64,000 bases of DNA from Cytidiella melzeri (lineage: Eukaryota; Basidiomycota; Agaricomycetes; Polyporales; Irpicaceae): assembly GCA_022592445.1 (NCBI GenBank), contig JABYQR010000092.1, positions 1 through 64,000 of the forward strand, given 5' to 3'. The translations under genes were made by a program, and so were the position numbers. This document shows, one piece after another, positions 1-64,000 of this stretch; the stretch's first letter is position 1; every line of letters begins with the position of its first letter. The notes beneath the pieces were generated by a model that saw nothing but the letters and a program-made list of their open reading frames with translations, was not told where the DNA came from and did no database searches.

Positions 1-559
1 ACCGTGACTGAGACTTCCGTGGCTCCGGAAGTAAAGGAGGTCCGATGAAATTGGAAGATCGACCGAGGCTTGCACGCCGTGCGAATAGCCGTGATGACTA
101 TCGTCGTCGTCGTCTTCAATAGCTTCCCATTGAATGACCTCGACACAATCGCGGGGTAGATCTATCCTAGGATCGTCCATGACCGCACGAGATTCACCAG
201 TGACAAGATCTCTGACCTGGGGCGAGGGAGAGCGATCAGAAGTAGCTCTTGTGAAAGGTGTGGTATATAACACTCACCACCCACGCGAAGTTGCGCACAT
301 CCTTGAAAGCGTATAGAAGCACCATACAAATTACAAGATCGAGCACGAAAAGATGGATGACTCGACGCCAAATTCGTCTAGCCCTTGACCTCCGAGCTCG
401 TCGCTCCTCCAGAAGTGGTGTGTTGACTGACTGTGCAGGATACATGGTTATGTATCCGGCATGAGCAGAGGGGTAGCTTGCGGGTTGGTTGGCATGCTGC
501 CCCTTTTCTTGGTCCGTGGGTAGCTGTGCGTTGTGCTGAGTGTAAGACGAACGATCCAT
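1..559 (-). CDS. Hypothetical single-pass membrane protein (3' end outside window)
   Basis: Two exons are visible. Exon 1 runs from the ATG at 559 to 278, a 61-nt GTGAGT...AG intron spans 277-217, and exon 2 stays open from 216 off the window edge, with phase 0 preserved. The first 94 residues are polar and proline/serine-rich, then an Arg-rich stretch (ERRARRSRARR) comes just before one hydrophobic segment of about 20 residues (around 68-87). Exon 2 is hydrophilic and acidic with a run of five Asp. The layout suggests a small type II or tail-side membrane protein with an acidic soluble domain. I recognise no family. The exon/intron structure and open exon 2 support a real gene; function is unknown. 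Confidence 0.6.
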
Positions 560-1319
560 GACTGTAGATGGTTCGCTAGCGACGCTTGGGATATGAATCT
601 ATGAGATCAGTGAGGATGACGAGTCCAGTAGGCCCTCGTTATATATGGAACTGATGGCTGCGCAAATCATTAGACCTGCTAAGCAGGGACGGGCTTCAAC
701 ACGAACCTTGTGCTTGATCACTGCGCGTTGCTGCGGAGGTAGCTGCGCAAAACTGTTTCAAGATGGCTACGCAAGGCAGAATGATGGCACTGCGGGGAGT
801 CTTGTTGCACGCGACTTAGATGCGGCTCGTACTAATTCTGCGACAGATCTCAGTGACAGAATGCTCTTATAAATGCGCAGTAATATGCGTCCATACCCGG
901 GCTAGAGCCAGCAGAGTTCAAGTTGTCACGGTGCTGCTCCTTGCAGCCATTGATTGAACTTTGAAGTCTGTCGTCCAGGAGCTGAGCCATGGGTCGAAGT
1001 TCAAGCAGGAAAAACTGTATGAGACCGTTGTTGGCGGATCGAGATCTATTGCAGCTGTAGCACTGCCAGGTCTTAGAATCTGAAGGTAGCGTGGACGACT
1101 CGAATTGCATGTTCAGCTTTACAGAGAGAGCATTATTATTCTGAATCTAGCAACCACGTTACCGATCATCTCGGAGTCGGCACTAGAAGAAACAGAGTAC
1201 CAGCAAAGAACAACCGTGTCCGATAGCGTCATCATTATGCAGAAGAACGTAAGGACGTATGATAGATGATATATAATACACATGCATGGGTAGACTAGGC
1301 ACATACAGAAAACAATAAA
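560..1319. other. Intergenic region
   Basis: No convincing gene. A minus-strand open frame (850-1110, 86 codons) has no recognisable motif and no clear partner exon. The stretch lies upstream of the membrane-protein gene and downstream of the TPR gene, so it should hold the 5' region of the first and the 3' UTR of the second. Confidence 0.5.
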
Positions 1320-4300
1320 CTATAACGATGGAGTTGCACGATCACGAACTAGCCGGACAGGTGGTTTCGCAGCCCCTTCCGGCTTCAATCTTTTCGCCAA
1401 GGTGTTGTCACCATCAGCACCGTCTGTGTCCTCTCTCGTTCGTTTGGCAGCGGCGCCAGCAATGGAGATACCGTTCGTCGCGTCTGCATTGGCTGGCACT
1501 ATCGGAGGGGAAACACCAGGAGCAGCACCTCGTATCGCAATACCGCCGCGGCCTCTGACTGGACCACCCCTTCCCCTACCAGCGCCAACCGGCTGTGGCT
1601 GACCAGGTCGAGCAGGTAAGGCGGATACACGCGATCCGACAGGCATCGGTTTTGCGGGGGCGGCTGTAGAAGCAGGAGGTAACGTTGGTTTGGATGGCCC
1701 AGGCTTTGCAGCCGCAGCAGCGGCGGGCGTCGTCGATGGACCGGGCTTTGCGGCAGTAGTGGATGGTCCCGGTACAGGTGGTGTAGGTAAAAAGCCAGCC
1801 TTGCGAGCTTCTTGCAGCTGTCCTTCCAGTTCCTTCACTCTGGTCTGAGCTCGGACCAGCTGAGAGTCCTTGATTTTGGTCTTAGCACTCGCTTCCATGC
1901 GTCCTCTCTCCACTGCAGCCGCAAGCTCCTCTTCGTGCTTAGCCTTGAGCTCAGTTTCTTTGGCAGTTGAAGCGTCGTCCGCTACCTTTTCGTCGGCTGC
2001 TCCTTCAGTCTTGACAGAAGATACTGCTGCAGTGGCAGCTTCGACCGCCTTCTTGAGCTCTTCTTGGTGTTGCTTGGTCAGGCGCTCTTCAAGTGCTCGA
2101 AGTTCCTCGGTAGCCCGTTTCATCGCTTCTTCAGGTTGAGAAGTGGCGGAAGTTTGCAGCTCGTTGCGCAACTTGTCGAGAGCCGCAGCTTGTTCCCCCT
2201 TCATGCGTTCGGCATCTGTAGCGCGGGCCTTCTCTGCTGCCTTCAACTGCTCCTGAAGTTTGGTCTAAAATGGATGTCATTAGAATGCAGTTGATCACCT
2301 CAAAAGGCGAAGACGGCTTACGATGAAAACACGTAAAGCCTTTGCCTCTGCCGCAATCTTCTCTATACGCTGTGTTGCATCCTGTTCAAGCATGGATTAG
2401 CAATTGACAGCAGACGCAATCTACTCGAACCAACCTTCGCACTAGCGACGGCTTCATCACGGGCTTTGACTAATTCGGCCTTCTCTGTCTCCCATAAACG
2501 TTGAGCATCCTCAGGAGACGCAGCGGCCGCAGCCCACGTCGCTTTCTCCGCAAGCAATGCTTCCATCTCCTGTCGAAGACGCGCCTACAATTACCCGTCA
2601 ATATGCGCGCCCTTCTGCGGCAAATAACCACTTACTAGCTCAGCCTCTAGCTCTCCTGTCTGGGAGCCCTGTACGTCTGGTTGTGCTGCTGCAGCCTCCT
2701 GTAGGCGTTTTTCAAGCTCGGCTTTCTCCTGACGAAGATTGTCCAGCTCCTGAGTCAACTCTTGTTCTTTTTCTGCAGTATCAGGCGCAGTCTCCTGTGG
2801 CTTCGCCTTCAGCTCATCTCGCTCAGCCATTAGGACAGCAATCTGAGCCTGAAGATCAGCGATGGTGGCATTGAGCTTATCGGCTTCCGCCTTATGTGAC
2901 GCAAACGTTCTCTTCGTGATCTCGTTATTCTTCCTGCCAGTTTCCCTCGTCTTCTGCAGAGCAGCCTCCAATTGTGCGATCTGAAGCATATTAGTACAAA
3001 GTATTGACAGGCAATAGTGCACACACCTTCTCGGCATCGTTCGACTGCATGTTAGCTTTTGCGGATTCCAGCTCGACCTTCGCTGCAGAAAGCTGCTCGA
3101 TTTGGTCCCTAAGAGCTTGGACTTCTGCTGGGTCGATACGATCGTACTACACCGCACGTGAGAACTTTACCAAAAAGCGCGGCTGCAATATGTACCTTCG
3201 TCAACAGCTGCTTGTTGCGTTCCTGCCATCCGCGGCACTCTTGCTCAAGTCGAGTGACCTGTTCAGTGCGCGCCTCCAGTTCCGCTCGGTTGACCCTCAG
3301 CTGTTCGCGCGTAGGCTCCAACTCGCTGGTCAGCTGCTGCAGCTGTGTGTCCAAGGCCCGTGCACGTTTCGTCTGAGCCTCGCAATCGGCACGAAGGGTC
3401 GCATTGCTTTCCCTAAGAACAGTGAGCTGGTTGATGCGTTCCATCAACTCGGCGTGCTGAGCTTCAGATGCGGCCGCTTCTACAGCGCGTTCTCGCTCCT
3501 ACACGATAATGAGTATCAATAAGCTAAACGAGTGGGCGAGCTGACCTCAGAAAGGGCCTTCCTGCTCTCCTCCAGACTGTGAGATAGGTGCTCAATCTGG
3601 GTCTTGAAGCGCGTGTTCTCTTGCTTGCTTAGCTGCAATTGCAGGTCGACAATCTCCTTTTCCTTCCGCAGGTATGCGACGACAGAGCGTAGTTCAGAGA
3701 CTTTCGTGTCAGCGTCTTCAGCGTCTTCAGCCTCTCCCGAAACAGCGTTCGAAGTTTCTGCAGCGGAGCGAATACGGGCAGCTTGAGAGCTGACGGATTC
3801 CAGGTGCTGGTGGAGGATAGAATTTTGAGATGCCAGGTCTTTACATCTGAAAGGCAAGTCAACATCACGCTCAAGTCGTACCTTGTTCCCAACACTCACC
3901 TTGAATTCAGGTCTGACATTTCCTTGTCGAGTGCCTCCTTCTGCTGTCTCCAACTGGTTTCCGAGGCGGCAAGTTTGGCCCGAGCTGTCTCCGCAGCAGC
4001 GAGGCTATCTCTGGCAGCAGCTTGCGCAGTGGAGATTTGTTGTCGGAGGCCATCGATGGTTTTCATAGAATCTGCATGAGAGACGAGTTCGCGGCTGTAT
4101 CGCTCCTCAGCTGCCTTCGCCCTGTCTTCGAGTTCTCGGATTTCATTTTCGCGAGAGGCACGGTCGCTTTCGGAGCTCCTTTCAGAAGTTGTAATGTCGA
4201 CGATAGTGTCTTCAAGAGTCTTCTTGTCCTGTGCCCACGCGGAACGCTCGGCAGCCAGGGTTGCTTTCAGCTCGGTATTTGTCTGACTCAGCTGAGCGAG

Positions 4301-7300
4301 CTCTTGCTGGACAGCTTCCAGTTGGCCACGAAGAGCGGTGTACTCACTCTAGATGTGCCTCATTAGGAGATACCGCAGTGTAGAAGAATTGCCTTTACCT
4401 CGTGCTTTGCGATCTGCGCTTCGTTTGAAGCAGTATACTCATCATGCGTAGCGTTGAGAGCCGCGAGAGCTGCTTCGTTGGCTTGGCTGATTTCTTGGAA
4501 TTGTTGGACATGGCTCCTGGCTGCCGCCAAGTCAACTTCCGCCACCTTCAGTGCAGATCTGAAGCGGAATTCGTAAGGAAGGACACCAGACTGAGCATGG
4601 CGACTCACCGAAGTTCAGCAACCTCGGCTTCAAGCTGCTGTTCGCGCGGCAGGTCCTCATCCATCTGGTGCGTGGATCCCGCAGCTCCAGTTGCACGCCG
4701 TTCGTAAACAGCAAGCTTCTCCTCGTTGCCGCGCAACTGCCGTGTGAGCTGTTCAACTTGGTCGTCTAGATGTTTCTTACTTGTTTCGGCGACAGCGAGC
4801 AATTCGCGTGACTTGGCAAATTCCTCATTCTATATTCAAAGCATAAGCACTACAATGATGATACGAACATAACAACATACCGTCTTATCGATGCGGTTGC
4901 GAAGCTCTTTGAGCTCAAGATCCTTCGAAAGAGTAGTATGGCGAGTAGCATCTCGTTCTTGACTAAGGTGAGCGCGTAACTCCTGGCTTTTTATATGATC
5001 AAGGATGAGCATCCGATGTACGAGTTCACAAAATCTTACGTTTGGTTCTCTAGCATTGCGATTTGACTCTCGAGGCGACGCCTGTCGTTTTCGCCGGAAC
5101 GCTCCAAATCATGATGCATCCTCTGCACGTTGGTCATGAGATCTGACAGCTGTGAACGCTCCATCGCCAAACTCTTGTTTTCTTCCACAAGACGGGTTTG
5201 TACACTCTGAGGTATGCATAACAGGTGAGCATTGTGCGGTAAGTGGCAGCTGGCACGACGCGACAAGCATTGATTCTTACCTCCCAAATCTTCTTCTCTG
5301 CGCGAAGATTTGCCCCTTCGTTACGAAGCTGCTCAATCTGACTAGTGGCGAGCAGAAGGTCCTCAGAGAAGCGATTGCACTGTATGTCAATACGCGTGTT
5401 TTGGTCGTGTAGCTCTTGGTTTCGACGTTGCAAATTCTCAAGATCGCGGCTCTGCATGCTGTTCATGTCCTGCAGCATGCGTTGGCGTTCTAAGGGATAG
5501 CAATTCAAACCATGTTGAGTGGATGAGGTAATAGTCGTACTCACCGGTGAGATGTTCAATCTTTGCGTTCGCCTTTGCTAATCGGATGGTGGCTTGCGCA
5601 GCTTCGTGGCGAATGTGCTCGAGTTCCTCTCTCACTCTGTTAGAGTCAACGCCCATTTCGGTCTTGTATGTTTCGAACTGGGCCTGGATCTCTGCAAGCT
5701 CTTTCGCGGTGTCCGAATCAATCGCCATTTCCTCATCGTGGTTTTCGAACCCGTTCACATGAGAAGTTGCACCGGAGCGACGTTCACGAGCCAACATACT
5801 CTTGAGCGCATCACGTTCCTTGATATATGTCTGTATGGTGAGCTGACTACTCTTCTTGTGGTTCTCCAATTGATCCTGGAGCTCCTTCACGGCAGTATAC
5901 GCCTCCTGAAGTGCTGCCTGTTGCTCAGCCTCGAGTTGTTCACGGAAGTCTTTCTCCTCATCCTCCATCTTCTTGCCGAGTTCCCGCACGATCTTGAGTA
6001 GGCGCTGGTTCTGCTGCTGAAGTTCAGGCAATGAACGGAAGAGGACCAAACTGTTCGTGATAACAGCATCGGTGCTATCTGGTGGCTGCGTACTAGGATC
6101 AGCCTCGAGCTCTTCGTCGGAAGGAATAGAAGGATCTTGCTGCCTCCCGAGCTCCTTCAGCAGTCCTTGCACCTGGCGAGCGAGATCATCGAGCTGCCTT
6201 GTGAGCAAGTCATTTTCCTTGGCACTCTTGGTCAGCTTTTGGCCGTTCTCATCTGCGGAGGCAGCGTAAGCGTCCCGTTCGGCCAAAGCTTGTGCTAGCT
6301 GGGATGCAAGAAGTGTCGCCTCGGAATGCATGCGCTCGTACTCTTGTCGCTGCTGCGCAAGGATAGGTGCCTAAACAAAGTAAAATGTACTGAGCAATGA
6401 TGCTAGATATCTGTGAGAGCACTCACTCGTTCTTCAATCTGAGCCAGAACCTGGGATAAGGTACGGTCCATATGATCGCATTCCGCATTCTTCTTCGCAA
6501 GCTCCTCCTGAAGCTTCACATACTCGGCGTACACCTCAGTGAATGTCTTTCCGCCCCTCTGAGCGCGACTTGCCATTGCCACAGTGGGACTGAGACCCAT
6601 CATACCCTGAGTGAGGAAATCGGGCGTGCCATGAGCAGACGGTGTCCCGAAGCCACGAATAGGCGTCGACGGAAGGCTGACACCAGAAGCTCCAGGTATC
6701 GGGAATTCTCCACGGTCCATCCTTTCCAAGATCTTCTGCAACTCGGCCACCCTGTTCTCGGCCTCCTCTGCGCGCAACCTCTGAGCCTCGATGTCGTCCT
6801 TAAGTGCTGCCTCGCGCCTCTCAGCCCGGTCACCGACACCAGCCCACTCCTTCTCAATGTTATCAACAATAGCCTTTGCCTGCGCCTCACGGTCCTCCAT
6901 CATTGCAACCAGCCTTTTTAGACTTGCAGCTTCGCTGGAGTACGTGGCCTCCTGCTCAGCTATTCGACCTGTCAAGTCCTGGATGCGGGAGAGTGACTGG
7001 GTGAGTTGATTTGCCTGTGAATTATACGAGGATTGTAGAGCCTTGTGTGAGCTCTCCATTGCCGAATATCGCTGCTCCAGTGCATCGTGATCAGACTGCA
7101 GTCTAGCTAGCTCCGCATGCTTCGTGCGCCTGTAATTCGCAAACTCCTCCGTCTTGGCCGTCAAGTCGATGGAGGTCCGTTGTGCTTCCGCTTGTGCTAG
7201 ATTCAATTGCTGCGACAACGAGTCGAGTTTGAACTGTAAGATGTACACATGTGAGAGGTTGTCTTTAGAGTCATAACATGAACCGACCTTGTTAGCCGTA

Positions 7301-8063
7301 TCCGTCGAGCGAAGTTCTCGAACTTGCGTCTCCAGAACTTGGTAGTCTTGACGCGCTTGTTTGAGGTTACCTCGGAGTGTATGTATTTCCTCTGTTGTAT
7401 GTTATAGTATGAGTGGTGGCAAAGCTGACAAATCACATACCTTCGCGCTGAGTGGCATCCTCCTTGAGTCTATTGACAACCCCAATCAAGTCACGCTTCT
7501 CGCGTTCCGTGTCCTCGACGCGTTGTCTCAGTGATTCTGCTTCGTTTGATGAGGCAGAAGTGGAATTCGAAATAGACATCAGTTGCGCTTGCAGGCTATT
7601 CCGGGACGCCTCTATAAGAGCCTCAGATACCAACTACACACACAAGATGCACCAACGTACCAATGTCCTCTTTTTCGCGCTGCAGCTGTCTCAACTCGTT
7701 CTGAAGGTTTTCGGACACGCTCTCTACTTCCTTCGACGCAGATTCGCGGTCCTGTAGTGCCTGGTCAAGTTCAACCTCCTTCCTCTCCACCTCGGCTCTC
7801 GTCTCCTCGAGTTCTTTCTGGTTTGCATCGACAGTGGACGCTTGGGCAGCAATAAGCCTATAAAGAGCGACAATCGTTTCTGGTGTAGGCGTGTCAAACT
7901 GTGTGTCTGGGAGCAAATCCGACAGCAACTCGAAGTCGACATCCTCAGGAATATTGATCGTCCATTGTATCTGTGGCTGAGGTGGCACAGGAGACGTCTC
8001 TCGCGTGGCAGGAGCAGTATTGGCTACGACGACCGCCTTACTCTGCCGCCGCGTTTTCGTCAT
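1320..8063 (-). CDS. Nucleoprotein TPR / Mlp1-like nuclear pore basket protein
   Basis: Eighteen exons join into one frame. On the minus strand they start at 8063, 7611, 7391, 7233, 6370, 5489, 5206, 4986, 4829, 4558, 4348, 3846, 3498, 3146, 2980, 2584, 2381 and 2264, with introns of 46-74 nt, giving 5847 nt or 1948 residues. Almost the whole protein is heptad-like coiled coil. A YDRIDP motif at about residue 1410 matches the fungal Mlp/TPR family. The C-terminal tail is Ala/Pro-rich, with an RGG-type stretch (about 1863-1875) and a bipartite basic cluster (about 1908-1929: KRTRED...AKRLKP) that fits a nuclear localisation signal. Known Mlp1/TPR proteins have a similar size and architecture and form the nuclear basket that tethers mRNA export and quality-control factors. 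I take the ATG at 8063 as start because upstream in-frame sequence is short and unlike the family. Two donors are non-standard in appearance (GTCGGT at 7287, GTTGGT at 2434). Confidence 0.92.
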
Positions 8064-8523
8064 GGACAATGTAGGACCAGGATAAACCTGGTGGTAGAAG
8101 TAACAGAAACGCAGATGTGCCAATGCACGCTTAACGGCCACAACCTCTCAGGTATTTGGCTCTGTTTGTCAAAGCCTTTAGAAGGTAACTTAACAATAGC
8201 CAATAAATGTGTTTTGTCAACCGGAGCTTGAATGCTTGCTTCCATATCTGGCACGCTACACGGCAGATGTTCAATCGGAGTTTCACTGATCAAGTATTTG
8301 CATGATATTGGTATCTATCGTCGATTGGAAACAGCATAAGGACCTTTACTCTTCGTCGCAACCAGCTTTGACAACATCCACTCTTCTCACACCCTGCGAG
8401 CTGTGCAAACTTTGCGCTTTATCTTGGGAGTTGTCTTTGGTGGCGAATTTACTGTCGCTGCAGCTTGTTTGAAGGACTAAGAGTAATCCACGATAGCAGC
8501 AACCAGTACGCTAGCTAAACACC
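8064..8523. promoter_or_regulatory. Shared divergent promoter region of the TPR and MOB2 genes
   Basis: These 460 bp separate the start codons of two head-to-head genes (TPR at 8063 on the minus strand, MOB2 at 8524 on the plus strand). No clear TATA box or operator is visible. It must contain both promoters and 5' UTRs. Confidence 0.5.
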
Positions 8524-9500
8524 ATGTCGTTCTTTAATTCCATCGGGTAAGCAGCCCAGCCAGTGACATTCCGTAACGAAACATCAAGTTGAATACAAAC
8601 CCAGTCGGTCTATGTCGCGAGCTCCTCGTCCACCAAGGAGATCTACCACCCCTACTTCTGCCACGTTTCCCTCAAACTCGACCGAATCATTACCTTCAAG
8701 TCCCAGCAACGTGCAGCCTCCCCCTCAGGCCGCGAAACCGCTCTATCTTTGCAGTCCGTTTGTGGAGGCGGCTTTGGTGAAGGGGAACTTCAAGACGATC
8801 GTGATGCAGCCCAAGTACACAGATATAATGGAATGGGTTGCGGTGAACAGTACGTTCCCGAAGATTTCTCATCCAATAACCACTCGCTGATGTTTTCTGG
8901 TAGTTTTTGACTTTTATACGAACCTTAATCAATACTACGGAGTATTGGCCGAATGTTGTACCTCTCAATCATGTCCCAGCATGTCTGCAGGCCCTCAGTA
9001 CGTCTTGCCCATACTCCAAACGATCACACACTTACGAGACTTTCCAGGTTGAATTACACCTGGATCAACCAAGATCGCAAAAGTGTACAATTACCTGCGC
9101 CAACGTATGTCGATTATGTGATGACCTGGGTTCAAAACCTCTTGGACGACGAGAACGCGTTCCCCACCAAATCAGGTACGTAACGACACGGCGCAGATCA
9201 TAACGATCTCTCATGAGAACAATGAAAGGTCGCGATTTCCCGTCTAATTTTCCCTCAACCGTAAAGCACGTCTATCGGCAACTCCTTCGCGTCTTTGCGC
9301 ATCTTTACCACGCACATTACCCCCAGATCTTGCATCTGCGTTCTGAGCCTCACTTCAATTCCCTTTTCGCTCATTTCCTCGCCTTCGGCAAAGAATACGA
9401 GCTCCTCGACGTGAAGGATATCAAAGGCCAACCTGGAAATGCGGTCGGCATTGGTGCGTTGTGGGAGAGGTGGAAGGAGATGGGTATTCTGGAGCAGTGA
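8524..9500 (+). CDS. mob2: Mob2-type kinase activator (Mob1/phocein family)
   Basis: Five exons (8524-8546, 8605-8849, 8904-8997, 9048-9175, 9229-9500) with introns of 50-58 nt keep frame and give 253 residues. After a Pro/Ser-rich N-terminus comes the Mob domain. It carries the YLC.PFVEAALVKGNF segment typical of Mob2 rather than Mob1, then FDFYTNLNQYYG, the zinc-binding Cys pair (CTSQSC) and the His pair in AHLYHAH. Mob2 proteins bind and activate NDR-family kinases (Cbk1/Orb6) in the RAM/morphogenesis network controlling polarity and septation. The C-terminus lengthens slightly into a helix ending in GILEQ. The start is set by the short first exon (MSFFNSIG) that splices in phase 2. Identification as Mob2 over Mob1 rests on remembered family sequence. 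Confidence 0.9.
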
Positions 9501-9730
9501 AGAAGGGGCCTGCGATGCCTCAGAATAGCGTACTTCGTTGCATAATTGTTCCACATTCTTTCTTGTACATAATACTTACATCTGGAATGTCACCCTAGGG
9601 TTCATCGTTATACCTGCTAGTCGTATGCCTTATGACCACATAGGCTATCGGCAGACGTAGACTTGCAATCAAAGAAAACGAGCCGACGAACGCGAAAAAT
9701 TCCGAGGAGCTGTGGTTACATTATTGCATA

Positions 9731-10421
9731 CTATGGGTTAGGGGGTGTTCGTAAACGCCTGTTTTTACGAACACTACCACGTTCGATAATTCCGCACCTC
9801 CAAATATTACAAGTCTGCTGTGAGCAATAGAGGACTACTATAGAATTCTTTTGGTGTAAAAAATGTATTTTAAACATGAGGTGTGAGGTCGTTAGAGACG
9901 AAGCGGTGGGTTTCTGCACTCTACTTGGACTGATGGGGAGAGATTCGGGGTGATCTAGTGCATATTCTGAATCCGTCTCGCGGGAGCATAGTAACAAATA
10001 TTGCCATGCAACCTGCTCCAGCAGCCCGATATGTCTGAGTAGATGCGTAAAGTAGTGTTTACGAGCATTGTCGAGACTTGCGTGACTTTGAGACCAAGCA
10101 CGGTTCAAACTCCGCCAGGACGCATATTGTAGCCTCGTCGCAATGGCGCGTTTGCGCGTTGTGTCTGGCGTCAGAGTGAAAATTTGCCGACTGATGCCGG
10201 TGTGACCAACCGTGACGTTTTTACGAACACTCCCTCTCTTTTGTATCCCTCGCCGGCATCCTGCCGCAGCTCGCTCTTCCTCTTCAAAACGCTTAAATAA
10301 ATTACGGTGTATCTTCAAGATGCACACGCACAGGTTTATGTACTTTTAAACAAATTTTGTTGAGTGTTCCCAGCGCAATGTGCTGAGCGCCGAAGTCTTA
10401 CGAACACCCCCTAACCCATAG
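9731..10421. mobile_element. 691-bp MITE with 24-bp perfect TIRs and TA duplication
   Basis: Bases 9731-9754 and 10398-10421 are perfect 24-bp inverted repeats that start CTATGGGTTAGGGGG and contain GTTCGTAA. The element is flanked by TA on both sides (9729-9730 and 10422-10423), as in Tc1/mariner-type insertions. The octamer TTACGAAC from the TIR recurs inside in TTTTTACGAACACT at 9762-9775 and 10218-10231, like subterminal transposase-binding repeats. A minus-strand open frame covers most of it (9731-10327) but shows no transposase motif, so I call the element non-autonomous. Confidence 0.85.
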
Positions 10422-10788
10422 TAATGTAGCGTCGGCGTGTTCGTTACACACAGCAGCCTGCACCGCAATTGCTATCAGCGGCTCCATGTCGTGTCAACCA
10501 GCATAATAGGAGTCTCTTTCGTCTCACAAATTTCCATGCACCGCCCGCGTCTGTGGTGCAAATTGGACAGGATGCAGAAAACAAGACACGCGATGCTCTG
10601 GTGAACGGCATGAGCTGCAAACGGGTTTCTTTAACGTAGCGCAAATACAAGTCGATCTTTGAATATTGGGGCCGCGTCTCTACATCCACGTACTAGGTCG
10701 AAGGGAGAGTTCCTAATGGCTGTATTCAACATACATGGCAGAAAGGAGGCGCTTTGTTGGGTCGAGTACAAGCACATCGTCGGAAAAC
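10422..10788. other. Intergenic, 3' flank of cofilin gene
   Basis: Between the MITE and the cofilin stop codon. No gene recognised; short open frames here lack family motifs. Confidence 0.5.
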
Positions 10789-11420
10789 TCAGCGCAGACG
10801 CTTGACCTTCTCCAAAACTGGGCAGATGCAATCAGCGTCTGATAAGATGTCAGCCGCGCAAACAAACTGACCAGCTTCCTGGGAGATCTCGTCGAACGCA
10901 GTACCCTGAATCTCAGACGCGATTCCAACGAGTGCACGTCGCAGGGCATCTCTCGAGGACGCGTACAACATCTTTGACTTGATTTTGGCATCATCGGGTG
11001 ACCTTCACGCGTCCAAATTAGGGGGGAACATACACGAAGGCAGTGAGTGAACATCGGTGCGTACGCCGGACCTTGACCAGCTAGGAACATACCAGGAGAT
11101 GAAGATGAGCTTGTTTCTTTTTCCTGCACCGGCCTCGGCCTCGTACTCGAAGTCATACACAGCCCATCTGCATTCCGTCTCGGGAAGATCACCGACAAAT
11201 GTTTCGTAGTTGCTATCGGTTGAGGTCTTCTCGACAACAATCTCGTCCAAGCGGGGGCTCAGGCTGTAAATGATGTATTTGTGCTTCTTGCCTAGCTTGA
11301 GCTCCTGGAAGGCAGAGAGGCAATCAGAGTTGACACCGACGCCGGAGGCCTGAACATTGGGGCGCAGAAGGGTTCGATGATTAGCTCGGCACGTCAAAAC
11401 GTCGCAGACAGACGCACCAT
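10789..11420 (-). CDS. cof1: Cofilin / actin-depolymerising factor
   Basis: Four exons (11420-11418, 11349-11093, 11002-10872, 10817-10789) with introns of 68, 90 and 54 nt give 139 residues, the usual cofilin length. The first exon is only the ATG codon followed by GTGCGT; the next exon begins ASGVGVNSD, matching the normal cofilin N-terminus with its regulatory Ser near position 3. The ADF-H fold is clear: [40 protein letters not shown], and the actin-binding helix around [16 protein letters not shown]. The protein ends VLEKVKRLR. Cofilin severs and depolymerises actin filaments in the cytoplasm. No missing key residues are seen. Confidence 0.95.
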
Positions 11421-11753
11421 GGTTGGATGTTGTGCACGAAGATGAAGGTGGGAGACAAAGAGAGGGTCGACACGGATGAGGCTCTGTACGATCTGCCGTG
11501 TTTCCGCTATAAGGCATATCAAGATGGCCGGCGATTGCCATTCTGATTCAGCCAAGGCCAAAGGGCGGGCAGCGCCGCACGCTTGGTATCCTTCACCCTC
11601 ATGTTGCGGGCTGCGCTCACAATCAAGAGTTACTACTGTACAGTCGTATTGCAGCGGTGCGTCATTATTTTATCGACATATTCTCTTACTGACACAAGGC
11701 CTCGTAACTGTGCACATATGTCAGATGTTCTACAGTTAATGTCGACTATGCTG
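11421..11753. other. 5' region of cofilin gene
   Basis: Pyrimidine-rich stretches just upstream of the cofilin ATG are consistent with a promoter/5' UTR. No separate gene supported. Confidence 0.4.
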
Positions 11754-12141
11754 TCAAGACTTTAACGACGTCGACCTCATCCTGTATTTAATGTAACCCA
11801 AGAGACACTGCGTATTGCAAAAAAAGTCGGGGCAAGACTGCGGACTACGGACTCCGTTGGCTTGCCCAGGGGTATGCTTAATTGGTGAGTGACAGGTTGG
11901 GCAAACCTCACTGATGCATTGATTGGCCATGACGAATGCGTGCATCATGTCCTTGCAATTGGATGGTGCTAACCTTGTAGCACTACAGTACTGTGCACCC
12001 TGAGCTACTGCGCATCCGAGCTAACGCATACCCAATTCTATGTAGTTTGGTCCGCAAGCTCTTGCGAGCGTGTTCCAAGACAGTCGCGCAGCCGTATGAG
12101 ACTATTTGCGCGATCCTCGTTTTTCCAAGGCGGACCATCAT
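11754..12141 (-). CDS. Hypothetical small Cys-rich protein
   Basis: Tentative two-exon model. Exon 1 is 12141-12032, a 58-nt GTATGC...AG intron follows, and exon 2 is 11973-11754, giving about 109 residues in a continuous frame. The N-terminus is basic and helical. The C-terminus has CPTC, then about 19 residues, then C-x4-C-x3-C (CPDFFCNTQC), which could bind zinc. No family recognised. Support is only the splice signals, frame continuity and Cys spacing, so it could be chance. Adjacent minus-strand frames (12168-12593) may belong to another hypothetical gene or to degenerate sequence. Confidence 0.28.
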
Positions 12142-13342
12142 AATGTTGTGAGTCTTGGTCATCTGCGTTATAGAATGATTGATCTCGTGCGCAGATTGGG
12201 TAGTGAGAAACAGTCATGCTCTGGTGGGGAACTTGAGGCGCGGATGTCATCTTTGTGCAAATTCTTTAATCTGTTCGCTAGACGGAGACGGCCGCGCAAC
12301 GTGTGACTGCGCATTTGGGTCATGCGAAGAGCTCTGACGACGAAGGAGTCAGCAATTGGTATTTGTGATGTATAGACGTCCCACTCGTGTTCTGCTATCG
12401 TGAGCAATATCCTGTCTATGTCTGACGCAGTCGATACACTGGAGGTGTATCTCATCAACGCGCCGTCGTCCACTCCGTCCCACCAGCTGGAAATTGTTAT
12501 CGCGTCCACAGAGTACATTTGTACCAGGCGTTGAGAGCTAGAATACTCTCGCACATATCTCCACAGACCATTACCCATCGGTTGACAGTACATGGGTGAA
12601 ACTCAGTTGGAGAAGCTGGGCCACTTGAGAGATGACTAGACAATTTAACGGAAGTTCGTGCTGTGACAGGTGTACATGCGCCATCCGTTTGCCAACTCGT
12701 GCAGAGCTGATTTTGCCCCTTCAAGTGCTAGCGAATGCCTGCGCGCGCAGGCGAAACGGCGCAGAACAAGCCTGAAACACGTTTTGGGAGGTGGAATCAG
12801 TTTCCCGACATGTTTGGTGTTCACGTAGACGAGGCTATTTGTCAGGGGTGAGATGCCGACCTCGAAGATAGGAGTTAGCGACAAAATGCACTGGACGACA
12901 CAGCCTGACCTTTACAGGAGAGATGTGAAACTTGAAGACAAGTTTCAAACCACTGTTTCGAGGCACGCAAGCTCCGCCGTGCTGTTTGGCACGGCACAGG
13001 ATCTATAAAGCCCGTTGCCACCATCGATATCCTCTCACTCAGCAGCACTCAACTCTAGTCTCCCCGAGGCAGAGTAGACGGGCGTTCAACCTTCGTGCCT
13101 CAGGATCTCTGTCTGACGTCTGCGTCTGTTTCACCCCCCTTTTGCAGTAGGTGTTTCAGCGGCTATTACGGTGTCTCGTGATCTTGTTTACCGCGTTGAG
13201 ATCTGGATCTGCCACCCAGCACGACGCGTCGCTCTCGCTATCGTTCCTCAACTCACGTCCACCGGCTGCGCATATTTGTATATGTTGGCTATTACCATAC
13301 AGTCCCGAATACATTTTTTTTCCTCCGTCTATTCTCGTCCTG
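12142..13342. other. Intergenic with unassigned open frames
   Basis: Minus-strand open frames at 12168-12593 (141 codons) and 12645-12884 (79 codons) overlap no recognised family and I could not join them by a convincing intron. From about 12990 the sequence looks like the promoter and 5' UTR of the RecQ-like gene. Confidence 0.4.
13004..13009 (+). promoter_or_regulatory. TATA-like box upstream of RecQ-like gene
   Basis: TATAAA lies about 335 bp upstream of the predicted ATG and is followed by C/T-rich sequence that could be the start region and a long leader. The match to consensus is exact; its use is inferred. Confidence 0.35.
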
Positions 13343-15588
13343 ATGCCTGCACCACCAACAATGTCCGACTGGTCGACGCGGGGACAGTATGACTGGCGTA
13401 CACCTGACGGGATTGCGCAGCTACAAGAGCGACTGCGTCCTAAGCTCCCGTGGGAGCCGAACATCAATCTCCAGCTCAAGCCATTGGCCGAGCTTTTGAT
13501 GGGCAAGCATGGGCTGGTCATCTCTGCGACGGGTGATGGCAAGTCGGCCATCTTCTACACGTACTCGCTCATGAGACCAGACACCATGACGATTGTGGTT
13601 GCGCCGACCAATGCCCTCGAAGATGATATGGTGAGTTTCTCGACTGGCAGTCTGTTCCATTGCTGAAACGCGCGACTTCACAGGTCAGAAATCTCGCGAA
13701 GCTGAACATCTCAGCTATAGCACTCAACTCCGAGGCTCTTGAGTCCGCGACACTGGCGAACATACATTTACCCACAGCAGAGAGGCGCGACCTCTGGAAG
13801 GAAGCACGCGAAGGACAATACCGCATCCTCCTCATGTCCCCGGAGATGCTACAAACCAAGTCGTTCAGGATCTTCATCGAGAACGCAAACGTCCGCGAGC
13901 GTCTTGCCTTGTTTGTTGTTGACGAATGTCATCTGGTGGACGAATGGGGGGCCGACTTTCGAAAGGCATACGGGGAGATTCATCGGACGATACCCTGGCT
14001 TCCCCCTGGAACGGCACGTCTTGGCTTGACGGCCACGCTCGAACCGCAACGACAGACAGACGTCATCACAAAAGCGTTGGGCTTTCAACACGGCAACTTC
14101 TTCTTGGAACGACGGGACTGCGAACGCCGAAACGTCGACATCGTGATGCGTACTATTGAATACACCCATACGACCGAATATTTCCGCGACCTTGATTGGC
14201 TTGTCCCAGCCGACGCCGCGGTTGTCGCCGATATTGACAAGACTTTGCTCTACTGCGAGACTATCTCTCAAGGCCACAAGATTGTCAAATACCTACGTTC
14301 GCTGCTTCCTCGGCGCTTGCAACCGCAGCAGACAATTGTCATTCGGCACGTCCATTCCCTGAACTGTCCTCACTGCAAAGTTCAGATTTCCGAAGGTCTT
14401 TACGTACCTTCCGAGGACAGGCAAACGGCGATCTACGTTGCAACGGATGTCCTAGGTGTTGGGATGGATGTTCAGGATTTCGACCGAGTGGTATGCTTTC
14501 CGACACCGTCAAGTGCAGCATCCATGATTCAGAAGGCTGGGCGCACATCGCGTGGACGTGATCGTCATGGGACGGCCTACATCTACATTAAGAAGACTGA
14601 TATCGAGGCTGTCGATGCATATCTGCAAAGACCGAATCTGGACAGCCGGCTATTAAGGGGCTCCATACGAGATGTAGAGGGCAAGAAAGTCTCAGGAAAA
14701 GTCGGCGCTACCATCAATTCGACCGCATGGCTCAACAACCTCTCTCTCTGGCTCATCATTGCTGCACATGTACAAGGTGTCTGCATTGTACGTCAAATCA
14801 ACATGATCTACCAGAACCCTGCTGTCAACCGAGACTGTGGACATTGTAGTTCCTGTTTCTTGCGTCCTATGCCTGCCCCTCGTCCTCTATCTATCACTGG
14901 TTGCTCTTCTACCACGCAGCCTACTACATCCATACCACCACTTGCATCATACATGAAGATGACAACAAAAGATATGGAGTACCTCACGAAAGAACTTCAT
15001 ACTGCCGCATGCAATGTCCGCTACTCCGAGATGCCTTTTGGCCCTGATAGCCTCCTTGTGGGCTATCGAAGCTTCCTTCCACGTAGCCTCATTGCTCGTG
15101 TCACCGACCAATTCTTTCTCATAAAGACTAAGGATGATCTGCGGGCAAGGTTGGATGGTTGGAGGTATTGGGACAGGTATGGGGACTATCTGTGGGATGA
15201 GGTCACACGGCTTCAACACGAGATGACTGTCACTTTCACAAGTCGTTACGAGGAGGTTTTAAAGCAGAGACGGGAGTCAACACGGCAGCAGCGAGAGAAG
15301 ATACAGGAGGTTCGTGCCAACCTACGTGCTGCAGGTCTTGGCAATGTGAAGCGGGTAACCCTACGTCTTGCACCTCACTCATTGGATGGTTCTGGGCCTG
15401 AGGAGGCTAACAAAGAAAACCAACCCGACCTCCTTCCTACAATCGGTGACAACAATTTAGGGAGAGCAGATGCTGACTCTGTTAGTTCCTTAGCTCCTAG
15501 CTCACCACAAAATCCAAGTCGGAAACGCTCACAGAGTGATTTGGAGACAGAACGTCCAACAAAGCAAGCCCATCATAACAATGATTGA
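13343..15588 (+). CDS. RecQ-like DNA helicase (expanded agaricomycete type)
   Basis: Exon 1 is 13343-13630 and exon 2 is 13684-15588, with a 53-nt intron in phase 0, giving 730 residues. SF2 helicase motifs appear in order: Walker A TGDGKSAIFY, motif II as DECHLVDEWG (DEAH variant), motif III GLTAT, ATDVLGVGMDV, and motif VI QKAGRTSRGRD. After the core there are Cys pairs (CGHCSSC) that may be a remnant of the RecQ zinc domain, then a basic coiled segment and an NKENQP-containing tail. Classical RQC and HRDC domains are not evident. The gene is tail to tail with the DUF6589 gene, only 64 bp apart. RecQ helicases unwind DNA in repair and recombination; this subfamily may serve a mobile element (inference). 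The start could also be the Met six codons later. Confidence 0.85.
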
Positions 15589-15652
15589 CTTCTATCTACT
15601 TTGTTCCTTTTTTGGCTCTGTAGCACAGCTTGCATTACCACTAAGCTTCTAT

Positions 15653-18600
15653 CTACTCTGTTGACTGCTCATCTAATACATTATCGTCTTCATCTTCTAC
15701 ATCTGTACCCAGTACCAGTTCACCGTCTTGCCATATACTGGGTCTCGGAGCATCAAAGTCTGCTTCGAGAGCATCCTCATTGTCCACTTCTTCAACACCA
15801 TGCAAATTACCCATGTCTGCAAGAGTCCGTTGTACAAAGTCCTCAATGCGAGAAGTGTAGTCAAAGCGATCATATCCTGCTGCAAAGTCATCTTGAGCCA
15901 TGAATCCAAAGGTCCGGCTTGCTCGAAACTTGTGGAGCTCGTGCTCGCGCATGGTGTTTCGGAGATGCCTCAAAGCTACTGCTTTTTTCTTTTGCTTGTG
16001 GCTACCACTCTTTGCACCAATTCCAACAGCCGTTCGTAGAGACTCTTTGATATCTAGGAAATTGTGAATGTTCAGGGAAATAACCTCTTTGAAGAATGGA
16101 TCAGCAAATGGTGAACTGCGGCTGCCTGACATTGATTTTAGGAGATTGATGTTATGTTCTTGCATGAGATCCATTGGAAACCAGCGTCCTTCATCCCCAG
16201 TCAAGTTACACAACCAGTTATTCATGATGGCAGTCTTCAACTTGTTGGAGTATTCATATTCAAAGTTGCAAGCCACCTCCAGAAGCTCATTTGTGTATTT
16301 GCTTCTGCCTGAACCGCAGAATGTAAATACCCACACCTGCAATAGAAAATCTGAGTACACACAATACATTCTTTGCATACAGTGAGAAAACACATACTGC
16401 CATCACATTCATAGCACGTCCAATGTCCCCGTCAGCAATGGCTGATTGGAACTCATAATGTAGCATGCTATCACGCATACGCAGAATTGTGTTTGCCAGT
16501 ACTTGATCTCCCCTTGGTGCAGCAGGTGCTGAGCTTCCTTGGAACGGGCTGGTCCACTGAGAGCCTGCAGAAAACAGAGTCTCTGCAAGTCTGCCATGTA
16601 AAGCACACTCAGCAGATGCTGTTGTGAGGTAGGTATTGACAAGATGCTGTGCATCCTGCAGAAGCTCATCAAGTGTTGGCTGTCTGGTGACCATATACAC
16701 TCCGAGATCATCCGTCTGATAGTGTTCACTACAAAAGTGAGAAAATCTGTAAGCCTACTTGCCAGTAGTTAAGATCTGCTCCCATGGGCTTACCGCCAAC
16801 ATTCAAGAACTTCTGCACGAAGTGTATCAAAGACAAGAGCCTGTGCTGGATAATAGTCGGGGCGTTTCATGTTCTTCACCTTTCGTCCAAGAAGCTCATT
16901 GACAAAGCTGAATGTAGATACATCCTCGATGCGAACCTCACTCTCCTTTGAGCAAGATTTGGGACCCCAGTGGGTGTCAAGAATCCGCTCGAGGTCTGAC
17001 CAACCCATATGCCACAGCTGAATTAAAGGTAGAACCCAGCCATACTGGTGATAGCCGTGAGGACAGCTGTCAAGGAAACGCTTGAGGGTGCGAATTTTCT
17101 CTATGGTGGATTGGTCGCCTGTCACAATAGTAAGCATGCGTTTGACTTCATCCTTCTTCAAGCCAAGCTGGTTGAGCAGCAGGTCATCAATAACCTTGCG
17201 GTTCCCCTCTGTAGACCCTTCATCGTGTTCTGAAGCAGCCATTGGGAATGCCTGGGTACGCCGACCTTTTCGCATACGATGTGTTGCTAGTTCGGTGCGG
17301 AGCTTGTTATTGAGCATTGGCTGAAAGTGTGATAGGTGCGGGAACTCCATCACGAGAAATGAGACAACGTGAACAGCAAGCACACGGTTAAGGTGGCCCT
17401 GGTCGATACGAGAAAGGAGTACTTCGACAGTGAGCTGTTCCCGAAGTCTCTTTGCTCTTGCTTGTTCTAGGGCTGCAATGTTGAATGCTATCTCTGGTTC
17501 GCAATCTTCGAGTATGATCGCAGTTGCAACAGTTCCACTATCAATAACCGCCCGCTCGCCATATTCTGCATCCCACACCTCCCTCTTCCGATTGATGTTA
17601 TCGTACACAATGCTCAGTACACTCCTGGTTGCTTCTGTTCTCAGAGAGCTCTGTGCAGTCTGCAACAGACCTCTCAGTAGCTCAAGAGTGGTTGAGTATG
17701 CCACAGAGAGGCCTATTCTTCCGAGAACGTCGTATACACCACGAGCAGCTGAGTTTGCAAAAAGCCAAACACCCATCAACTTCTGAAGTACCGTAAAGCG
17801 CAGGTTTCGAGCATTCAGAAGCATCATGAATACAATGATAACAATCTGAGCATTGTGCAACCAGTCAGTGACTATGTGCTTGTGACTAAATTGATGACTT
17901 ACAACCCAGGGATCCCTCCTGTTTTTACCCTGACCAGACTGAGTAGCTCTGGTAGTAGTTGCACTAGGCAGCTGGGGAGCACTCTGCGCTTGAGCAAACC
18001 AGGACGGAGGCTTCTTTCGGCCTTCCTTCGAGATAGCTGTGGCAGCCAGAACACGAATACATGTTGGAGACATTTTCCAAGCTGCTCTTGCAAGGGGGGC
18101 AAGCGAGAACTGCGTTGCAAACTCCCATGTCATTTCCCCAGCCAGCCGTAGTCCACCCTCTTTTGATGCGAGTTCCTCTGCCTCTCTGCTGACCATGTCC
18201 TCAACCACTTCAACCGCCCACTGTTGCAGCTTATTGCGTGCCAAAAACTCCTCACTCTCATGGTTTCTTGTAGTTGAGTGCCTGCTGTTGTACAACTCCT
18301 TGACAAGGCTGATAGCGTCATATTGTTTTGAGCGGCCATCAAGAAAGCTGGACACCATCTGTGTATGGCGCTGGGTCTTCTTCTTTGTCCTGTCAGATCC
18401 AGCCCGGAAGAGCTCAACGAGGAATCCTCCAAGCGTGAAGTTATGACTTTGCATACATTGCAGGACGGCATCAAGGCGGGAATTCAGAGAGTCAAGCAGC
18501 GGAGGAGCAGTCAACTCAGGTGCGAGTACATGGAAGGCAACATCTCCAGACTCGGATGAGTCCCAAGTGTGCTGCATAGATTGCAGATGAGGGCGTAAGT

Positions 18601-18712
18601 AGTGTAGAAAGTCGTAACGAAGGCAGGCAGGCAGTGCGCGTTCGGAGCAGGAGATGAAACGCTCAACGGTTGATCCTCGCTCAAAAAGGAAACAGAATTC
18701 CAAATCGGGAAC
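15653..18712 (-). CDS. DUF6589 protein (transposase-like, 5' end unresolved)
   Basis: Four coding segments (18712-17903, 17845-16794, 16728-16398, 16336-15653) with introns of 57, 65 and 61 nt stay in frame. The first intron is a multiple of three without stops, so it could be read through. Starting at the first in-frame ATG (18577) gives about 913 residues. If an upstream exon joins at the TAG acceptor (18713), the protein is longer. DUF6589 features are visible: DPWVIVIIVFMMLLNARN, IVYDNIN, TGDQST followed by KIRTLKRF, QLWHMGWSD, and a C-terminal NNWLCNLTGDEGRW...LMQEHNINLLK. The invariant-looking DNIN and GDQ acidic residues suggest an RNase-H-fold nuclease, but that is inference. The C-terminus is very acidic. 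Its neighbour in a convergent pair is the RecQ-like helicase. Confidence 0.8.
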
Positions 18713-18759
18713 CTACTGCAAAGGCCCCCGCGTCAAAACTCAGACTACTCAACTCCCGT

Positions 18760-18893
18760 CTCTCCAGGTAAAATATCATTGCTTCTGCGCTGGTCGGTAT
18801 GTACATCATCGCTCGCATTGCATCACTGTACCCAGATTTTCCTTACAGCTAGCTGTGTTTTCAAACAATTCATATAAAGGCCAATTACTTGTC
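18760..18893 (+). promoter_or_regulatory. Conserved 5' region of SSP1 with probable UTR intron
   Basis: The block GCTGGTCGGTATGTACATC (about 18800-18818), a later ACAGCTAGCTGTG and a final ACTTGTC-ATG are all repeated upstream of the second SSP gene near 55370-55250 (minus strand). The GTATGT/ACAG ends suggest a 5' UTR intron. CATATAAAGG at about 18871 resembles a TATA box but is very close to the ATG. Confidence 0.45.
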
Positions 18894-19625
18894 ATGAGGT
18901 TCTCGACTTCTCTCGTTCTGTTCGCTGCCATTATCACCGGCGCGTTCCAAAAGGTGCCCGTGTCTGCCACCCCGTACGGCAGTAGAGCACTCCGCTCAGA
19001 TCCAAGTACCTCCGGCAATCCGACTAACAGCTGGGAGGAAGTGAGTGCAGGTGAACTAACAGTCCTTCACCCCCCTATTCACCCCATGGGAGGATTAAAA
19101 GTGAACAACAACAATTCGCAGTGAGCGCTCACGCCATGGCGAACGAAGGGTGCTTCTGACAATATTCTTCTTTCATGCAGTCTGAACCAATTGAATGCTG
19201 GCCTGCAACGTCGACTCGAAGCACATCGAGGGACCTATATCCGCGACGACGCCATTCTGCATCCACGCAATGACTTAGACGACAAAGACCTGGAATACCT
19301 TGTGCACATCATCAAGTTTGTTTTGCAAGAAGGCTCGAAGCCAGACAACCTTTTGCCCGAAGAGGCCGCCTACCTTTCGCCGTTGGTCGCAAAGGCTAGG
19401 CAGTGGGGTCCATCGGGACCTGTAGTTGGTGCATCAGAAGACGAAAAAATAACGTGGAGCTTGATTTACGACCCGAAGTCGCGTTATTGGATAGGTCACG
19501 GTGACCGTCCCAAGCTCAGAATCGATACCAATATCCAACCCCCGCCTGTCCCCCCTAAAGACGAGAGATACCGCGATCCTTCGAAAGTCACATTTGCCAC
19601 TGCTAAACTCCCTAAAGCGACGTAG
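18894..19625 (+). CDS. Small secreted protein, family member 1 (SSP1)
   Basis: Exon 1 is 18894-19120 and exon 2 is 19181-19625, joined by a 60-nt intron, giving 223 residues. The N-terminus MRFSTSLVLFAAIITGAF is a typical signal peptide with a likely cut after VSA (about residue 26). No transmembrane segment follows, so it should be secreted or vacuolar. A paralogue (54714-55247, minus) shares the signal peptide, the following ATPYG, the intron position and phase, the ASE-EKI--S-IY block and the LPK-T end, which confirms the gene model. SSP1 has an extra stretch between the signal peptide and the intron, and in the middle. Function unknown; secreted effectors or cell-wall proteins are possible. 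Confidence 0.75.
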
Positions 19626-19893
19626 AATTACTTGTGTCAGTCCCGCGCTCTGTAATCCAGTACTGTTGTCTTTCTCTCGCTCCAAGCACTAGATCTAGAT
19701 ACAGCCCCACGGTGTGATTGAGCGCCTATAACGCGTTATTTGTTCGGCGCAAAGTTCGACTTGAGCAGTGATCGCGTATTGGCGGAGGCTTGTTCATTGC
19801 ACCTTTTGATGCTCGTAGCCCTGGTCCCTTCAGTGTTGCAGGCAGTCCTCAGCCACTTGCTTTGTATCTATAGTCTTTGCTCTTTCCATTATC

Positions 19894-22800
19894 ATGAACC
19901 CGCCGATGCAACCACCGCAAGAAGCTACTGACATCTTCTCCATTTCGGACCAAGTTCTCGCTGACCGACTACAATTCATCGAGGAGGTACAGTCTCTTGC
20001 AAAGACAAACCAGATATGTGATGCTGACGGGCCTACAGATTGGATTTGGGAATTGGGGAAGTGTCTGGGCATGTCGTCCCAAGCCAGATCCGTCGTCTCC
20101 GCCAACCGACTCTCCTCACGCGTCGGAGAGTACCAAGATCGCTGTTAAGCTAGTTCACAGGTCCAAAACTCCAACTACAGCAGCACGCGTCCGCTCTTTG
20201 TAAGTGTGCACTTGATGTCGCGCGAGCTCTGCGCTAATGACTGTTTCGTCGACAGATGGAATGAAATGAAAGTTGTCAGATCACTCAAAAACGTACCTCA
20301 TCCGTCTATCATCCCCTTTTACTCGTTTATCATCACACCTTCGTACGCTTTGATTACAATGTGAGCAGCTTGATTCTACTATTTACGCCATGCTCAGTAT
20401 GATCCATCTTCTCTCCCAGGGCTTTCCACCCACGTCTAGTTCCTGTCGAAGTTTCTGAACATCACGCTAAACCTTGGTTTCACTCACTGCTTTCTGGTAT
20501 CGAGTTTTTGCACAAGCGTGGCGTTGTCCACAACGACATCAAGTACGTGCCCTGTAATGGTCTCGAAGCAGCTGTTGACCATGTAATTTTGTAGGCCTGC
20601 TAATATCCTACTTTCCGCCGAGAGCGTGCCTGTTCTTGTCGACTTTGGCTTTGCTGAACGGTATGAACTTGCCTCAGCCGATGCTTTTCACAGTAATCTC
20701 TCCTATGGAACCCCTGAATATCTCTCCCCTGAACGCGCCCGTGGTCTTCCACACGATACGCGCAAATCCGATGTCTGGTCACTGGGTATTACTCTTTTTG
20801 AGATTTTAATTGGCCGTACGCCCTTTGAGCACTCCGAAGGCGAACAATTCTCGACGAAGGAAGACCTGGAAAAGTATTGGTCCCGAACGGTGTGTGTTTC
20901 TGACCCTTGAATGACATATGATGCTCACAACTGATGTGCAGATGCGAGGCAAATGGGTGGGTAGCTGGAAGATGTCCCCAAGTATCGAGCGAATGCTCCG
21001 GAGGATGATTTCTCCCAACGCTGACCTCCGCTACACCGCTTCTGAAGCTATGGCAGACCGTTATTGGTCACAAGTCCAGGGCGATTCTCCGCTTGCTATG
21101 CATAGTGCGTGTTCCTCTGCTCATTGACCTAAACGCGTGCTAATATCTATACAGAGAAAACAGCCAACGTTTCTCACTCTCGTGCTGCTTCCACAGCGTC
21201 AATTCCTAACGGTCTACCTATTTGGACAGGCCGTAATGTCAAGGAAGAGGTCAAACATAAGGCGGAGAAGACTAGGATTCCTGTCGCAGTTGACAAGGAG
21301 AATGACTCCAGCCCACCAGGTCTTGCTAGAGAGAAATCTCGGTCCGCATCAGTGCTATCACCTGCACTTCCTCGGCATAAACGATCTCAATCGCAGTCTG
21401 TTGGTCAGCCTGCTGAATGTGAGTTGCCAATGCTATGGTTTATGGTGTCTCAGAGTTGACACGATGAGTGCAGCCCGTGGCGTGGCTCAGACTAGGAAGG
21501 AAGGCAGAATGCCGTCTCTTATTGCCACACTGTCACCTATCAAACATTCGCCTCCTTCCACCAGTACTGCTCAGGTCATCCACAAGGCGTCTTCTGGAGT
21601 TCTTCGTGAAAAGGACAACGTTTTGCAGGCTAGCGCTACAGGTAATGCCGCAGTGCGAGCCATACGCAAACCTATGGGGCCGCGCAAGCCTTCTCCTTCG
21701 AGTTCTCCTGCGAAGAAGCGACCTGGCAAAGAGAGCAATGAGCAAGACGAGAATTCTCCTGTCGCCGAGAAGAAGGATAAGAAAAGACGTAGCCGCATCT
21801 TTGGAGATGTGACAAGGACCAACAGGAGCTCTGATCGCGACGCCTCGAGGGAGTACAAGCCTGACTCTGTTTCGCACCGTATGCGAGAGTGGGAGCGCGA
21901 GAAGCAAAGATTACGGGAAATGGAGGTCATCGAGGAGAAGATGCGAGAAGCGGAAGAGGAGAGGCAGCGTCAGAGACAGAAGAAGCAGGAAGAGGAAGAA
22001 TTTAGACGGGATATCGAACAACAGTACGCTTTGGAGGCTGAGCTGGAGAGACAGCGAGCTCAGGAGGTTGAGTTGGAGAAGATGCGGCAGCGTGAATTAG
22101 AACGTCAGCAGGAACGAGAGAGGCAGAGGGAGCTTGAGCTGGAACGGGAAGAGCTGGAGAGGCAGCGTGTCAAGGACGTACAGACGTATCACGGCTATCC
22201 TCGCATCATTATCCGGAGGGGTTCAACATCAACACCTCCTGGCTCGCATGCTCCCACTCCTTTAAGCCCTCTGATCGAAGGTGCATACAATTTGTTGTTG
22301 AGATGCCCTCTACTTTGGTCGCTAATTCTGGTCATAGAATCCTCTATGGTCTACGACACAGAAGAGCCTTCTGGCAACGACTCAGGGCTAAGCATTCTCA
22401 GACAGAGTCTGAAGATGTCAATCGGTATGTTTGTCGATTTCATACTAATTTCCATGAGTATTCATCAAGGTCTTGAAAGACATGACGAGACGTATTTACA
22501 AGACGTCTACGCAAGCACTTGGGTACTCAAAGTCTTCTCGGGACGACACACCGGAGGAAGGTGGCTCAAATCGCAGTACGAGCGATAAAGCTTGGGAGGA
22601 CGAAGAAATTTTCCGCGAAGGTTCGTATTAAATTGAATATTCAGCACGCTGTCGTACTGATAATCTCTGCAATAAGCCAAGTCTTCTTTGCCTGTTGTTC
22701 GAAATGCAGTCAGGAACGAGCAATTTGCTGCTGCCAGTCAGCTCGATCGCATGACTATCTGGATTAAGAACGTCGAGCGTGAGTTATCTGCCTGCTCTTG

Positions 22801-24046
22801 ACTACAACTGTCAAGATTATATTGATGACCTTTATCAGAGGTGGTCGAGGATGCCCGTCAAAACTTTGCACAAGCCTCCAGCGCTACCCTCCCTCCATTA
22901 CCGGTTGCCCCTGTGTCCCGACGTCCGTCCGAGCAAAGAGTGGAGGACGCTGTCAACCGCTCCAATCGCTCGTCGCGAGTGCCACGCAAAATTCTTGCAG
23001 CGAATCATATATTCTCTCAAGACTATCAGCCCGGCTCAGGCGATAGTACTACGATGTCTCAAAATGTTTCTGTCAGCGGAGAAGACCAGTCTGTCCAGTA
23101 TCGACGAAGTTGGATGAACGAGACGCTCCCGACAATTCCTTCTGAAGAGCCTAGTAAGATGTCTATGTTCTCAAGCCTATCAGACGCTCCTGGTACCCCT
23201 CCACGCCATCGCAGAAGGGCAACAATCATCACTCGCTCTCCTGAAGCAGTATCAAAAGTGAAGCCTGCTCTAGAGCTTGATATGTCTCCTTCCAAGAGGC
23301 GCGAAAAGTCCAGATCTCAGAATGACCTTCAAATGCTGGGCAGGCCGATCACTCCTGTTACTCGTCTCGAATTTGAGATTGAGCAGTGTGCGTGTCTTGG
23401 AAGACTGCTCTTGCTCTTTGTTAACCTTTTTTACCTTCTAGTATCTAAGCCTGCTCCTATGCCTCGTCTATCGACACTGATTGATCCAAGCTTATTCATC
23501 GCTGATAACAGCGCGTCCAGGAGCCCCGGCTGCACCAGCTTTGGTGAAAAGCCCCAGGTCGATGACTTGACGGCCTCACCTCACCACGTCGAGCCCTATC
23601 CTCCGAGACCTCCGTCCAAGCTCTCCGTCACTGTGGATACTCCTGCAAAGAGACATCTAGAAGGAGTGTATGACCGGTACGTACTTGATGCAGTTGCGCT
23701 GGGGAACGCTCGCTAAGCCGAAATATGTAGCTTCCTCATGTCGACCACAGGTGTCAAACGCGTCGGACGCGGATACCAGTCGGAGACATCAGGCCCTATC
23801 TCAAATATACCTCAGCCGAAGACCTCGGTCAGGCGGAACCCTAACTTTTTCCTATCCACACGCAAACCGATGCCGCCACCTGTCTCTAGTGAGGACCTGC
23901 GCAGAACCGCTTCCTTTGACGAATTTGGGACCAACACCGCCTCGCTGGCCGTCGCGGCAGCTGCTCCCAAAACTGAAGAAAGCAATGGCAACACGGTCGG
24001 GATCGTTCGCCGTGCCCTCAAGGCAATGACAGTCAAACGTCTCTAA
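19894..24046 (+). CDS. Serine/threonine protein kinase with long C-terminal region
   Basis: Fourteen exons (starts 19894, 20039, 20256, 20420, 20595, 20942, 21155, 21474, 22338, 22459, 22710, 22839, 23442, 23731; last base 24046) give 1142 residues in one frame. The N-terminal kinase domain (about 31-313) shows GFGNWGSVW (glycine loop), AVKLV (catalytic Lys), VVHNDIKPANILL, DFGFAE (DFG), GTPEYLSPE and SDVWSLG. HND replaces the usual HRD, a recurrent variant. Then come a basic Ser-rich region with KEN (DKENDS), a long charged coiled coil rich in Arg/Glu/Gln (exon 8) and a tail with GVYDRFLMSTTGVKRVGRGYQSE ending RRALKAMTVKRL. The frame requires a 34-nt intron (22425-22458); a 46-nt alternative leads to an early stop. 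I cannot name the orthologue. Confidence 0.85.
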
Positions 24047-25343
24047 CGAAATCTTACATGCGGGCAGTTTACCAATCTTGTCTGCAGAACTCTCGTCTCA
24101 TCCTGTCTATTTATACTCATGATCGTCATGTCGTTCTGCTGCATCATATTTTCTTTTTCGCGTTCGCCTCTTAGCACATCCGCTGTTACATTGCTATCGC
24201 TTTGTCAAAATCAACTCTACCTACTTTTTGCTTTTACGCTGCTTTTTACGAATAGTGTGTCCATGTCTTCACGTCCAGTCGCACCCTCTTACAAGCTTTG
24301 GTTCTGCCGTCTACTCACTCCTCTGATCTATGCTACCCACAGTAACGTTTACGTACCTTCCTTGCATTCATGATGTGTCTGTGACTCATACATTTTTTAT
24401 ACCATTTGTTCTGCGTGCTTTCCAAAAGCATCTGCTAGGAGTGTGTGATGATGATGTTTTACATCAGTGTACAAAATGCTATGAAAGTTGATCAAATGCT
24501 GGACTACCACACTAGTTCTGCTGTATTCCAGGTGGAACCTGTTACAAACTAGCGTTAGCAAGGCCGGCAAGCGGCAAGTACAATTCCTGAAGATTGAATG
24601 AGATATTACTTTTTGAGCCAGATTTGTGAGTAAACTTGGTGCTGGTAGCAGCCTGAACAAATAATTTTGTTGGGAATAGCTTTTCCAATGAGTAATGTAA
24701 AGTAAGTTGGTGGTTTGTCCTCTCTGGAGCACACAATCATTCATGAAAAAAGAGGGACTATGCTGTATTGTTTGAAGTGCAACAATGGATGTGAGTACAG
24801 AATTGACAAGTTTGTGGAGTAGAGCATGGAGATGAAGATTGTTTGACATGCGTCTTCTTCTTAAGGGTGTTGAACTATGTTAAATAGTCTAGATACAATT
24901 TGGTAAACTGCAGGAGCAGAGCTACAAGTGATTTTGTTATTGATAGCAAATTGAATAAATCATATAGCATGAAATAGTTAATTGCACCTGTGACTTTGTT
25001 ATCACAAAGAACCTCAGTAAACAATTCTGTGCCTGGTAAGGACCTTGCCAAGCCATCTGGTCATCAATATTGACTGTATTACAGGCATTTGCTGTTGGTG
25101 ACACCTTTGATAGGCAACTTGATCTGGGATAAAGTGACTGTACTACAATTGATAAATTTGGTTGCGGGAACAGGAGCCATACATTGATGAAGGTAGTCAC
25201 CAATGGTAGCAAGGAGCTCCATCTATCTTGTCATTAATCTTGTGCAGTGTTCACTGCTGATTCTGGAAAATTACTTGCTTCAAGAATGAAGGGCTTGAGG
25301 GTGTCTCATTGGATCAATTGCTGAAACATGTTACATGTGTCCG
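24047..25343. other. 3' flank of kinase gene, then diverged repeat copy
   Basis: Bases 24047-24400 are T-rich and look like 3' UTR and spacer. From about 24560 the sequence is AT-rich and recognisably related to 31480-31900; for example the string GTAGTCACCAATG appears at both 25191 and 31742. No intact gene; small open frames are shadows in repeat sequence. Confidence 0.55.
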
Positions 25344-26460
25344 GTTGATGTCTTCACTGCCTCACCCCCATTGGAGCTGCCACAGGCTGGGTTCTGATTG
25401 TAACTCCTGCTTATAGAGCAACTAGTGGTTGTGAAACTGTGTGGAAGAATCAAAGGCAGTGCTCTATGCTGATGCAACCACGTCCTGTTGATGTCTGAAC
25501 TGCGTCAGCCCCACTAGAACTGCCACAGGCTGTGTTGTGATTGTAACTCCTCCTTATAGAGCAACTAATGGTTGTGAGACTTTGTAGAACGATCTGATGC
25601 AGTGGTTGCTGCTGATGCAACCACGGTCTGAACTGCATCACCCCTATTGGAACTGCCACAGACTGTGTTCTGATTGTAACTTCTGCTTAGGGAGAAGTGT
25701 TTGTGAAACCTTGTGATCAATCGAATGCAGTGCTTGCTGCCAACACAACCATGCACTGTTGATGTCTGAACTGCCTCACTCCCATTCAAACTGCCACAGT
25801 TGTAACTATTGCTTAGGAAGTAGTGGTTGTGGAACTTAGTGGACCAATTGAATGCAGCGCTGGCTGCTGATAAAACCACGTCTGGCTGATATCTGCGCTA
25901 CCTCACCCCTATCAGAGCTGCCAAAGGCTGTGTTCTGATTGTACCTCCTACTTGTGGAAAAACTGGTGGATGTGAAACTGTATGGAAGAATCAAAGGCAG
26001 TGCTCTATGCTGATGCAACCATGTCCTATTGATGTCTCAACTGTATCAGCCCCACTAGAACTGCCACAGGTTGTGTTCTGATTGTAACTCCTGCTTATAG
26101 AGTAACTGGTGGTTGTGAAACTGTATGGAAGAATCAAAGGCAGTGCTCTATGCTGATGCAACCACGTCCTGTTCATGTTTGAACTGCCTCAGCCCCATCA
26201 GAACCACCACAGGCTATGTTCTGATTGTAACCCCTCCTTAGAGAGCAATGAATGGTTGTGAAACTTTGTGGAACAATCCGATGCAGTGCTTGCTGCTGAT
26301 GCAACCATGTCCTGTTGATGTCTGAGCTGCATTACCCCTATTGGAACTGCCACAGACTGTGTTCTGATTGTAACTCCTGCTTAGAGAGCAACTAACAGTT
26401 GTGAAACTTTGTGGAACAATCAGATACAGTACCCACTACTAATGCAGCCAAAATTTCAAA
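25344..26460. repeat. Tandem array of about 8 diverged 127-143-bp units
   Basis: Each unit carries GTTGATGTCTGAACTGC, a C-rich spacer, AACTGCCACAG, TGTGTTCTGATTGTAACTCC, a GGTTGTGAAACT block and a GCTGATGCAACCA tail. The GTCTGAAC-type landmark falls near 25350, 25493, 25625, 25764, 25891, 26034, 26177 and 26320. Several intervals are exactly 143 bp. A single related unit occurs at 31898-32040, so the array seems to have expanded at one copy of a dispersed repeat. Confidence 0.8.
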
Positions 26461-27121
26461 TTGTCCAAGAATGTAGGGGTTGAGAATTTGTAGTTAGCTT
26501 CCAAAGTACTGGTAATTCTTGCTCAGAGCCAACACTATGTGTGGCATATCTTCTAATTTCTTTCTTTGTTCAGAGTGCAAGCAATGTCTGTAGATTGCTG
26601 CACACATCAACCTGACCAGAATTTGGCATCATTTGCCAGCAGGAGTGGAGTTTGAATCTGAGTCTGGATGACTTTGTTCAGTAGACTGGCCATAACATGC
26701 TGAATTTCACTTCAATTGACAGGATGTTTGTACCAGGATGTTGCCACAAGATAGGGCTATCCAATGGTGTATTATATGTACAAATCTGTACCCATATGCA
26801 GTCTGTAAAAATCTAAAACTGCATTTTGATTGCAAAAGTGATCTGATACAAAGTTATAAAGGGCTGATAACAAGGCCAGTGTGATGCCATCAGCTGGATT
26901 CATTGTTTTGTTATTGACACTGTTATTGTCTGTATTCTGCCATCAAATTCCCACACTTTGGGGGACAAAAAGGTCACATCTTTCACACCCTACTATTTTC
27001 ATTTTTTGTCATAATAGTACCTAGCTATTTCTCTGCTTTTATTTTTGACAATCCAGCTTGTTCTTTCCTCATCACTCCTCATTCCTTGTCATTTCTGTTC
27101 AACATGAACCATCATGTCATT
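26461..27121. repeat. Diverged repeat copy, partner of 35556-36010
   Basis: From about 26672 the sequence parallels 35556-36010 (shared CAATTGACA, GGGCTATCCAATG, TTCCCACACTTTGGG at similar spacing). It has no MITE at 26865, where the right copy has one. The final 100 bp leads to the left end of the Harbinger element. Confidence 0.65.
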
Positions 27122-27486
27122 GGATGCCTACCCGTAAGGATATTTAGGAATCTAGCGGTTTGCAGAATTGGCGGAGGTGAAATTGGTGAGAACTTGGCAA
27201 GACAAGCCGTGCAGCACAAATCAAGCTATTGGCTTGCCAACATGCCGTGTGATTACATAACACAGTTGAACTCATGACGCGTCCCCACCAACATTGCTCT
27301 CTCAGCATTTTTAGCTTTTACAGCCCTTATCTTAAAATTTTATAGAACAGGTCCTGTCGACCTCCACAAATTTCTGCGAGACACGCCGCGCAAGCTCAAA
27401 ATCAGAGGCAGCTAGCTCAAACAAAAGGGTGAGTGCATCCTTGATAAGTCTCTTGTCTCCCTCTCGTCACTTGTTTACCACTGAAC

Positions 27487-29131
27487 ATGTCACCTTCCAC
27501 TTGCAAATCCTCTTGCAAAGGGAGCAAAGGGCTCAAGGGAGACCAGCCCTCTTTTCCTCCCACTGCATCCACTCCTTCAAATCTTTCTGAGTCTCTCGTA
27601 AGTGCAAAGCCCTCGCCAGCAGACACGGAACTGACTTCTCATCAGCACATTCGGATCCCATCTGGTAGGGCCAGAAATCACAGTGTATACGCCAAGCCCT
27701 TGCCAGCATGCGTGCCCGATGTACACCCAGCCACTCCAATTTCTTCGACTGCCGCCCCTACACCACCTTCCGCGCTTCACCACACGGCTCCTGTCACAGC
27801 ACCGTCTATACCACCGGCAGCAGCAGCTCCGGATCAGGCTCTCTACATGCCGCCCCTGCCCTCCTACATGCAGCAATCTTTCATGCCACCTCCACCTTCC
27901 TATCCAGGTTTCCAGTATCCCGCTACTGCTCCGCATGCAGCACAGGCTCCATACCCTCACCCATACATTCAAGCTCCTCGTCGTCTATTGCTAAGCCCTG
28001 CACCTCCTGTGCCATCCGCTTGTTGTACCGGAAAAGGGAAGTCAGCGGCTTCGAAGAACCGCAAGCTTGTGGTGCCATACAAGCATGGTTGGAAGGTTGG
28101 AGCAAAAGGATATAAGGAAGAGGACAAGCTGCTTCTTGCGCAGCTCGTCCTGAAGCTCAAACCTACGGGACCCGATGGGTGAAAAATGCTTACCGATATG
28201 TACAACAAGAACACGTGCATCAGAGGCTCGTCAACGCGTAAGTGCAAGGCCTTGCATGTGAAGTTTGATCAGGTTAGTGTTTTATGTGTTCCAACACGCA
28301 GGCTTGGGGCTAATATTGCCCTACTAGATTGTTTCAGAGCCAAAACCAACTGGTGAAGGCGAGATGCCCGAGTATCAGGAGGTGGCTCTCAAAGCCGACA
28401 AGCAGATCACGCAGAAAGTGGCAAGCTCTCATATCGACAACAAATGTGTCAGTATCAAGTGACCAGAATTGAGTCCGGCTCAATCCGTGATCTCTATCTC
28501 AGATGGCTCGGACAACAATGTTGTGATGGCTCCGCCGGTCAAGCTTGAGGCCAACTTGCAGCCAGTGATGATGAAGGCTGCCTCACGCAAAGATTGCCAG
28601 CCCGTTCCTTGTTGCACTCATGCCACAGCTTTGGCAAAGCTGTTATCCATGATCAGCGCCACGTTTGATCCAAAGGAGCAGCAAGCCCGCGATGAGAACC
28701 GCTTCACACTTCAGCTTCAACTCTCGCAGCTGAATTCTCTCCAGGCTGAAGTGCGTGAGCTTCGCATGCAGCTATCTGATGCCAAGGATCAGTGCCACGA
28801 AGAGCGACGTTGCGCAGATGCCCTCAAGTTCAAGCTCATCCTGAACTCTTGTCATTCTCGCTCTCCCAGGAGTCCACTCGCAGGAAGAAGGAAGCACATT
28901 CTTGCTGCCGGGTACACACATGCTGTTCAGCAAACACCTATCAAGTGTCTTTTGCTCCCATCTCCAGTCCACCGCCTTGAATCTCCCTACAAGCATATTC
29001 CAAAAGTCTCTCCTCTAGCTCGTCGCAATGCCACACCTGGCCCGTCTCGTCCTACCATTGCACAATCACCATCCCATGCTGCTGTTGCTGACGTACCTAC
29101 TACATCTTTGCCTCTTACTCCACCTTACTAG
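27487..29131 (+). pseudogene. DUF6818/Myb-like accessory gene of the Harbinger element
   Basis: The reading frame opens at the ATG at 27487 with a Pro-rich region. It continues into KHGWKVGAKGYKEEDKLLLAQ, interrupted by TGA at about 28180 where the family has Trp. The same frame continues over ...MYNKNT, a GT-AG intron (about 28273-28327), and the PKPTGEGEMPEYQ block of DUF6818. A second TGA follows near 28460, after which the frame stays open to 29131. DUF6818 is a SANT/Myb-like DNA-binding domain; in Harbinger elements the Myb-like protein helps the transposase bind DNA and enter the nucleus. The first stop fits a G-to-A change. Confidence 0.7.
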
Positions 29132-29279
29132 TATACTGTGCTTCCCTCAATTGATACTTACCTGATGCCTGTACTTGTTTCTCATTTCTGTCATTCTTTT
29201 AATCACATCTTGCTTATACTCTAGCATTGATACCCACTGCCTAATTGTACTCTATTCCATCTAATGACATACATTATGC

Positions 29280-30637
29280 TCAGCTAATATGAAAGCGTGC
29301 TACACAATCCCAATGCCAGATATCCCCAAACAACATTGTTTCAAAGGCGTACCACACCTCAACATCCTCTGCATCTTCAGTCCAAATTGGTACGTAGACA
29401 TTTTGGATCTGATTAATCCCCACCCGGATTGTTCTCACATTAGTGAGGCGCATACAGATTTTGAGTAGCTCACTACGGCCCTCCTTGTCATTGATGCTCA
29501 ATGGCAGGTGAAGCCTTCCAAATGCGCCTTGTATGGCTCACATCCCCCACTCTGCAGTTTGTCGGTATGATAACAGCTGGCGGTTGAATTGCAATAGTTG
29601 CTCTCTCTCATGAGCATTGGCAGGAAGATGGGAGCCTTTCTTGAAAGCTGAACGGATCCGGCCATGAATTTGATCAGTGCCTCGTGGAAATGCAGTATTG
29701 GCAACAAGATAGTAGCCATCGGGTGTTGAGTCGCGTAACTTTGCATAAATGGGACGTGCAACTTGTGAGTTGTGCCAGCTGCCAGGAGCATTGAGGACTG
29801 CCTGTCTGATAATACCTAAGCCTGCCAGTTAGACATTTCTAATGTCAGTCACTATTTTAGAACTACATACCATCTGAGGAGAAGACAATCACAGAGCTCA
29901 CAAAGTGCTCATGGAGCCACCTGTTGTAGGTTGAGTTCTCCACTTTGGGGTCATCAGAGACCTGAACAGGCAAATTGAGCCCATCCATACTTCCAAAGGC
30001 ACCAACAAGAAGTGGGTGACAAGCCTATCATAGTTCTTAACCAACTTGAAGCTTGTAGCTGAGAGAAACAAATAAGTCACACCTGGACTAGCTTTGAGAG
30101 CTGCTCATACTCCTCAATCTCTGTAGGCCATGCTACTGCACCTTCAGGAATTGAATGAAGTACCTCCAGCATAATCTTCTGAGCAAACGTGATATACCGG
30201 TTGACAGTCATTGGGACAAGGGCAAAAATCTGCTGCAGGCTGATCTCCCTCATGGTTGAACACAGCCAGTGAAGATAGAGTTCAAGTCCACCTGCAGCAT
30301 CAAGAGAATGTGCTCCCGGACGTGGTTTTCCCCCTGCATTGGTGTCATCACGAGGAATACCACTGTTCTGCAAACCCACCCTCCAGCAGTAGGTAGTCAA
30401 AGGTCTCCGTATCAATACCCATGGTGGTGATGTATGCGCAGTTGTTGCGGCTCTCATACAACTTTTGCCACAGTGTGTCCATGCGTGGATTGGGCATTAG
30501 CTCTGGTTGGCATAGGTGGTACAATGGCGGCGGGCCTGGCAGTCTTCACGTGCATTTTCTGCTCCAAGGACAAGAAGAGCAGCAAGTGCAGCCTGCTGTA
30601 ACCTCTCCTCATCTTTGAAGTCTTGTATGTTGTTCAT
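29280..30637 (-). pseudogene. HARBI1-like DDE transposase (DDE_Tnp_4), degenerate
   Basis: From the ATG at 30637 the sequence shows the N-terminal part, a frameshift near 30370, then SLDAAGGLELYLHWL. The catalytic region follows: SMDGLNLPVQVSDDPKVENSTYN with the first Asp, then a short GT-AG intron near 29825-29870, then APGSWHNSQVARPIY. In VANTAFPRGTD the family's second Asp (usually D-TAFP) is Asn. A TGA (about 29536) sits in WGM-*-AIQGAFGR where Arg is expected. The last exon ends WDCVARFHIS at 29280. The Asp-to-Asn change and the CGA-to-TGA stop are both transitions, so the enzyme should be dead. Confidence 0.75.
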
Positions 30638-30792
30638 GGACAGCTGGAGCAAGTTGTATTAGTGCAGGCGTGACTGCAAGCGTCGTGACAATAGTAGGAG
30701 ACACACGGCGCTGAGTTTTAATTGGGGCATTTATAGTGGAGATGAGATCAGAAGTGGCTCTAGATTTCTAAATCCCTTACGGGTAGGCATCC

Positions 30793-32123
30793 ATTGACTC
30801 CCTTTCCTTTCCTTTTCTATTGCTACTTTGGACCTAACTCTGATTGGTTATCATTGTCTCAGTTCCACCCTTGGCTCTTCCATAACTCTGTTACCATTCC
30901 ATTGGGTTCAATCCCTTTTCTATTGTTTCCTTAATCATTGTCCACCTTTCTATCGTCCCTTGTTCTTGTGCCTTGATAGTCACTTCTCCTACTGGCTTGC
31001 CAAAGTAGCTATAATTCCTTGTCTATAGTGCTCCCTTCATATTTCTCCTATTCATTACCACTACATTGGACTGGGTGATAAGTAGTTAGGTCAACATGTA
31101 TATAAAGCCGCTAGACATGGGGTAGAACCTCAGTCTATCCACTTTGTATCAATATTCCTTCTATCAATCCAGCATCTGTCTGCCATTGTGCTTGACAGCA
31201 ATCATGCAGCCTAGACCATCATTTGACCTTGTGTGTAGTTACACCAAGGGGTTCTGACTTGACAACTTGTCTCCTGACAATAGTCAGTCTCAACAGGACC
31301 AAGACAATGGTAACCAACCAGAGTTACATCTGGAGTAACAGTAGAAAATGAATAAAACTGATGATGTAATAGTCTGTGTTGAACAGGAACCATGGGAAAC
31401 AAAAGATGATGGGGGAAAAACAAGTTGAATTGTCAAGGCAAAGGCAGGAAGGATGTCTAGTTGCTATGATGGCTAAGGAATTGAAAATAATAGGGTGTGA
31501 AGACTGTTTGTAACAATAGGTAAATTTGCAATTGGTAGCAGCTTGACTAAGTAATCTTATTTGAATATCCATTGTGGTGAGTAATTATGCTACTAGTAGG
31601 AAACAAATGTGTTATATAGCCTTAGAATAGTTACTTGGACAAGTGACAAATATGATTTATGCAACCCCTTTGGTCTGAGTCAAAGTAATTGTATGACATT
31701 TGATCATTTCAGTTGCAGGCAAAGCAAGCATCACTAATAAAGGTAGTCACCAATGTTAGCAAGAAGCTTTGCATGTTGTGTTACTGATCTTGTGCAATGT
31801 TCACTGCTGATGCAAAAATGAGTCAGCACATGCTCTAAGAATCAAGGGGTTGAAATAGCCATGTTAAAATCAGCTTTCAGAACATGTTCCAAGTGTCCTG
31901 TTGATGTTTGAACTGCTTCATCTTCATTGGAACTGCCACAGGCTGTGTTCTGATGGTTACGCTTGCTCAGCTAGCAACAGATGTTTATGGAACTTTCTAT
32001 ATCAATCAGTTGCAGTGCTCACTGCTGATGCAACAAGAAACTTACATGCTCCATGAATAGAGGGGTTATCAAATGTCTTGTTAGAATCAGTCAGTTCCGA
32101 AGATACTGGTAATTTGTTCTCAG
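30793..32123. repeat. AT-rich spacer and right-hand copy of the dispersed repeat
   Basis: 30793-31350 shows no gene. From about 31480 to 32150 the sequence is a diverged copy of 24600-25340 plus one unit of the tandem repeat (31898-32040) and part of 26455-26580. Ends of the repeat are not sharp enough to define. Confidence 0.55.
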
Positions 32124-32756
32124 ATGGCACATAATGTTTGTGGACTGCTGCATATGTCCACAGTAGAGTGTTACATAAAGGTAGGCAAGGGGATCCAAAG
32201 CAATGCGACTTGCAGAGGCCGCATGGCACAAGGTAGTCACAACAACAATTTGACACTGCTGGCGCAAAGGAGGCATTTGCCACCAAATGGTGTGGATCAT
32301 CCTCATGCAGCTCCCGCTGTACCCATCGCCTCTCTCCTGAATGCCAGTGACTCAGAAAATCCACTTGCGGCCGCAGAGAAAACTGTTATTGACGCACTTG
32401 AGGACCTCACCGCAAGAGGTGTCCTCCTGAAGGACTGCCGGATTGATATTGAGAATCTTCTCAATCTGGTGGAAAAGAGAATCGAGGCCATCATGGAGAG
32501 CACAAAAGAGGAGATTTCTGCGGCTCTTGTCGAGTCTTCAAAGGCGCAGGAAGAGGCAATCATCAATGGAGGTGATGATGATGTCAACAACAATGCAAAT
32601 TTTCATTCCGGGCCAGGTCCTACTTACAAGGAAGTCCTCCGAGCAGCCACCCTCATTGACGACTATGTTTGCTGCACTAATGACCTAGTTGTGCACAAAT
32701 TGGAGTCTCTATTGAGTAATTTCTGCTGTCAACTTTGCTTGGACAAGCTTGCTTAA
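32124..32756 (+). CDS. Hypothetical acidic coiled-coil ORF inside repeat region
   Basis: An uninterrupted 210-codon frame from the ATG at 32124. The first 60 residues come from repeat sequence. The rest is a charged helical region (ENLLNLVEKRIEAIMESTKEEISAALVESSKAQEEA) followed by a GP-rich linker and a second helix. The real start may be internal. No family recognised. It is codon-clean amid decayed DNA, so it may be a recent TE accessory gene or a captured fragment. Confidence 0.35.
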   Translation: MAHNVCGLLHMSTVECYIKVGKGIQSNATCRGRMAQGSHNNNLTLLAQRRHLPPNGVDHPHAAPAVPIASLLNASDSENPLAAAEKTVIDALEDLTARGVLLKDCRIDIENLLNLVEKRIEAIMESTKEEISAALVESSKAQEEAIINGGDDDVNNNANFHSGPGPTYKEVLRAATLIDDYVCCTNDLVVHKLESLLSNFCCQLCLDKLA

Positions 32757-33852
32757 CAGTCCCTACCTTGATTACATCTTACTTCACTGCTAAGTAGTGT
32801 CTAATTGATCTATGTACACACCACATCTAGTAATAATTCATCTATTGGCTACTAAAGTGGTATTGAGCCTCTACATGGTGTAGTAGATCTTTGTTTTTTG
32901 CAAACAACAGGTGCTTATCATGGGAAATTTACCATAACCCATAATCCCCATAACCCATACTTTTCCGTGTCCACAGAGGGGCATGGGTTATGAGAGAGTC
33001 GACTGTAGTTGTGCATATGAAGGCCTGTTTACTACACTTATGAACGTTAAGGTTAAGGATAGTGACAAATGAACAAAATCAAATCCAACAGGCAACAATT
33101 ACTTGGCAATATTTTGCGATATCTTTAAAGATCTGAATATTGAGATAGTGTCATTAAAGATGGTATAATCATCAATCAAGATCACCTGCATCAGGATCTA
33201 CCAGATATATCCTTCATAGATGCAACTGGTAACAATGTAAGAGGACTTTGTGAGTATATGCTTTTATCAGTTACTAGTTCAAGTTAATAGTACTATATTG
33301 TGATATTTTTATACATGAAATCATATCATATGCCAGATCTACTCTGTGGCACTGTACAAAGAACAGCTGGAAGAATAAATCAAGTGTAACGGGTCATGTA
33401 ACAGGCAAACTATTTCCAACTGGATGAATGCTCAAGGCACATCACATCGAATACAAAGTGCACCTGCTATCATAGCAGAATCGCCATTTTATTCAAACTT
33501 GAACATACTATGCAGGCTAGTAGATATAAATTCAACTTACTTGCATGGAAACTAACTACAATGGTGACAGCCATTTCACTCGCCATATTATTGATAACAA
33601 TGTTTATATATTGTTTTACAATGGAATAGACACTGAGAGACATGCTGGATACAATGGTCATATTACAGAAATAAACTATGATATGAAAATAACAGTTGAT
33701 TAAGGATGCAAATGTTTGGTTGCAACATATATATGCTCTACTATAAACTAAACACCTGCTTTTATTCAAGATGTACAACAATAAAATCACATTTTGGACT
33801 TCAGGAATTGTACCTTGCCACTTGCTGGCCCTACTCCTGCAACTATGTGTTA
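32757..33852. other. AT-rich non-coding sequence
   Basis: No gene. Near 32932-32996 there is a short inverted motif: CATAACCCATA repeated in tandem, then CATGGGTTATG. The rest is low-complexity A/T-rich DNA with scattered stops in all frames. Confidence 0.5.
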
Positions 33853-33997
33853 GAGCCTGATTGGTGCAGCATTATTTAGGCGCATTGTTCCATAACCCTC
33901 ACCAAATGAAACAATTCAGCAGTTATTTTGCCTTATCTTGACAGCAAATTATGGGATTATTTGTAGTTGACTACAAAATTCTGCGCCAATCAGGCCC
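33853..33997. mobile_element. Tourist-like MITE A (145 bp, TTA duplication)
   Basis: Starts GAGCCTGATTGGTGCAG and ends CTGCGCCAATCAGGCCC, an imperfect TIR pair, flanked by TTA at 33850-33852 and 33998-34000. The G-rich TIR and 3-bp TTA/TAA duplication fit PIF/Harbinger MITEs. Confidence 0.8.
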
Positions 33998-34028
33998 TTA
34001 GCAAGTACCAGAGCAGAGTTTGTTGTGA

Positions 34029-35540
34029 ATGGCCCAACTAGCCCTTATTTTTTGCACTCTTGTTTTTATCGTTAAAACCTTGGGCTGCAACCCAGTTGCA
34101 ACCCTCTCTGCACAAACCACTTGCACGTCCATTAAGTGCCCCTATCATGTGGCTTAGATGCTCTACATGGTCATGTTACTTGCTGCTACATCACACTGGC
34201 ACGTGACTCAGCTTATGTAAGACCACATAGCTACAACCACATGGCTCAGCCCATAGCTAGGGTTTGACACCATAGATACTGTTCACATGGACTCCTATTG
34301 TTCTTTCCCTATTGTTCTCTTTATGGAAGAATGTTCTCACAGGTGTGGGAAACAAATACAATAACTGGTCTCCTTTTATATAGATTCTCTCACAAGTAGA
34401 GTTCTTGGCAGAGTCCAGACAATAGCTATTGTTCTCCTTTAGGTAGTTCTATTGTTCTTTGTTCACACAGCTTCTTGCAAAGCCTGCCGTTGACATGGTC
34501 TGTGTGCAGGTCCCTGAAGTCTATATATACTGCTGCATGTACGCTTCTAGCCTCCCATCTCAACCTCTTGGTCTTTACTGGGTTAGGTAAGCAATCCCCT
34601 CTTGTACTATATGATGCAGAGACAGGGGTTCAACGCGGCAGACAGGGACACGGAGTGGATAACGACAAAATGGTGGTGGTAGGCGTGAAGCACAATACTC
34701 TCACCAGCTAGCTATAAACCTTATGCAGATGTCTAGCCCAGTAAAGACCAAGTTAGTATTTGTACTACCAGCTATATAGTACAAGAGGGGGTGGCTTACC
34801 TAGCCCAGTAAAGACCAAGAGGTCGAGATGGGGGGCTAGGAGCGTACATGTAGCAGTATATATAGACTTCAGGGACCTGCGCACAGACCATGTTGAGGGC
34901 AGGCTTTGCAAGAAGCCGTGTGAACGAAGAACAAAAGAACTACCTAAAGGGGAACAATAGCTATTGTCTAGACCTTGCTAAGAACTCTACTCGTGAGAGA
35001 ATCTATCTAAAAGGAGACCAACTATTGTATTCCATTCCCACACCTGTGAGAACATCCTTCCATAAAGAGAACAATAGGGAAAGAACAATAAGGAGCCCAT
35101 GTGAACGGTATCTATGACGTCAAACCCTAGCTATGGGCTGAGCCATGTGTCTGTAGCCATGTGGTCTTACTTAAGCTAAGTCACATGCCAGTGTGACGTA
35201 GTAGCAAGTAATGTGACCGTGTGGAGCGTCTATGCCACGTGATACAGGCGCTTAATAGACGTGAAAAGGGAGTTTGTGCAGAGAAGGTTGCCACTGAGCT
35301 GCAGCCCGGAGTTTTATAGATAAAAACAAGAGGTAAATTGCAAAAATTAAGGGCTATTCAGGCCATCCATGACACTATATAGCTGGTAGTACAAATACTA
35401 ACTTTTACTGGGCTATATTTCTGAATAAGTTTGATAGCTGGTGGACGCATTGTGCTTCACGCCTGCCACCACCTCTTTGTCGTCATCCACATTGTGTCCC
35501 TGTTTGTCATGTGGAGCCCTGTCTCCGTGTCAGAGTTTTA
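34029..35540. repeat. Large imperfect palindrome (about 0.58-kb arms) with inverted spacer copy
   Basis: Arm A (about 34029-34613) is matched in inverse by arm A' (about 34773-35366). Matching landmarks include CTCTGCACAAACCACTTGC with its inverse near 35270, CATGGCTCAGCCCATAGC with its inverse near 35130, and ACTGCTGCATGTACGCT with its inverse near 34840. The spacer B (about 34613-34785) is itself repeated in inverse right after A' (about 35371-35540). The layout is A-B-A'-B'. TATATATAC and (A/T)-rich promoter-like motifs in the arms are LTR-like, but no TSD was found. Confidence 0.7.
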
Positions 35541-35555
35541 TTATCACTCTGAGTG

Positions 35556-36010
35556 ACGTTTTTCAGTAAAGTAGCCAAGATTGCTCAATTTCACTCCAAT
35601 TGACAAGATTCTTGGACCAGAATGTTGTAAAAGACAGGGCTATCCAATGTTGTATAGTATGTATATATTTGTGCATTTGTGCAGTTGGTAAAAACCAAAA
35701 GGTGACCTGATATAAAGCTCTAAGGGCCTGATTGGCGCCACATCATGTAGTTGACTTATAAATAATCCCTCGCCAATAAGGAAATAAGTTGCTGTGGAAA
35801 TAAGTTGAATTAAGCGCTGGACTATTTAATTTGGCGGGGGATCATTCCATAATGCGACTACATAATGTGCAGCCGATCAGGCTCTAAAAGGCTGATATCC
35901 AAATCAGTGCAGTGTCACCAACTGTATTCATTGCCTATTAGAACTATAGCTATTTGTATCTCCCATCAATTTCCCACACTTTGGGAAACTAGAGAATTAC
36001 ATCTGAAAAC
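35556..36010. repeat. Right-hand copy of dispersed repeat, holding a MITE
   Basis: Parallels 26672-26965 on both sides of MITE B, which is absent from the left copy. The left copy thus acts as an empty-site reference. Confidence 0.65.
35724..35884. mobile_element. Tourist-like MITE B (161 bp, TAA duplication)
   Basis: Starts GGGCCTGATTGGCGCC and ends CCGATCAGGCTC, flanked by TAA at 35721-35723 and 35885-35887. Same TIR family as MITE A but different interior. The paralogous sequence near 26865 has a single TAA and no insert. Confidence 0.8.
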
Positions 36011-36766
36011 CATCAATGTGCACCAGCACACTGGAACAATTCTTCTTCATTCTTCAGGCGTTGCAATCAGAGTATTCTAATGTAAGCTGCTTATAAAAGC
36101 TTTCATCAGTAAGATAGTCACTTACTAAAGTTGTTTTCAGTAGCAAGATGAATGATAGAAAATATTAACAGAGACAAAGTGATCTACTAAGGTATCTCTA
36201 TTGCACTATGTTACCTATCAAATCTGCTATTTATAATCAAATTACTCAACAAAGTAACTATCACAGATTAGTTGGCTGATGAAGGTTAATTCCAATTACT
36301 TAGTAAAGTTAATTTTCACAACCAATTTACTTGTCAATATTATTGCTAGTTACGAGAATGTTTGAAGCTGTTATCAAAAATAGAGTTGTTTAGTAAAATA
36401 TTATTTTAGTCTATATTACTCGCTCAATCTGCTTACTAGAAACATAATCACTGATCAAAGTAGCTATTTTAATGTAATCACTTGTCAAGAAGTATCATTT
36501 CATTCAGCATTTAGGGCTTTTATTTACTGCTTGCCAGCCCTGCTAGTGCTGTCATTGCTGGGGCAGAGCTGCTAATAGTGTGGAGATGCTCCTTATCAGG
36601 AATTGCCTTTTTAGTAGTATTCATGCTGCTACTGACAAACAATTCACATAGCAGAAGATTCCTGAGGAGCTTGCAGACCATGGCGTTGGTAAGAGACAAG
36701 AAAGACATGTGTGCAGGTTTCAAGATGGGTGACAGTTTCTTGACTATTGGACTTATGCTTGTATCT
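36011..36766. other. AT-rich flank of copia element 1
   Basis: No gene seen; simple A/T-rich sequence with repeated TTACT(A/C)GTC-type strings. Ends in the TATCT target copy (36762-36766). Confidence 0.5.
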
Positions 36767-37055
36767 TGTTGTAATGTATGACGTGCCATGGCTTCCATAT
36801 ATGGAGATCCTGACATCCCGACTGATTCCTTTATTCCCGTGTATATATTCATCTATTCCGTTCTGGTTCCTCATTGGTATTTCTGTATTTGTAATATCCC
36901 TCTCCACTTCAATCCGCGCATCCGTCCATTTCTTTCTTGCTTATTATATCTTATCCTCTTTTCTATGTACTTATAAAAACTCTGTAATTGGTTGTCAAAG
37001 TATTCATTTGCTCTCGCTATCTCTTGTGCACTTGAACGCCTCTTGCATCACAACA
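36767..37055 (+). repeat. 5' LTR of copia element 1
   Basis: 289 bp, TGTTGT...ACAACA; holds a TATATATTC box-like motif and pairs with 41230-41518. Confidence 0.9.
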
Positions 37056-37070
37056 GGTTATGAGCCCCGT
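37056..37070 (+). promoter_or_regulatory. Primer-binding site, half initiator-tRNA type
   Basis: GGTTATGAGCCCCGT immediately follows the LTR. It is complementary to the anticodon-arm region of initiator tRNA-Met (GGGCUCAUAACC), as in Drosophila copia, which uses a cleaved tRNA half as primer. Confidence 0.75.
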
Positions 37071-37207
37071 GCTCTAACCGCACGAGAATCTCTCCATCAA
37101 GCTCTATACTTGAACCCTATTCAATCTAGGCAACAGTACGTCGGCATTACGCCCGTAGGCCATCATTATCATTATCTCTATCTCTTGATCTTGTGATTAG
37201 ATCTACT

Positions 37208-40200
37208 ATGGTGACAACTACTGCCGCAGCTTCCGAAATGTCGGGCAGCTATTGTATTGAACCGCTGAAGGGAGCCGAGAATTATATTACTTGGCGCGTC
37301 CAGATTACAGACATTCTCATGGACATGGGGCTGTGGGAATACACTTCAGGCAACACCACCAAACCCGCTGATGCAGTCCAAGCTGCTGAGTGGACCAAGA
37401 AGGATTGGAAGGCACTTACAACCATCCGACTCTGCATTTCAAATTCAATGATGGTGCATGTGATTTCCGCCAGTACTTTGAAGGATGCCTTCGACACCCT
37501 TTCCAATGTTTTCAATAATGAAGGTGCCATTGCTCTTATTGTTTTACGTCGCCGTTTTCTTGGTTACCAGATCCCTGAGGAGGGCAACCTTGGTGAAGAA
37601 CTGCGCAAGATCAAAGGACTTTGGCAGGAGATCAATCTTGTACAATCGCCGAAGATCTCTGACAACGAGTTAGCCTCCATCATTCTTACGGCGCTACCAC
37701 ACTCCTGGGACCCTCTGATCTCATCAATCTCACTTGACAACACTCTGACATCAGCCAACATTATTGGTCGTATTCTACAAGAAGACAATCGCCAAAAGGA
37801 ACGCACTACAGCCGAGACTAGTCTATATGCACATACCCAACATCAAAGATCAAAGTTTTGCGCCAGAGTATTCTGCCACGGCTGCGGAAAAGAAGGACAT
37901 ATCAAACCTGAATGTCAGAGTGGTGGAAAGAATAAGGAAGATGGTAAGAAGGAAGGGCAAGCGAAGGAAAGGAAAGGACAAAAACAAAAACAAGAGATCA
38001 TACACTCACATCGCCGAAGGAGAGAAAAACGGCAATAGCAACACCGAGCGCGAGGAATACGCTTTCCCGGCTACAGAGAATGCTTCCGCTGCACCTACCG
38101 GCACTTGGCTTGGCGACTCCGGAACTTCTTCGCACATCATCAATGATAGATCTCTATTCATTACTTTTCCCCATCAAAAGTTCTATCCACGGTGTTGGCG
38201 ACTGCTCAAGCCTTGGACACGGCAATGTGCGAATTGTGTTCATCACAAAGCAAGAAACCATTCCGGTCATACTCAAGGACGCGTTATACGCGCCATCAAT
38301 GAGATTTAATCTCATTTCCTTAGGAAGACTCACTAGCGCAGGCCTCTCATACAAAGGCAAAGGGATGGAACTGTTTATCAAAAATGAAGAGAAGGTGATC
38401 CGACATGGAACCAAATCCGGTAACCTTTACCGAATGGCCGTCAAATCCGTCGACACAATTTCAATGATTGCTCGCTTCAATTGCTCCTGGTATGAATGGC
38501 ATTGTGCCCTTGGACACATCAATAAGGGACAGCTGAAGGAGATGCATGGCAATGGTCTAGTATCAGGTATGAATGTTGATACTACGTCAGATGATGATTT
38601 TGTTTGCGAAGCATGCATCGCTGCGAAACACACTCGCGCATCAATTCCCCTCCAGACTTTATGCAAGATCTCGCAAATTGGGGAGATCATCTTTTCCAAT
38701 ATCTGGGGACCAGCAACTACGAACTCCATTGCGGGTCTTTCCTATATGATCTCATTTACAGACGGAACATCACGTTTAGTCTGGGTTCAATTCATGAAAG
38801 ATCGGGACGAAGCCAAACAGAAACTCAAGGAACTTGACACGTTCATTGAGAACCAATTAGGTTGCCGCATCAAATCCTTGCGTGTCGACAATGCAAAGGA
38901 GTACGTCCAAGGAAAAATGAAATCATACACTGATAGGCATGGCATCAGATTAGAGCCCACAACGTTGTACACTTCTGAATACAATGGTGTATCAGAGCGA
39001 CTTAACCGAACTCTGGTCGAACATGCGCGCGCTATGCTAATTTCGCACCGGCTTCCGAAATATCTATGAGAGGAAGCAATCTCTTACGCCGCTTATGTCA
39101 AGAATAGATCACCAACGCACGCATTACCGCATTCGACTCCATTCGAAGCACTCTGGAAGAAGAAACCAGACGTGAGCAACATACACAAATTTGGTACAGA
39201 ATGTTGGGTACGTGTAAACGTATCTTTGTCAAAGCTCAACACGCGATTCATCAAACGAACCTTTGTCGGAATTAAAGAAGGGGGGACCAAAGGATTTAGG
39301 TACTTGGTACCTGAATCTCGGAAAATTCTTACATTGCGTGAGGTTATTTTTCTGCGCTCTGATGAACTCACGGCGCTGATTGTTTAAACCACTGTCAATC
39401 TTGAGGGGGAGAAATCCACACAGTCACCCACAGTTCCTATTCAAACCAAGAATGAAGTGGCTCCTACCCGCTCTCTTCGTGACAAACCCCGGCTTGACTA
39501 CTTGAAACTCAATGATGGCCCACAGAAGACCCTTTTATCACTGACTGCCAAGCCCAAGTTGAAGGTTACCACTGTACCTGTATCCGAACTGTCGGATCAG
39601 GGGGAGTTGCCATCAGTCTCAGAGATACCGTCCGTCGAAATGGACGCAAATATGTGTTTCATCGTTGACACTTCAGATTTGCCTCAGTCATTTGACGAAG
39701 TTAGGAAGCGCGATGACTGGCCTCTTTGGAAAGAGGCTATGGACAAAGAAATGGCACAATTGGATAGACTAGGCACTTATTCAATGGCAGATCTTCCTGC
39801 CAATCGCAAGGCCGTCGGATGCCAATGGGTATTCACCGTTAAACGCGACGCAAACGGCAACATTCTCAAGTACAAGGCACGCCTTGTTGCGCAGGGTTTT
39901 TCTAGATCCCCGGTCAAGATTTCTTTGCAACTCATGCCCCTGTCATTTGACTTGAGACTTTCCACACCATCATCTCAATTGTTGCTCATCTCGATCTTGA
40001 ACTCCATCAGGTTGACGTCGTTGGGGCATATCTAAACTCCCCACTCCAGGAGGACATCTACATGAAGCAAGCGCCCGGCTATGAAGATAGTTCGCCGCGT
40101 GTATATCGCCTGCACAAGGCGCTCTATGGACTCAAGCAGGCTGGCCGTGCCTGGCGCGCAGAACTCGATCGCGTTTTACTTGAAGCCCTCAGATTCACGC

Positions 40201-41220
40201 GCTCTCAAGCTGATCCGTATCTCTATTATTGCGGAAACAAATACAATTTTACGCTCATTGGTACTCATGTTGACAACTGTCTTGTGGCGTCATCTGATTT
40301 AAAGGCTATCAATACCTTGAAAGACGATCTCAAACGCTACTTCGACATCACGGATCTCGGAGAAGCCATACTTTACGTTGGAATACAGATCGCTCGCCTA
40401 CGAGACAAAGGCATGATTTCAATTTCACAAACCCGATACATTGACATCATTCTTGCTCGATTTGGCATGAAATCCTGTAATTCCGTGTCCACACCTCTTG
40501 ACGTCAACGTTACGCTTATTCCCGCCACCACGGATGAAGAACTCGTAGAAGACATTTCTTACCAAGCCGTAATTGGCTCTCTCATGTATGCCGCTGTCGG
40601 CACTCGGCCTGACATTGCTTTTGCCGTCCAAGCCCTTAGCCAATTCAATTTGGCACATACCGCTGCCCATTAGACTGCGGCAAAACACGTGCTCCGTTAC
40701 CTCAAAGAGACCCAAGAATTAGTGATCTCATACGGAGCAACTCCCAATCTAACCATTTCAGGATTCAGCAACGCCGACTGGGGCCAGAACCGCATCGACC
40801 AACGATCGATATCTGGATATGCTTTGCTCCTAGGAGGAGGCATGGTTAGTTGGAGTTCAAAGAAGCAGAGCACAGTTGCTCTCTCAACTATGGAGGCGGA
40901 ATACGTAGCACTTGCACACATGGCACAGGAGACTATTTGACTCAGGGAAATTCTCACAGAACTCGGTTTTGCGCCTACTGGACCTACCACTCTCGCCACC
41001 AACAATCTCGCCACTATTTCATTCGCTCACGACCATCAATTCCATTCCTGATTGAAGCATATTGATATTTGCCATCACTTTGTTCGTGAACAAATTCTTA
41101 ACGGAACTATTCTCGTCTCTCACTGCAGTTCAAACAATAACTGCGCCGATATTTTCACCAAGGCGCTTTCACGCATGAAACATTCTGAGCAACTTGCGCT
41201 CATCAATCTCGCCACTCGTT
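37208..41220 (+). pseudogene. gag-pol of copia element 1, broken
   Basis: Gag from the ATG at 37208 includes a UBN2-type domain and a CHGC..GH....C zinc knuckle (about 37882-37917). Frame changes near 37990 and 38190 bracket the protease DSG site. The integrase region follows (zinc residues, then SNIWGP where the first catalytic Asp is Asn at 38698-38700). Stops lie at 39067 (TGA for Trp), 39385 (TAA), 39948 (TGA), 40671 (TAG for Trp), 40938 (TGA for Trp) and 41049 (TGA). The RT box reads HVDN (40266-40277) instead of YVDD, and RNase H reads SNAD instead of SDAD (40770-40772). There is another frame break near 39905-39950. It cannot encode active enzymes. Confidence 0.88.
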
Positions 41221-41229
41221 GAGGGGGAG

Positions 41230-41518
41230 TGTTGTAATGTATGACACACCATGGCTTCCATATATGGAAATCCCAACATCCCGACTGATTCCTTTATTCC
41301 CGTGTATATATTCATCTATTCTGTTTTAGTTCCTCATCGGTATTTCTGTATTTGTAATATCCCTCTCCACTTCAATCCGCGCATCCGTCCATTTCTTTCT
41401 TGCTTATTTTATCTTATCCTCTTTTCTATGTACTTATAAAAACCCTGTAATTGGTTGTCAAAATATTCATTTGCTCTTGCTATCTCTCGTGCGCTCGAAC
41501 GCCTCTCACATCACAACA
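41230..41518 (+). repeat. 3' LTR of copia element 1
   Basis: 289 bp, preceded by the purine tract GAGGGGGAG (41221-41229) and followed by TATCT. Confidence 0.9.
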
Positions 41519-42221
41519 TATCTGTTGACAGCTTAACAGGTACCACAGCTTGACAGGTAGGACCAGAACAATGCATGACACTATACTATTAAGAATATGT
41601 GAAGAGACTTTGTTAAGTGATGATTGACCTGCAAATTAACCTGTAGGCAGCAGGTACTTGCACTTGCAGGTCTAGGTACCTGGAACTATTGAATCTGCAC
41701 AGGTGCAGGGTAGGGGATTGATTCCCTTGTATACCTGCAGCTACAGGTGCACCCATGCTGAGCTGTACCGTCATTGAGACCAAAGCTAAGATTGCCGTCA
41801 CTTGGCAAGTCAAAGCTAGTGCACACACACATATGAAAGTCAGCTCAGGCAGATGTACTGGCAGAAGTGGTGTTTCTGACCCTGCTCTCTCTCCTCCTTG
41901 TAACCCTTGGGCCATGATAGGCCCATAGCTAGGGGGTCACAAGCTGTGGGCAATCATTAGATTATACACAGCAAAGGGAGTGACACAGACTTTCATTAGC
42001 AGCAGTCATATCAAAGAAACTGCTGTTGTCTGCTTGTGCCTGAGGGTTCATGGAGCTGTTATCACCCATACTAGCAGATTGTGGTAAGAATCAGCTTTGC
42101 TAGGAACATAGATGCTGCATTGTAATACCTAACTGGCTAGAGCATTATTTGCAGCGTAGCTCTTTAAGACAACAGCGCTGCAACAAATCATGAAACGTAG
42201 GTAGGGGTAGAAAAAACAACT
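41519..42221. other. Spacer between copia 1 and tRNA
   Basis: No gene. Contains direct and inverted short repeats of CAGGTA type (41535-41760). A run of A at 42211-42216 reads as T6 on the minus strand and is the likely Pol III terminator of the tRNA. Confidence 0.5.
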
Positions 42222-42326
42222 AGCCCACCGCGGGGGTCGAACCCGCAGCCTTCAGATTACGCAATCACCGCCATGGATCAAACAATCGTAAAAGTCTGAC
42301 GCTCTATCCGATTGAGCTAGGCGGGC
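42222..42326 (-). tRNA. tRNA-Lys (UUU) with 31-nt intron
   Basis: On the minus strand the 5' acceptor GCCCGCC pairs with GGTGGGC. The D-arm is GCTC...GAGC, the anticodon stem TCAGA/TCTGA, the loop CTTTTA-A and the T-arm GCGGG-TTCGACC-CCCGC. The intron (31 nt) sits one base after anticodon TTT, the canonical position. CCA is not encoded, as expected in eukaryotes. A T6 tract follows the 3' end. Confidence 0.93.
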
Positions 42327-42497
42327 ATGTCCTACAATACAAAGACAACTATGATGATCTGCACGCAGGATCACACAAATAACCCATTATTCGACGTCAT
42401 TTGCAAGCGGTTCATTCCGCAACATCTGCCAGCGCTGTCACACTCTTGCTTACTCTTGCCATAGTAAACCCTCTTCCCTCACACCAACGTATTTAAC

Positions 42498-43471
42498 ATG
42501 GCCTTCAGACTGTCCCGCACATCGTTCGGTCGCCTTGCTATCCCCTCCGCACGCGTTGGTGCGCGACAAGCACCTCGTCGAGCAATGAGCAGCAGTTCTC
42601 ATGGTACGCAGGGTAGCGACAGGATATGGATAGTCAGTATAACTAGGAACGCGACTGCACCTTGATACTCATGCGGTTTGTGTTGCGCTAGATTGGCTCA
42701 GCCCTAATCTTTGGACCTGCGGTACGTAGCCCACCTTGGTTCAGTTGACGAACACGGTAATAATGATGTTGACCCGCTTTGTAAACACGTATAATAGGCG
42801 GCATATCTCCTCTCACCATCCGCTCAGAGCAAGGCGCACGATGCACAGCAACACTCACTACCCAAGCACAAGGCTTCCGAACCTGAGAACGCTCCTGTTC
42901 CTGCCACCCCTCCCCCGCAGGAACACGCTCCCGTGAGTCGTCTGCTCCGTGACCACACGAGAATTAGCCTGAAACATGGATCAAAGGCGGAGCCCAGCCC
43001 TGAGCCATCTGTAATTACAGATGACGAAGGAAATACTGCTTCCAGCGACGAAGTCGCGGACTCTATCAACAAAAGCGTCGTGCGTACCATTCCTCCATGC
43101 TCAACCAACATCAAACACATATCTCCGTGCTGACGCATCGCATAGGACAACGACTCGCCCAAGGATGCCTACGCTTTTGAAGCCGGCGAACAAAAAGAAA
43201 CTGGCGGCGCAGCCAGCGGCGACAAGGCTATCTCCGAAAAAGCCGAATCCCCCGAGAGCGGGCATGTGCAGAGCGAGAAACCCTCGAGCGAGAAGGACAC
43301 GTCTGGCACTTTGCAGTCGAAGGAGGATTCTGGTCCCTCGGATATTGGCGATGCTCGCAGGCAGGCAAAGGTCAGTCAAACGTTTCGTGGTGCTTGGAGT
43401 TAAGACGACGTACTGACGAAACTGACGGCTTGCAGAGCGGCAACGATCCTAAAGAAGCCAAGACAGAGTAG
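42498..43471 (+). CDS. Small mitochondrial-type membrane protein, unknown function
   Basis: Six exons (42498-42632, 42692-42721, 42798-42932, 42987-43079, 43146-43370, 43436-43471) with introns of 54-76 nt give 217 residues in a continuous frame. The N-terminus MAFRLSRTSFGRLAIPSARVGARQ is Arg/Ser-rich and amphipathic, typical of a mitochondrial presequence. A single hydrophobic segment (about 44-62: WIIGSALIFGPAAAYLLSP) follows. The rest is hydrophilic, rich in Glu, Lys, Ser and Pro, and probably disordered. I recall similar hypothetical proteins in other basidiomycetes but no assigned function. The 30-nt second exon makes automatic prediction error-prone. Confidence 0.75.
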
Positions 43472-44386
43472 ATTATCGATAATCCTCGTATCTTAATCAT
43501 TCGAACAATACATGCTCTGCGCAGTCGCGATACAACTAACAGGAGAACTGTTTCTGCGGAGGCACTTTGCAATACTTTGGCCGGAAGGCTCACGTTCCGC
43601 GTGAGCCGCCGGTCGATACTAAGGAGAAACTCCAACAGCGTATCCAGCGGCCACACCGTAGTGAGTGGTGTCATGAGGTCCTCCCGCTGTGAATGGCCAC
43701 CAAAAAGGAGTAATCGTCCGTCAAAGAGTACAACAGAGCTGTGCACAATGATGACCATAGGAACGTTCTTCGATGTGAGTAGAGGACCGCCCGGAAAGTC
43801 ATTCACCTCAGGCCTCTCCCCGCCTTACCCTGGCGGTTGAAGGCTTCACGGCCACGATAGTTTTCGCCTATGGTGGACAATCGAGAGAGCGAGATAGAGG
43901 CGAGCACTGGGGTTGGGATCTGTAAGTGCGGAATGTGAGGTGGGCGACCAGCGGGGCACATTGTGGGTGGCGGGCTTGTTTGGCGATAGGTAATGAGCAA
44001 CCGTGAATGTATCATGGATGATGTGAATGACTGATTATGTAATCATACAGTATTGTCGTCAACGATAAGGTCCCCTTTAGATATCGACTTTGGATATTCT
44101 GCAAATCCGCGGTCGGCCCCCTAGTCTTTATGTTGTAGGAATAGAATTTATTGCTACGTAGCTAACAGGCTAGGTTGTAGGCTACAATTCAGCGCAAATG
44201 CTAGCAATAGGGTGCAATGCAGTAACAATTGACAGGCGCTCCCCGCTGTTGAACCGTCTCATACCAGGTTCATATTGACAGGCTTGCGCTTATCCTCCGA
44301 CCTCCGCAGGCGGATTATTCGTCCTGTACCAGTCTCTCCTTTCGCATCTACTACTGCTCCATTCTTTACTACACTGTACCGCTACC
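43472..44386. other. Intergenic; possible gene fragment on minus strand
   Basis: A minus-strand open frame (43372-43806) includes VVLFDGRLLLFGGHS, which resembles one kelch repeat. It lacks an ATG and further repeats, so it may be a fragment of a kelch gene. The last 150 bp before 44387 is the likely promoter of the next gene. Confidence 0.35.
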
Positions 44387-46245
44387 ATGTCTGCTTCAAC
44401 ACCCCCTCCTACGAGCTTAAGTCCCAGAGCCTCAGTTGATTCCCTCTCAGGCATCCACGACCACGATTCTTCCACTGCCCTCATACTTGTACCGGAGCAC
44501 AATGACCAAGATGACATAGATGCTGAAGATCCTGCTCCATTTGATATCATGTCTAGCAGCGACGACGACTCGCAGGACGGCGAACTGCAAGAAAATTACG
44601 ACGGCAGGGATGCAGGCCGCACATATCCTTCTGGGCCATCGCTATCCTCCTTGGCCGTCTTCCTCTACCTCTTATCCCCGCTTCTCAAGCTCGGTGCTCT
44701 ACTCTCCCCTCTATCCGGTGGGCAAGGCCTCAGGGAGTCCCTGCCGGCATTGTTCTTCTTCGCGACCCTCTGCGCACTTACCAGGCAAATATGGTACATG
44801 CTGGCGCGCTACGTCAGGAGGCCGGACATGGAGGAAATCGTGTTGCAGACATTTGCGAGGCGAGCAGGCAGGGGCAGGGAAGGAGAGAGGAAGAGACGCT
44901 GGATCGTTCGTATAGTCCGCTTCAACACTGGACTCCTCCGTGTGCTGGTCATAGCTCTATACCTCAGAGGTCAGTGCACTATCATATCGCCCCCGTGCGC
45001 ATATGGCTTATACATCATTATTGTGCAGCTTCGACAGATGCCATAATCCCTGCACTCCCCTCCAACCTCCTTTCGATCCTTCCATCTCGAGTTGTCGTGA
45101 CTCTCGTCTCAACAGTCATTGTGCTACCACTTTCAGTCTCGCCAGCAACCTCGCTCGGCGCGTCTACTGTAATTTACGCGACCTGGACATCTGTAGCAAC
45201 ATTTGTCGCCTGGACCGCCGGCACGGCATACGCTCATGCCAAAGGCATATCTGTTCTCGCGCAGAGCGATAGCGGTGTAGGAGGGTCGCTTGGGACCCTC
45301 TGGCAGGGAATCAGTAATTAATTCTCTTCAATATATACGCTAAAGCTCAAGTTGTCGTTATGTACTAGGCATCGTCGCATTCACGTTCGCGACCTCGTCT
45401 ACCCTGCCGTTGTACTCTGCTCTTCGCAGTTCCCGTAGTGGCCTTGGCGGAGCTACTACGAAGCGCTCGCGATCTTTCAGTTTGCTTTCCCTAAGCTCAA
45501 TTGTTCTCGCCACGGGGCTCATACTACCGCCCACGATATTCAGCTCGATGGTGGCTTCTCCGGTGAGTGAGCTTTCCCGCTCCATTCAAGCAACAGCGAC
45601 AGACTTGCACTGACTCGGCAGTTTCGCACTGCACTTTCGCAGGACGAGCCATTCAAGAGTCTCATGCCCTCGATTGTTCTTTCGCCAATCGCATTCAAGT
45701 GTCTCATGGGTCTCTTGAGTACCCTCACGCTAGCACTTGGGATTCCCTCTGTGCTGGTCACCGCTCCCGCAATCCCTGTTCCATTGTCGTTCCGAAGACA
45801 TGTGAACCACCTACTTGTCTCACGCGTTGTGCTCCTCATACTGTCGCTGTCAATTGCGTTACTACCAGCGCCGCTCGTCCGTCTTGCCAGTGACATACTG
45901 ATTATACTGGCGTTCTTGGGCACGTTCACCATACCAGGTAAGCTGCTTTCTCACTCTTGTCATCTTCCTCCACTTACCTTCCCTTCAGCTCTACTACACA
46001 TCATCATCCACAACTTCCGCCGTCCCCTCTCCATCGTCATGCCACCCACTACTCCTCGACCAGGTGGGACTCTCCAGCGCAGCGATTCGCATAACGACGA
46101 GCTCCTCCAGCGGAAAGAACGTACGTTACAGCGCCGACGGTTCACAAGGAGGTTGTTCTGGGATATTGGCGTTTGGATGCTACTGCTGCCCGTCGGAGGC
46201 GGAGGACTCGTGTGGGCTGGCGGCCGGCTCGCCGGAAGGTGGTAA
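44387..46245 (+). CDS. Multi-pass membrane protein, amino acid transporter (AAAP)-like
   Basis: Five exons (44387-44969, 45029-45313, 45369-45562, 45643-45937, 45989-46245), introns 51-80 nt, 537 residues. The first 80 residues are acidic and disordered (SSDDDSQDG). At least eight hydrophobic segments follow. The segments IVAFTFATSSTLPLY and FLGTFTIPALLHIIIHNFRRPLSIVMP resemble the core of the amino acid/auxin permease family (vacuolar AVT-type transporters), with the Pro-Ala-hydrophobic-His pattern. If so, it moves amino acids across the vacuolar or plasma membrane. Family assignment is by remembered pattern only. The C-terminus has a basic loop (LQRRRFTRRLFW) and a last membrane span. Confidence 0.75.
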
Positions 46246-47287
46246 ACTCTCTCGCAGCAACCATTGTCACCGTCGGTAATTTTATCAGTGCACGGCTGCT
46301 GGTAAAGAAGAAATTATTGACGGAAGTACGTAGGACTCGGACACCTGGAGTATTCCTTTCTTTCCGCTGTCTCCCTATTTTTGTTGACTTTAGACACGAA
46401 AAGGATATGGACCTTTTGATTCAGTGATCGCTCGTGTATTAGTATTTTTTGTTGGAATCAGTTTACAAACGGTGTCTGGTTTTATACCGCTTTCTTCAAT
46501 GATTCCGGGACTCTGGTGTCAATTGGATGATACAGGTAGGTAAATTTGAACTATAGTAGTAGGTGCAAGGACGTGTGAAAGAGTATATATACATCCCGAT
46601 CTCGTCATCACTCAGGCTGCTGTCGTGCGCTTCATCGCCGCTCACTGCTGTCAATATCATTGTCATCATCTCCTCTAACCTTCACGTCACCACCAACGAT
46701 GTCGTTACTGTCATTGTCGACACCCTATTGATTATTGCCACAACCTTCGGGCCGGACCAGCAGATATTACCTCAACCTCGCTGCTACTACGTACCGGCTC
46801 TCGAGAGCTAAGTCATGCGCGCTGTTGTTAATGCGGGACAAGGATAGTAGAGCCAGTCCGTTCGGTCTCACCGGCGGGTCATGGTCTACTATCTTACACT
46901 GTCACCTGTGCAGCCTCTAATTATCGAATCATGGATTTATTATATCTGTGTGGAATGGTTACTTTGACCTGCGACCACAGCTACCTCAGTTAGATGTTTG
47001 TGGGGATGAATATCGCTTGTTACGCCTGGTTAACCCTTCCAGTCTTGGGTACTACTAGACTTATGCTTCAGTAGCAGAAGCACACATATGTAGTGCTCAG
47101 TGAGGCTTGGCCACTGACGGCCTATCGAATGAACACTTGTTTGTGAGTGGGGATGGAGTGCACATACACACTGGCTGAGGGTGAACCACCATATGGTCTA
47201 TGGGGTGCAGCATCTTAGCGCTTGGGGCATGAGAGAATAAGAGAACATTACAGAGCATGGGGCTGACAAGATCTGGCATAATACTGA
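46246..47287. other. Intergenic, 3' flanks of the transporter and SSP2 genes
   Basis: No gene recognised. The right end (47288-47295) still holds the last bases of the SSP2 coding region on the minus strand, so sequence left of it is the original SSP2 3' flank. Confidence 0.5.
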
Positions 47288-47295
47288 CTATGTTA
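47288..47295 (-). pseudogene. Severed last codons of SSP2
   Basis: Minus strand TAACATAG. Placed after ...CCTAAAG at 54728, and counting the CTTTA duplication once, it ends the SSP2 frame as LPKVT-stop. SSP1 ends LPKAT-stop. Confidence 0.85.
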
Positions 47296-47300
47296 CTTTA

Positions 47301-47468
47301 TGTCAAAAACGAGGTTCGGGCGAGAGCACGAGATGGAGGTACGAGGGTAGGATTCGATACTGAACACAAATGTTGCACTTGCGATAAGTACTAAGTCACT
47401 CGATCGTTGAGTGCCCCTCTCTATCTCCTGTCCCAATCCGGTACCCCGACCGGGTCACATCCTTGACA
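47301..47468 (-). repeat. 3' LTR of cargo element
   Basis: 168 bp, TGTCAA...TTGACA on either strand; one C/T difference from 54560-54727. Confidence 0.92.
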
Positions 47469-47476
47469 CCCCCCTT
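47469..47476 (-). promoter_or_regulatory. Polypurine tract of cargo element
   Basis: Minus strand AAGGGGGG abutting the 3' LTR, where plus-strand DNA synthesis should start. Confidence 0.7.
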
Positions 47477-47585
47477 GACCCGTGTCGCCATACTTCTTCG
47501 TAATGGCAGGTAGCCTGCGTCCGTTCGATGCTGACGCCATGTCGTGAGTATTGATGCTCGGAAGAGGTAGTCGGCATCGTCAGTC

Positions 47586-47677
47586 TTAGAGCGACGGGAT
47601 TAGAGGAGTCGTCGAAGGGGTCGGTTCGGGAACATCTGGTATGACAGGCAGAGTGAGATATTCTAGTTCAGAGGGCG
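47586..47677 (-). pseudogene. C-terminal piece of the cargo ORF, left of copia 2
   Basis: After removing copia 2 and one TACGT copy, this 92-nt piece continues the cargo ORF without a frame break for 30 more codons (Pro/Thr/Leu-rich, including PSELEYLTLP) to a TAA stop at 47588-47586. It is now cut off from its promoter. Confidence 0.85.
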
Positions 47678-47682
47678 TACGT

Positions 47683-48121
47683 TAATGGCTTTTCAGCTCC
47701 GGCTCACGGACTAGTAATTACCGGACTCTCTTTTGTTTTCTGTATATGGTCGCTCTATTGTTCTTTCTTCACGCGGACACATCTGTATCACAGATTTTCC
47801 TTTTTGGGTCGCCTGAGGGCTCTGTCTTATATACCTTCGCCCCCGCTCCTGACACTCCATTGTGCTCTTTCTCTTTCGCACCTGGAGTGAGTATTCTTCG
47901 TTGTCCCTCACATATGCAATATGCTCACAGCCTGTACCTGTAGTTGACTCGCTTCGCTCGTGTGTCTTAGGTACAGTCATTATGCCATCGTGCTCTTTCT
48001 CTTTCGCACCTGGATTGACTCGCTTCGCTCGTGTGTCTTAGGTCCTTACGACGGCAAGTGGGATTACGACTGCGCATCCATCCCTGCCTCTAGACGTGTT
48101 GAATACATTCGACCGGCTTTA
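47683..48121 (+). repeat. 5' LTR of copia element 2
   Basis: 439 bp, ends fixed by the TACGT duplication. Contains an internal tandem repeat of about 60 bp (GTGCTCTTTCTCTTTCGCACCTGGA near 47866 and 47989, with TTGACTCGCTTCGCTCGTGTGTCTTAGGT at 47943 and 48014). Confidence 0.92.
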
Positions 48122-48136
48122 GGTTATGAGCCCCGC
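48122..48136 (+). promoter_or_regulatory. Primer-binding site of copia 2
   Basis: GGTTATGAGCCCCGC next to the LTR, same half-tRNA-iMet type as element 1. Confidence 0.75.
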
Positions 48137-48251
48137 CTGGCTCTAATCAACACTCGTCGTTCACCTTATTGCGCCCATCTGCGCTTCGCTCCGATCAACG
48201 TCGACACACGACTCCAGGTTTTCATATCCACATCCTTAACGTCCTATCAAC

Positions 48252-51200
48252 ATGTCGAGCACTACACCTCCCACAGGTGGTTCGGCATCGTCTGGCCCTG
48301 CTGGGTCCACTCCTGCCTCTGCAGGCCCCTCTGCCGCTGGTTCGTCGTTTGTCAAGAACACTTCCAGCAACTCCTCGTTCATCAAACTCGACTCGCTGCC
48401 TAAGCTGACTGGTGCCAACAACTGGAAGGAATGGAACATGCTGTTCATCCAGTTCCTCAAGACGCAAGCCGCGTCTGGCATGGTCGATCCTTCTCTGGTC
48501 AAGCCCGCGTCCACCGACACGGACTACGACAACTGGTGCAAGGCCGACGCCAACGTCACTCTGGTTCTCCTCGCGACCGTCGACAGCTCTCTCCATCATC
48601 TCTTCGACCTCGAAACCAACTCCGCCGCCAAGATCTACGCTAAGCTAAAGGCCAACTACTCCGCCTCGACCACTCTCTCTGCATTCCTCAAGTTCAAGCA
48701 GTACTTCCTTCACACGATCGACGGCTTACGCCCTCTCGTTGAACAGCTTGAAGAACGTGGTCGTCTCTGGCAAGAAGTTGACGCCTCCGGCATCCTTGGC
48801 GACAAGGAACTGCTCAAGATCTTCGGTCTCCTCTCGGTACTCCCTGACTCCTTCGCCAACATCGTTGAGCCCATCCTCGCTGTCACCGCGCCAAAGGACT
48901 TGAAATACGACGACATCCGATCGCGCCTCATCGATGAGGCTAAGCGAAAGGAATCGCCTTCAGTCTCTGCGGTCAAGTTCAACAAGTCTTCGGCTTCGTC
49001 CTCGTCGGGCAAGTCAAAGAAGCAGTGCGGGTTCTGCAAGTACAAGGGTTATACAGAGGACGAGTGTCGTAAGAAGAAGGCTGCCATTGAGGAGGCAAGG
49101 AAAGGGGGAAAAGGAGGAAAGGACAAGGGGAAGAAGGAATCTTCTGGGTCACCATCATCGTCTAACGGTTCTGCTGCTGTAAATGTAGTCTCTGCTGAGG
49201 ACTCCGCGTCCGAAGCCGCCAACGTCGCAAATATAGATGTTATGTTTTATGCTTCGGGTGAAACACCCTGGATGCTCGACTCAGGCTGCACGAGACACAT
49301 CACCAACAACCTCAACGACTTCCACGACTACAAGCCATTCGCTACGCCGTCGTTTGCGACATTAGCTGATGCTTCGAAGACTTCAATGTCTACGCTTGGA
49401 TCTGGGAGCGTACGTGGAACCGTACATGTTGATGGAAAGCAGCTCACAGCGCAGTTTGACAACGTCTTATACTGCCCGGGCATCGCCTACCGACTCATTT
49501 CGATTTCCTGTCTTGACTCCAAAGGATTCTCTACCGTTTTCACTGGCGGTAAAGCACGGATACACAAGAATGATACCACCTACGGCATAGGTACTCTCAA
49601 GGGCGGCCAATACTGGTTGGGACTTTGCGTCTCTTCTTCGTCGGTCGCCTCCTCCACGCACACGCACTCGTCACCCATCAACCTTGTACACCAACACCAT
49701 GGTCACCTCAACTGGGAAGCACTACAGAAGCTACGCTCTGACAACTCCCCAGTGACAGGTCTGACTATTGACGAGAAGACTCCTCGCTCTGAACACGCAT
49801 GCGAAGGTTGTCAACTCGGCAAGGCCACACGACGCACATTCCATTCATCCTCGACACCTCGCGCGGACAAACCTTTCGATCTCATCCACACTGACTTGGC
49901 TGGACCTATGCAGAACTCTTCTGTAAACGGCGGACACCTCTACATGCTCACGTACATCGACGACTGCTCTGACAACGTCGGATTTATTTCCTGAAACACA
50001 AAGACGAACAGGAGCAGAAGTTCGAGGAGTTCCGTCAGCTGGTCAAAACTCAGTTCGAGAGGGATATCAAGATTCTTCGCTCTGACAGGGGCGGTGAATA
50101 CCAGTCGAAGCGCTTCGTGCAACGATTGAAGGATCTTGGCATTGTCCATCAGCGCACCACCCCGGATACACCACAACAAAACGGCAAGGCTGAGCGTTTC
50201 AACCGCACCATCATGGAGGCTGCGCTCTCTATGCTTTACGCCGCCGGGATGTCCAAAGGTTTCTGGGAAGAAGCCATGAAAACCGCTGTGCATGTGCGCA
50301 ACCGAGCACCCAAACGGTCTCTGGATTGGAGGACACCATTCGAGATTATCACTGGCTCCAAGCCGGATGTTTCATACTTCTGTGTTTTTGGTTGCCTCGC
50401 CTATCACCACATTCACAAGGATCATCGCAGGAAGCTCGATGCTCACGCTCAGCCTCTTGTGCATGTTGGGTATGAAGCGGGTTCTAAAGGTTACCGCTTA
50501 TGGGACAAACATACTCATAGGATCGTCTCGAGTACTGACGTTGTATTCGACGAACTGATCTTTTCTAACCGTCCTTCACCTCCTACTCAACCAACTTCGA
50601 GCATTCCAACCTCTCCGCCGACCACGTACGATCTTGAAATTTCACTCCCTTTAACGCCCTCTTCGCAGCCGGCTACTACCACGTTGCAAGTGCCCCCAAC
50701 TCAACAACCACCTCCTCCTGACGCAACATCCACGTCGGCTCCTACGCCTTCACGGATACCGCGTCCCTCTACTCCTATTCCTAGTTCGTCCACATCTGCT
50801 GAACCAGAGCCTAACTCTTCATCCACGCCACTCTCGCCTTCCAAACGGAAAGGCCCTCCTGTCGTACCCTCTCCCAAACTCGAGCCAAATCCCAATCGTC
50901 CTCCGGCCGCTTCTCCACATGACTACCTTCCATTCTCCAACCCGGCTCATGCTGGTGTTACACGTCGTTCACAACGCACTGTTGTACCTCGTGATGCGAA
51001 GCGTCTCCAGTCTATGTGGGCTGTTACTGAACAAGAGATTGAGGAGACGACTCGAGCTCGCGGTAACAAGGTCCCCTACAAAGGCAAAGGCAAAGGCAAA
51101 GCGAAAGCTGACGCTGGCGCTGTCCTCTCTGACGAGCAGGTCGTCATGCTGGCAGCAGCAGTCACGCCTCAGGGGGAGCCTCGTACCTACCGGCAGGCTA

Positions 51201-52753
51201 TGGGTTCACCTGATCGAGATGACTGGCGTGCAGCTATGGAGGCTGAAATCAAAGGTCTCCAGGACACTGGAACATGGAAACTAGTCGATTTGCCCCCTGG
51301 TCGCAAGGCAATCAAGAGCAAATGGGTTTACAAACTCAAACTTGACAAGGACGGTAATGTTGATCGTTATAAGGCACGTCTGGTAGCCAAGGGTTTTGAG
51401 CAAGTTCAAGGCATCGATTTCACAGACACCTTCGCTCCCGTCGCCCGTCTGGAGTCTTGGCGATACCTCGTCGCTTTGGCTGCTATTCTGGACTGGGAAA
51501 TCCACCAGATTGACTTCCAACAAGCCTATCTGAACGGATCTTTGGACGAGGAGGTTTACATGGAGCAACCTGAAGGGTTTGTACTGGATGAAGGCAAAGT
51601 ATGCCGCCTTCATAAGGCAATCTATGGCCTAAAGCAAGCAGGACGCCAATGGTTCCTCACGCTCAAGGCATGCCTCGAAGAACTCGGCTTCGTCTGTTAC
51701 GACACAGGTGATGTCGCCATTTTCACTCGTCGACGAGGGGGAGCCCTCCAAATTATTGTTTGCTACGTCAACGATCTCACTATTATGGGGAACAGTCTCA
51801 CCCTCATTAAGGAGACCAAGGACGCTCTTCGTCGCCATTTCGATCTCAAAGACTTAGGCGAGCTCAAGCACTATCTCGGTATCCGTATCACTCGGGATAG
51901 GGGGAGTCGTCTCATCTACCTCGACCAAGAGGTCTACATAAATTCCGTTCTCAAACGCTTCCAGCATGAGGACTCCAATCCTGCTTCCACACCGCTTCCA
52001 ACCGGTATCCAGTTGGTACACAATGAAAATCCCAAGGAGCAGTGAGACCCAGCACTTATCCACACCTACCGCAGTGTACTTGGCTCACTCATGTACGCCT
52101 CCCTTGGAACTCGACCTGACATCTCGTACGCCGTTGCGAAGCTCTGTCAATACCAGTCCAACCCCTCGCAGCTGCATCTCCGCGCTGCATATCATGTCCT
52201 TCGCTACCTTCGCGGTACCTCAAGTCTCCGACTTTGTCTAGGCCATAATGACGAAGGCGTTGACGATCTTGTCGGTTACACCGACGCCGACTTTGCCGGC
52301 GACTTAGACGACTCGCTCTCCACCTCTGGCTGGGTTTATTTCCTTGGCTATGGCGCTGTCTGCTGGTCCTCGCGCAAACAACGTTCTGTGGCGAAGTCTA
52401 CCTTCGACTCAGAATACTTTGCGGCTCACGAAGCTTGCGAGCAACTCAAGTGGTTGAAGATTCTCACTGATCAAATTGAGCAACCTCTTCCTCTACCTGT
52501 CGTCCTTCATTGCGACAACAAGAGTGCTGTAGACGCTTCCAAGTCCACCCACGTGAAGCATTGCTCAAAACATACTCGCGTCACTGCGCACGCTGTTCAC
52601 GAATGCGTCACCAAAGGCCTCGTCGAATTGGTTCGAATCCCTGGAGTTGACAACCCCGCTGACATCTTCACCAAGTCTTTACCGGCTGAAGCTCACGTTC
52701 GTCACTCTGAGTCCTTAGGGCTCGTCCAGTTTCACCTCGCTGAGGGGGAGTAA
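48252..52753 (+). pseudogene. gag-pol of copia element 2, lightly damaged
   Basis: From the ATG at 48252: Gag with UBN2-type domain, zinc knuckle CGFC....Y....C where His is Tyr (49050-49052), protease LDSG, pre-integrase HHGHLN and CEGC, and integrase IHTDLAGP. One base appears missing near 49975-49981, shifting the frame. The other frame then carries RSDRGGEY, KAERFNRT and the RT from 50117 to a TGA at 52043-52045. RNase H follows (52046-52753: YTDADFAG, DSEY, HCDNKSA) to the stop beside the purine tract. The RT box is YVND (51764-51775), with one catalytic Asp replaced. About four lesions in all; three look like C-to-T or G-to-A. Confidence 0.9.
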
Positions 52754-53189
52754 TGGCTTTTCAGCTCCGGCTCACGGACTAGTAATTACCGGACTCTCTT
52801 TTGTTTTTTGTATATGGTCGCTCTATTGTTCTTTCTTCACGCGGACACATCTGTATCACAGATTTTCCTTTTTGGGTCGCCTGAGGGCTCTGTCTTATAT
52901 ACCTTCGCCCCCGCTCCTGACACTCCATCGTGCTCTTTCTCTTTCGCACCTGGAGTGAGTATTCTTCGTTGTCCCTCACATATGCAATATGCTCACAGCC
53001 TGTACCTGTAGTTGACTCGCTTCGCTCGTGTGTCTTAGGTACAGTCATTATGCCATCGTGCTCTTTCTCTTTCGCACCTGGATTGACTCGCTTCGCTCGT
53101 GTGTCTTAGGTCCTTACAACGGCAAGTGGGATTACGACTGCGCATCCATCCCTGCCTCTAGATGTGTTGAATACATTCGACCGGCTTTA
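52751..53189 (+). repeat. 3' LTR of copia element 2
   Basis: 439 bp, preceded by GAGGGGGAG (52742-52750). Its minus strand supplies the last 10 codons and stop (53158) now read by the cut cargo ORF. Confidence 0.92.
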
Positions 53190-54075
53190 TACGTGGGCGT
53201 GAGGGCACATCGTAGTGATCTGCCTCTGTAGGAGCTCGAGAAGGAGAGTCGGTTGTCCCCGTTGAGGATTCAGGCGTGGTTCTTGGAGGCCCCGATACCA
53301 CAGACCACTGGTCAAACTGACCCAGTACAGGTGTGGTAGTTAGACGTAGGTGAGAGTCAGGGCTAATGGCCGTAGTTGTGTGCGAACTTGTTATTCGTCT
53401 CCATAACCTCCTGAACCGTCTGTCTGCCGACATCTGAACGGCGACATCTGCTAGCAGCATCCCAAGCCCAGTCCATAGCATGACGATCATTGTCCTCATG
53501 AGGCTTTGCGTGAACAAGAAGTCGACGAACTGTCTGAGTCCAAAGGCTAGATATGGGTCAATTGAGGAGGGAGACTTGCCCATGAAATGGTTGAGAGAGA
53601 CACCCTCCCAGAGTCCAATCAGTGCGGTGGCTTGGACAGTTTCATGCACGACAGCATTAATAAGGGCGCGAAGCCCGAGGCCTGCGCCAATGGCGACGTG
53701 GTTGTCCATGCCTATGCATACGCTGCCGGATGGTTGTCGTCGTGTCAATGTGAAGGTACCGACGTCGGTGTTGATTTGGGGATGTGAGGATGGTCCAGCA
53801 ACGGGTGCCGAAGTGGGGTACGCACCGAACGGCATCTCATTGGGCGTCGAGCGCGGGTCTGGCTCTGAGACGACGTAGTGACGCTGTCCTGGCGTGTAGG
53901 CGGTGCTATTGCTTTGCTTCTCGTACAACGCCGAGTGACATGTGGTTGTTTGGGTTGTGCTCGATGAGGAGAGGACCGCAAATGGCGAATGGAACGAGCA
54001 ATTTGCAAACTTGGGGACTATAGTGCGGGAGAGCGAGCGGGTGTGCTTTGCGAGTGAGCGAAGCGTGGAGGACAT
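53158..54075 (-). pseudogene. Cargo ORF of the LTR element: putative mitochondrial/membrane protein, truncated by copia 2
   Basis: The intronless frame starts at the ATG at 54075 and reads 295 native codons to the TACGT target site at 53190, then 10 codons of copia LTR to a stop at 53158. Before the insertion it ran on at 47677-47586, for 325 residues. The N-terminus MSSTLRSLAKHTRSLSRTIVPK is Arg/Ser-rich like a mitochondrial presequence. Then come a Ser/Pro-rich linker and two hydrophobic regions (about 135-165, ending near ALIGLWEGVSL; about 190-215, MRTMIVMLWTGLGMLLADVAV). The tail is hydrophilic and Thr/Pro-rich. No Gag, zinc knuckle, protease or RT motif. In a genome where host genes have introns every 100-400 bp, an intronless 1-kb ORF suits capture through an mRNA. 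Origin and function unknown. Confidence 0.8.
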
Positions 54076-54540
54076 TGTTGTCGCTGTTGGTGGCGGTAGT
54101 AATAGGAGGTTGTGGTCAAAAGTAGAAAGTTGAAAGGCACAAGAGCTTTTTCTGTGATGGATGCAGCGGATGCGACGTTGGAGAAAAGTAAAAGTAGAGA
54201 GTGAGAGGCGATTATTGCGGCTGCTGAAGAATAAAGATTGTCTGTCTTGCGAAGTCTTTGCCGTTGTGAGTTCTCGATAGCGCGACATGATAAGATGCTT
54301 GTGATAAGCTTTGTGGCGCAGGAAAATGCAGTAGTGCATTGATGTAGTGTCAACTGGCTGGTGACACAGCCATACGTTGGTATCTGTCGAGGGAATGTTG
54401 AGGCTGTGACAGAAGGATATGAAGAGTGCAGAAATAGGGGTTTGTTCGAACTTGAAGTCGTTTGCGTAATGGTAGAGTTGAGAGATCAAGATCTTGTAGA
54501 TCTTGTATAGCCGTAGGAATGAAAGATTTATCGCGGCAGA

Positions 54541-54559
54541 GAGCGCAGAGCTCATAACC
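54541..54559 (-). promoter_or_regulatory. Primer-binding site of the cargo element
   Basis: Minus strand GGTTATGAGCTCTGCGCTC abuts the 5' LTR. It matches the complement of the fungal initiator tRNA-Met anticodon arm and its 5' side at about 17 of 19 positions (yeast sequence from memory). Confidence 0.7.
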
Positions 54560-54727
54560 TGTCAAAAACGAGGTTCGGGCGAGAGCACGAGATGGAGGTA
54601 CGAGGGTAGGATTCGATACTGAATACAAATGTTGCACTTGCGATAAGTACTAAGTCACTCGATCGTTGAGTGCCCCTCTCTATCTCCTGTCCCAATCCGG
54701 TACCCCGACCGGGTCACATCCTTGACA
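54560..54727 (-). repeat. 5' LTR of cargo element
   Basis: 168 bp; outer edge gives the new stop codon (TGA at 54716-54714) used by SSP2. Confidence 0.92.
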
Positions 54728-55247
54728 CTTTAGGCAGGGAGGAATCCTCAGGCTTTGGGGGGATTGTTTTGGCCGGTTTTATGTAATACTGCCCTTCATT
54801 GTAAAGCCCACTATACACAATCTTCTCATTTTCTGATGCCCCTGGCCCAGGTGGTTTGGCTTCATCAGTGTTAGCCATGATTTCATGAATCTCATTCACG
54901 AGTGCTTGATCTTTTGGACCCCAGCGTGAATGCAGAACAGTAGCTCTTGCATTGTCACGAATACTATGGGCCTCTTGATGCGGTTGATGTTGCACATCAG
55001 CAGCATTCACTGGCAACTGACTGTACAGACTGTATAAAAGAAGAAGATTATCAGAGACACTGTTCATTAACCTTAGAATACAAAGAGTGGCTACTACTCA
55101 CTGCAACTCCTTGTTGATTTCCAAGCCTCCTTTGATTGACTCTGAGTGGGGTTCTCTTCTGCCATATGGGGTGGCAGTCACAGTCACTGTATGGAATGCA
55201 CCAGTGACAACTGTGGCAAACAAAACAAGAGAGGTTGAGATCCTCAT
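54714..55247 (-). CDS. Small secreted protein, family member 2 (SSP2), C-terminus altered by LTR insertion
   Basis: Exon 1 is 55247-55102, a 72-nt intron follows, and exon 2 is 55029-54714, giving 153 residues. The signal peptide MRISTSLVLFATVVTGAF and following TATPYG match SSP1, as do the intron place and phase (after the second base of a codon, GTGAGT/CAG). The native frame ran to 54728, then ended VT-stop (pieces at 47295-47288). Now it reads three codons into the LTR (S-R-M-stop). Only the last two residues change, so the protein may still work, but the 3' UTR and poly(A) signal are replaced by the LTR. The protein is more acidic and shorter than SSP1. Confidence 0.75.
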
Positions 55248-56172
55248 GACAAGTAACTGTACTGAGGGTGTTGAATGGTGTTAAATGGTGTGGGAAGATG
55301 GTAAGACAGCTAGCTGCGGAGAAGTTTTAGTACAGTGACCCAAGGTGAGGGCAACATGAACAACGATGTACTTACCGACCAGCGCTGACTCGGAAGCAAT
55401 GAAAGACCTGGAGCAATGGGGGCTGACTGCAGAGTGCTGGTTAGTACAAGAGTGGTGGAAGGGCCTTTATATATCTTCAAGTTGTGGGTGCTGTGCTGAT
55501 GTGAAAACTTCTGTCAGCGCACACACACATCCGCACGCAATCGCTTGAGACAATTCTAGTCGGCATCGTGAAACTCGATGGTCAGTGATGGACGCTGTGT
55601 CGCCCATGGTATATTTTTTCGCCAAACAGTGCTAGGAGCTATCTTACAACATCGCCTACGAAAACTGCTCCATCTACGTGATCACCAAGCGTGTCGAGGA
55701 CCAGTGTTCAGCGCCTGTCTCATGTTATACCTTAGCCTTCCTGGGGTTTTCGAGAGTAACCAGTGACATGTAATGTATCTGAAACGTATCAACCGCGAGT
55801 GCCAACTGTAGCCATGATACAATCTACAACACACAGCCATAGCATGTCAAGTTTCCGCGAAACATGGCGCAATATGCCCCTGTCAGAGCGTGTCCGACAG
55901 CGGAACGAGCCACACCCAGCATGGAAAAAAAAACCCCCGAAGAACGGTCGCCGGGCGGGTCAAAGTGCTTCGTAACGATATACCGAGGATTATTTTCGGA
56001 GTGAAGACGTGAGGTGTAGCATATTTGTTGCTGTGTCATCCACTCCTGCTCGGCGACCACAAAGCCAGCCTACGAGTACTCGGGGTCTATGGCTTTTCAT
56101 CCAAGGCAGTGTACAAAAAACCCGTTTAAGCTTCCGGTTGTGGATTGAAACAGTGAGAATTGATGAAACATG
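55248..56172. other. SSP2 promoter side and spacer
   Basis: 55250-55400 on the minus strand repeats the SSP1 upstream block (CGCTGGTCGGTAAGTACATC, CAGCTAGCTG), so it holds the SSP2 promoter and a likely 5' UTR intron. 55480-56172 shows no gene. Confidence 0.5.
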
Positions 56173-59058
56173 TTAGCGCACTCTGGCTTGTACAGACCCT
56201 GACAAAAGTTCATTCGGCAGCGCCGCAACGACCTGTACAAACCACATCAGTCAGCAGTGAACTTTGGGAAAAGGCCATTGTGGTCCACTGACCTTCCGCA
56301 TGCACTCCTCCCCACCAACCTCCCACCCAGTCTCAGCTACTGGCAGCATGCAATTTGTGGAAAGACTGGTCATCAGCATGCCGATACCAAAGCGCTCGCC
56401 GGTGTATTTACGCCAGCGGACCATGTTTGCCAAGAGCTTGGCAGACCGGTTGAGGTAACGGCGACGCGCAGGGATTGCTTCAGGGTCAAAGCGAGGACTG
56501 TTCAAGGCCAGGTAAGGGGCGACGGAGGCTTCTGTGGATGCGACGGTACGTTGAAACACAAGAAATACAGACTTCAGGAGCAGCTACCATGGCAATGAGT
56601 CGATGTTGCCGACGCTGATCAAGAGCGCCTCATGCGTACCTGAAATTTGAGGTTGTCCCGCTCGACAGAGGTCTCAATCTGTTCTGCAATGTCGACAAGA
56701 TTACGGATGTCTTTGGCCGAATATGGATCGAATGCACCTCCTTCGATGATCTTGCAGAAGCGCGGTATGATAGCGGTGGAGATCATAGCAGATACCAGAT
56801 CTCCGTCAGGCCCTAGCTCAGACTCCTCGTCCTCGTCTTCGTCTGGGCGTTGAGGGCGAGAATACTCGTAGAGGGATTTATACCACGCAAACGTATCTAG
56901 ACTGCGAGTATCCTGGGACCGTAGCATGAGCGATATTTATGAGCATATCACGGGATAGAAATCACTAACCTCAAGAGGATTCCAGCCTACTATTTCCAAG
57001 CGGGTCCAAAACTCCCAAGCACCGACCATACCGAGACCTCCCCATGCCCCTGTATAAATATCTCCAAAGCGTTCTCTCCACTCGCCAAACCATTTGCTCA
57101 GGCCCGCACCAGGATCCTTGAAATCCTTCGCACGGACATCGCTCAGAACGTCTTTGCGCTTGTCCAAAAGCTTCTCAATGGCTGCGTCAAAGTCCGCAGC
57201 GTCCGATGGCGGTAAAGATGAATCTGTCGAGAAGCCTTCTTCAAATTCTTGTTTGTTCTGCTTTGCTCGGCGGGACATTCGGCGTGCATTGCGCGCTGAC
57301 ATTCTTTCCCGACGGCCGGCAGCGGGGTTGGCTGGAAGTTTGACTCTCCTGAGCTCATCCGTTTCTTCCACTTGCTGCGAAGGGGTGGGCAAGGTGCCCA
57401 AAAATATGGCCAAATCGTCCTGATCATCAATACTTCTGCGACGATTGATCATGTCAGAGCGCTCTTGAAGCAGCGAGATGTGCTCGTCCTCGAGTTTCTC
57501 TAGTTGCGGATACTGCAACAGGATGAGGGGTGAGTAAGGGCACACAAACAGGGTATGGTACTTGCACACCTTCTCGTCCAAGAAAGTGGCCACGCTTTCT
57601 ATCCATTCTCGGAAAGCGGCAAACCAGCTTCGTTTATCCTCAGCTTTGACAATCATATCCCGCATTTCCTTTTCGCGTGTTTCGAGAAGGGCTCTTTCGT
57701 CCGCTAAAGAGCCCATTGTCGCAGTGTTTTGAGCATGAGATGTCGTGAGTGCAGTCAACGCGGCCGTTAATCGCGCAATGGCCGGAGCCAAGGTTGGAAT
57801 TGGCGTCATAGTAGGTACTGAAAGGTTCAGACAAGCACAACGGGACCATTAAGAATGGAACTTACTGGGAGCGGGTTTGTAAGTCGGTTTCTGAGCTGTC
57901 AAAGGAGATTCCTCAGTCCTCAATCCTCCTCTCCGAAGCTGTTCTTGCTCCCACTCCATCGTCTCCTCGTCCTGCTCTTCACTGTACAACGGTCAAAATG
58001 GGATCAATAGTTCGTTGGAGGACTTACGCATCAACAATCATCTCGCTCATTTCTACCCTTCGTTTCTGTGCTTCTACTTTTCTCGACTTTTTACCAAGCG
58101 CTATCCGTTCTTGAGCACTAGTGTATTCAGCGAACTCTATTGAAGTGGTCAGAACATCAGACTAAAAGTGGGTAGAGAAGACCTACCCTCTTCGCCTTCG
58201 CCCATTTCATCATCTTCACGCACCAAGCGACTCTCAGGATGTGGTCCCTGTGAGTAATCTGAGCGCTGCGTAAGCGAAAGAGAGATGAAATCGTCTTCGG
58301 GGTTCCCGGTTTTTCGTAGTCGTTCCCGTTTCTCCTTGGCCGCGTTAATGGCTGAGTTAGACGGAATATATGTGTCCATGTCTTCGTCGCCTTGTATAAC
58401 AACAGTCAGCTGATGATTGAGTACAGCCATGAATATGCTCACCAGTGAGGTCGACGACCTCCTGCATTCGCGACGCCTGTGCTGGTGACTCAACGTTGAG
58501 GGAGACGTCACCGTCATAAGACATAGAATCGCCTTCGGAGAGCTTTGGTCGAGCTGTAGGAGTAGCTGCTTTAAGTTCGGAGAGGTATGCGGCATTGTAG
58601 GTTGGCCTGTCTTCCGTACGCGGTGAAGACGTAGGGTCAAATGGAGATGGAGAGACATTGCTTCAACGGAGTGAGACACTTTGTTCACAAAGAGAGATTC
58701 ATATCAGACGTACCTTGTCATAGCGGATTTCCCCAACGCTATTTTGCGACTAAGATTGGATTTCTTGACCTGGAAGACCTCCCCGTCCCCTTCCTACCAA
58801 TAATCAGTAAACTTCGTACAGAGAGAGGCAGTCTCCCACATCTTCATCCGCACCAAAGCTAAGCTTAGTCTTTGGTTTGGTCCGTGACTTCAGTTTATTT
58901 TTGAGCTTTGCGGCAACAACACTGGGAGAGTCTTCACCAGTACCTGCTGTATCTGACGCGACTTCGGTAGTGGATGCTACGTCTGTTTCTGTAGGACGTG
59001 AGCGCTGCGTAGGCCTCGCTCCCTTCCTCTTGAATGTCACAGGTGCGTCGTCTGCCAT
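56173..59058 (-). CDS. GCFC-domain protein (PAXBP1/GCF-like, spliceosome-associated)
   Basis: Eleven exons (starts 59058, 58793, 58660, 58390, 58136, 57981, 57817, 57512, 56912, 56583, 56232; stop 56173) with introns of 46-68 nt give 786 residues. The N-terminus is FKRKGARP-type, then KLSFGADEDEGDGEVFQVKKS, EDDFISLSL, and FAEYTSAQERIALGKK, the short conserved blocks of the GCF/Ntr2-like family. A coiled coil is followed by the GCFC domain (about 400-786), with DIYTGAWGGLGMVGAWEFWTRLEIVGWNPLE and IIPRFCKIIEGGAFDPYSAKDIRNLV. The family (PAXBP1, GCFC2, plant ILP1) acts with late spliceosome disassembly factors in the nucleus. Acceptor of exon 10 was chosen at TAG (56584) because it restores LLLKSVFLVFQ. 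Confidence 0.88.
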
Positions 59059-59199
59059 GTTACTGAGCGTGAGTTGGATGCACTCAGGCTGGCAGAAGGT
59101 GGAATGAGTGCTCTAGTACAGCGTCTGAAATGCCGAACTAGGAAGTTAGTGACGCGAACGCGAAACTTTCCCACGCATCGCGCTTAATTAGCAACCGCG
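59059..59199. promoter_or_regulatory. 141-bp divergent promoter, GCFC gene / Rad60-like gene
   Basis: Start codons at 59058 (minus) and 59200 (plus) are only 141 bp apart, so both nuclear-function genes must share this promoter. No TATA box seen. Confidence 0.55.
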
Positions 59200-60837
59200 A
59201 TGTCGACGCGTCCTCGTCCAAGACCGAAACCACGCCCGAGAGTTGCGTCCATTGCTCCGCCTTCATCCCCTGGAGTACCTAGTGAATTGCTCCCTGCGTC
59301 CTTACCACTAGTGCCAGTTGTGCTTAATATCGACGATGATGACGATGCTCGTTTTTTCAAGAACAGAGATAGAACGCTACAGTCGTGGAAGAGACTAGAC
59401 AAGCTTGCGGAAGGTGCGTCAACATACTTTACAGTAAGTAGTGTAACTGCAACTTCTCTATTCAGAGCAGGAAGCTACAAAGACAAAGCCTCCCCTTGAT
59501 GTCGACACTGACAAAAACGATGATAAACATGCGACACCGCGCCGAAAGTACAAAAAGGTGGACAACGATTCCATGCCTTCCTGGACAAAGAACGCGAAGG
59601 CATTGCTGTGAGTGTTATCTTGTGTGCAACTTACTGAGCTACTGATCTAACAATACATAATACTTAGTAGTATATCGTCAGATGAAGAGTCCGATGATGA
59701 TATACTGGAGATCGTCGCCACTACTTCCACATTGGTTCGAGAGCGCAAGTTTGACAAATCGAAGCGAAAGCGTAGCCGCTCACGTTCCATAACACCTCCA
59801 CCATCTTTGCCGACGCATACACTTGAGTTCGCGCGCGCAACTGTTCGGTGAGCTGCTCAGGCTCTGCTTCGCTATGACGACTTACAATGTGCGCAGCCGT
59901 ATGCTAGGAGAAAACGCCCGCGCTGCGTCCCCTACCTTCATCGGCGACGATTCTCTGGATAATCTTGAACTTGACCCTGAACTGGCAAAGATTGCTATGG
60001 AAGCCCAGCGCCAGACTTCGGCTCATCCTGGGAACAGCCGCAGCGCCAGCCCAGAACAGGCTGGCGGTGGTCCTGAGACCGTGGCACTCAAAGTACGCTG
60101 GAAGAAGCATCCCTTGAATCCTCATGGGCAAGGAGGAATATGGGCTTTCCAGATGAGAAGAGTAAGCATTCAGTATGAGGGTCACCATTCAGTTGCCAAC
60201 ATACGTTTCCTCAGCACGATTCATTCAGCATTTTGTTTTCTGAGGTGGCTGACATCGCTGGTATACCGGTAGAAAATGTAATTGTCACATACGAAGGGAA
60301 GCGCGTCTTCTCCTCCGCTTCTCCGCACGGCATTGGCGTGTGGGCACAAGCTGAACTCGGTATGTGCTCATTTTGGGCATTCGTTGCCGTGCTCATCCCT
60401 GCTCAGAGGCGTGCGACAAACAAACATTCGAGTATCTTCAGAAGCACCGTCACATATCGCCTGGTCCTGAAAATGCACTCCGTCTATCTACTGATTCTCG
60501 CGATATATCTCCTGCTGGAACAGAAGCGGAATCTGCAGCGGAATCTGACGCTGGAGAGGATTCGGGAGACGACGAAACACTGAAGATCACGTTACGCGCC
60601 TCTTCGCTGAAACCTCTCGCTTTGACGGTTCGGCAAACAACGAAGTGCAGTGCCATCTTGAAGGCGTTTCTCAAGCACCACAAGCTCACACAACAATATC
60701 CATCTTCTCCAGTGAAGGGCAAAGGACAAGGGTCTGGACCTGGGCTGATTGTTGACGGAGACAGACTGAACCCAGACGATGCGATTAGTGTAGCAGACCT
60801 GGAAGACGGCGATATGGTTGAAGTCGTTGGCTTATGA
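59200..60837 (+). CDS. Rad60/Esc2/NIP45-like SUMO-like domain protein
   Basis: Six exons (59200-59413, 59466-59607, 59668-59847, 59897-60161, 60215-60359, 60407-60837) with introns of 47-60 nt give 458 residues. The N-terminal half is polar with acidic runs (IDDDDDARF, DEESDDDI) that look like SUMO-interacting motifs. Basic KRKRSRSRS follows, then a first ubiquitin-like region (VALKVRWKKHP...VENVIVTYEGKRVF). A Ser/Asp linker leads to a C-terminal SUMO-like domain (LKITLRASSLKPLALTVRQ...LIVDGDRLNPDDAISVADLEDGDMVEVVGL). Two tandem SUMO-like domains without a di-Gly end define the Rad60-SLD family, which works with SUMO ligases and Smc5/6 in genome stability. Confidence 0.85.
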
Positions 60838-61186
60838 AAGGTGCTTGCAGGTGGCCTCTATTATTCATGGGGAGGTGACAACTAGGTGTTGGCTTTTGAG
60901 ACTAGCTATAGTTGTTCGCGTTTCTCCAAGGTCGACCTCTGCATTGTATCACTATATACCCTCTTTACACTGAATACTATCTTTATGGTCACCATAGAGC
61001 GTTTTTGATTAGGTACGAGGAAATAGAGGCTGGGTACGAGCTAATTTGGATGATCCAGTGATCGGCGTCTGTATCAATAGCTCGTACTTCATGATGGAGG
61101 TTCAACTGTTCTAACTGTCCCCTCACGTCTAACACTTCCAACCCAATACCCGCGCATTGTACCAATAAGATAAACATTCTTGCATC
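60838..61186. other. Intergenic between Rad60-like and RanGAP genes
   Basis: 349 bp; 3' UTR of the first and promoter of the second gene. No further gene. Confidence 0.5.
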
Positions 61187-62476
61187 ATGGCCGCTAGCAC
61201 GACGACTTTCTCTCTGTCAGGCAGAGGTCTCAAACTCAATACCCGCGCAGATATCGCACCTTTACTGGAGGGCGTTAACCCAGAGCTCATCGAAGAAATC
61301 CATCTCGGTGGCAACACTATCGGCGTAGAGGCATCGCTCGCGTTGGCAGAATTTCTAGAAAAAACAAAGGTGTTGAAGGTACGCAGAATCCTCCTGCGCG
61401 TGTCTCAGGCCACTCAAGTGCTGGCTCTTTTTCTGCAGGTTGCCGACTTTGCGGACATCTTCACCGGTCGTCTAATCGACGAGATCCCGCAGGCTCTGTC
61501 TGCGATTTGCGACGCGCTGAAGGACAAGACGACGCTGGTGGAGATTGACCTCAGCGATAATGCTTTTGGCGGACGCTCGGTCGACCCCATAGTCCCTTTC
61601 CTCACCCATAATCGCTCCTTCCAGATATTCAAACTTAACAACAACGGACTCGGGCCCGCTGGCGGCGCCGTCATTGCTGATGCTCTTGCAGAGTCCGCAC
61701 GTCTTTCTAAGAAGGAAGGAAAGACGTCGAACCTACGAACGGTCATCTGTGGACGTAACCGTCTCGAAGACGGTTCAGCCGAGGCATGGGCAACTGCATT
61801 CAGGGAGCACGGCGGCTTGAAGGAGATTCGCATGCCGCAGAATGGTATCCGTATGGACGGTATCTCAGCGCTCGTCAAAGGTATCTCGGAGTGCAAGGAG
61901 CTTGAGTACCTCGATTTCCAGGATAACACCTTTGGCGAGCTCGGATCGGAGACGATGGCAACCGCACTCGACCGGTGGCCGTCCTTGCACACTTTGAATC
62001 TGTCGGATTGCGTGCTCGCCGAGGAAGGCGCGTTTTCGCCGGTGGTGGATAAGCTCGTAAAGGGCTCCAACCCGAAGCTACATACCCTGTTGCTCCAGAA
62101 CAACAACTTCGAGTCGGAGACGTTCTCGCTACTTGCGCGGAACATTGATTCTTCGCTTGCGACGCTGACGCGTCTGGAGCTGCAGTGGAACGACGTTGAA
62201 GAATACGACGAGGCTCTGGCCGTTTTGGCTCGTGTCTTGAAGGCGCGAGGCGGCAAGCTCCTTACACAGGACGAAGATGAAGAGGAGGAGGAGGAAGAGG
62301 AAGAGAAGGAAGAGGAAGCTGAGGAGGAGGAGGAAGAAAAAGCACAGAAGACAGAGAACGTCGGGACACAGACGCAAGAGGCGGAGTCGGCCAAGAGCAT
62401 CATGGAGAAGGCCAACGACGCTCTTGCCGATCTCATGAGCAAAGTTTCCATTGGATCGGGCTCTTCATCGTCCTAA
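61187..62476 (+). CDS. rna1: Ran GTPase-activating protein (RanGAP, Rna1-like)
   Basis: Exon 1 61187-61378, 60-nt intron, exon 2 61439-62476, 409 residues. The leucine-rich repeats follow Rna1 closely: LGGNTIGVEA, ADFADIFTGR (the catalytic Arg of the family corresponds to Arg75), LSDNAFGGRS, LNNNGLGPAGG, CGRNRLEDGS, MPQNGIRMDG, LDFQDNTFGELGS, LNLSDC. An acidic run of 23 residues (about 342-364) and a short tail complete the Rna1 pattern. It stimulates GTP hydrolysis by Ran in the cytoplasm, which powers nuclear transport. The intron length is a multiple of three and has no stop, so a retained-intron product would add 20 residues right before the catalytic segment. Confidence 0.95.
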   Translation: MAASTTTFSLSGRGLKLNTRADIAPLLEGVNPELIEEIHLGGNTIGVEASLALAEFLEKTKVLKVRRILLRVSQATQVLALFLQVADFADIFTGRLIDEIPQALSAICDALKDKTTLVEIDLSDNAFGGRSVDPIVPFLTHNRSFQIFKLNNNGLGPAGGAVIADALAESARLSKKEGKTSNLRTVICGRNRLEDGSAEAWATAFREHGGLKEIRMPQNGIRMDGISALVKGISECKELEYLDFQDNTFGELGSETMATALDRWPSLHTLNLSDCVLAEEGAFSPVVDKLVKGSNPKLHTLLLQNNNFESETFSLLARNIDSSLATLTRLELQWNDVEEYDEALAVLARVLKARGGKLLTQDEDEEEEEEEEEKEEEAEEEEEEKAQKTENVGTQTQEAESAKSIMEKANDALADLMSKVSIGSGSSSS

Positions 62477-62689
62477 TACACATGTAGAAAAGGGTAGAAC
62501 GGAATCTAGGTCTATCTATAATGTAGTCGCACACGCTACCAAGTAGGCTCGCGTTGCAGGCTATCTCTGTCTTTGTAGATCGGTACAACTCTCGAAATCG
62601 TTCAGCGTCCGGCAGCAACGAGCTGCGTCCTTGTCTACTATGGTATCTGTGTAGCATGTCAAAATCTGGTCACTGTCCAGCGCGGCCAT

Positions 62690-63805
62690 CTACGAGTGGG
62701 GCCACGCTGCAATCTCGTCCGGAGACTTGTGGCGAGCAAACACATGGGCATGTGCCATATCTGGGACGCTTTGTAAACGCTATGTAATATTTATGAGCAT
62801 GACTACGAGGAAAATCATAATATTGGGAAATACTCACAGGCGGATTAATGAACCAAGCGGTCTCCCATTCCCGCTCAATCCATCGTCTCTTGACGAATGT
62901 CTCCATTTCGATGCCGGCTTTCTTCACCAGCTCTTCTTCTTCACCAGTGCCTCGTGGAGAGCGGACAAGCTTATCCATAGTGATCCCCCATTCAGCCAAA
63001 GCGGGTAAACTGTCAGGTAGAGTCGATGGCGAGGGCGGAGGTGTCAAAGACCCAGTAAAGCCCCACAGACCGTCTTGCGCTACTCGAGATACGATAGAGG
63101 GAGGCAGATTTGTTGGGATCATGGGTATGCGTGTCCAGATGAGTGAGTGTTCGATTTCGGATGGGACTGCACCCAAGTATGAGCAACACAACTGAAAACA
63201 AAAAGTTGACCCCGCACCTGAATATGGCCAGTCATTCATTATAATGCTGATCAACTCCGGAGGTGTATCAGCGGTAAAGTATGGCTGGGCGTCTGCAGGC
63301 ACTGGTGGAAGATCGGAGTTGTCGCTAGCAGCGATTGCACCTCCGAGTCGCTCATCTGCTGTGCTCAAGATAGACGGCAATAGCGATATACGATCAGGCT
63401 TTCCCCACTGTAGCCTGTAGCTGCGAAGATAATTTACTGGGATCAAAGAGCGCAGTTGGCAATCGAGTGCACAGCACGCGCTAGAGAGCAGTCAAGGCTT
63501 ACCGATGGAGCCATACTGTTCTCTGATCCCTTTTGCCCATGTATCGTACCGAATTTGAAGTTTTTTGTCGCGTTTAAGCAGCCCTAGGTCGCTATGGGGG
63601 TTGCGACAGTCAGTTGTGTCCAACAGTAAAGTACAAGCTCGCGAACGTCAGCTTACCCTGAGTTGACGAAAGTTTTCATTTGTATCCACGTAAACTTAGC
63701 TGGATAATGTGCCAGCAGTTCTTCTCGTGTCGGCGGGCCTTCTCCCAAAGGTACATCGTGAGGCGGGCTAGCCTGCAAAACGGTTATAGATTCGATAGCC
63801 ATCAT
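62690..63805 (-). CDS. DUF3605 domain protein
   Basis: Five exons (63805-63657, 63591-63503, 63436-63218, 63166-62838, 62779-62690), introns 51-66 nt, 291 residues from the ATG at 63805. The DUF3605 pattern is clear: AKFTWIQMKTFVNSGDLGLLKR, YDTWAKGIREQYGSIVNYL, LQWG, IIMNDWPYSVPSEIEHSLIWTRIPM, and C-terminal SVPDMAHAHVFARHKSP. The family is fungal, function unknown, related to protein-modifying or HGxH-like folds only by guess. The frame stays open upstream of 63805 to an acceptor-like ACAG near 63870, so another 5' exon beyond the window is possible. Confidence 0.8.
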
Positions 63806-64000
63806 ATCGTCGAGGGAGATGGCGAAACAGATTTGTGATTCCAGATCGTAGTAGAATGATGACAATCCTGTAATGACTGCTTACATATCGCTAAAATGAA
63901 CTACTAAAATCCCGATTTGGACTGGTAGATCTCAGCCTGAGGTTCAAGCCCCGACGCACCCTACCATCACTGTCACGGTGACCAGAGACAAGAGAACAGT
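63806..64000. other. Upstream edge of DUF3605 gene
   Basis: Either 5' UTR or part of an additional first exon and intron (ATTACAG at about 63868-63874 on the minus strand). Nothing else supported. Confidence 0.4.

Follow-up and report, generated by a model that had tools for sequence, protein, structure and literature searches.

The DNA analysed here (the window) comprises 64,000 nucleotides of contig C724 of a 49.7-Mb genome (731 contigs), and all coordinates are positions in this window. At positions 47301–54727, an LTR retroelement in minus-strand orientation is interrupted by a copia element of 5507 bp. Because of this orientation, the right LTR (54560–54727, TGTCA...TGACA) is the 5′ LTR and the left one (47301–47468) is the 3′ LTR. 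Both are 168 bp long and sequence comparison revealed a single difference between them, C/T at position 65. The target-site duplication CTTTA lies directly outside the LTRs (47296–47300 and 54728–54732). The primer site GGTTATGAGCTCTGCGC (54543–54559, minus strand) is found just inside the right (5′) LTR and the polypurine tract GGGTCAAGGGGGG (minus strand, within 47469–47559) adjoins the 3′ LTR on its inner side. The locus thus carries direct LTRs with TG...CA ends, a target duplication, a primer site and a polypurine tract, and we have confirmed by sequence comparison the LTR retroelement as it was first described from the letters alone. The recent movement claimed in that sequence-only reading is likewise upheld by the LTR difference of 1/168. 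The primer site is presumably copia-like, and we take it to resemble the complement of the 5′ half of a tRNA-Met.

Before the copia insertion, the element was 1915 bp long with an interior of 1579 bp, as calculated from a right inner part of 1370 bp and a left inner part of 209 bp, which were compared separately. The interior begins with a family leader (54308–54559, minus strand; positions 1–252 of the element) showing 77–79% identity to sister elements. No reading frame is open in all six copies of the leader, and a conserved leader protein was not supported, stops and indels interrupting the frames. The leader is followed by a short piece of 48 bp (54263–54310, minus strand), matching the interiors of the C157 and C709 elements at about 89–90%. 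At the opposite end, the 3′ end of the interior (47469–47559, minus strand) is shared with the elements in contigs C101 and C19, and C146 also has the final 38 bp of it.

The nested copia (47683–53189, plus strand) was inserted later and in the opposite orientation. It is bounded by terminal repeats of 439 bp with four mismatches (47683–48121 and 52751–53189) and by the target duplication TACGT, read from the sequence at 47678–47682 and 53190–53194. Its gag-pol is found in three separate open pieces, Pfam detected an RVT_2 match (E=3.2e-75), and GGTTATGAGC... is its primer site.

The rest of the interior proved to be a mosaic of three host genes, located in contigs C701, C79 and C116, of which longer copies are present elsewhere in the same genome. 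C701 contributes a 5′ leader and a piece of coding region, C79 the start codon of the open reading frame and an N-terminus, and C116 most of this frame. All the pieces lie on the minus strand. In the right inner part, the C701 5′ leader region (54105–54267) matches in two segments (positions 293–338 and 339–455 of this part; 93% and 96%). A gap of 55 bp relative to the parental C701 leader has no GT-AG ends; it was therefore discarded as an intron and treated as a deletion or variant. The C79 piece with the start codon follows (53803–54104; match 425–757, 92%), then piece a of C116 from its downstream coding part (53758–53802; match 744–802, 88% including the overlap), and piece b of C116 with the 5′ leader and coding start (53190–53770; matches 790–1174 at 96% and 1170–1370 at 95%). 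Beyond the copia insertion, piece b continues at 47613–47677 (65/65 identical) and the C701 coding-region piece (47560–47619, 60 bp, 93%) ends the mosaic. Neighbouring matches overlap wherever both source genes read alike. Pfam assigned no family to the C79 and C701 frames or to the L018 frame derived from a fourth gene (C2, see below), and the weak coiled-coil matches of C116 were all below the cut-off. The ORF that directly follows C116 contains an Smr domain (E=5.5e-10) and may be a further exon of C116. By motif, C701 presumably recalls Byr4/Bfa1; no match to a solved structure was found for C701.

The fusion ORF runs on the minus strand from 54075 to 53190 (295 codons and one base, covering the C79 N-terminus and both C116 pieces) and from 47677 to 47586, with the TAA at 47586–47588. 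The sum of 295, 1 and 29 codons gives 325 codons, as counted from the piece lengths without joining the pieces. Its order is 91 C79-aligned codons, C116 piece a, sequence preceding the inferred start of C116, C116 coding sequence and the terminal C701 piece, which is read out of the C701 frame. An in-frame ATG is present upstream, at 54555 within the primer site; the start codon at 54075, which came with the C79 sequence, is thus not the first ATG. The single cargo gene of the sequence-only reading has to be replaced by pieces of three host genes: the ORF fuses the C79 N-terminus with C116, partly with its 5′ leader. Pfam found nothing over the cut-off in the right inner frame or the ORF. When viral contigs were searched for sequences related to the ORF, three pattern-matching stretches were obtained, none of which was confirmed. 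A protein match of 29% (E=4.3e-4) was noted at L062 (C623).

Sixteen places in the genome match the 168-bp LTR, and a related 187-bp LTR used as a query found 18 places including these 16; the sequence is thus a repeat family and not a chance likeness. Complete sisters of 3.1 kb were found in C101 and C19, each with an identical LTR pair (0/168) and with the duplications GTAGC and GAAAA, respectively. A third, in C157, is 3.4 kb long (LTR pair 9/187, duplication CAGGG). The 5′ LTR and leader are preserved in C345 and C709, and the 3′ LTR and 3′ end in C146 and C169. The copies in C202, C506 and C651 appear to represent a single solo LTR (CTTAT) within a copied stretch, C545 looks like another solo LTR (GGTTC), and the copy in C63 is truncated.

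The cargo differs among the sisters. In C19, C101 and C345, the C79 piece is followed by a piece of a gene in C2 in place of C116. The join at the end of C701 in C19 and C101 is the same as in the window copy, and the C701 leader is also found in C709 (54 bp, 94%) and C157 (36 bp, 100%). Among 143 aligned columns of the C79 piece, four positions differ from the C79 locus alike in the window copy and the three sisters, and these could instead be changes of the parent locus. Changes confined to the window copy are found at four other positions and changes confined to the three sisters at a further four, which counts against a common capture of C79. The simplest order of capture would be C701 first, C79 next, and then C116 or C2 in separate lineages. 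As the window LTRs differ at one position in 168, the captures probably predate the most recent transposition of the element.

The C116 locus has a GT-AG intron of 96 bp (L059:4602–4697), which is exactly absent from the element at 53387/53388, with one substitution beside this join. The intron-containing parent which the sequence-only reading had called for was thus found, and the captured sequence is intronless, cellular and in sense with the LTRs, as that reading had supposed. Similarly, two introns of C2 (A and B, both GT...AG) are exactly absent from the C19 element. The same gapped C2 match region is present in C101 and, partly, in C345, as seen through their likeness to C19. The C116, C79 and C701 pieces are all inserted in the coding sense of the parent ORFs and the C2 piece in the sense indicated by its introns (four of four genes). 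No poly(A) was seen at the joins read; the pieces abut each other and the family 3′ end, and the marks of a LINE-type processed retrogene, a poly(A) tail and a target duplication of its own around the gene copy, were not found. The four joins between host sequences share six (C701/C79), nine (C79/C116), three (C116a/C116b) and seven (C116/C701) exact nucleotides. Among 200,000 random position pairs, at least three shared nucleotides occurred in 5.3%, at least six in 0.16%, at least seven in 0.05% and at least nine in 0.002%. The join of the two C116 pieces, with just three exact shared nucleotides, was counted against the explanation preferred here.

These data bear on how the interior arose. 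If a single cellular gene had been taken up in one event as a complete mRNA, an intronless frame open over 325 codons and lying in sense would be accounted for, but the pieces match three contigs, each within its own longer frame, and we regard such an origin as extremely improbable. The joining of the pieces by DNA repair or recombination, with the LTR element merely carrying them, is hardly more credible: short shared sequence at the joins fits end joining as well, and the 55-bp gap, which is not an intron, also agrees with it, whereas the exact absence of three introns in two element lineages and the sense orientation of four of four genes do not.

Equally improbable in our view is selection on the fusion ORF as a new gene with expression from the LTR, for instance one encoding a mitochondria-directed membrane protein (a guess from the look of the sequence). 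The frame is open over 325 codons, and comparison with the parents gave dN/dS values of 0.61 for the C79 part (91 codons, dS 0.075) and 0.43 for the C116 part (173 codons, dS 0.08). However, values near 0.5 fit a neutral copy, since the divergence presumably accumulated partly on the constrained parent branch. The amino acid changes are within the range of neutral simulations in both the C79 part (9 observed, 6–13 simulated) and the C116 part (12 observed, 12–20 simulated), the latter at the lower edge. A stop codon was gained in 32% and 48% of the neutral simulations, so an open frame is not rare. Moreover, the ORF is now interrupted by the copia. The codon comparisons thus give no clear sign of selection, constraint not being supported by the simulations, and the window copy, later cut by the copia, probably makes no useful protein.

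The absence of gag-pol noted in the sequence-only reading agrees with the Pfam and tblastn results for the frames and sisters examined. No match was obtained in the three complete sisters by tblastn with the three protein pieces of the window copia; the same search found L020:8770–9996 (37–38%), 3.6 kb from a solo LTR with CTTAT flanks of its own, and L060:401–1003 (28%), both outside the LTR units. Pfam detected nothing in ten chosen sense frames of the complete sisters (L017, L018 and L026). A copia-type gag-pol of its own, as expected of a Ty1/copia element, was therefore not detected by Pfam or by tblastn with one copia. Among the best candidates scored, all six leader matches and all six matches of the 3′-end motif belong to this LTR family. 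The genome search, in which the best candidates were scored and a diverged partner could be missed, gave neither an autonomous partner carrying this LTR or leader nor gag-pol copies sharing both the LTR and the ORF. The genome has 150 RVT_2 matches over the cut-off, all 150 scored, of 764 candidates. The primer motif, with up to three mismatches, occurs at 48 places, six in this family and 42 outside it. Five of these 42 have one of the 150 listed RVT_2 matches on the same strand 2.7–4.8 kb downstream, for two (C523 and C690) one lies on the opposite strand at a distance of 2.0–2.6 kb, and 35 have none within 8 kb downstream. This pattern fits a supply of enzymes by copia without proving it, and supply in trans is plausible. 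With regard to the Ty1/copia superfamily, for which a 5-bp duplication and a tRNA-Met half primer would be expected, 5-bp duplications were observed and the primer motif also occurs upstream of some RVT_2 matches. A pattern including a T-loop gave no match to a primer tRNA gene, and none was seen at two fetched places of the seven with the motif (one of the seven being the window).

We consider it highly probable that the element represents a family without gag-pol, the interior of which was derived from host mRNAs by template switching and which was probably moved by copia proteins. The RNA of the element would enter, together with host mRNAs, particles formed by the gag-pol of another element, most likely copia. 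Reverse transcriptase would switch templates at short shared sequences, proceed along the host mRNA and then switch back, so that a spliced piece of a host gene would be inserted in sense. The product would integrate with a 5-bp duplication and the cycle could be repeated, by which pieces would accumulate and replace one another.

Maize Bs1 is an LTR element that is flanked by a 5-bp duplication and has a chimeric ORF built from spliced parts of several host genes. The present element likewise encloses spliced sequence from more than a single host gene within its LTRs, but its host is a fungus, it was only 1.9 kb long before the copia insertion and the sets of genes differ among sisters. In contrast to the gag remnant of Bs1, none was detected here in the chosen frames with one copia family. 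The distinct class proposed in the sequence-only reading was therefore too strong a claim since the element works like Bs1, although the sisters differ in their cargo. LTR-mediated retroposition by template switching occurs in animals and plants, where an autonomous element usually encloses the retrogene between its parts. The two cases agree in the loss of introns, in short stretches shared at the joins and in a gene piece inside the LTRs; the difference lies in successive captures in a family in which no gag-pol was detected. As in TRIM and SMART elements, the LTRs are short and a primer site and polypurine tract are present without detected gag-pol. The interior of TRIM elements is very short and free of coding and host sequence, whereas the interior described here is longer (1579 bp) and built of host gene pieces. 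The family shares the 5-bp duplication and a copia-like primer site with the Ty1/copia elements of the same genome, as exemplified by the nested copia, but differs from them in having no detected copia protein domain.

To our knowledge, most known instances of gene capture by LTR elements are isolated cases. The fungal host, the lack of any detected retroviral coding remnant and the switching of cargo within one young family are apparently new. Different cargo sets, longer intron-bearing parents, two LTR pairs without a difference and mapped joins occur together in one genome; they thus allow the order and rules of capture to be traced directly and present activity to be tested, which makes the element usable for studying how such elements shuffle genes. 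More tentatively, and with somewhat less than even confidence, we suggest that a retroelement family which encodes no protein of its own evolves by exchanging inserts of host mRNA serially and in nested fashion, with the cargo as filler that can be replaced while the leader and the 3′ end on either side of it stay fixed. If this is true, each round can create fusion ORFs under the LTR promoter, and the family would be a standing exon-shuffling machine.

The three solo LTRs of the same LTR family on C202, C506 and C651 (stretches L020, L021 and L022) have identical flanks and are embedded in roughly 4.5 kb of sequence that the three places share at 93-98%. Because both the flanks and the surrounding sequence are shared, these solo LTRs probably represent a single insertion which was multiplied by a larger duplication.

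The complete C157 element contains a segment of about 520 bp (L026:4387-4902) that is 90-97% alike to at least 38 other genomic places (best 40 of 445 candidates scored), several of which lie no more than about 1.5 kb from RVT_2 hits. A copia family is the probable source of this segment, which would be a solo LTR that integrated into the C157 element. In the window, the open frames at 37130-39069 were judged by eye to resemble copia gag and pre-integrase/integrase, and this region is a putative second copia of the window. In the incomplete C345 element and in the 3′ end on C169, the element sequence stops at a shared segment of about 990 bp (L019:7322-8311 and L027:5218-6206, respectively). 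The two copies of this segment are 98% identical and may belong to a single other transposon that inserted at each place.

The tract L017:2768-3090 and the corresponding parts of L018, L019, L025 and L026 exhibited internal repeats and matched one another in shifted register; this tandem-like tract of the sister elements had no match in the window copy. As for the C116 gene, the parent of most of the 325-codon fusion ORF, C623:121733-122095 (in L062, C623:118000-126000) showed 29% protein identity to the C116-derived ORF part (E = 4.3e-4) and may be a paralogue of the C116 gene.
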